From IMG/VR virus record IMGVR_UViG_3300028361_000140, positions 1-21,593 of that record: a DNA stretch of 21,593 bases; one strand, written 5' to 3'. Source of the DNA: a virus. The first letter of the stretch is position 1. Each line of letters begins with the position of its first letter. Made by a program: the position numbers and the translations under genes. The notes under the pieces were generated by a model. That model made no database searches and was not told where the DNA came from. It was given only the letters and a program-made list of their open reading frames with translations. Shown piece by piece: positions 1-21,593 of this stretch.

Positions 1-66
1 CTATGGCAGAAAGAAGCGGGCGCGGGTCGGCAAGTGTTGCCGCAAATCGGAGGGCTTGACGAATGA
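1..66 (+). CDS. 3' end of an upstream phage (probably tail) gene
   Basis: Frame 1 is open from the window edge and reads 21 residues ending in GGLDE before a TGA at 64-66. That stop overlaps the ATG of the next gene as ATGA, the same coupling seen throughout the window, which supports a real coding end. Too little is visible to assign a function. Its place directly before a tail-fibre-like gene suggests a tail or baseplate protein (inference). Confidence 0.6.
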   Translation, partial: LWQKEAGAGRQVLPQIGGLDE

Positions 67-1388
67 ATCTTGGCTTGGGTATTGGCCCTACATTTATCGG
101 CCCGGCTTTTTTATGGTCACCTTCAAGGCTGCGCGTCGGCACACGCGTCGTGCGCGATCTGACTTTGCGCCCGAACCGCATGTATTCCGACGTGGCGGGC
201 ACGACGCCTATTGCTGGACCGGGTGCTGAGGTTGCGGCGATCCGGGACAGCCGGGGCGTGCTGGTGGCCACGCAGACGGACTTTGCGGCGCAGCCTATCT
301 TTGCGCGCGAGCCTGCGGGCGGGGTGCGGAATAGGGCGAATGGATCGGCGGCGGTAGGAATCGCAACTTATTGGCCAGCGTCGGCAGTGCAGAGCGGCGT
401 GACTATGACCAAAATTGCGAGCGGCATTGATGCTCAGGGACGGGCGTTTGTTGATCTGCAGTATCAAGGCACGCCGAGCGCAGCGTCGCACAACCTTGCT
501 TATGCGGGCTTTTCGCATGGAATGATTCCAGCAGGCGTCGGCACAGTCGCCACGAGTTCGTTTCAATTTGAGCGTATAGCTGGGACAGCAACGGGCGTCA
601 CTGGATGCCGCGCTACGATCGTAGAGCGCAGCGCAGTGGACGCATTTCTCTTGTTTGCAGCGGGCTCCTTGAGCCTTGGCGCAACGGAAACCACCGTAAG
701 CTTTACAAAAACAGCAGTCGAAGCGACCGTGGCGAAGCTGGAAACAAGCATCCAGATGCTTTTCGTAATCGGCACGCCGGTCGATGTGACATTTCGAGTT
801 ACTGCGCTGCAATTCGAGACCGGAAGCACTCGGACAGCGTGGCAGCGCAACTTGTCAGCTTTCGATGTGACGGAGGCGGGGCAGCGCGACCTGTATGCTC
901 TTTGGCGTGATGGCTTCGATGATTTCATGCCGCTGGAAACGCCATTTGCCCCTACGGGCGACTTTACTATGGCAGCAGCGTTTGACCATCGAGCAGGCGC
1001 AGATAGCCTTGGAATTTTTGGTGGCCCCAATACGCGGTTCGGACAGGCGTCGTCTAATCAGCCCCGAATTGATGCAAATTTGTCCGCCAATCGCACTCAA
1101 TTCACCGAGCAATCAAACGGTAGGGGCGTCCTTGTAGTGCGGTCTGTCGGGTCAGGGGCAGCACAGGGCTGGCGCAATGGCGTTGCTTTGACGCCAACCC
1201 TGACCGGATTAATGCGCCCCCTTGCTGCGCCGGGGTTTACCGATCTTTTCAGAAGCACGGCGACTATCTCGTCGGCGGGCCGGTTTTACGGTGGCCTGCT
1301 GCTCGACGAGGGCGACACGCCTCTGACCGAAGCTGAGCGGCTTTTGATGCAGAATTACCTTGCATACAACGGGGGGATCACACTGTGA
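63..1388 (+). CDS. Putative tail fibre / receptor-binding type structural protein
   Basis: A 441-residue protein rich in Gly, Ala, Thr and Ser, low in Lys and Cys, with alternating beta-strand-like segments, as in phage tail fibre or appendage proteins. The N-terminal part carries GIGPTFIGPAF. The middle (about 85-270) looks like a beta-sandwich carbohydrate-binding region. The C-terminal part (about 295-441) starts near GDFTMAAAFDH and ends PLTEAERLLMQNYLAYNGG, which resembles the end of LamG/concanavalin-like modules in phage tail proteins. It is translationally coupled to both neighbours (ATGA at 63-66, GTGA at 1385-1388) and is the last large gene before the lysis cassette. The structural role is inferred from composition and position; no single diagnostic motif was found. 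Confidence 0.6.
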   Translation: MNLGLGIGPTFIGPAFLWSPSRLRVGTRVVRDLTLRPNRMYSDVAGTTPIAGPGAEVAAIRDSRGVLVATQTDFAAQPIFAREPAGGVRNRANGSAAVGIATYWPASAVQSGVTMTKIASGIDAQGRAFVDLQYQGTPSAASHNLAYAGFSHGMIPAGVGTVATSSFQFERIAGTATGVTGCRATIVERSAVDAFLLFAAGSLSLGATETTVSFTKTAVEATVAKLETSIQMLFVIGTPVDVTFRVTALQFETGSTRTAWQRNLSAFDVTEAGQRDLYALWRDGFDDFMPLETPFAPTGDFTMAAAFDHRAGADSLGIFGGPNTRFGQASSNQPRIDANLSANRTQFTEQSNGRGVLVVRSVGSGAAQGWRNGVALTPTLTGLMRPLAAPGFTDLFRSTATISSAGRFYGGLLLDEGDTPLTEAERLLMQNYLAYNGGITL

Positions 1389-1783
1389 GCCGCATTATCA
1401 TGATCTGCCCAGCTGCGCATGTGGGCGATGCAACGGCGCGTGTGATGGCGCTGGGGGCCAGCGCGGCTGAGTGGCAGGACACCTTCGCGACCGTGGGATG
1501 GCAGGCCAGTGACGGAGCGCTCTATTCGGTCGCGTCGTGGGATGCTGACGACGAATTTCTGGCCGCGGTGCAGAGCACGCCGGTGCGGCCCGATTGGGAC
1601 GTGGACACTGCCGTCAACATTGCCGCTGCAATCCGCGCGCAGGCGCGGGTGGTGGTGTATGATCCCGCATCCGGCGATCCAGTGCCGCAAGCCAGCTCAT
1701 CCACAATCCTGATCTTGCCGGGCGATCCCGAGGCAATGGCTGCGGCGGCGGGGCTGGTGCGCGTTGTGGAGGGTGACACCTGA
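1385..1783 (+). CDS. Hypothetical protein downstream of the tail fibre gene
   Basis: A 132-residue protein starting at a GTG that overlaps the previous stop (GTGA). It is acidic, Ala-rich and soluble-looking, with no signal peptide or membrane segment. The stop overlaps the next ATG (TGATG at 1781-1785). I do not recognise the family. Position between the fibre gene and the lysis genes suggests a tail-fibre chaperone or accessory protein, but nothing in the sequence proves this. Confidence 0.7.
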   Translation: MSRIIMICPAAHVGDATARVMALGASAAEWQDTFATVGWQASDGALYSVASWDADDEFLAAVQSTPVRPDWDVDTAVNIAAAIRAQARVVVYDPASGDPVPQASSSTILILPGDPEAMAAAAGLVRVVEGDT

Positions 1784-2145
1784 TGGCTGAGTCAGTCGCA
1801 AGCCAAGTCGCCGCCCTAGCCGCTGTAATGACGCGGGTTGAGCGGATGATAGATGCTGACCGCACCGAACGCAAAGCCGAGAGCGAAGCGACAAACAAGG
1901 CGCTTGCCGATGATCGGGCGAAGGCCGAATTGGCGCGGTCGGCTGTGTCGGCTGAATTGAATGACATTCGGCACGGGCATGAAAACATGACGCGGCGGCT
2001 GGATAAGATCGAGCCGGTGACTGATCTAGTCACGTCCCTTTGGAGCAAGATCATCGGCGGCATTACAGCGCTGGGGGTTGTCGGGGCGGTGGTCTGGGCT
2101 GGGGTCGCGTTTTTCAGAGATATAATCTTGGAGTGGTTCCGATGA
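1783..2145 (+). CDS. Coiled-coil protein with one C-terminal membrane segment; holin-like candidate
   Basis: A 120-residue protein. Residues about 25-85 are charged and heptad-like, rich in Ala, Glu, Arg and Lys. A single hydrophobic segment follows at about 90-112 (IIGGITALGVVGAVVWAGVAF), then a short tail FRDIILEWFR. It sits directly before the endolysin and overlaps it by ATGA at 2142-2145. Small membrane proteins in this position in alphaproteobacterial phages are often lysis accessories or holins. The long N-terminal coil is unusual for a classical holin, so an anchoring or signalling role in lysis is equally possible. Confidence 0.65.
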   Translation: MAESVASQVAALAAVMTRVERMIDADRTERKAESEATNKALADDRAKAELARSAVSAELNDIRHGHENMTRRLDKIEPVTDLVTSLWSKIIGGITALGVVGAVVWAGVAFFRDIILEWFR

Positions 2146-2666
2146 AACCGCAAAGCAATATCACACACATCGTCATGCACTATTCCGCGACCTATGGCGA
2201 TCAGGACATTGGCGCGTCTGATATCGACAAGTGGCACCGCGACCGAGGTTTTGCGCAGATCGGCTATCACTGGGTTATCAGGCGCAACGGCACGGTCGAG
2301 GCGGGCAGGTCCGAGGGCACGGTGGGCGCGCATGTCCGAGGGCACAATACAGGCACCATCGGGATTTGCGTAGTTGGCGGGCTTGACCGCGCGACCGGGC
2401 CAAACCGCGGCGTTGACAATCGCACGCCGTTGCAGATTGCGGCGCAGATCAAGCTGACGCGGGAGGTGCTTTCACGTCACCCTGGCGCGCGCGTGGTAGG
2501 ACATCTTGACTTGGCGGCGACACAGTGCCCGGCGTATGATGCGGCGGCGTGGTGGGCGTCTGTGAGCGCGCCCGTTGTGGTGCAGGAGTCGGCACAAAGT
2601 GAGCGACAAAACGGACTGACGGATTTGTTGGCGTTTATCGTGGCATGGTTTAAGGGGCGCGGCTGA
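2142..2666 (+). CDS. N-acetylmuramoyl-L-alanine amidase (endolysin), T7 lysozyme / PGRP fold
   Basis: Cuts the bond between N-acetylmuramic acid and L-alanine in peptidoglycan. The 174-residue protein shows an Amidase_2 pattern: HYSAT with zinc ligand H13, GYHWVIRRNG with Y42, GAHVRGHNTGTIGIC (63-76), then GHLDLAATQCP with ligands H121 and C129. The residue two before the cysteine is Thr127, where T7 lysozyme and AmpD-like enzymes usually have Lys; catalytically active peptidoglycan recognition proteins also use Thr here, so activity is expected. No signal peptide is seen, so export would need a holin. A weakly hydrophobic tail (LLAFIVAWFKGRG) closes the protein. The start at 2142 overlaps the previous stop and fits the fold better than upstream in-frame starts. 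Confidence 0.93.
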   Translation: MKPQSNITHIVMHYSATYGDQDIGASDIDKWHRDRGFAQIGYHWVIRRNGTVEAGRSEGTVGAHVRGHNTGTIGICVVGGLDRATGPNRGVDNRTPLQIAAQIKLTREVLSRHPGARVVGHLDLAATQCPAYDAAAWWASVSAPVVVQESAQSERQNGLTDLLAFIVAWFKGRG

Positions 2667-2845
2667 TGAATTTAGGACCGGTTGCGCGCATCATCTTTCG
2701 GTACGGCATCGGCTATCTGGCGGGGTCACAGGCTGGCGAGGCGCTGGCGATGGACCCTGACGCCGTGCTGATGTTGTCACTTGCTCTGGGCGCGGCTGTA
2801 GAGGTCGTGTACGGGCTTGCCAAGCGGCGCGGGTGGGCGACATGA
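2666..2845 (+). CDS. Small membrane protein, putative holin
   Basis: A 59-residue ORF, coupled to the endolysin (TGATG-type overlap at 2664-2668) and to the next gene (ATGA at 2842-2845). Residues about 7-24 and 31-53 form two hydrophobic helices separated by a polar turn (EALAMDPD), and the tail is basic (LAKRRGWAT). This two-helix layout with a basic C-terminus fits a small class II-like holin, and its place between endolysin and spanins is the classical one. The holin function is inference from topology and context. Confidence 0.7.
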   Translation: MNLGPVARIIFRYGIGYLAGSQAGEALAMDPDAVLMLSLALGAAVEVVYGLAKRRGWAT

Positions 2846-3090
2846 GCGACCTTCTAGGCATCATCCTAGGCCCGCTGGGGGCGATCGTCGGGGCTGTTGG
2901 GCTTGCGGTCATAGCGTGGATCACAGGCCGCCAGCAGGGCGAGCGCACGGCGCATGACAAACAGGTGAGGCGGGATTATGAAAATGCTGACAAGATACGC
3001 ACCGCAGCCGACCGGGCGCGGGCTGCTGATGACGCTGGGGCTGTTGATGATGTTGAGCGGTTGCGCCGATCTGACAGGCTCCGCGACTAG
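2842..3090 (+). CDS. Inner-membrane spanin-like protein (Rz-type i-spanin)
   Basis: An 82-residue protein starting at the ATG that overlaps the previous stop. Residues about 4-27 form one N-terminal membrane segment (LLGIILGPLGAIVGAVGLAVIAW). The rest is a charged helical periplasmic part (RQQGERTAHDKQVRRDYENA and onward) ending DDVERLRRSDRLRD. An N-terminal anchor, a periplasmic coil and an out-of-frame lipoprotein gene starting inside it are the hallmarks of Rz/Rz1 pairs. An upstream GTG at 2833 is possible, but the coupled ATG is preferred. It would disrupt the outer membrane at the end of lysis together with the embedded lipoprotein. Confidence 0.8.
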   Translation: MSDLLGIILGPLGAIVGAVGLAVIAWITGRQQGERTAHDKQVRRDYENADKIRTAADRARAADDAGAVDDVERLRRSDRLRD

Positions 3091-3208
3091 CGCAACGATC
3101 TGCCGGGAACTGGCGCGCGATCTGCCAACCTATTCCAGATCCGACACGCCGGAAACGCTGGCATCCGGCGCGCGGTTCGTGGCTGTGTTTGAGGCGGTTT
3201 GCGAGTGA
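2978..3208 (+). CDS. Outer-membrane lipoprotein spanin (Rz1-type o-spanin), embedded start
   Basis: A 76-residue ORF that starts inside the i-spanin gene in a different frame and runs past its stop; the overlap is 113 bases. The N-terminus is a lipoprotein signal: basic n-region with R6 and R14, hydrophobic LLMTLGLLMML, and lipobox LSGC with C29 as the acylated residue. The mature part is about 48 residues (ICRELARDLPTYSRSDTPET onward) with a final Cys. Its 3' end overlaps a minus-strand gene (3130-3375). Overlap, lipobox and size match an o-spanin. Confidence 0.8.
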   Translation: MKMLTRYAPQPTGRGLLMTLGLLMMLSGCADLTGSATSATICRELARDLPTYSRSDTPETLASGARFVAVFEAVCE

Positions 3209-3375
3209 GCCACCTCATCCTTGATCCGGTCCACATCAGCCTGGCACGCATTGGCAATGCGCCGCGCCTCTAGCGCCACGGCTTTCGGCACCCATAGGCC
3301 GCGATCAATCATCTGATACCCGGCGCGGTGCAGCGCGGTTTGCACCGGGTACGGGTTGCGCGGTTCGCCTTTCAC
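3130..3375 (-). CDS. Small hypothetical protein, last gene of the accessory operon
   Basis: The frame is open to 3435. The start chosen is GTG at 3375, which overlaps the stop of the preceding gene as GTGA, the coupling used across this operon; it gives about 81 residues starting MKGEPRNPYPVQTALHRAGY. A GTG at 3435 would add a hydrophobic lipoprotein-like N-terminus (LFAAAFAGC), which is the main alternative. The middle is helical (ALEARRIANACQADVDRIKD). Its last 79 bases overlap the o-spanin gene on the other strand. No family is recognised. Confidence 0.55.
   Translation of the reverse strand: MKGEPRNPYPVQTALHRAGYQMIDRGLWVPKAVALEARRIANACQADVDRIKDEVAHSQTASNTATNRAPDASVSGVSDLE
3147..3170. other. 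Stem-loop in the convergent overlap of the lysis and accessory operons
   Basis: CGCCGGA at 3147-3153 pairs perfectly with TCCGGCG at 3164-3170 across a 10-base loop. It lies where the plus-strand spanin and the minus-strand 3130-3375 gene overlap tail to tail. No T-run follows on either strand, so it is not a standard intrinsic terminator. It could still act as a weak bidirectional terminator or RNA stabiliser. Confidence 0.35.
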
Positions 3376-3698
3376 ATCAAGAGCCCCCATACAGCCAGCA
3401 AAAGCAGCGGCAAACAGGCAATGACGTAACTCCACTTTGTGCGCAGGCTGTCTTTGCTTTTCGGCTCTGGGTACTTAGCAATCTGGACTACCTCCGCAGC
3501 GGTAGACGGCTCAATAATTGCACTGACTGCGCGCGCAGTGTCGGGGTCAAGTTTTTCTGTCGAGGATCTGCTCCATTCCCCATCAGCACCGGCGCGATAT
3601 ATGCTGCAGTCTCCACCATCGTAAACAAATACCATATACATTCGGAATGATTTTTTCGCGGTTTTCCGCCGATTGAACTGTATTACGTTTTCGCTCAC
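3372..3698 (-). CDS. Tail-anchored small membrane protein of unknown function
   Basis: About 108 residues if started at GTG 3698, which overlaps the TGA of a tiny upstream ORF as GTGA; an in-frame ATG at 3725 is the alternative. The soluble part reads SENVIQFNRRKTAKKSF followed by a strand-rich stretch with FVYDGGDCSIYR. The last 20 residues are a hydrophobic anchor (WSYVIACLPLLLLAVWGLLM) running to the stop, so the N-terminal domain probably faces the cytoplasm. No known family recognised. A cytoplasmic domain anchored by its tail fits a sensor or exclusion protein, but this is speculation. Confidence 0.65.
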   Translation of the reverse strand: MSENVIQFNRRKTAKKSFRMYMVFVYDGGDCSIYRAGADGEWSRSSTEKLDPDTARAVSAIIEPSTAAEVVQIAKYPEPKSKDSLRTKWSYVIACLPLLLLAVWGLLM

Positions 3699-3748
3699 CA
3701 CGCCCACCACCACACGGCGACCCATACCCGTTCCGGTGCGTCATTCAT
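3695..3748 (-). CDS. Very short ORF MNDAPERVWVAVWWWAW, probably a remnant or coupling ORF
   Basis: Seventeen codons that begin at an ATG eight bases inside the end of the upstream 27-codon ORF and end in a TGA overlapping the next GTG (GTGA). The opening DAPERVW resembles the first residues of small phage proteins that begin DAPERIW, but the frame stops after a Trp-rich run. It may be a truncated gene kept as a translational relay between neighbours. Confidence 0.35.
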   Translation of the reverse strand: MNDAPERVWVAVWWWAW

Positions 3749-3824
3749 CGGTCTGGCCTTTCATGGCGGCGATCTGCTGTTGCCTATGGCGATTTGAGCG
3801 GGTCGGGGTGCGGGCGGCGTCCAT
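3741..3824 (-). CDS. Tiny ORF (27 residues) between membrane protein genes
   Basis: It starts one base after the TGA of the 3826-4014 gene and overlaps the next tiny ORF by eight bases, so it fills an otherwise empty gap in a coupled chain. The peptide is polar and Arg/Gln-rich, ending AAMKGQTDE. There is no good Shine-Dalgarno sequence and no family is recognised. It may be translated only by re-initiation. Confidence 0.3.
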   Translation of the reverse strand: MDAARTPTRSNRHRQQQIAAMKGQTDE

Positions 3825-3825
3825 T

Positions 3826-4014
3826 TCAAATATTCCAGAAAACGGCTGCGACACCCATCCAGAGAAAGAACCCGCCGAAAGCCACCCGCAGCCCTACCGA
3901 TTGCGCGGACACGAAAGCGTAAAGGACCGCGAATCCCAGGATGGCAATCAGAGTCAAAGGCAGCATCGCAGCAAGCGCGGCCACGCGGTATAAAGTGTGT
4001 TCGGCGTCAGTCAT
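3826..4014 (-). CDS. Small membrane protein, two predicted membrane segments
   Basis: A 62-residue protein starting MTDAEHTLYRV, with hydrophobic segments at about 11-33 (ALAAMLPLTLIAILGFAVLY) and 41-61 (LRVAFGGFFLWMGVAAVFW). Its start lies within the end of the upstream gene (4007-4207), an eight-base overlap. It is one of several small membrane proteins in this operon. Function unknown; small multi-pass proteins in accessory phage operons often act in superinfection exclusion or as extra holins/antiholins. Confidence 0.7.
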   Translation of the reverse strand: MTDAEHTLYRVAALAAMLPLTLIAILGFAVLYAFVSAQSVGLRVAFGGFFLWMGVAAVFWNI

Positions 4015-4207
4015 TTTGCGACTCCCCCTGCAAATGCCGCGACGACTGCGGCGGCGTTGTGCGCATTGGCTGCGGCGCAGCCATCACCTGCAGCGCGGCA
4101 ATGATGGCGTCGGCCAATTCCAGATCAGCAGGTCGCGGTTCGTGCCAATTATCGCAAGCGCGGTTTGATACGATCACGGCGGCGATCTTGTCCCTCAGGT
4201 CAGTCAT
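4007..4207 (-). CDS. Small soluble hypothetical protein
   Basis: Start chosen at ATG 4207, which overlaps the previous stop as ATGA and has GGAGGGG about 5 bases upstream; a further in-frame ATG at 4222 would skip this signal. It gives 66 residues beginning MTDLRDKIAAVIVSNRACDN. The central LELADAIIAALQVM looks like an amphipathic helix and the tail is polar and Pro-rich. No family assigned. The sequence pattern of a short phage accessory protein is clear, but no function is visible. Confidence 0.65.
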   Translation of the reverse strand: MTDLRDKIAAVIVSNRACDNWHEPRPADLELADAIIAALQVMAAPQPMRTTPPQSSRHLQGESQND

Positions 4208-4437
4208 TTCGTGCCCCTCCATGCGTCAACGGCGGGCTGGAAAAACACATGCCATGCGCCGAGCAAGCCGAAAGCTGCGGACAAAGTGCCAAAAGTTTCG
4301 CGCGCCGCGTCGGCATCGGTGTCTTCAATCATCATGTTCAGTAGCAGCATGGTGACCGCAAAGCCTGCCCAGAAAGCGACATTCACCAGAAAAGCCAGCA
4401 GCGCCCGACCGGCGCGGTTGAGTGTTGGATCAGTCAT
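4204..4437 (-). CDS. Small two-helix membrane protein
   Basis: A 77-residue protein, MTDPTLNRAGRALLAFLVNV onward. Hydrophobic segments lie at about 12-36 (LLAFLVNVAFWAGFAVTMLLLNMM) and 50-68 (TLSAAFGLLGAWHVFFQP), joined by an acidic linker (IEDTDADAARE). It is coupled by ATGA overlaps to the lipoprotein gene upstream (4434-4437) and to the next gene (4204-4207). The direct coupling to the ClpP-like lipoprotein gene suggests joint function at the envelope (inference). No family recognised. Confidence 0.7.
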   Translation of the reverse strand: MTDPTLNRAGRALLAFLVNVAFWAGFAVTMLLLNMMIEDTDADAARETFGTLSAAFGLLGAWHVFFQPAVDAWRGTK

Positions 4438-5003
4438 TTGCAGCCCCTATCCAATTCATTTTTAGAAAGCCAAAGAAGCTGATTGGCGCTGTCATACCAC
4501 GGGCCAGCCAAGTAAGAATCCAAGCACCCCGGCGAGTCGTATCCCTCGGGCCCGAACATCCAAGTAATCGCGGCGGCAGTGTTATGGCTGTGGACGGCAG
4601 AAAGATGCACCCCAAAAACCTTGGCGTCAGGATCGGCCACGCGGAAATTGTTCGACTGCCGGGCAAGCATCACGCCCGCGCTGATGGCGGTCCCGCCCGG
4701 CACCAATTCGACACAAAGCCCGCGCATGTTGATCTGCTGCGCGATTGCAGCGACATCTTGAGCATACCCCCACCCGCCATCAAACTGCACGCAGGCGGGC
4801 CAAATCGTGTTTTTGACCTGCTCCATCAAGGTATTCAGGCCGCGCGCCGTGGCCCGCGTCGGTATGTCGGTGGGGCGGTCGGACGGGCTGCGGCTGGGCT
4901 TTGCCAACGCGGGTTGGTCAACCCCCCGGCTTGGGGCGTCCGGGGCCGTGGCGCAGGCGCTGAGGGCTAGAGCGGCGGCAAGGGCTGTCAGGGTGCGGGT
5001 CAT
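4434..5003 (-). CDS. Lipoprotein with a ClpP/crotonase-like serine-histidine pattern
   Basis: A 189-residue protein. Residues 1-17 are a lipoprotein signal (MTRTLTALAAALALSAC, lipobox LSAC, C17), then a Pro/Ser-rich linker to about residue 55. The core has VAAIAQQINMRGLCVELVPG, then GGTAISAGVMLARQ with Ser108, then FRVADPDAKVFGVHLS with His133. This order (Gly-rich turn, Ser in SAG followed by a helix, then a short strand ending in a conserved His) resembles ClpP-fold periplasmic proteins of the COG3904 type, where Ser is the nucleophile and this His a candidate base. The fold and activity are inferred by eye from this pattern. It overlaps both neighbours by four bases. A phage-encoded envelope serine hydrolase would suit superinfection exclusion or envelope-stress control. 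Confidence 0.6.
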   Translation of the reverse strand: MTRTLTALAAALALSACATAPDAPSRGVDQPALAKPSRSPSDRPTDIPTRATARGLNTLMEQVKNTIWPACVQFDGGWGYAQDVAAIAQQINMRGLCVELVPGGTAISAGVMLARQSNNFRVADPDAKVFGVHLSAVHSHNTAAAITWMFGPEGYDSPGCLDSYLAGPWYDSANQLLWLSKNELDRGCK

Positions 5004-5377
5004 GGCCTGGCGTCCTTTAAGTCTTGGCCGATCATCGCGGCTAGGCGCACCGCGTCCTCCGCCCGGGCGCGATTCAAAAGGGTGGCGACTTCAGCGCACA
5101 TCTTTTCAGCGTCCCTTTCTGATTTGGCGGCGGCAACCTCTTGCTCTATTTCCGCCGTAAATCGCTGCAACCGCGCAGCACGGCCATGAGCCTTGAGCGT
5201 GCCAACCTCCTTGCCGTTCGACGACAAGAAGCGTCGGCCAGCGAGTGCAATGATTTGCGTTTTTGTCACTCTCTCAACTGGACCTCGTGTAAAGGCGCTG
5301 ATGCGGCTGGAACCGCTGCGGTGCACAAGGCAAACTATGTCGCCAACGGCAAGGGTGGTCAGGGTGCGGCGGGTCAT
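5000..5377 (-). CDS. Hypothetical protein with beta-barrel-like N-terminus and helical C-terminus
   Basis: A 125-residue protein. The N-terminal ~65 residues alternate strand-like segments (TLAVGDIVCLVHRSGSSR, VERVTKTQIIALAGRRFLSS), suggesting a small SH3/KOW-like barrel. The rest (about 70-125) is a charged Ala/Glu/Arg helix. It is coupled by ATGA to the upstream 41-residue gene and to the lipoprotein gene. Proteins with a VGD...V...R...V.RVTKT core occur as unnamed genes in many phages. Nucleic-acid binding is a possible role, not shown. Confidence 0.65.
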   Translation of the reverse strand: MTRRTLTTLAVGDIVCLVHRSGSSRISAFTRGPVERVTKTQIIALAGRRFLSSNGKEVGTLKAHGRAARLQRFTAEIEQEVAAAKSERDAEKMCAEVATLLNRARAEDAVRLAAMIGQDLKDARP

Positions 5378-5499
5378 GGTCTAGGCTCCTGCAATGTCGC
5401 GCGGGAGTTTAGCGCCAGCGCGGTTGATGCGATAGCCGCTGCCACGGGGTCGGGGCCATTTGCTGCGGCGCGGGCGGTGGCGATGTCTGCGGGGGTCAT
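5374..5499 (-). CDS. 41-residue hypothetical protein
   Basis: It starts at ATG 5499, which overlaps the TGA of the gene upstream as ATGA, and ends overlapping the next ATG. The peptide begins MTPADIATARAAANGPDPVA and is Ala-rich and helical. The same frame is open further upstream, but the extra residues are Arg/His-rich and antisense-like, and the coupled start is far better supported. No function can be given. Confidence 0.55.
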   Translation of the reverse strand: MTPADIATARAAANGPDPVAAAIASTALALNSRATLQEPRP

Positions 5500-5690
5500 C
5501 TCACATACTCCATCGCGTCTAGTTTGAATTGCTGATAGGCTTTCGGCCCAACGTGCGCCGCCATCACTCCAAGCGCAAAGGCGGCGGCAAGCATGGCGTA
5601 TCGGCGCAGTCCCCATGTGCGCGGCGGCGGCTTGCGGACAATGCCGCGCGCTAGGGTGTCGTCGGTCTGGTGCATGTCGGGGCGGATCAT
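5496..5690 (-). CDS. Small single-pass membrane protein
   Basis: A 64-residue protein. The N-terminal ~28 residues are basic (ARGIVRKPPPRTWGLRR), followed by one membrane segment at about 30-48 (YAMLAAAFALGVMAAHVGP) and a short tail AYQQFKLDAMEYVR. By the positive-inside rule the N-terminus should be cytoplasmic. Coupled by ATGA to both neighbours. No known family. Confidence 0.65.
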   Translation of the reverse strand: MIRPDMHQTDDTLARGIVRKPPPRTWGLRRYAMLAAAFALGVMAAHVGPKAYQQFKLDAMEYVR

Positions 5691-5923
5691 TGGTCATTCT
5701 CCCATGCGGCATCTCGCCGCCGTTCGTATTCGTAGTCACCATCTGGCTCGTCCTGGGCGGCTTTGATCACACCATCACCAGAGCAGCGCCCGCATCTGGT
5801 CACGGTGTTTTCCCGCTCCAAGCAGCCATCGCCGTCGCAGGCGGGGCATGTCCCTTTCTTAGGGTCGTCATCTTCGTCAGGGCCGCTCAGTCGCCATGCG
5901 TCGTAGTCTCGGGGCAGGATCAT
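5687..5923 (-). CDS. Small protein with two CxxCxGxG zinc motifs (DnaJ-type)
   Basis: A 78-residue protein. CPACDGDG (C26, C29) and CGRCSGDG (C44, C47) are two CxxCxGxG motifs of the DnaJ central zinc-finger type, spaced so they can form a single zinc site. The flanks are acidic (SGPDEDDDPKKG; EPDGDYEYERRRDAAWENDQ). There is no J domain, so this is a stand-alone finger. Such fingers bind unfolded protein or nucleic acid and are common in small phage proteins; the partner here is unknown. Coupled to both neighbours by four-base overlaps. Confidence 0.75.
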   Translation of the reverse strand: MILPRDYDAWRLSGPDEDDDPKKGTCPACDGDGCLERENTVTRCGRCSGDGVIKAAQDEPDGDYEYERRRDAAWENDQ

Positions 5924-6186
5924 CGGACCGCACTCCCCGTGTAATCCGCCCAGATTTGGCGGCGTAGATCGTCAACCGGATCAACCAGAGCAATCCCGGC
6001 TGGCAGATCATTGCCCCGGCTGGCAGTCTCGCGCAGGTGCGCGGGTATCTGGTTGACGTGTATCATGTCTCCATTTTCAATCATGGCAATGACGCGCCCG
6101 ATCTGGTGATGCGTCGGGCTGAATGCGCTGCGGTATCGGATAGCCTCGATCAAGCGTTCGTCGTCAGTCGGTGCGAGTGTCATCAT
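5920..6186 (-). CDS. Hypothetical protein, 88 residues
   Basis: Starts MMTLAPTDDERLIEAIRYRS at an ATG overlapping the previous TGA (ATGA at 6183-6186). No membrane segment or cysteine cluster. Helical N-terminus with AIRYRSAFSPTHHQIGRVIA, then a mixed region and a basic-aromatic end DDLRRQIWADYTGSAVR. Not recognised. It is a normal member of the coupled accessory operon by spacing and codon use. Confidence 0.65.
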   Translation of the reverse strand: MMTLAPTDDERLIEAIRYRSAFSPTHHQIGRVIAMIENGDMIHVNQIPAHLRETASRGNDLPAGIALVDPVDDLRRQIWADYTGSAVR

Positions 6187-6419
6187 TCATCCCCTTCAAA
6201 TTCGAGTTCATCCGCCAGCGCCAACACGTCGAGCGTGAGTTGCGGGCAGAGTTTCAGCAGGTGCATGGCATCGCTGCCAAACAATTCCAACGTGGCGATC
6301 TGGATATTCACCGGCGCGGCGTATGCGGGCGATCCGTCGCCGCCGACACCTTGGCATTCCGCGTCGGCGGTAAATGTGGCAAGCACGTCGTCGCTGTGGT
6401 GGGTGGCGTGCATGGTCAA
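6183..6419 (-). CDS. Hypothetical acidic protein, 78 residues
   Basis: Starts at ATG 6419, overlapping the TGA of the upstream gene. The protein is acidic, with TFTADAECQGVGGDGSPAYA in the first half and a helical second half (LFGSDAMHLLKLCPQLTLDV) ending ADELEFEGDE. No recognised domain. The small acidic character is compatible with a DNA mimic or inhibitor, but nothing specific supports this. Confidence 0.6.
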   Translation of the reverse strand: MTMHATHHSDDVLATFTADAECQGVGGDGSPAYAAPVNIQIATLELFGSDAMHLLKLCPQLTLDVLALADELEFEGDE

Positions 6420-6631
6420 ACCCCCAGATCGACGTTGTATTGTGCCGCCATTTCAGCAACGAATTTGCGCGTGGCGATTGCGCGGTCTTGTGCGGTGATA
6501 GAGCGCAGAAACTTTCCAGCCTCGCGCTTCTTTTCGGCAGCGGCGGCTTTGTCGAGCGCATCCTCTGCCGCGTCGAGCAGCATGATCATTCGTTGCAGGT
6601 CGTAGACTCTAACTTCGACTGTGCGGTCCAT
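6416..6631 (-). CDS. Hypothetical helical protein, 71 residues
   Basis: Begins MDRTVEVRVYDLQRMIMLLD and continues as a charged Ala/Lys/Glu helix (EDALDKAAAAEKKREAGKFL), ending NVDLGV. Probably a helical bundle or coiled coil. A purine-rich GGAGCCGACA precedes the ATG. There is a 20-base gap to the gene upstream (6652-6825), and it is ATGA-coupled to the gene downstream. Not recognised. Confidence 0.65.
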   Translation of the reverse strand: MDRTVEVRVYDLQRMIMLLDAAEDALDKAAAAEKKREAGKFLRSITAQDRAIATRKFVAEMAAQYNVDLGV

Positions 6632-6651
6632 TGTCGGCTCCTGTGTGGCAG

Positions 6652-6825
6652 TTAGCTGAGGGTGGCGGAAAGAGCATCGTGCGCAGCGTTCAGCTTGGCC
6701 TCGGACGCATTGCAGGCGGCTTGATAGACGGCATAAGCTGCGTCTTTTTCTTTGTGATATTCTGCGGCTGCGGCGGCAAATGCTTTTCGCGCTTTGGCTT
6801 TGTTCGCGTCGGTCATAGTCGTCAT
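6652..6825 (-). CDS. Small Ala/Lys-rich helical protein, 57 residues
   Basis: Starts at ATG 6825 (or ATG 6816) with GAGAGG just upstream, and ends TAA at 6652-6654. The peptide MTTMTDANKAKARKAFAAAA continues as an almost pure Ala-rich helix with one Cys. Composition and spacing fit a real member of the operon. Function unknown. The GC-rich stem-loop at 6844-6864 lies directly before its ribosome site. Confidence 0.6.
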   Translation of the reverse strand: MTTMTDANKAKARKAFAAAAAEYHKEKDAAYAVYQAACNASEAKLNAAHDALSATLS

Positions 6826-6843
6826 CCTCTCAGGGTGTGGTGG

Positions 6844-6864
6844 CCCCCGGCGCGTGGCCGGGGG
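6844..6864 (-). other. Strong GC stem-loop between the first two genes of the accessory operon
   Basis: CCCCCGGC at 6844-6851 pairs perfectly with GCCGGGGG at 6857-6864 around a five-base loop (GCGTG). It lies a few bases past the stop of the 6871-7164 gene and before the ribosome site of the next. No T-run follows on the minus strand, so it is more likely an mRNA-stabilising or attenuating hairpin than a full terminator. It could set a higher level for the first gene of the operon. Confidence 0.5.
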
Positions 6865-6870
6865 TGGGGG

Positions 6871-7164
6871 TTAGGCGGCGGCGAGTGCGGCCCGCAGGTC
6901 TGCGACGACATTGTGGATAGGGTGGCGCGCTTTGTCGCCAGTGATGATCGCCTCAATGAGGCTCATGGTGTGGTCGGTCGCTGTCCTGTCATTGTATTTT
7001 GTGACTATCTCATTCCAGAAAGACGCGACACCGGGAAGGGCCGCAAGAGCCGCCGTTGCTGCGTCCTTCATGTGGGCAGGCATTTCGTATGCTGCGACTT
7101 CCGATTTCACGAAAGCGATGGCGGCGGCGGCGCGGGCGGTCTCTGTTGCGGTGCGTACGTTCAT
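6871..7164 (-). CDS. First gene of the accessory operon, hypothetical 97-residue protein
   Basis: Start at ATG 7164, preceded by GGGAGAT (Shine-Dalgarno) about 6 bases upstream; the open frame beyond this runs into the operator region and is not coding. The protein begins MNVRTATETARAAAAIAFVK and is mostly helical and soluble, with an Ala-rich C-terminus (NVVADLRAALAAA). Being first behind the repressor-controlled promoter, it is the most tightly regulated product of this operon and would be made early. No family recognised. Confidence 0.7.
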   Translation of the reverse strand: MNVRTATETARAAAAIAFVKSEVAAYEMPAHMKDAATAALAALPGVASFWNEIVTKYNDRTATDHTMSLIEAIITGDKARHPIHNVVADLRAALAAA

Positions 7165-7210
7165 GGTCGTATCTCCCGTTTGGGCGTCTGCCCGTTTCCT
7201 TACAATGACA

Positions 7211-7224
7211 TTCGCACAAGCGAA
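7211..7224. promoter_or_regulatory. Operator O1, TTCGC-ACAA-GCGAA
   Basis: A 14-base perfect inverted repeat with 5-base arms. It shares both arms with the element at 7246-7259, 35 bases away centre to centre (between three and three and a half helical turns). It lies in the divergent region between the accessory operon and the repressor gene, where a Cro/CI-type dimer would bind. Binding by the 7288 product is inferred. Confidence 0.75.
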
Positions 7225-7230
7225 CCCGCG

Positions 7231-7236
7231 CGTCAA
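7231..7236 (-). promoter_or_regulatory. Candidate -35 element of the accessory operon promoter
   Basis: On the minus strand this reads TTGACG, close to the TTGACA consensus. The matching -10 would fall at about 7208-7213 (GAATGT, a poor match), inside operator O1. The start would lie some 35-40 bases before the ATG at 7164. The -35 lies between the two operators, so a bound repressor would block polymerase. Confidence 0.4.
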
Positions 7237-7245
7237 CAGCTAATA

Positions 7246-7259
7246 TTCGCGCTTGCGAA
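7246..7259. promoter_or_regulatory. Operator O2, TTCGC-GCTT-GCGAA
   Basis: The second copy of the same inverted repeat, with identical arms and a different 4-base spacer; the two give the consensus TTCGC[AG]C[AT][AT]GCGAA. It overlaps the region where the promoter of the repressor gene must lie (AATATT and AAAATATTTT nearby), so occupancy should give autoregulation. Confidence 0.75.
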
Positions 7260-7260
7260 C

Positions 7261-7270
7261 AAAATATTTT
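7261..7270 (+). promoter_or_regulatory. AT-rich palindrome AAAATATTTT, probable -10 region of the repressor gene
   Basis: A perfect 10-base AT palindrome just right of O2. It contains TATTTT, four of six matches to a -10 box. Transcription from here would start about 10 bases before the ATG at 7288, and no Shine-Dalgarno sequence is seen, so the mRNA may be nearly leaderless. Confidence 0.35.
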
Positions 7271-7287
7271 TGTGCAATCGTGACCGC

Positions 7288-7476
7288 ATGGAAAAATTGA
7301 ACACATACCTGCGGGAAAGCGGCACCACGAAGTTAGCTTTGGCGGCGGCTGTCGGCATTGCGAAAAGCACTATGACCGAGCTGTCACAAGGCAAATATCC
7401 GCCGTCGCTGGCGGTCGCGCTTGCCATCGAGGACGCTACGGGCGGCGCGGTTCCGGCCAGAGGGTGGGGCGCGTGA
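7288..7476 (+). CDS. Small Cro/XRE-type helix-turn-helix repressor
   Basis: A 62-residue DNA-binding protein: MEKLNTYLRESGTTKLALAA, then helix-turn-helix residues about 15-40 (ALAAAVGIAKSTMTELSQGK) and a third helix (SLAVALAIEDATGG). The layout matches Cro/YdaS-type proteins in which a short helical domain alone binds DNA as a dimer. It is divergent from the accessory operon and flanked by two identical-arm operators, so it most likely represses both that operon and itself. The frame is open far upstream, but that extension crosses the operators and is not coding. No full CI-type repressor with a dimerisation domain is visible in the window. Confidence 0.85.
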   Translation: MEKLNTYLRESGTTKLALAAAVGIAKSTMTELSQGKYPPSLAVALAIEDATGGAVPARGWGA

Positions 7477-7625
7477 AGCTCTACCTCCTCATCATCGCCA
7501 CACCATCCGGCCCCATGCTTTTCGGCCTATTCCGCGATCCCGCCGCGTGCGCCTTGGTGCTGGATGCGCTGGGATTACGGCACATGGCGATATGTGTGGC
7601 GCGGGTTATGGGCGTGCCAGTCTGA
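7473..7625 (+). CDS. Small hypothetical protein co-transcribed with the repressor
   Basis: Starts at a GTG overlapping the repressor stop (GTGA at 7473-7476) and encodes 50 residues, MKLYLLIIATPSGPMLFGLF, ending CVARVMGVPV. The N-terminus is hydrophobic but short for a membrane segment. Its last 20 bases overlap the 3' end of the HD-domain gene on the other strand. The coupled start supports translation. Function unknown; it could modulate the repressor. Confidence 0.55.
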   Translation: MKLYLLIIATPSGPMLFGLFRDPAACALVLDALGLRHMAICVARVMGVPV

Positions 7626-8076
7626 CGATCCGCTCGGGCGCGACAATCGCCTCTTGCTCTGCGAATAGCCATGCCTTCGCCGCTGGCCAGTCGTCTCCAT
7701 CTAGGGCGTGCGGGGCATATTGCGTCACGAATAGATATGCGTCGAGGCGGTCAAGCAGCTTCAATCGGCGCGCGTCGTCCGGGCCAACGTGGTAAGCCAG
7801 CCCCATATCCCGCAACGCCTGTGCTTCCAGCCGATCCAGCGCGGCCTTTAGCGCTGGGTCTTGCTTCACGAGCCACGGCACATCGCCGGTCGCTATCTCA
7901 CCCAGATCATGGCAGGCAATGGCGCGAAGCAGTGCCGCCGATGGTTCAGGCCACAACACACACGCCAGCGCCGCCATGCGCCCGCTGTGTGATGCTACTG
8001 TGTCGGTTAGGTGGGCCAGTGAGGGGTTAGCGTGCCATCGCCTCACAAGGCCCGCGCGGAAGGGTAGGGGGGTCAT
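7606..8076 (-). CDS. HD-domain phosphohydrolase, YfbR-like 5'-deoxynucleotidase
   Basis: A 156-residue protein. RW at 13-14, VASHSGRMAAL with H30, CHDLGEIATGDVPWLVK with H56-D57, E60 and D65, and a downstream KLLDRLDAYL with D109/D112 follow the YfbR order (RW, V.EHS, HDA.E...GD.P..VK, D..DA). The family uses a divalent metal to remove phosphate from deoxynucleoside monophosphates. The likely role is remodelling the nucleotide pool during replication. A relative of the phage dATP phosphohydrolase DatZ, also an HD protein, cannot be excluded, but no PurZ is visible in the window. Last gene of the replication operon, ATGA-coupled to 8073-8174. Confidence 0.85.
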   Translation of the reverse strand: MTPLPFRAGLVRRWHANPSLAHLTDTVASHSGRMAALACVLWPEPSAALLRAIACHDLGEIATGDVPWLVKQDPALKAALDRLEAQALRDMGLAYHVGPDDARRLKLLDRLDAYLFVTQYAPHALDGDDWPAAKAWLFAEQEAIVAPERIVRLARP

Positions 8077-8174
8077 ATCAGCGGCTCTTGCGCATGGCCA
8101 AGATGCGCCACGGTATCCGGGCTGCGGTCGAGGGCGTAATAGGTCATGGCGCGGGCGGTCATGGCTTCACTCAT
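8073..8174 (-). CDS. 33-residue hypothetical miniprotein
   Basis: Begins MSEAMTARAMTYYALDRSPD at ATG 8174, preceded by AGAAGGGATC, and ends overlapping the HD-domain ATG. It overlaps the end of the zinc-finger gene upstream by 8 bases. The same frame is open further upstream but that part is antisense-like. Short and polar; no function visible. Confidence 0.5.
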   Translation of the reverse strand: MSEAMTARAMTYYALDRSPDTVAHLGHAQEPLI

Positions 8175-8328
8175 AGTTTGATCCCTTCTGGCCCGGCTCA
8201 TTCGAATTTGTGCAGGCGTTTTCGTGGTCTTTTGCTTTTGGACAGCGCTTGTTGCCACATATCGGGCAAGCCCTGAAATGCGCATAATCCGGCCAGCACC
8301 TTGAGCATGTGCATCGCTTGGCGGTCAT
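8167..8328 (-). CDS. Cys-rich zinc-finger-like miniprotein, 53 residues
   Basis: Starts at ATG 8328, overlapping the stop of the ASCH gene as ATGA. Seven cysteines: C6, C8, C11, C21, C24, C29 and C39. The core CPICGNKRCPKA followed by CTNSNEPGQ matches, from memory, small unnamed proteins found in many tailed phages with CGNKRCP and CT-SNEPGQ signatures. It is likely to bind zinc. The role is unknown; nucleic-acid or protein contact is plausible. Confidence 0.75.
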   Translation of the reverse strand: MTAKRCTCSRCWPDYAHFRACPICGNKRCPKAKDHENACTNSNEPGQKGSNYE

Positions 8329-9014
8329 GGCTGCACCTCGTCAATATTGCCGCGATGCACGTCGAAGGTCAGCGCGACAACCCACGGGTTTGCTTCCCAC
8401 ACGCCGTCACCGTGGAGGCTGTCAAATAATTGTACGAATGAATCTCTGGCCGTGGGGCCCCAGCATCGTCCTTGTGTATCTGTCGCCCAGCCCTCATATG
8501 CCTGCACCAATCCCTCGGCCTGCGCATCATCCTCCGTGATGTCCTGCAACCGCTGCACCCGAACATCTGTGACGGTCAGCGTCAGGCGGCTGGCCCATCT
8601 CGGCATGTGGATTGAGGGTCGCTTTCGGCTTGATGCTGAGTAAAGCGGATCAGGCTCACCATCGGCGCAATACCAGATCGGCTTGTTGCCCCAGTCACTA
8701 GGCTTGTATCCATGCGCTTCATAGGCCGAATGTCCCTGAAATGCCTCCCGCACATACAGCCGGTCGCCTGCACGATACGCCCCGCGCCAATCGCGCCAGC
8801 CCATGCGCTGGCCGTCTTCCTTTTCAATCGTCACATAGTCGCCGTTGTTGGAGTCTTCCCATCCCCAGCACGTCGGATCGTGAGTAAACCCGCGCCCCCC
8901 AACATAATCAGGCAAGCGGCCCGCCAGCTTCAATATTCGGCGCGTCTGGAATTTCCGCCCTTCGATCAGCGCCCGCACCATCGGCGCGGAAAATATGATT
9001 GGCCTATCGGTCAT
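8325..9014 (-). CDS. ASCH/PUA-like domain phage protein
   Basis: A 229-residue protein. The N-terminus PIIFSAPMVRALIEGRKFQTRR is the typical opening of phage ASCH-type proteins (SxPMVxAxLxGxKTQTRR). Later, YRAGDRLYVREAFQ and MPRWASRLTLTVTDVRVQRL, followed by DITEDDAQAEGL, continue the family pattern to the end (NPWVVALTFDVHRG). ASCH domains have a PUA-like beta barrel thought to bind RNA or nucleotides. The exact role in phages is not established. Coupled to both neighbours. Confidence 0.85.
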   Translation of the reverse strand: MTDRPIIFSAPMVRALIEGRKFQTRRILKLAGRLPDYVGGRGFTHDPTCWGWEDSNNGDYVTIEKEDGQRMGWRDWRGAYRAGDRLYVREAFQGHSAYEAHGYKPSDWGNKPIWYCADGEPDPLYSASSRKRPSIHMPRWASRLTLTVTDVRVQRLQDITEDDAQAEGLVQAYEGWATDTQGRCWGPTARDSFVQLFDSLHGDGVWEANPWVVALTFDVHRGNIDEVQP

Positions 9015-9346
9015 GACTGCACCTTTAAGGCGGCGCGGGCCATTGCCGTCACTTCGTCGCGCGAATAGCAGTCAGTCGCGGTGATTGCGGATAATGCCAC
9101 CCGCAGCCGCGCAATCTCTGCGGCCTGATCGGTGGCAATGCGGTGGAGGTCCGGGGCAGCGGCGATAAGTTGAGCATCGGCGTCGGCCTTTAGGTATCCC
9201 CCTGGCAATACTGCAATGTAAAATCCTCTGCGGAGAATTACGGCCTCTTTGCCGCAACTGCTCTCGTCATTAGACGGGTCAAGCAACCATACCCCCGGCG
9301 TAAAACCCGCAAGCCGCGCCAACAGGTCTTCTGTGGTCTCAGTCAT
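9011..9346 (-). CDS. Ead/Ea22-like small phage protein
   Basis: Start at ATG 9346 with AAGGAGGGATGCGAC upstream, a strong ribosome site; gives 111 residues. The pattern FTPGVWLLD near the start, then ADADAQLIAAAPDLHRIATD, matches the common phage motif 'TPGPW ... NA.LIAAAPDLL' of Ead/Ea22-type proteins. These are small accessory early-region proteins of unknown biochemical role. The C-terminus (CYSRDEVTAMARAALKVQS) is helical. It overlaps the ASCH gene by ATGA. Confidence 0.75.
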   Translation of the reverse strand: MTETTEDLLARLAGFTPGVWLLDPSNDESSCGKEAVILRRGFYIAVLPGGYLKADADAQLIAAAPDLHRIATDQAAEIARLRVALSAITATDCYSRDEVTAMARAALKVQS

Positions 9347-9359
9347 GTCGCATCCCTCC

Positions 9360-9425
9360 TTAAAATATACGCCGCCCAATCCGCAAACCCGCGCGTTCTT
9401 CTATGGCGTCGGATCGGTCATCCAC
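9360..9425 (-). CDS. Possible 21-codon ORF in the gap before the Ead/Ea22-like gene
   Basis: The 71-base gap between 9347 and 9417 holds a GTG-initiated frame, MDDRSDAIEERAGLRIGRRI, overlapping the end of the zinc-finger gene by 8 bases. A second frame reads FADWAAYILRRDAT into the next ATG. Both fragments look gene-like but neither is complete, which suggests a decayed short gene. Low support. Confidence 0.2.
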   Translation of the reverse strand: MDDRSDAIEERAGLRIGRRIF

Positions 9426-9618
9426 CTGAGCGCAAAATCTGCACAATGGCGGTGATGATCGGCAACGGATCGCGCCCATCCATCGCCGCGTTGATTGCCC
9501 GCTCGCCGTGTGTTTTGCGGAAATTGCGCCCCTTGATGCGGCAGGCGTTGCAGCAATAAACCTGCCCCGCCCATTTAGGCGCAAACCGCGCCCGGCACTT
9601 GTGGTTTGCGCAAATCAC
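9418..9618 (-). CDS. Small zinc-finger-like protein, 66 residues
   Basis: MICANHKCRARFAPKWAGQV is followed by YCCNACRIKGRN. The pairs C3/C8 and C22(or C23)/C26 form a treble-clef-like C-x4-C...C-x2-C site, as in short phage and bacterial proteins that read 'FxP...QxYCSxxCRxxA'. The C-terminal part is helical (PLPIITAIVQILRSGG). It is coupled to the gene upstream by ATGA overlap at 9615-9618. A competing frame (9360-9584) is rejected because it lacks this motif and coupling. Probably nucleic-acid binding, by family analogy. Confidence 0.7.
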   Translation of the reverse strand: MICANHKCRARFAPKWAGQVYCCNACRIKGRNFRKTHGERAINAAMDGRDPLPIITAIVQILRSGG

Positions 9619-10202
9619 ATCGGGGCCTCATCGTCTGGCATGGCGTCGGCTGCGGCGACTGCGGCCTGCAATTCCGGCATGATCGGCTGAACCGCTTGGC
9701 GGCACGCGCGGCCCTCGTCACTCTGCCACCATGTCGTAAATGCGGCCTTTCCGTTTGCCGCTGCGGCACGGGCTAGGGCATAGGCTGCGTCGGGGGTCTC
9801 GGTGGGGGCAACCGTCAGCATCCTTACGACCAAAGGTTTGCGCTTCGTCTTGCTCTCCGTGATCGCCAGGGTGGTGTCGCGTTCCATGTGGCTCATGTGG
9901 CTGATACGGATACCGCCAACAGCCATGCCGCCCCAAGTCACGCTAGGGTCGCGCCATATGGTCATTGACTTGCCCGCATAGGTCGCGCCGTTATTGCCCC
10001 AGATCGCCATCATCACGCGGCGCATACCCTTGCACGGGCGAAATGGCTTGTTGTCGTCGCCTTCAAAAAACACATTGATTGGCTGGTCTCCGCCTTCATT
10101 CGCCGACACGCGCGTGATGGTGATGGTGCGCGGCCCGCCGATCAGGTCATCCGAATTTAGCTGGTCGCTTTTCGGCGCGGTGGTTTGGCTGATGTCGATC
10201 AT
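9615..10202 (-). CDS. Conserved-looking phage protein of the recombination module, function unknown
   Basis: Start at ATG 10202 (MIDISQTTAPKSDQLNSDDL), overlapping the DEDDh exonuclease stop as ATGA; gives 195 residues. The core LIGGPRTITITRVSANEGGD, FRPCKGMRRVMMAIWGNNGA and WGGMAVGGIRISHMSHMERD looks like a beta-rich single domain, with an Ala-rich helical tail (from about residue 145) ending DAMPDDEAPM. Proteins of this appearance sit next to phage exonucleases. The beta-rich core and acidic C-terminal tip recall single-stranded DNA-binding proteins, so it may be the SSB or annealing partner of the YqaJ exonuclease. That is inference; I do not recognise a named family. Confidence 0.7.
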   Translation of the reverse strand: MIDISQTTAPKSDQLNSDDLIGGPRTITITRVSANEGGDQPINVFFEGDDNKPFRPCKGMRRVMMAIWGNNGATYAGKSMTIWRDPSVTWGGMAVGGIRISHMSHMERDTTLAITESKTKRKPLVVRMLTVAPTETPDAAYALARAAAANGKAAFTTWWQSDEGRACRQAVQPIMPELQAAVAAADAMPDDEAPM

Positions 10203-10891
10203 TGTGGTGTGTCTCCATTTCGGCGCGCAATTTCGCGGGCCGCGTTCCATTTCAAGTCTGATTCCATCGTGGGTTGCTTCATCATCCAGCCAAGAAACCC
10301 GGCCTCAACTTCTGGCCATGGCTTGCCCTTGAACTTTCCAATCGGGCATGTCGGAAGTAATCGCGGCTGTTTGGTAATCGCCACCATCTCTCGACCCGTC
10401 ATGCCAGTTGCAAACAGCGCCAATAGAATATGTGCTGTAACATAAGCGTCAGGACCGGCCCTGTGCGCGGGTTGGGTTTGGACGTGATCCAGCGAAACAA
10501 GGCCCTGATCCTCAAGCCAATACCGCAGCGCGCCATTGCTATGGCTTGGAGCGTCAGGCCATACGCGCAACGACACCTTGTAAGTGCAGATCATCGGCGC
10601 AGGCGGGGTGAAGAAACGCATTTCAAAATCTGCATTGTGTGCGGCGACAGCATCAACCGGCGTTTTGAACATGGCTGCGGAATCAAAGGCATCCCACCCG
10701 GCGCAATCTGCCATGGTAATGTGATGCACCGCCCTGACATCGGGCGGCATATCCTTGACGCCACAAAGCCACGTGTGCGCGGGGGCAACGGTCTTAGCGT
10801 CAATATTAACATCGCACATTCCGACCTCGCAAACCTCGGCGGGCGGCTCCATGCCAGTTGTCTCAAAGTCAATTACGCGGATCGTGATCAT
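10199..10891 (-). CDS. DEDDh 3'-5' exonuclease with ExoX-like C-terminal motif
   Basis: A 230-residue protein. Exo I is VIDFETTG with D8 and E10, Exo II is AAHNADFE with D88, and Exo III is H143-RAGPD148, giving the DEDDh set of the RNase T/DNA polymerase III epsilon family. The C-terminal region has IGKFKGKPWPEV and FLGWMMKQ (185-206), a short motif also found at the end of exodeoxyribonuclease X and in DUF3820 proteins. It degrades DNA ends or RNA in a metal-dependent way. Its position between the YqaJ exonuclease and the unknown 195-residue protein points to replication or recombination proofreading. Coupled by ATGA to both. Confidence 0.88.
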   Translation of the reverse strand: MITIRVIDFETTGMEPPAEVCEVGMCDVNIDAKTVAPAHTWLCGVKDMPPDVRAVHHITMADCAGWDAFDSAAMFKTPVDAVAAHNADFEMRFFTPPAPMICTYKVSLRVWPDAPSHSNGALRYWLEDQGLVSLDHVQTQPAHRAGPDAYVTAHILLALFATGMTGREMVAITKQPRLLPTCPIGKFKGKPWPEVEAGFLGWMMKQPTMESDLKWNAAREIARRNGDTPQ

Positions 10892-11619
10892 ACCATCATC
10901 TCCTGCTCAACTTGGCGTTCGGTTTCAATTATCACTGGCATACCGCCAAGCCCGGCATAGTAGGCGTGCGTCCTTTCGGCCAGCGTCATTTCAAACTCCG
11001 TCAACGCGTCGATGATTGCCGCGCGCATTGCGGCATCAGGCAGCACCCGCTTGACGAACATTGGCAACCCGCCGCTGTAGCTGATGAAGTCCACCCACTT
11101 GCGCCCGGTCACGAGTAGGCCGGTTTGCAGTTGCAGCATGTATTCGGCAGGCACCTCATCCTCGGCGATGGTTTGCACCTGGTATTTCTGCACGCGACTC
11201 TTGCACTCGATCTGCCCATCGTCGCCAACCAAGCCGTCCGGGCTGTATCCAAGCGTAAAGCCCCATTGGTCATTGGTGATGAAGCCCGCCTCAGTGACCT
11301 GCGCGTAGTGTTGCGAATACAGGTCGCGGGCAAGGATTTCGTCGCGGTGGCCGCGCAACATCGCATCGCCTATGTATGACGGCTCGACGTATCGGGTAAG
11401 GCGTTGGGCCAGCAACTCCCACACGTGGGCGCGGGTTTTGTCATTGTCGGCTGGCGTCATGCCGCGCTGCTTGTAGGGCGTTCCGTCTTTCTTTATTCGC
11501 GTCTCCTCGGCAGGTATGTTGACCAGCAAGCGCATCTCGCTCGCCGTCAGCAGGCCGCACCGTGCGGCGTGCCATTCATCCGTGCCTTGGATAAGGTCGT
11601 TGTGGTATTTGATGGTCAT
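10888..11619 (-). CDS. YqaJ-like recombinase exonuclease (lambda Exo family)
   Basis: A 243-residue protein. IQGTDEWHAARCGLLTAS (10-27) is the family opening. Acid residues continue with GHRDE (E94), then YSPDGLVGDDGQIECKS with D128, E138 and K140 as the PD-(D/E)xK core, then YMLQLQTGL with Q163/Q165. The family resects double-stranded DNA 5' to 3' to expose single strands for an annealing protein. No RecT, Bet or Erf homologue is recognisable in the window. Coupled by ATGA to the small gene downstream in the sequence listing and to the DEDDh gene. Confidence 0.92.
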   Translation of the reverse strand: MTIKYHNDLIQGTDEWHAARCGLLTASEMRLLVNIPAEETRIKKDGTPYKQRGMTPADNDKTRAHVWELLAQRLTRYVEPSYIGDAMLRGHRDEILARDLYSQHYAQVTEAGFITNDQWGFTLGYSPDGLVGDDGQIECKSRVQKYQVQTIAEDEVPAEYMLQLQTGLLVTGRKWVDFISYSGGLPMFVKRVLPDAAMRAAIIDALTEFEMTLAERTHAYYAGLGGMPVIIETERQVEQEMMV

Positions 11620-11807
11620 GTCGCAAGCTCCTGAGACACCGACACGCGACGAGCGTATGGGCGGTTATTGTTGTGCTTGGTCAGGATGGAAATTAGCGCT
11701 TGCACTTGATCTTCCGACAAGCATTGCAGCGCAAAAAATGCAGCCTCAACAGGGTCGCGGCGCTCCTCTACGTGGAGTTGGCGCATAAGTTCTGGGACGA
11801 TGGTCAT
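11616..11807 (-). CDS. Small hypothetical protein, 63 residues
   Basis: MTIVPELMRQLHVEERRDPV followed by a helical AAFFALQCLSEDQVQALISI and a basic tail (KHNNNRPYARRVSVSQELAT). It overlaps the YqaJ start by ATGA and begins one base after the stop of the gene upstream. It has no known domain. Position suggests an accessory of the recombination exonuclease. Confidence 0.6.
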   Translation of the reverse strand: MTIVPELMRQLHVEERRDPVEAAFFALQCLSEDQVQALISILTKHNNNRPYARRVSVSQELAT

Positions 11808-11808
11808 T

Positions 11809-12048
11809 TCACATGCTCACTTTGCAATGGGGGATACGGCCTTCGATCAGGGCTTCGGCGATTGCGCTGGGTGTCGCCCTGCCCGACATGGCGTTCAAGG
11901 CGTCTGCAATCTCGCGGGCAATTTCGGCCCGGTGGTTCACCTCGGCCTCAATGCGCGCAAGGATAGGGTCGATCTGTGCGCCCCCATCCTTGAACATGGC
12001 GACAATATCGGTGCCGCCTTCCGTGATCAGTGCGAGTTCGGTTGTCAT
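11809..12048 (-). CDS. Small phage protein, 79 residues, in front of the recombination genes
   Basis: Start at ATG 12048 with GAGGGACACC upstream. It reads MTTELALITEGGTDIVAMFK, then GAQIDPILARIEAEV and a helical EIADALNAMSG, ending AIAEALIEGRIPHCKVSM. The 'TELALI...IDPILARIEAEV' opening resembles the first domain of longer phage proteins that precede recombination exonucleases, so this may be a shortened relative. No catalytic motif. The 59 bases before its ribosome site contain no gene. Confidence 0.6.
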   Translation of the reverse strand: MTTELALITEGGTDIVAMFKDGGAQIDPILARIEAEVNHRAEIAREIADALNAMSGRATPSAIAEALIEGRIPHCKVSM

Positions 12049-12107
12049 GTGGTGTCCCTCATATCTGCGCCAGTGTGGCGGGCGCATCCTCTGCATATAC
12101 CACGCGG

Positions 12108-12419
12108 TTAAGGCGTGCAAGCTATTTCTACGGCCTCGGCGGCAGAACGTGCGATGCCAGCGCGGCCACCCTGGCGTTGTACTGCCTTGATGAAGTTTAG
12201 CTGCGCGTCAGTCGGCTGGCCTAGCGCTGTTTTCGCTTCGATGGCCAGGAACTTGCCGTCGGAACATAGGCCGACAATGTCTGACGATCCGACACACAGG
12301 CCAAACCGCACAAGTCTACCGTTGCGATCAGGCAGGCTGCCGGTGTTTTGACGCCATACAAGACAACCCGCCTCAGACAGCGCCATCATGATCAGCGCTT
12401 GGACGCTTGATTCCTTCAA
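12108..12419 (-). CDS. VRR-NUC domain nuclease
   Basis: A 103-residue PD-(D/E)xK nuclease: ESSVQALIMMALSEAG, VWRQNTGSLPDRNGRLVRFG, GSSDIVGLCSDGKFLAIEAK and QPTDAQLNFIKAVQRQGGRA. Catalytic residues are D in GSSDIVG and E-x-K in FLAIEAK. Stand-alone phage VRR-NUC proteins act as structure-specific (Holliday junction-type) nucleases. The start is TTG at 12419 with GGAGAGAG upstream. It overlaps the upstream small gene by 47 bases, more than usual here. Confidence 0.88.
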   Translation of the reverse strand: MKESSVQALIMMALSEAGCLVWRQNTGSLPDRNGRLVRFGLCVGSSDIVGLCSDGKFLAIEAKTALGQPTDAQLNFIKAVQRQGGRAGIARSAAEAVEIACTP

Positions 12420-12573
12420 TATCTCTCTCCGCTATGACCAAAATTTGCCCGTCGCGCTTGACCAGTTTGCAGTCGTCGCGCGTGTACCCCCAAAGCGCCA
12501 GCCATGCACGCGCATCGGCTAGGGCGTCGTCGCTGTCGTCGCTCGCGAATAGGGTCGTGCGGCGGGGGATCAT
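12373..12573 (-). CDS. Small hypothetical protein between helicase and VRR-NUC genes
   Basis: A 66-residue protein whose ATG overlaps the helicase stop (ATGA at 12570-12573). MIPRRTTLFASDDSDDALAD is followed by ARAWLALWGYTRDDCKLVKR and DGQILVIAERDIEGIK, a compact alpha/beta pattern. The long overlap with the VRR-NUC gene raises a small doubt about the exact end, but the coupled start and protein-like sequence support it. No family recognised. Confidence 0.55.
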   Translation of the reverse strand: MIPRRTTLFASDDSDDALADARAWLALWGYTRDDCKLVKRDGQILVIAERDIEGIKRPSADHDGAV

Positions 12574-13961
12574 CGCCCCGCCCTCTTCCTCTGCCGCGCC
12601 TCATACACATGCCTTGCCCAACCCGGCTTCCTGCCCTCGCGCGCCGCAACTGCCAGCAATTCATCCAGCGTTTGCGCGCGCCCCTGCTCCTGCCGCACCG
12701 CAACCTTGCGCGCGCGTTCTGTGACCTCGGCCAACTCGCCCTCCACCTCTTCAACCGTGCGGCTCGCAATGGGATGCACAAACCCGCATGCTGGACATGA
12801 TGGTGATGGCCTAGTCACATGGAAACACCTCGGGCACTGGCGCACGGGTATCGTCGGCTCCGAGCTGCCCGCGCGCTTGGCCTTGCCGTCTAGGCTCCAT
12901 TCGCGGTCATCGTCGGGCAGGCCGTGGCGGTCTACATTTCCGGCGTGGTCGAAAATTATTGCGGGCTGATCCTTGCGCCGCAACACCCGCCCGTATTTCT
13001 GCAGCTGCCAAGGTAGCGACTTTGTAGGGGACAGGTCGGACATGCTCTCGATGGTCACGTCCATTTGTGCCGCCGATGCCAGATCAAAACCGAATGTGAG
13101 CAGGCTGCAATTTGCCAGCACATGCAGTTCCCGCCGCGCAAACGCCTTGATGATCCGCGCCCGCTCGTCGTCTTTCATCGCGCCAGATATTGCCGCCGCT
13201 GGTATGCCTTGGCTTCTAAACTCACCCGCCACCAATTCCGCGTGCTTGACGCTGGTGCAGAATGCGACGTTGAGCTTGCCCGCCGCGTGTTGCGCATAGT
13301 GGCGCACCGCGTTGCCGGTCAACACCATGTCATCTTCCATGCGCGTTGATATTTCGCCCTTGGCATAATCGCCCATCACTGTTTTGATGCCGTCGAGGTT
13401 TGGGCGGTGTGGCGCGAACAGGCGATATTGAGACAACCGCCCATCCGCCATGAGTTGCGCAATACTTGGGCCGCACTCCATTGCCTGATACCACTCGCCC
13501 AACCCCTTGCCGGACATTTTGAGGGGCGTGGCGCTTAGGCCGATGATCCACGCCCCTTGCGCCGCATAATGCGCAATGATGCGTTCCAACTCTGCGCCCC
13601 CGTGGTGGGCTTCGTCAATGAACACAAGCCCCGCCCGAGGCGCATCATCCAGCCGCCGCGCCAGTGTGCCGCTGGTGGCGATCTGGACGGTTGCCAGCCG
13701 GTTGCTGGCATATCCCGCACTGACATAGCCAAAGGGTATCTGATAGCTTTCCAGCGTCTCGGCAGTCTGGCGCAGCAATTCCCGGCGCGGCACGACGAAC
13801 AGGCATTTTGTTCCCTTGGCGCGCGCCTTGCTGATCATGTATGCGCCCATCACGGTTTTGCCGCTGCCAGTTGCCGATTGGCATAGGACGGACTTGCTAT
13901 GCCGCATGGCAAGTCTAACGCGGTCGATGAGGTCTTGTTGGTCGGGGTATAGGGTGATCAT
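12570..13961 (-). CDS. Superfamily 2 DEAD/DEAH-box helicase with C-terminal zinc ribbon
   Basis: A 463-residue ATP-dependent helicase. Q-motif-like LYPDQQDLI, motif I SATGSGKT (29-36), motif II DEAH (116-119), motif III GLSATP (142-146), and motif VI QLQKYGRVLRR (319-329). A C-terminal finger has CPRC and CPAC (C376, C379, C389, C392), then a helical end LDELLAVAAREGRKPGWARH. This is the phage helicase type found next to primases; it is expected to open the replication bubble or branch-migrate recombination intermediates. It begins just past the stop of the small gene 13965-14144. Confidence 0.93.
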   Translation of the reverse strand: MITLYPDQQDLIDRVRLAMRHSKSVLCQSATGSGKTVMGAYMISKARAKGTKCLFVVPRRELLRQTAETLESYQIPFGYVSAGYASNRLATVQIATSGTLARRLDDAPRAGLVFIDEAHHGGAELERIIAHYAAQGAWIIGLSATPLKMSGKGLGEWYQAMECGPSIAQLMADGRLSQYRLFAPHRPNLDGIKTVMGDYAKGEISTRMEDDMVLTGNAVRHYAQHAAGKLNVAFCTSVKHAELVAGEFRSQGIPAAAISGAMKDDERARIIKAFARRELHVLANCSLLTFGFDLASAAQMDVTIESMSDLSPTKSLPWQLQKYGRVLRRKDQPAIIFDHAGNVDRHGLPDDDREWSLDGKAKRAGSSEPTIPVRQCPRCFHVTRPSPSCPACGFVHPIASRTVEEVEGELAEVTERARKVAVRQEQGRAQTLDELLAVAAREGRKPGWARHVYEARQRKRAGR

Positions 13962-13964
13962 GTG

Positions 13965-14144
13965 CTAACCTCGCCCGCCCGAGGCCAAATCAGAACAAAT
14001 TGAGGCGGCGGCTTCATGTCCCTTTATTTCTGCAATCTCAAAATATACTTCGTTAAAGCTTATCTCCTGCGCAAACCACATTTTTTTGAAGATTTCGACG
14101 CATTCATTTTCACGCTCTAATTTACGCCCCTTAGTGCTGGTCAT
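13965..14144 (-). CDS. Small hypothetical protein, 59 residues
   Basis: Start at ATG 14144, overlapping the primase TGA as ATGA. MTSTKGRKLERENECVEIFK, then FAQEISFNEVYFEIAEIKGH and SICSDLASGGRG. It is charged and helical. This stretch is more AT-rich than its surroundings (about 14020-14130), which may mark it as a later insertion. No recognised domain. Confidence 0.6.
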   Translation of the reverse strand: MTSTKGRKLERENECVEIFKKMWFAQEISFNEVYFEIAEIKGHEAAASICSDLASGGRG

Positions 14145-16771
14145 CCCATATCCTCCAATCCCCATGGCAACTCCTGCTCCGGCACCCCATCATCCCCCGT
14201 CACCGCAGCCAGCGGAAACGAAACCGCCCGCGTGATAAGCCCCGTCATGAAATAGGTTGCCTTCTCCGCCTCGGCCCCTGCTATCTCGCTCAACCCCCGC
14301 GCCCACGGGATATAGGGCGTGTCGGAGAGCAGCTTGCGCAAGGGCGGCGCGGTGTTGCTGATGATGACGCGCCGCTCGTGCACCTTGACGCCATAGGGGC
14401 GCAGGCCAGACACCGCGCCGTCATGCCCGGGCGCGTGCTCGTCCGCCGCCAGCACCACCATATCGCCAATGGTGCTTTCGCGCATCATGCCCGCGTGGTC
14501 GTATCGCACGCGGCTTGTCATTATGTGCGTCAGCAGCACGCCGGAATCCTCGGCCTCGCGGGTTTGCGTATGCCATTCCCAATCCTGTTTACGCATCCAG
14601 TCCATTGCCGCATCATGGCTAATTCTAGCCGTGCTGGTGAGTGAAAACGCGCCCGCAATCATTGGCCCCAGCTGATCCCCCGCGCGTGCATCCTTGAACA
14701 GCTCCGATGCCGCCCGTGAGAAAGTCGCCACGTTGTCCAATAACGCTGGCAAATTGGCCATCGTTCGGGCCAGCATTGCGCGGCAATAGCTTTGCGTGAA
14801 TGTCGCGCGCATGTCAGATAGTAATGCGCGCCATGTGTCGAGCCGGTCGTGTTTTGCATCCCGTGTCAATTCCAATATACTGATCCGCGCCGTGTCTGCC
14901 AATTGCTCCACGCTCGGATTTATTGCCGCGAAACAGAAACACGACTGCGCCCGATATGAGGCGTTGGCGTTTGCGACAATACCGCCGGATGAACACTTGC
15001 GGGCAAAATTGATGATCTTTTGCATCTCAACGCGCGCAGTCGCCGTTTCCGCCTCAGCCTCGTCGATTACAACCGGGCGCGTTGACTGCCCGATCATCCC
15101 CCGCACACGCGCCTCTGTGACGCCCTCCGTCGCAAGGCCCATGTCGTCCAGCATTTTTTTGATTACTTCGGCGATGATGCTGGACTTGCCCGCGCCCGAT
15201 TTGCCCGTGATCCAGATATGCGGTCGCCATGTCAAAGCACCGCCGATCGGCGCGATGACAAGCCATCCTGCAAGCAGATATGCGAACTGCCCGCGCTTCC
15301 AGTGCAGGCGTTTGATCAACTCCAGCGCGCGCACGGCCTCAGCATTGCCAAGCGGATCAGATCCCGGATGCACCACGCGCGGCCCGCTCTCATACACCGC
15401 CTCGCCCTCAAACTCTGCCGGGTGCGCGCGAATCCGGTCGCCTATCACCATGTCGCCGGTGTTGATGACTGGTGATCCGCCGTCCATCCATGCCCCCACG
15501 CCGCGCGTCGTCTCGGGCTGGAATACCCCGATGTCGTGACAGGCTTGCATGAGGTGGGCGCTGGCATGCGCGCATATCTGGCTGTCGGCTATTTTCTCGC
15601 CGCCATAATGCCGCTCCCAGAACCCGCGCGGGGCCAGCATGTAGAGAGATTGCATCCGGCCCATAGACGTGGCGGATAGGGTCACGATCTGGCCAGCGCC
15701 GCGCGGGAAGAAGCTATACAGGCCGCGATTGTGACCTAGCGGGCGGATTGCAGACAGGGTGTCAGTCGGCTGGTACGGCTCAGGCGCTGCATAGTCGCGC
15801 TCGTCATACTCAGGGGCAGGCATGTCGGGCGCTGGCGGGCTGTGGAAGGCATCCCTGACGGCCTCCAAGCCATCCGTGCGGGATATGTCATACCAGTCTG
15901 TGCGCCGCTCTGGGTCGTCGTCTGGAACAAATGGGGCGATGACCTGTGCGCCGCCGATTGCCACGGCGGCTTGATTGGCCTTCTCGATGCCGGGGTTCCA
16001 TGCCGTGCCGTCCTGGCGATGCGTCCATTGGTCGTGATCCGCCCCGATGATGATGCGCGCCTCGGGATATTTCTTGCGCATGGCCAGCGCCACGGGTTTC
16101 AGATTACCAGCGTCGAACGCCGCAACTGTGGGCCATGCGGTTGCCGTGCGAATTGCCGCCGCTGTGGCAAAACCTTCGCAAATAATGATGACGTCCTTCG
16201 CCTCGTCCTTGGTCGTGATCGGGAAATATGAGCCTTCCTTTGCCGCGCCCGTGATGAACCTTTTAGCACCATCCGCCGCGATGAATTGCAGGCCCACGAT
16301 CCCGCCCGCCGTATACATCGGCACCACGACAAGCCCCTGCCAGACTTTAGCCCCATGCAAGCCGCATCCCTTGCGGTCGAGGTAGGGCGTCGTACCTGTG
16401 GCTGATGCGCGCGCCCATATGCCCTTGGCCTTGTCAGCGGCGGCACGGGCTAGCTGCAATGCCTCGGCGTCCCTGAGTAGCTTGGCCTCGGCTTGCTTGC
16501 GCTTCCATTCGGCCCGCTGTTCAGGATCAGCCTTGCGGGTGGATTTGCTATGCCATGGATGCACTACGGCCTCGCGGAATGACATCGCCCACCCAACCGC
16601 GAAACCGTCCGGCTCGACTTTTAGCTGATAGCTGCCGGTGCGGGTTTTGGGCTTGTCGCCGTCAAGCCGGTATCTGCGACGCTTGTCGTCTGAGATGATC
16701 TCGGCGGGGTCGGCCGGGGCGATCTGCATGGCGCGCAAGTGGTCGATAAAGTCGGCGGTGGGGTCGGTCAT
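14141..16771 (-). CDS. Toprim primase-helicase with DUF927-type ATPase domain
   Basis: An 876-residue replication protein. The N-terminal ~120 residues are charged and helical. A Toprim core follows with IIICEGFATAAAIRTA (E199) and IIIGADHD (D245, D247), preceded by the VVPMYTAGGIVGLQFI strand pair seen in phage Toprim primases. The ATPase part has Walker A GKSGAGKS (523-530) and Walker B VVIDEAE (567-573), with an arginine-rich C-terminal half typical of DUF927-type phage helicases. It should synthesise primers and unwind DNA at the fork. Start at ATG 16771 is coupled to the nuclease gene upstream; the open frame continues to 16837 but without a ribosome site. Confidence 0.9.
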   Translation of the reverse strand: MTDPTADFIDHLRAMQIAPADPAEIISDDKRRRYRLDGDKPKTRTGSYQLKVEPDGFAVGWAMSFREAVVHPWHSKSTRKADPEQRAEWKRKQAEAKLLRDAEALQLARAAADKAKGIWARASATGTTPYLDRKGCGLHGAKVWQGLVVVPMYTAGGIVGLQFIAADGAKRFITGAAKEGSYFPITTKDEAKDVIIICEGFATAAAIRTATAWPTVAAFDAGNLKPVALAMRKKYPEARIIIGADHDQWTHRQDGTAWNPGIEKANQAAVAIGGAQVIAPFVPDDDPERRTDWYDISRTDGLEAVRDAFHSPPAPDMPAPEYDERDYAAPEPYQPTDTLSAIRPLGHNRGLYSFFPRGAGQIVTLSATSMGRMQSLYMLAPRGFWERHYGGEKIADSQICAHASAHLMQACHDIGVFQPETTRGVGAWMDGGSPVINTGDMVIGDRIRAHPAEFEGEAVYESGPRVVHPGSDPLGNAEAVRALELIKRLHWKRGQFAYLLAGWLVIAPIGGALTWRPHIWITGKSGAGKSSIIAEVIKKMLDDMGLATEGVTEARVRGMIGQSTRPVVIDEAEAETATARVEMQKIINFARKCSSGGIVANANASYRAQSCFCFAAINPSVEQLADTARISILELTRDAKHDRLDTWRALLSDMRATFTQSYCRAMLARTMANLPALLDNVATFSRAASELFKDARAGDQLGPMIAGAFSLTSTARISHDAAMDWMRKQDWEWHTQTREAEDSGVLLTHIMTSRVRYDHAGMMRESTIGDMVVLAADEHAPGHDGAVSGLRPYGVKVHERRVIISNTAPPLRKLLSDTPYIPWARGLSEIAGAEAEKATYFMTGLITRAVSFPLAAVTGDDGVPEQELPWGLEDMG

Positions 16772-17298
16772 GGCTTGACTCCCGCCAGCCGCAAAAGGCT
16801 GCCTCGCGACCAATAAACCATTCCGTGCCTGCCCCAATTTGCGTGTCTGTGGCTTTCAGTTTTTGCTAGCACGGAAATGTCATTGCCGAACAATCCCGCC
16901 GGACATTCAGGTGGGCATCCGTGCGCAATATCGCCAGAATCAGGCTTGTCGCTAGGGTGCAGAAAAACAAGCCAAACCGGAAATTCTGTTCTAGCGGCGA
17001 CTTCTTTGTATTGCCCGTAATGGTGGAGGTCGATTCCAGTCACCCACTGCCGGGAGATTCTATGCCATGTAAAGCAGCTTTTGCGCTTTACCTCAAACCA
17101 GATCGCCTTGCCATCACGAATCGCCAGCAAATCAGGCAAGACAAGATCGCCGGATTTTGCAAAAAGCTGCGGCCCCTTGTATTCGCCCCCCTCCTTTTCG
17201 TAGGCAGGGAAAACCATATGCCCGCGCCCTTGCAGCCATTCTGAAACGGTTTGCTCACCTTGCTGCCCGAAAGCCAATGCCGCTTGAAAATCACCCAT
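16768..17298 (-). CDS. PD-(D/E)xK-like nuclease
   Basis: A 176-residue protein started at ATG 17298 (MGDFQAALAFGQQGEQTVSE), overlapping the methyltransferase stop by 8 bases. The E-x(n)-D-x(n)-ExK pattern is E16 in GEQTVSEWL, then GDLVLPDLLAIRDGKAIWFEVKRKS with D and E-x-K. This resembles Holliday junction resolvase Hjc-type and restriction-like nuclease folds. The remaining part (HHYGQYKEVAARTEFPVWLV) contains the usual Q/Y helix after the active site. Active-site assignment is by eye. Its position between methyltransferase and primase suggests branched-DNA processing in replication. Confidence 0.75.
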   Translation of the reverse strand: MGDFQAALAFGQQGEQTVSEWLQGRGHMVFPAYEKEGGEYKGPQLFAKSGDLVLPDLLAIRDGKAIWFEVKRKSCFTWHRISRQWVTGIDLHHYGQYKEVAARTEFPVWLVFLHPSDKPDSGDIAHGCPPECPAGLFGNDISVLAKTESHRHANWGRHGMVYWSRGSLLRLAGVKP

Positions 17299-18538
17299 GC
17301 TTGACCACCAGGCCAAAGCTAGCAAACGCCTCTTGGAAGCGATCCACATTTGGGCCGGAATATATAATGGCCTGCCCCTGTAGCGGTGCGCCACTTGCGT
17401 TGCCTTGCGGGTCCAGAAATTTTATGCGCGCCTTGGGAAAGCAAATGGCAGAACACTCAGCGGCAATGATCTGGAACCACGCTGTTTCTGTGGCATTATT
17501 TACCAGCACAATAACGTGCGATCCGTCCCGCGCCGCTTGGGCAAGGCGCGCTGCAAACTGTCCCATAAGAGGCTGTGAATACGGAGGGTTGCACCATATC
17601 GACCCAACAGGCCAATCCCGCGACAACCCGTCATCCTGCGCAGTAAATATCCGGTCGGCCCGCACCGTCCGGTTTGCAACCTCACTGGACGCCGGGTCCA
17701 AGTCGAACCCGCCCAGCACGGCCCGTGCCGCTTCGATGTAGATTGCCGGTGTATACCATTCGTTTTCGCCGCTGTTGTGCGACACATGGGCGGTCTTGTC
17801 CGAACCTTTATCGCCAGCCTTTGCCTTTGCGGCCTTCTTGTCTGCGGCCTTGGCGCTGTTGTCTGCTGTTTTCGCGGCCTTGTCGGATGCCTTGGCAAGG
17901 CGCTCTGACGCCTTCGCCCTGTCATCCTCGGCCTTTGCGCTGGCCTCTGCTTCCGCCCTTGCCTGCGCTGCGGCCTGTGCTTGTTCTTGGGCAACCCGGC
18001 GCTGTTCTGCATCCTTTGCGCGCTTCACGGCGGCAATGGCTGCGGACTCTGCATCGGCGCGTAACTTGGCTTCCCGCCGGTCAGCCTCGCCCTTGCGCCG
18101 CGCTTCGTCTGCAATCTTGCGCTCCGCTTCGGCATTGGCGCGGGCAAGGGCGGCGCGTTCACGATCCTCTGCGGCTTTGCGCCCCGCGTCCAAGATTAGC
18201 CACTTGGCATGTATGCCGCGAACGGTGCGGGCATTACCAGCAACGCGCGCCGCGTCAAAGTCGTTAAGGTTGGCGGCTGCCCACATAGCCGCAGATTGAT
18301 CATCCGGTGCAATCGCAACTTGCGAAAGCACATTTTCCGCTATCCATCGACCAAACTCTCGGTCGCCAGGGAACAACCCGCGCCCCTCATTCAGCGCCGC
18401 GCCGTATGCAAGCCACCCCTCGATGGTGTCCGTTTCGCCGGATGCGACACGCTCAAGCGCAGCGCGTGCCGCATCGGCAAGCCATGCCAGCCGCACGGGG
18501 CTTTCATTATGTCCAAATATTGTGCTATCGTCAGTCAT
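17291..18538 (-). CDS. Dam-type adenine methyltransferase fused to a DUF3102-like domain by a coiled coil
   Basis: Start at ATG 18538 with AAAGGAAC upstream; 415 residues. Residues 1-115 are an N-terminal helical domain (LAYGAALNEGRGLFPGDREF, AENVLSQVAIAPDD) reminiscent of DUF3102-type proteins. Residues 119-249 are an Ala/Lys/Glu/Arg-rich coiled coil. Residues 255-415 match the phage Dam family: NEWYTPAIYIEAARAVLGGF, DLDPASS, QDDGLSRDWP, NPPYS (317-321) and VLVNNATETAWF, then IKFLDPQGNA. It transfers a methyl group from S-adenosylmethionine to adenine N6. Target not visible; GATC is the family's usual site. First gene of the leftward replication operon. Confidence 0.88.
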   Translation of the reverse strand: MTDDSTIFGHNESPVRLAWLADAARAALERVASGETDTIEGWLAYGAALNEGRGLFPGDREFGRWIAENVLSQVAIAPDDQSAAMWAAANLNDFDAARVAGNARTVRGIHAKWLILDAGRKAAEDRERAALARANAEAERKIADEARRKGEADRREAKLRADAESAAIAAVKRAKDAEQRRVAQEQAQAAAQARAEAEASAKAEDDRAKASERLAKASDKAAKTADNSAKAADKKAAKAKAGDKGSDKTAHVSHNSGENEWYTPAIYIEAARAVLGGFDLDPASSEVANRTVRADRIFTAQDDGLSRDWPVGSIWCNPPYSQPLMGQFAARLAQAARDGSHVIVLVNNATETAWFQIIAAECSAICFPKARIKFLDPQGNASGAPLQGQAIIYSGPNVDRFQEAFASFGLVVKHG

Positions 18539-18624
18539 TGGCGAGTTCCTTTCGCTGATATGGCCGAGATCGAGCGTGTGGCGCGCTCTCTCGGCCCCCC
18601 TACCTAGCCAGCAAATTCCCCCAT

Positions 18625-18630
18625 AGTCAA
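18625..18630 (-). promoter_or_regulatory. Candidate -35 box (TTGACT) for the leftward replication operon
   Basis: Minus-strand TTGACT lies about 87 bases before the methyltransferase ATG, in the gap between divergent operons. The region 17-18 bases downstream (around 18601-18607) has no good -10 box, so the call rests on the -35 and the operon layout. An activator or non-sigma70 factor may be needed. Confidence 0.35.
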
Positions 18631-18662
18631 GCGTGCAATTTTTTGCGCGGGAGGTGTGCAAA

Positions 18663-18689
18663 ATGGCCGCTCGGGCTGGATTGCGTTAG
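18663..18689 (+). CDS. Eight-codon leader ORF MAARAGLR with a strong ribosome site
   Basis: ATG at 18663 is preceded by GGGAGG ending nine bases upstream, one of the better Shine-Dalgarno matches in the window, yet the frame stops at TAG after eight codons. It lies upstream of the rightward operon, so it could be a leader peptide. A chance occurrence is also possible. Confidence 0.3.
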   Translation: MAARAGLR

Positions 18690-18769
18690 GATTACGCACC
18701 ACCTAACAGAAAATGTGTAGCAATCGCAGCGTGTTAACGGAATGACGCCAAAATACGGATAGGCCCTAT

Positions 18770-18850
18770 ATGTCTAGGAATGTAACTTTTCTGACTGCGC
18801 CTTATGCGTGCGTGTATGTGCGCGCGATACTACTACTACTACTTTTCTGA
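18770..18850 (+). CDS. 26-residue leader-peptide-like ORF with a run of CTA leucine codons
   Basis: It reads MSRNVTFLTAPYACVYVRAI followed by LLLLLF and TGA. The leucine run is encoded as CTA CTA CTA CTA CTT, and CTA is a codon that GC-rich genomes use rarely. GGATAGG lies six bases before the ATG. Runs of rare codons before a structural gene are a known mark of translational attenuation leaders (the E. coli leu leader also has four CTA codons). A G-rich/C-rich pairing lies downstream (18873-18924), but it is not followed by a T-run. An alternative is a tiny membrane peptide. Confidence 0.35.
   Translation: MSRNVTFLTAPYACVYVRAILLLLLF
18828..18842 (+). repeat. (TAC)5 trinucleotide repeat
   Basis: Five perfect tandem TAC units, read as CTA codons in the leader ORF 18770-18850. 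Such a repeat can change length by slippage, which would alter the number of leucine codons in steps of one. Confidence 0.8.
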
Positions 18851-18872
18851 AATTGGTTAGGTTAAGGGGGCT

Positions 18873-18924
18873 GAGGGGGTTTCCGGCTTGCAGATCAAGG
18901 GGCTAACTCTCAACGGACCCCCTC
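18873..18924 (+). other. Pairing GAGGGGGT / ACCCCCTC with an alternative G-run
   Basis: GAGGGGGT at 18873-18880 pairs perfectly with ACCCCCTC at 18917-18924 over a 36-base loop that itself contains CTTG-cagat-CAAG. An earlier G-run (AAGGGGGC, from about 18864) could compete for the same C-run. This gives two mutually exclusive structures in the leader RNA of the rightward operon. No T-run follows. Confidence 0.35.
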
Positions 18925-18993
18925 TGTAATATGCTGTTATGCCTTGCCGCGCGTTATTTTCCGCCAGGCGCATTTTTTCCCTTGCATCGGCGC

Positions 18994-19006
18994 TGCGCAT
19001 AGCGCA
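18994..19006. promoter_or_regulatory. Inverted repeat TGCGC-ATA-GCGCA, possible operator
   Basis: A perfect 5+3+5 inverted repeat about 45 bases before the start of the rightward operon. It also makes a tandem GCGCATA GCGCATA. It differs from the operators at 7211 and 7246, so a different protein would bind it; the HTH protein encoded at 19340 is the obvious candidate (inference). Confidence 0.4.
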
Positions 19007-19052
19007 TAGTGAGTGTATGGAAGCGGCGAGAGCCACAACGGGAGAGACAGAG

Positions 19053-19340
19053 ATGAAAACGTACACTATCGCAATGATCGGTGACATGCTGGCTGCGACG
19101 GCTGTTGATGGCGACGACGCAATGATGTCCAAGCGTCTGGCTGAACTGCCGGAATTGCCTGAGGGCGAAGCCGACAAGATGATTTTCACCACGGGGCTCA
19201 CGCTCTATGCGACGGTCGCCGACGCCGAGGACGATGGCGCAGAAGTCGTCTACAGCGGATGCGACATGGGGTGGCTGGAGGACGCTTCCGGAACGATGGC
19301 CTACATGGCGGCAGGACGGAAGCCGGGGCAGGTGATGTGA
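19053..19340 (+). CDS. Hypothetical acidic protein, first gene of the rightward operon
   Basis: A 95-residue protein started at ATG 19053 with GGGAGAGACAGAG upstream. It reads MKTYTIAMIGDMLAATAVDG, then an acidic middle (LPELPEGEADKMIFTTG, VADAEDDGAEVVYSG), ending AAGRKPGQVM. No membrane segment or known motif. Its stop overlaps the next ATG. A start at 19017 would add 12 residues but lacks a ribosome site. Function unknown; being coupled to two DNA-binding proteins suggests a regulatory partner. Confidence 0.65.
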   Translation: MKTYTIAMIGDMLAATAVDGDDAMMSKRLAELPELPEGEADKMIFTTGLTLYATVADAEDDGAEVVYSGCDMGWLEDASGTMAYMAAGRKPGQVM

Positions 19341-19591
19341 TGACCTACTACATCAGCATGACCCCCGCAGCCTTCAAAGCCGCCCGCCTATCCCTCGGCC
19401 TGACAGCCGCGCAAGCCGCGCCGCTGTTCGGCCTTGGCGATCCGGCGCGCATCTACAACATCGAGGGCGGGGCGACCGTGCCAGGATGGCACGCCCGCCT
19501 GATGCGGGCGTACCTTTCCGGATACCGGCCCGATGACTGGCCACCACACGCCGCGCCCATCGCGGCCAAGCAAGGGGACACCAAGCCATGA
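19340..19591 (+). CDS. Small helix-turn-helix regulator
   Basis: An 83-residue protein: MTYYISMTPAAFKAARLSLG, then LTAAQAAPLFGLGDPARIYN, IEGGATVPGWHARLMRAYLS. Residues about 8-45 have the XRE/Cro helix-turn-helix layout (FKAARLSLGLTAAQAAPLFGL...RIYNIEGG), with the recognition helix near DPARIYNIE. It is coupled to genes on both sides (TGATG at 19338-19342, ATGA at 19588-19591). The C-terminal tail is Pro-rich. A transcriptional regulator of the early or late switch is the likely role; its target is not shown. Confidence 0.75.
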   Translation: MTYYISMTPAAFKAARLSLGLTAAQAAPLFGLGDPARIYNIEGGATVPGWHARLMRAYLSGYRPDDWPPHAAPIAAKQGDTKP

Positions 19592-20109
19592 CCCACCCAT
19601 ACTTCCAAGCCCACGCGCCCCTCGCAACCAAATACGAGTGGCAGATAGCCCGCGAGTTTCGCACGCATCGGATGCGAGAGGTCAAAGCGTCCGGACCAAG
19701 CCCACAAGGCGCAGGCGGGCCCGCATCTGACAAATCCCCCGTGCTGGCGCTATTCCTGCCCGGTGTGAGGCTATCGATCGCAGACGTTGCCAAGGCGATG
19801 GCATTGCCGCGCCATGCCGCGCGCGATGCCCTGAGCATACTCAGCCGCGACGGCGCAATCTACGTCTGCGCCAAGGGGGGCTACGGCGCGAACATCTACG
19901 CCGCGCCGGATCACAGGAGCGACGATGCGAAAATCCTTCACGTTTTGCGTGACGGCAGGGAGCGGCTGGCCAATGAGATTGCACCGCTTGTAGGTAAGAC
20001 CCCGGGTGAGGTGTCAAAGGCTATGGTGCCTCTAGTAGCGTCGAGGAGGGTTATCTTTAGACGCATGCCGGGTACATGGGCCAATATTCACGGGTATCGG
20101 TTAGCCTGA
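19588..20109 (+). CDS. Winged-helix DNA-binding protein
   Basis: A 173-residue protein. Two winged-helix-like units are seen: LSIADVAKAMALPRHAARDA with SILSRDGAIYVCAKGGYGAN (about 60-100), and ILHVLRDGRERLANEIAPLV with GKTPGEVSKAMVPLVASRRV (about 115-155). The N-terminal ~50 residues are basic (IAREFRTHRMREVKASG). It is probably a regulator or a replication-initiation protein. Being the last gene before the terminase region, a role as activator of late transcription is plausible but inferred. Its TGA lies inside the stem of the structured element that follows. Confidence 0.7.
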   Translation: MTHPYFQAHAPLATKYEWQIAREFRTHRMREVKASGPSPQGAGGPASDKSPVLALFLPGVRLSIADVAKAMALPRHAARDALSILSRDGAIYVCAKGGYGANIYAAPDHRSDDAKILHVLRDGRERLANEIAPLVGKTPGEVSKAMVPLVASRRVIFRRMPGTWANIHGYRLA

Positions 20110-20159
20110 CTGGCGGCTCAATGCCAGCGGTAAGCCATGAGTGCCGGGCTTAGTCAGGC
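20104..20159 (+). other. Nested three-stem structured element upstream of the terminase genes
   Basis: GCCTGACT at 20104-20111 pairs perfectly with AGTCAGGC at 20152-20159. Inside are GGC/GCC (20112-20114 / 20123-20125; CTGGC/GCCAG if extended) and AAGCC/GGCTT (TAAGCC 20131-20136 with GGCTTA 20147-20152). Together they form a three-way junction in RNA or a cruciform in DNA. The 5' arm includes the stop of the winged-helix gene. No T-run follows. It could be a factor-dependent terminator, an anti-terminator loading site or part of the packaging site. Confidence 0.45.
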
Positions 20160-20259
20160 CCCAACCATGGCAGCGGGGGCGGGGTTGCCTTTCTCAACCT
20201 CGTGACCCCGCAACACGCGCTCAGTTGCGCAGATTGATGGGATGGGGTAGGCTTCGCAT
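20110..20259 (+). promoter_or_regulatory. 150-base non-coding gap before the terminase genes
   Basis: No ORF of note. Apart from the structured element, it is GC-rich with GGCAGCGGGGGCGGGGTT and a direct approach to the small terminase start. No clear -35/-10 pair is seen. By analogy with other tailed phages, the cos or pac site and the late promoter often lie just upstream of the small terminase gene. Confidence 0.4.
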
Positions 20260-20706
20260 ATGGGCAAAAGGACGCCAGAAATTATTGACGAAATCCTTGG
20301 ACGTGTCGCCAAGGGTGAAAGCATTAACAAGATTTGCGGTAAGGACCGCGACGATTGGTTGCCGTCTCAGGCTGCATGGCATCAATGGTTATGTGATGAC
20401 GCCGATCTGGTTGAGAAATACGCGCGCGCATGCGAGGATCGGGCCGCTTGCATTTTCGAGGATATGCTAGACATTGCAGACGATGCACTGCGAGACTTCC
20501 GCGTGAGTGATAAGGGTCCAGTATTTGATGCCGAGCATGTGCAAAGGGCGCGGCTTCGGATTGATACTCGCAAGTGGATGCTAGCACGCATGGCCCCCAA
20601 AAAATACGGGGACAAGATAGAGATTGGCGGGGCCGGGCCGGGTGGCGCAATTGTAACCCGCATCATCATCGAAGCCGCGTCACCAGATGACGACAGCAAA
20701 ACTTAA
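20260..20706 (+). CDS. Terminase small subunit-like protein
   Basis: A 148-residue protein. The N-terminal domain is helical with an HTH-like MGKRTPEIIDEILGRVAKGE, SINKICGKDRDDWLPSQAAW and HQWLCDDADLVEKYARACED. The C-terminal half has RLRIDTRKWMLARMAPKKYG followed by DKIEIGG, the typical end of 'terminase small subunit-like' phage proteins (MAPKKYGD). It binds the packaging start site on phage DNA and hands it to the large subunit. It overlaps the large-subunit gene by 20 bases. Confidence 0.88.
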   Translation: MGKRTPEIIDEILGRVAKGESINKICGKDRDDWLPSQAAWHQWLCDDADLVEKYARACEDRAACIFEDMLDIADDALRDFRVSDKGPVFDAEHVQRARLRIDTRKWMLARMAPKKYGDKIEIGGAGPGGAIVTRIIIEAASPDDDSKT

Positions 20707-21593
20707 ACTCCCCCCCGCACTTGTTCCGATATTCGCACCCAAGCGGGGGTTGGTTCAATACCGCGCCCTATACGGCGGTCGAGGGTCGGCCAAGTCATTT
20801 ACAGCCGCGCTTATGGCTTCAGTGTGGGGATATGCAGAACCGATGCGTATTCTTTGCGTGCGCGAATTTCAAGCTAGCATAAAGGAATCGTTCCACGCGG
20901 AATTGAAAGCCGCGATTGAGTCGCAGCCTTGGCTTGCCGCGCATTATGACGTTGGGGTTGATTACCTCAGGGGCGCGAACGGAACGGAGTTTATATTCCG
21001 AGGCTTGCGGCGTGGCGAGCAATCCATCAAGTCGCTGGCAAAGATTGATCTAACGATAATCGAGGAAGCCGAGGACGTGCCGGAAACCGCATGGCTTGCG
21101 CTTGAGGCAACGGTATTCCGCCAGCCCCGATCCGAGTTATGGCCGATCTGGAACCCACGCCTAGACGGAAGCCCGGTTGATAAGCGGTTTCGCAAATCCC
21201 CGCCAGCCAATGCGCTTATCGCAAACATCAATCATCAGGATAACCCATTCTTCCCGCGCGGATTGGAAACGCTGCGCAAGAGGGAATTAGACCGCCTAGA
21301 CCCGGCAACGTATGCCCATGTTTGGGACGGCGCATACCTGAGTAATTCCAATTCGCAGGTTTTTGCAGGCAAGATCGCGGTCGATGAATTTACACCGGAG
21401 CCAGACTGGCAAGGCCCATATCTTGGAGGCGACTTTGGATTCTCACAAGACCCGACATTCGCGGTTGCAGTTTACCTTCATGGCGATGATATCTGGATCA
21501 GCCATGAGGCGCAAAAGACAGGGCTGGAACTGGATGACACAGCGGCGTTTGTTGCGGGCGCGATACCGGGCTTTGAACTCGAAGTAAGCCGAT
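20687..21593 (+). CDS. terL: Terminase large subunit, 5' part (cut by the window end)
   Basis: Open frame from ATG 20687 to the window edge, 302 codons visible with no stop. Walker A-like GGRGSAKS (30-37), then RILCVREFQASIKESFHAEL, Walker B region KIDLTIIEEAEDV with catalytic Glu at 126/127, motif WNPRLDGSPV, and the start of the RNase H-like nuclease at GGDFGFSQDPT with D249. This matches PBSX/Terminase_3-type large subunits, the ATPase-nuclease motor that fills the capsid. It overlaps the small subunit by 20 bases. Confidence 0.95.
   Translation, partial: MTTAKLKLPPALVPIFAPKRGLVQYRALYGGRGSAKSFTAALMASVWGYAEPMRILCVREFQASIKESFHAELKAAIESQPWLAAHYDVGVDYLRGANGTEFIFRGLRRGEQSIKSLAKIDLTIIEEAEDVPETAWLALEATVFRQPRSELWPIWNPRLDGSPVDKRFRKSPPANALIANINHQDNPFFPRGLETLRKRELDRLDPATYAHVWDGAYLSNSNSQVFAGKIAVDEFTPEPDWQGPYLGGDFGFSQDPTFAVAVYLHGDDIWISHEAQKTGLELDDTAAFVAGAIPGFELEVSR

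Follow-up and report, generated by a model that had tools for sequence, protein, structure and literature searches.

The closest described counterparts of the protein considered here are proteins with a ClpP-like domain. The ClpP peptidase (PF00574) is cytoplasmic and has an ATPase partner, and in E. coli ClpP the catalytic Ser and His are spaced by 25 residues. In secreted alphaproteobacterial proteins of the COG3904 type, a strand-helix-strand unit leads to a Ser block and then a His; the Ser and the His are invariant, and a C-terminal block comes after them. COG3904-type proteins were also found in five phages (L181-L185), namely the Agrobacterium phages Atu_ph08 and Atu_ph07, Vibrio phage 2.275.O, Sinorhizobium phage Phosso and Xanthomonas phage XaC1, and four of the five carry a hydrophobic export or membrane segment at the N-terminus. 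Four of these phage records exceed 340 kb, and the Vibrio and XaC1 genes are near genes of NAD metabolism. The Atu_ph08 protein has close relatives in IMG/VR; a scan with the COG3904-type proteins of Rhodobacteraceae gave no viral relatives. The initial annotation of the locus knew of no described phage system of this form. This has to be narrowed because phages do encode recognisable COG3904-type proteins; what stands is that no paper assigning a function to one of them was found in those parts of the literature that our search reached. Phage lipoproteins as such do have a precedent, as Ltp of TP-J34 is used for exclusion (PMC3952083).

The window, that is the whole stretch of DNA analysed, is 21,593 bases long and stands in IMG/VR as a virus record; its genes for a small terminase, a primase, YqaJ, an amidase and spanins bear out the phage origin proposed for it. 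The primase shows 49% identity to that of Microcystis phage Mwe-JY13 and 58% identity to a primase in a Cypionkella metagenome-assembled genome; from these identities a host within the Rhodobacteraceae, an alphaproteobacterial family, is probable. Elsewhere in the window, the gene at 17291-18544 (minus strand) encodes a DNA methyltransferase domain (PHROG 111, E 7e-37) after a long alanine-rich, charged N-terminal part, and the gene at 19588-20109 (plus strand), upstream of the small terminase gene, gives a weak match to a Ren-like exclusion protein (PHROG 142, E 9e-5).

The lipoprotein gene lies at 4434..5003 on the minus strand and encodes 189 amino acids from an ATG start with a good ribosome-binding site, AAAGGA, upstream. 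Its frame has the best codon usage of the six (0.184 bits per codon), against 0.007 for the overlapping plus-strand ORF at 4422-4970. The N-terminal signal MTRTLTALAAALALSAC has a basic n-region, a hydrophobic stretch and a lipobox ending in Cys, the pattern by which bacterial lipoproteins are recognised. The signal peptide spans residues 1-16. The lipobox (L14-S15-A16-C17, with Cys17 the lipidated residue) and a linker rich in P, S, R and D (residues 18-55) are as first described, the disordered stretch reaching to about residue 55. An Ala at position +2 of the lipidated Cys points to outer-membrane sorting by the Lol system, and the Ala18 found here suggests that the lipoprotein would be sorted in this way. 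The core follows from about residue 56 to 189, and the segment taken as the core domain (P0001, residues 55-189; 4437..4841, minus strand) aligns in part with the COG3904/ClpP-like profile. Both core motifs, GGTAISAG with Ser108 and AKVFGVHLS with His133, were found exactly as the initial annotation had them. The stretch between these residues, SAGVMLARQSNNFRVADPDAKVFGVH, is encoded at 4605..4682 (minus strand); profile alignments would make them the putative nucleophile and base, and their spacing of 25 residues is that of ClpP. Among 3,316 background ORFs, 10 contain G-x-A-x-S-[AM]-[GA]; in one of these G-x-H also follows 18-24 residues further on, and the locus of that ORF had been retrieved by a DNA version of the motif.

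The gene sits within a dense leftward operon, made up of small ORFs and located downstream of the replication genes. It overlaps by 4 nt the upstream gene at 5000..5377 (minus strand, 125 aa), which weakly matches PHROGs 8619 and 9662, both of unknown function, and likewise the downstream gene for a 77-aa membrane protein at 4204..4437 (minus strand), which has no family match. Two more small overlapping ORFs, of 71 aa and of 62 aa with two transmembrane segments, follow in the same operon at 3826..4222 (minus strand). The coupling to a two-helix membrane protein noted earlier is thus real as an ATGA stop-start overlap with 4204-4437, but it is not special. At least seven of the junctions between 6631 and 3826 show a 4-nt ATGA overlap, so this one is ordinary operon packing, and a special functional link between the two proteins was set aside. 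As for the two helices of the 77-aa protein, one transmembrane segment is clear, from residue 15, and the second is weaker. At 5687-5923 (minus strand), a 78-aa protein carries CxxCxGxG repeats of the DnaJ type (Pfam E 6.6e-5, short of the curated cut-off), and a small cysteine-rich protein of Mwe-JY13 (L002, 22495-22686) resembles it. Running opposite to the operon, 7288-7476 (plus strand) encodes a 62-aa protein weakly like phage transcriptional repressors (PHROG 2328, E 1.8e-5).

A short lipoprotein encoded close to lysis genes might serve in lysis, perhaps as an outer-membrane spanin. A set of lysis genes is, however, already present on the other strand at 2145-3208. It comprises an amidase (2145-2666), a small membrane protein (2666-2845), an i-spanin after the amidase gene (ending at 3090) and, overlapping the i-spanin out of frame, an o-spanin candidate with the lipobox LSGC (2978-3208), all on the plus strand. 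Given this separate spanin pair at 2842-3208, and the position of the lipoprotein gene in the leftward operon rather than among these genes, a lysis role appears highly improbable and a spanin role was set aside.

Relatives of the lipoprotein were sought widely. None was found by tblastn in phages and plasmids, by peptide-pattern scans of IMG/VR viral contigs and genome contigs, or in about 780 alphaproteobacterial genomes, 394 from the family and 385 from the class. A degenerate DNA version of the motif gave ten matches, which on inspection looked like chance. The weak matches in the 394 family genomes also looked like chance on realignment, the best having only a GPDGMQSPAGHRD-like stretch in common. 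The pattern scans required about eight consecutive matching residues, so distant relatives may escape them. Sequence searches of Pfam, PHROGs, NCBIfam, PADLOC and the PDB gave nothing useful. The lipoprotein is an orphan within the phages, plasmids, IMG/VR scans and about 780 alphaproteobacterial genomes searched. No match to it was seen in the related phages Mwe-JY13 (L002), L005 and L006, which retain the primase and helicase; the L002 record is complete, L005 and L006 are fragments, and L003, L004 and L007 break off too soon to be informative. Absence from related phages is usual for accessory genes and is in line with an accessory status for this one.

The likeness of the core to the COG3904 type, a family named in advance, was examined with profiles. 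The reference set was gathered from genomes within the family and class of Cypionkella, seeded by weak PF00574 matches, and comprised L137-L139, L141, L146 and L151-L167, with a second, weaker-scoring ClpP-like group, L168-L180; the label "COG3904-type" for these proteins is a reading of their sequence pattern and not the result of a COG search. Profiles were run unfiltered against 3,317 ORFs of at least 110 aa, a background in which shadow ORFs make top rank easier to reach, and against 5,000 shuffles of the query. Five profiles were tried, and the single-test values given here stand uncorrected for that number. With the COG3904-type profile the query and its full ORF came out on top of the approximately 3,300 ORFs, and the query outscored every one of the 5,000 shuffles (single-test E 3e-5). 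Both were also on top with a combined profile of the COG3904-type proteins and the second group (single-test E 6e-6) and with a trimmed central block including the five phage proteins (single-test E 2e-4). Adding the phage proteins untrimmed moved the query to second place with a score reduced to 5.4 bits, and no signal came from a profile of L168-L180, the second group, alone, the query ranking 88. Alignment of the query with the family by hhalign gave P 6e-4. Across the family profiles the scores were modest, 5-12 bits with database E values of 0.02-2.3, compared with 34-127 bits for the five phage COG3904-type proteins. The COG3904/ClpP-like reading of the initial annotation therefore came through the profile test at modest significance, but not with every profile, the second group being without signal.

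In these alignments the region from about residue 72 to His133 lies opposite the family's strand-helix-strand unit, its Ser block and its His, and the invariant Ser and His of the family coincide with Ser108 and His133 respectively; in a MAFFT alignment with four viral members the Ser was displaced by one. Near the C-terminus, a 14-residue block, DSANQLLWLSKNEL (residues 171-184; 4452..4493, minus strand), resembles the family block TPPEEIYVLSEEEL. This likeness gave p 0.09 for nine members picked out by a regular expression, and p 0.002 against tail shuffles with nineteen members, a value to be discounted as its register was set by eye after the query had been seen. Two family motifs are absent. 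The SPGG (or xxGG) of the oxyanion strand is replaced by GGWG, with WG opposite GG, and the C-x-S-x-C around the Ser by A-I-S-A-G, the family cysteines being lost. In addition, the similarity is below the reach of BLAST, and the lipoprotein differs from the secreted proteins in its lipidation and long linker. Given the two missing motifs it was not filed as a member of COG3904, though it may function like one. The same replacements, together with a third catalytic residue that is not assignable (by eye, no Asp falls where that of ClpP would, and other acidic residues are possible), would fit a ClpP-fold pseudoenzyme, a lipoprotein that binds or acts as a scaffold and has no enzymatic activity. 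Both Ser and His are nevertheless retained, at the expected places and spacing, and we regard a pseudoenzyme as somewhat unlikely. The likelihood that the core is a working hydrolase is judged to be similarly low.

Structure prediction gave little guidance. AlphaFold2 on the core alone produced a beta-alpha-beta start with a mean pLDDT of 43.6, and a Foldseek search of this model against the PDB gave no significant match. With four distant viral fragments added the pLDDT fell to 37.3; the alignment behind this second run was sparse and misplaced the Ser by one position, so its failure is hardly informative. Neither model, both having pLDDT below 45, shows the helix that should follow the nucleophile. 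These unconfident models, the modest scores of 5 to 12 bits, the lack of a family match in four libraries and the lack of relatives in the phage, plasmid, IMG/VR and alphaproteobacterial genome searches are what one would expect of an orphan phage lipoprotein with another or a new fold, its ClpP likeness a chance run of Gly, Ala and Ser, acting by binding as small exclusion lipoproteins do. Against this, the family had been named beforehand, the query ranked first when set against some 3,300 ORFs and 5,000 shuffles, and a second block is found at its expected C-terminal place. A different fold is thus a real possibility but falls well short of an even chance, and a ClpP fold for the core is somewhat more likely than not from the profile evidence.

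The best explanation, which we put at about an even chance, is that the gene encodes an accessory lipoprotein of the envelope whose core is ClpP-like but diverged, and which may act on a component of the envelope. It would be exported and then lipidated at Cys17, for which the signature is present, and sorted to the outer membrane as the Ala at +2 suggests, with the flexible linker holding the core in the periplasm. The core would be a strongly diverged ClpP-fold domain as in the secreted COG3904-type proteins, with Ser108 in the place of the nucleophile and His133 in that of the base, and during infection would target some component of the envelope, either by hydrolysis or by binding alone. 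One outcome might be that a second phage is kept out; like Ltp of TP-J34 (PMC3952083), to which it is likened by description, the protein is a phage-encoded, membrane-anchored lipoprotein, though the host of Ltp is Gram-positive. Superinfection exclusion as its actual role is nonetheless considered unlikely. The other roles suggested in the initial annotation, a block of envelope stress signalling and lysis timing, are likewise conjectural. Its resemblance to the phage COG3904-type proteins lies in a phage-encoded ClpP-like domain; the layout of lipobox and linker is found in none of the five. With ClpP itself it shares the Ser-His spacing; it has no Pfam match. A bolder version, in which a phage-made, outer-membrane-tethered ClpP-fold serine hydrolase cuts a host envelope protein or lipid and founds a diverged, lipidated branch of the COG3904 type, is likewise improbable.

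COG3904-type proteins are common in the alphaproteobacterial genomes searched and almost absent from the literature searched, in which a single paper mentions the name. Their presence in phages, together with a lipidated relative there, would point to an envelope role in the conflict between phage and host, and the phage members would offer small, testable proteins from which the function of the family could be learned.
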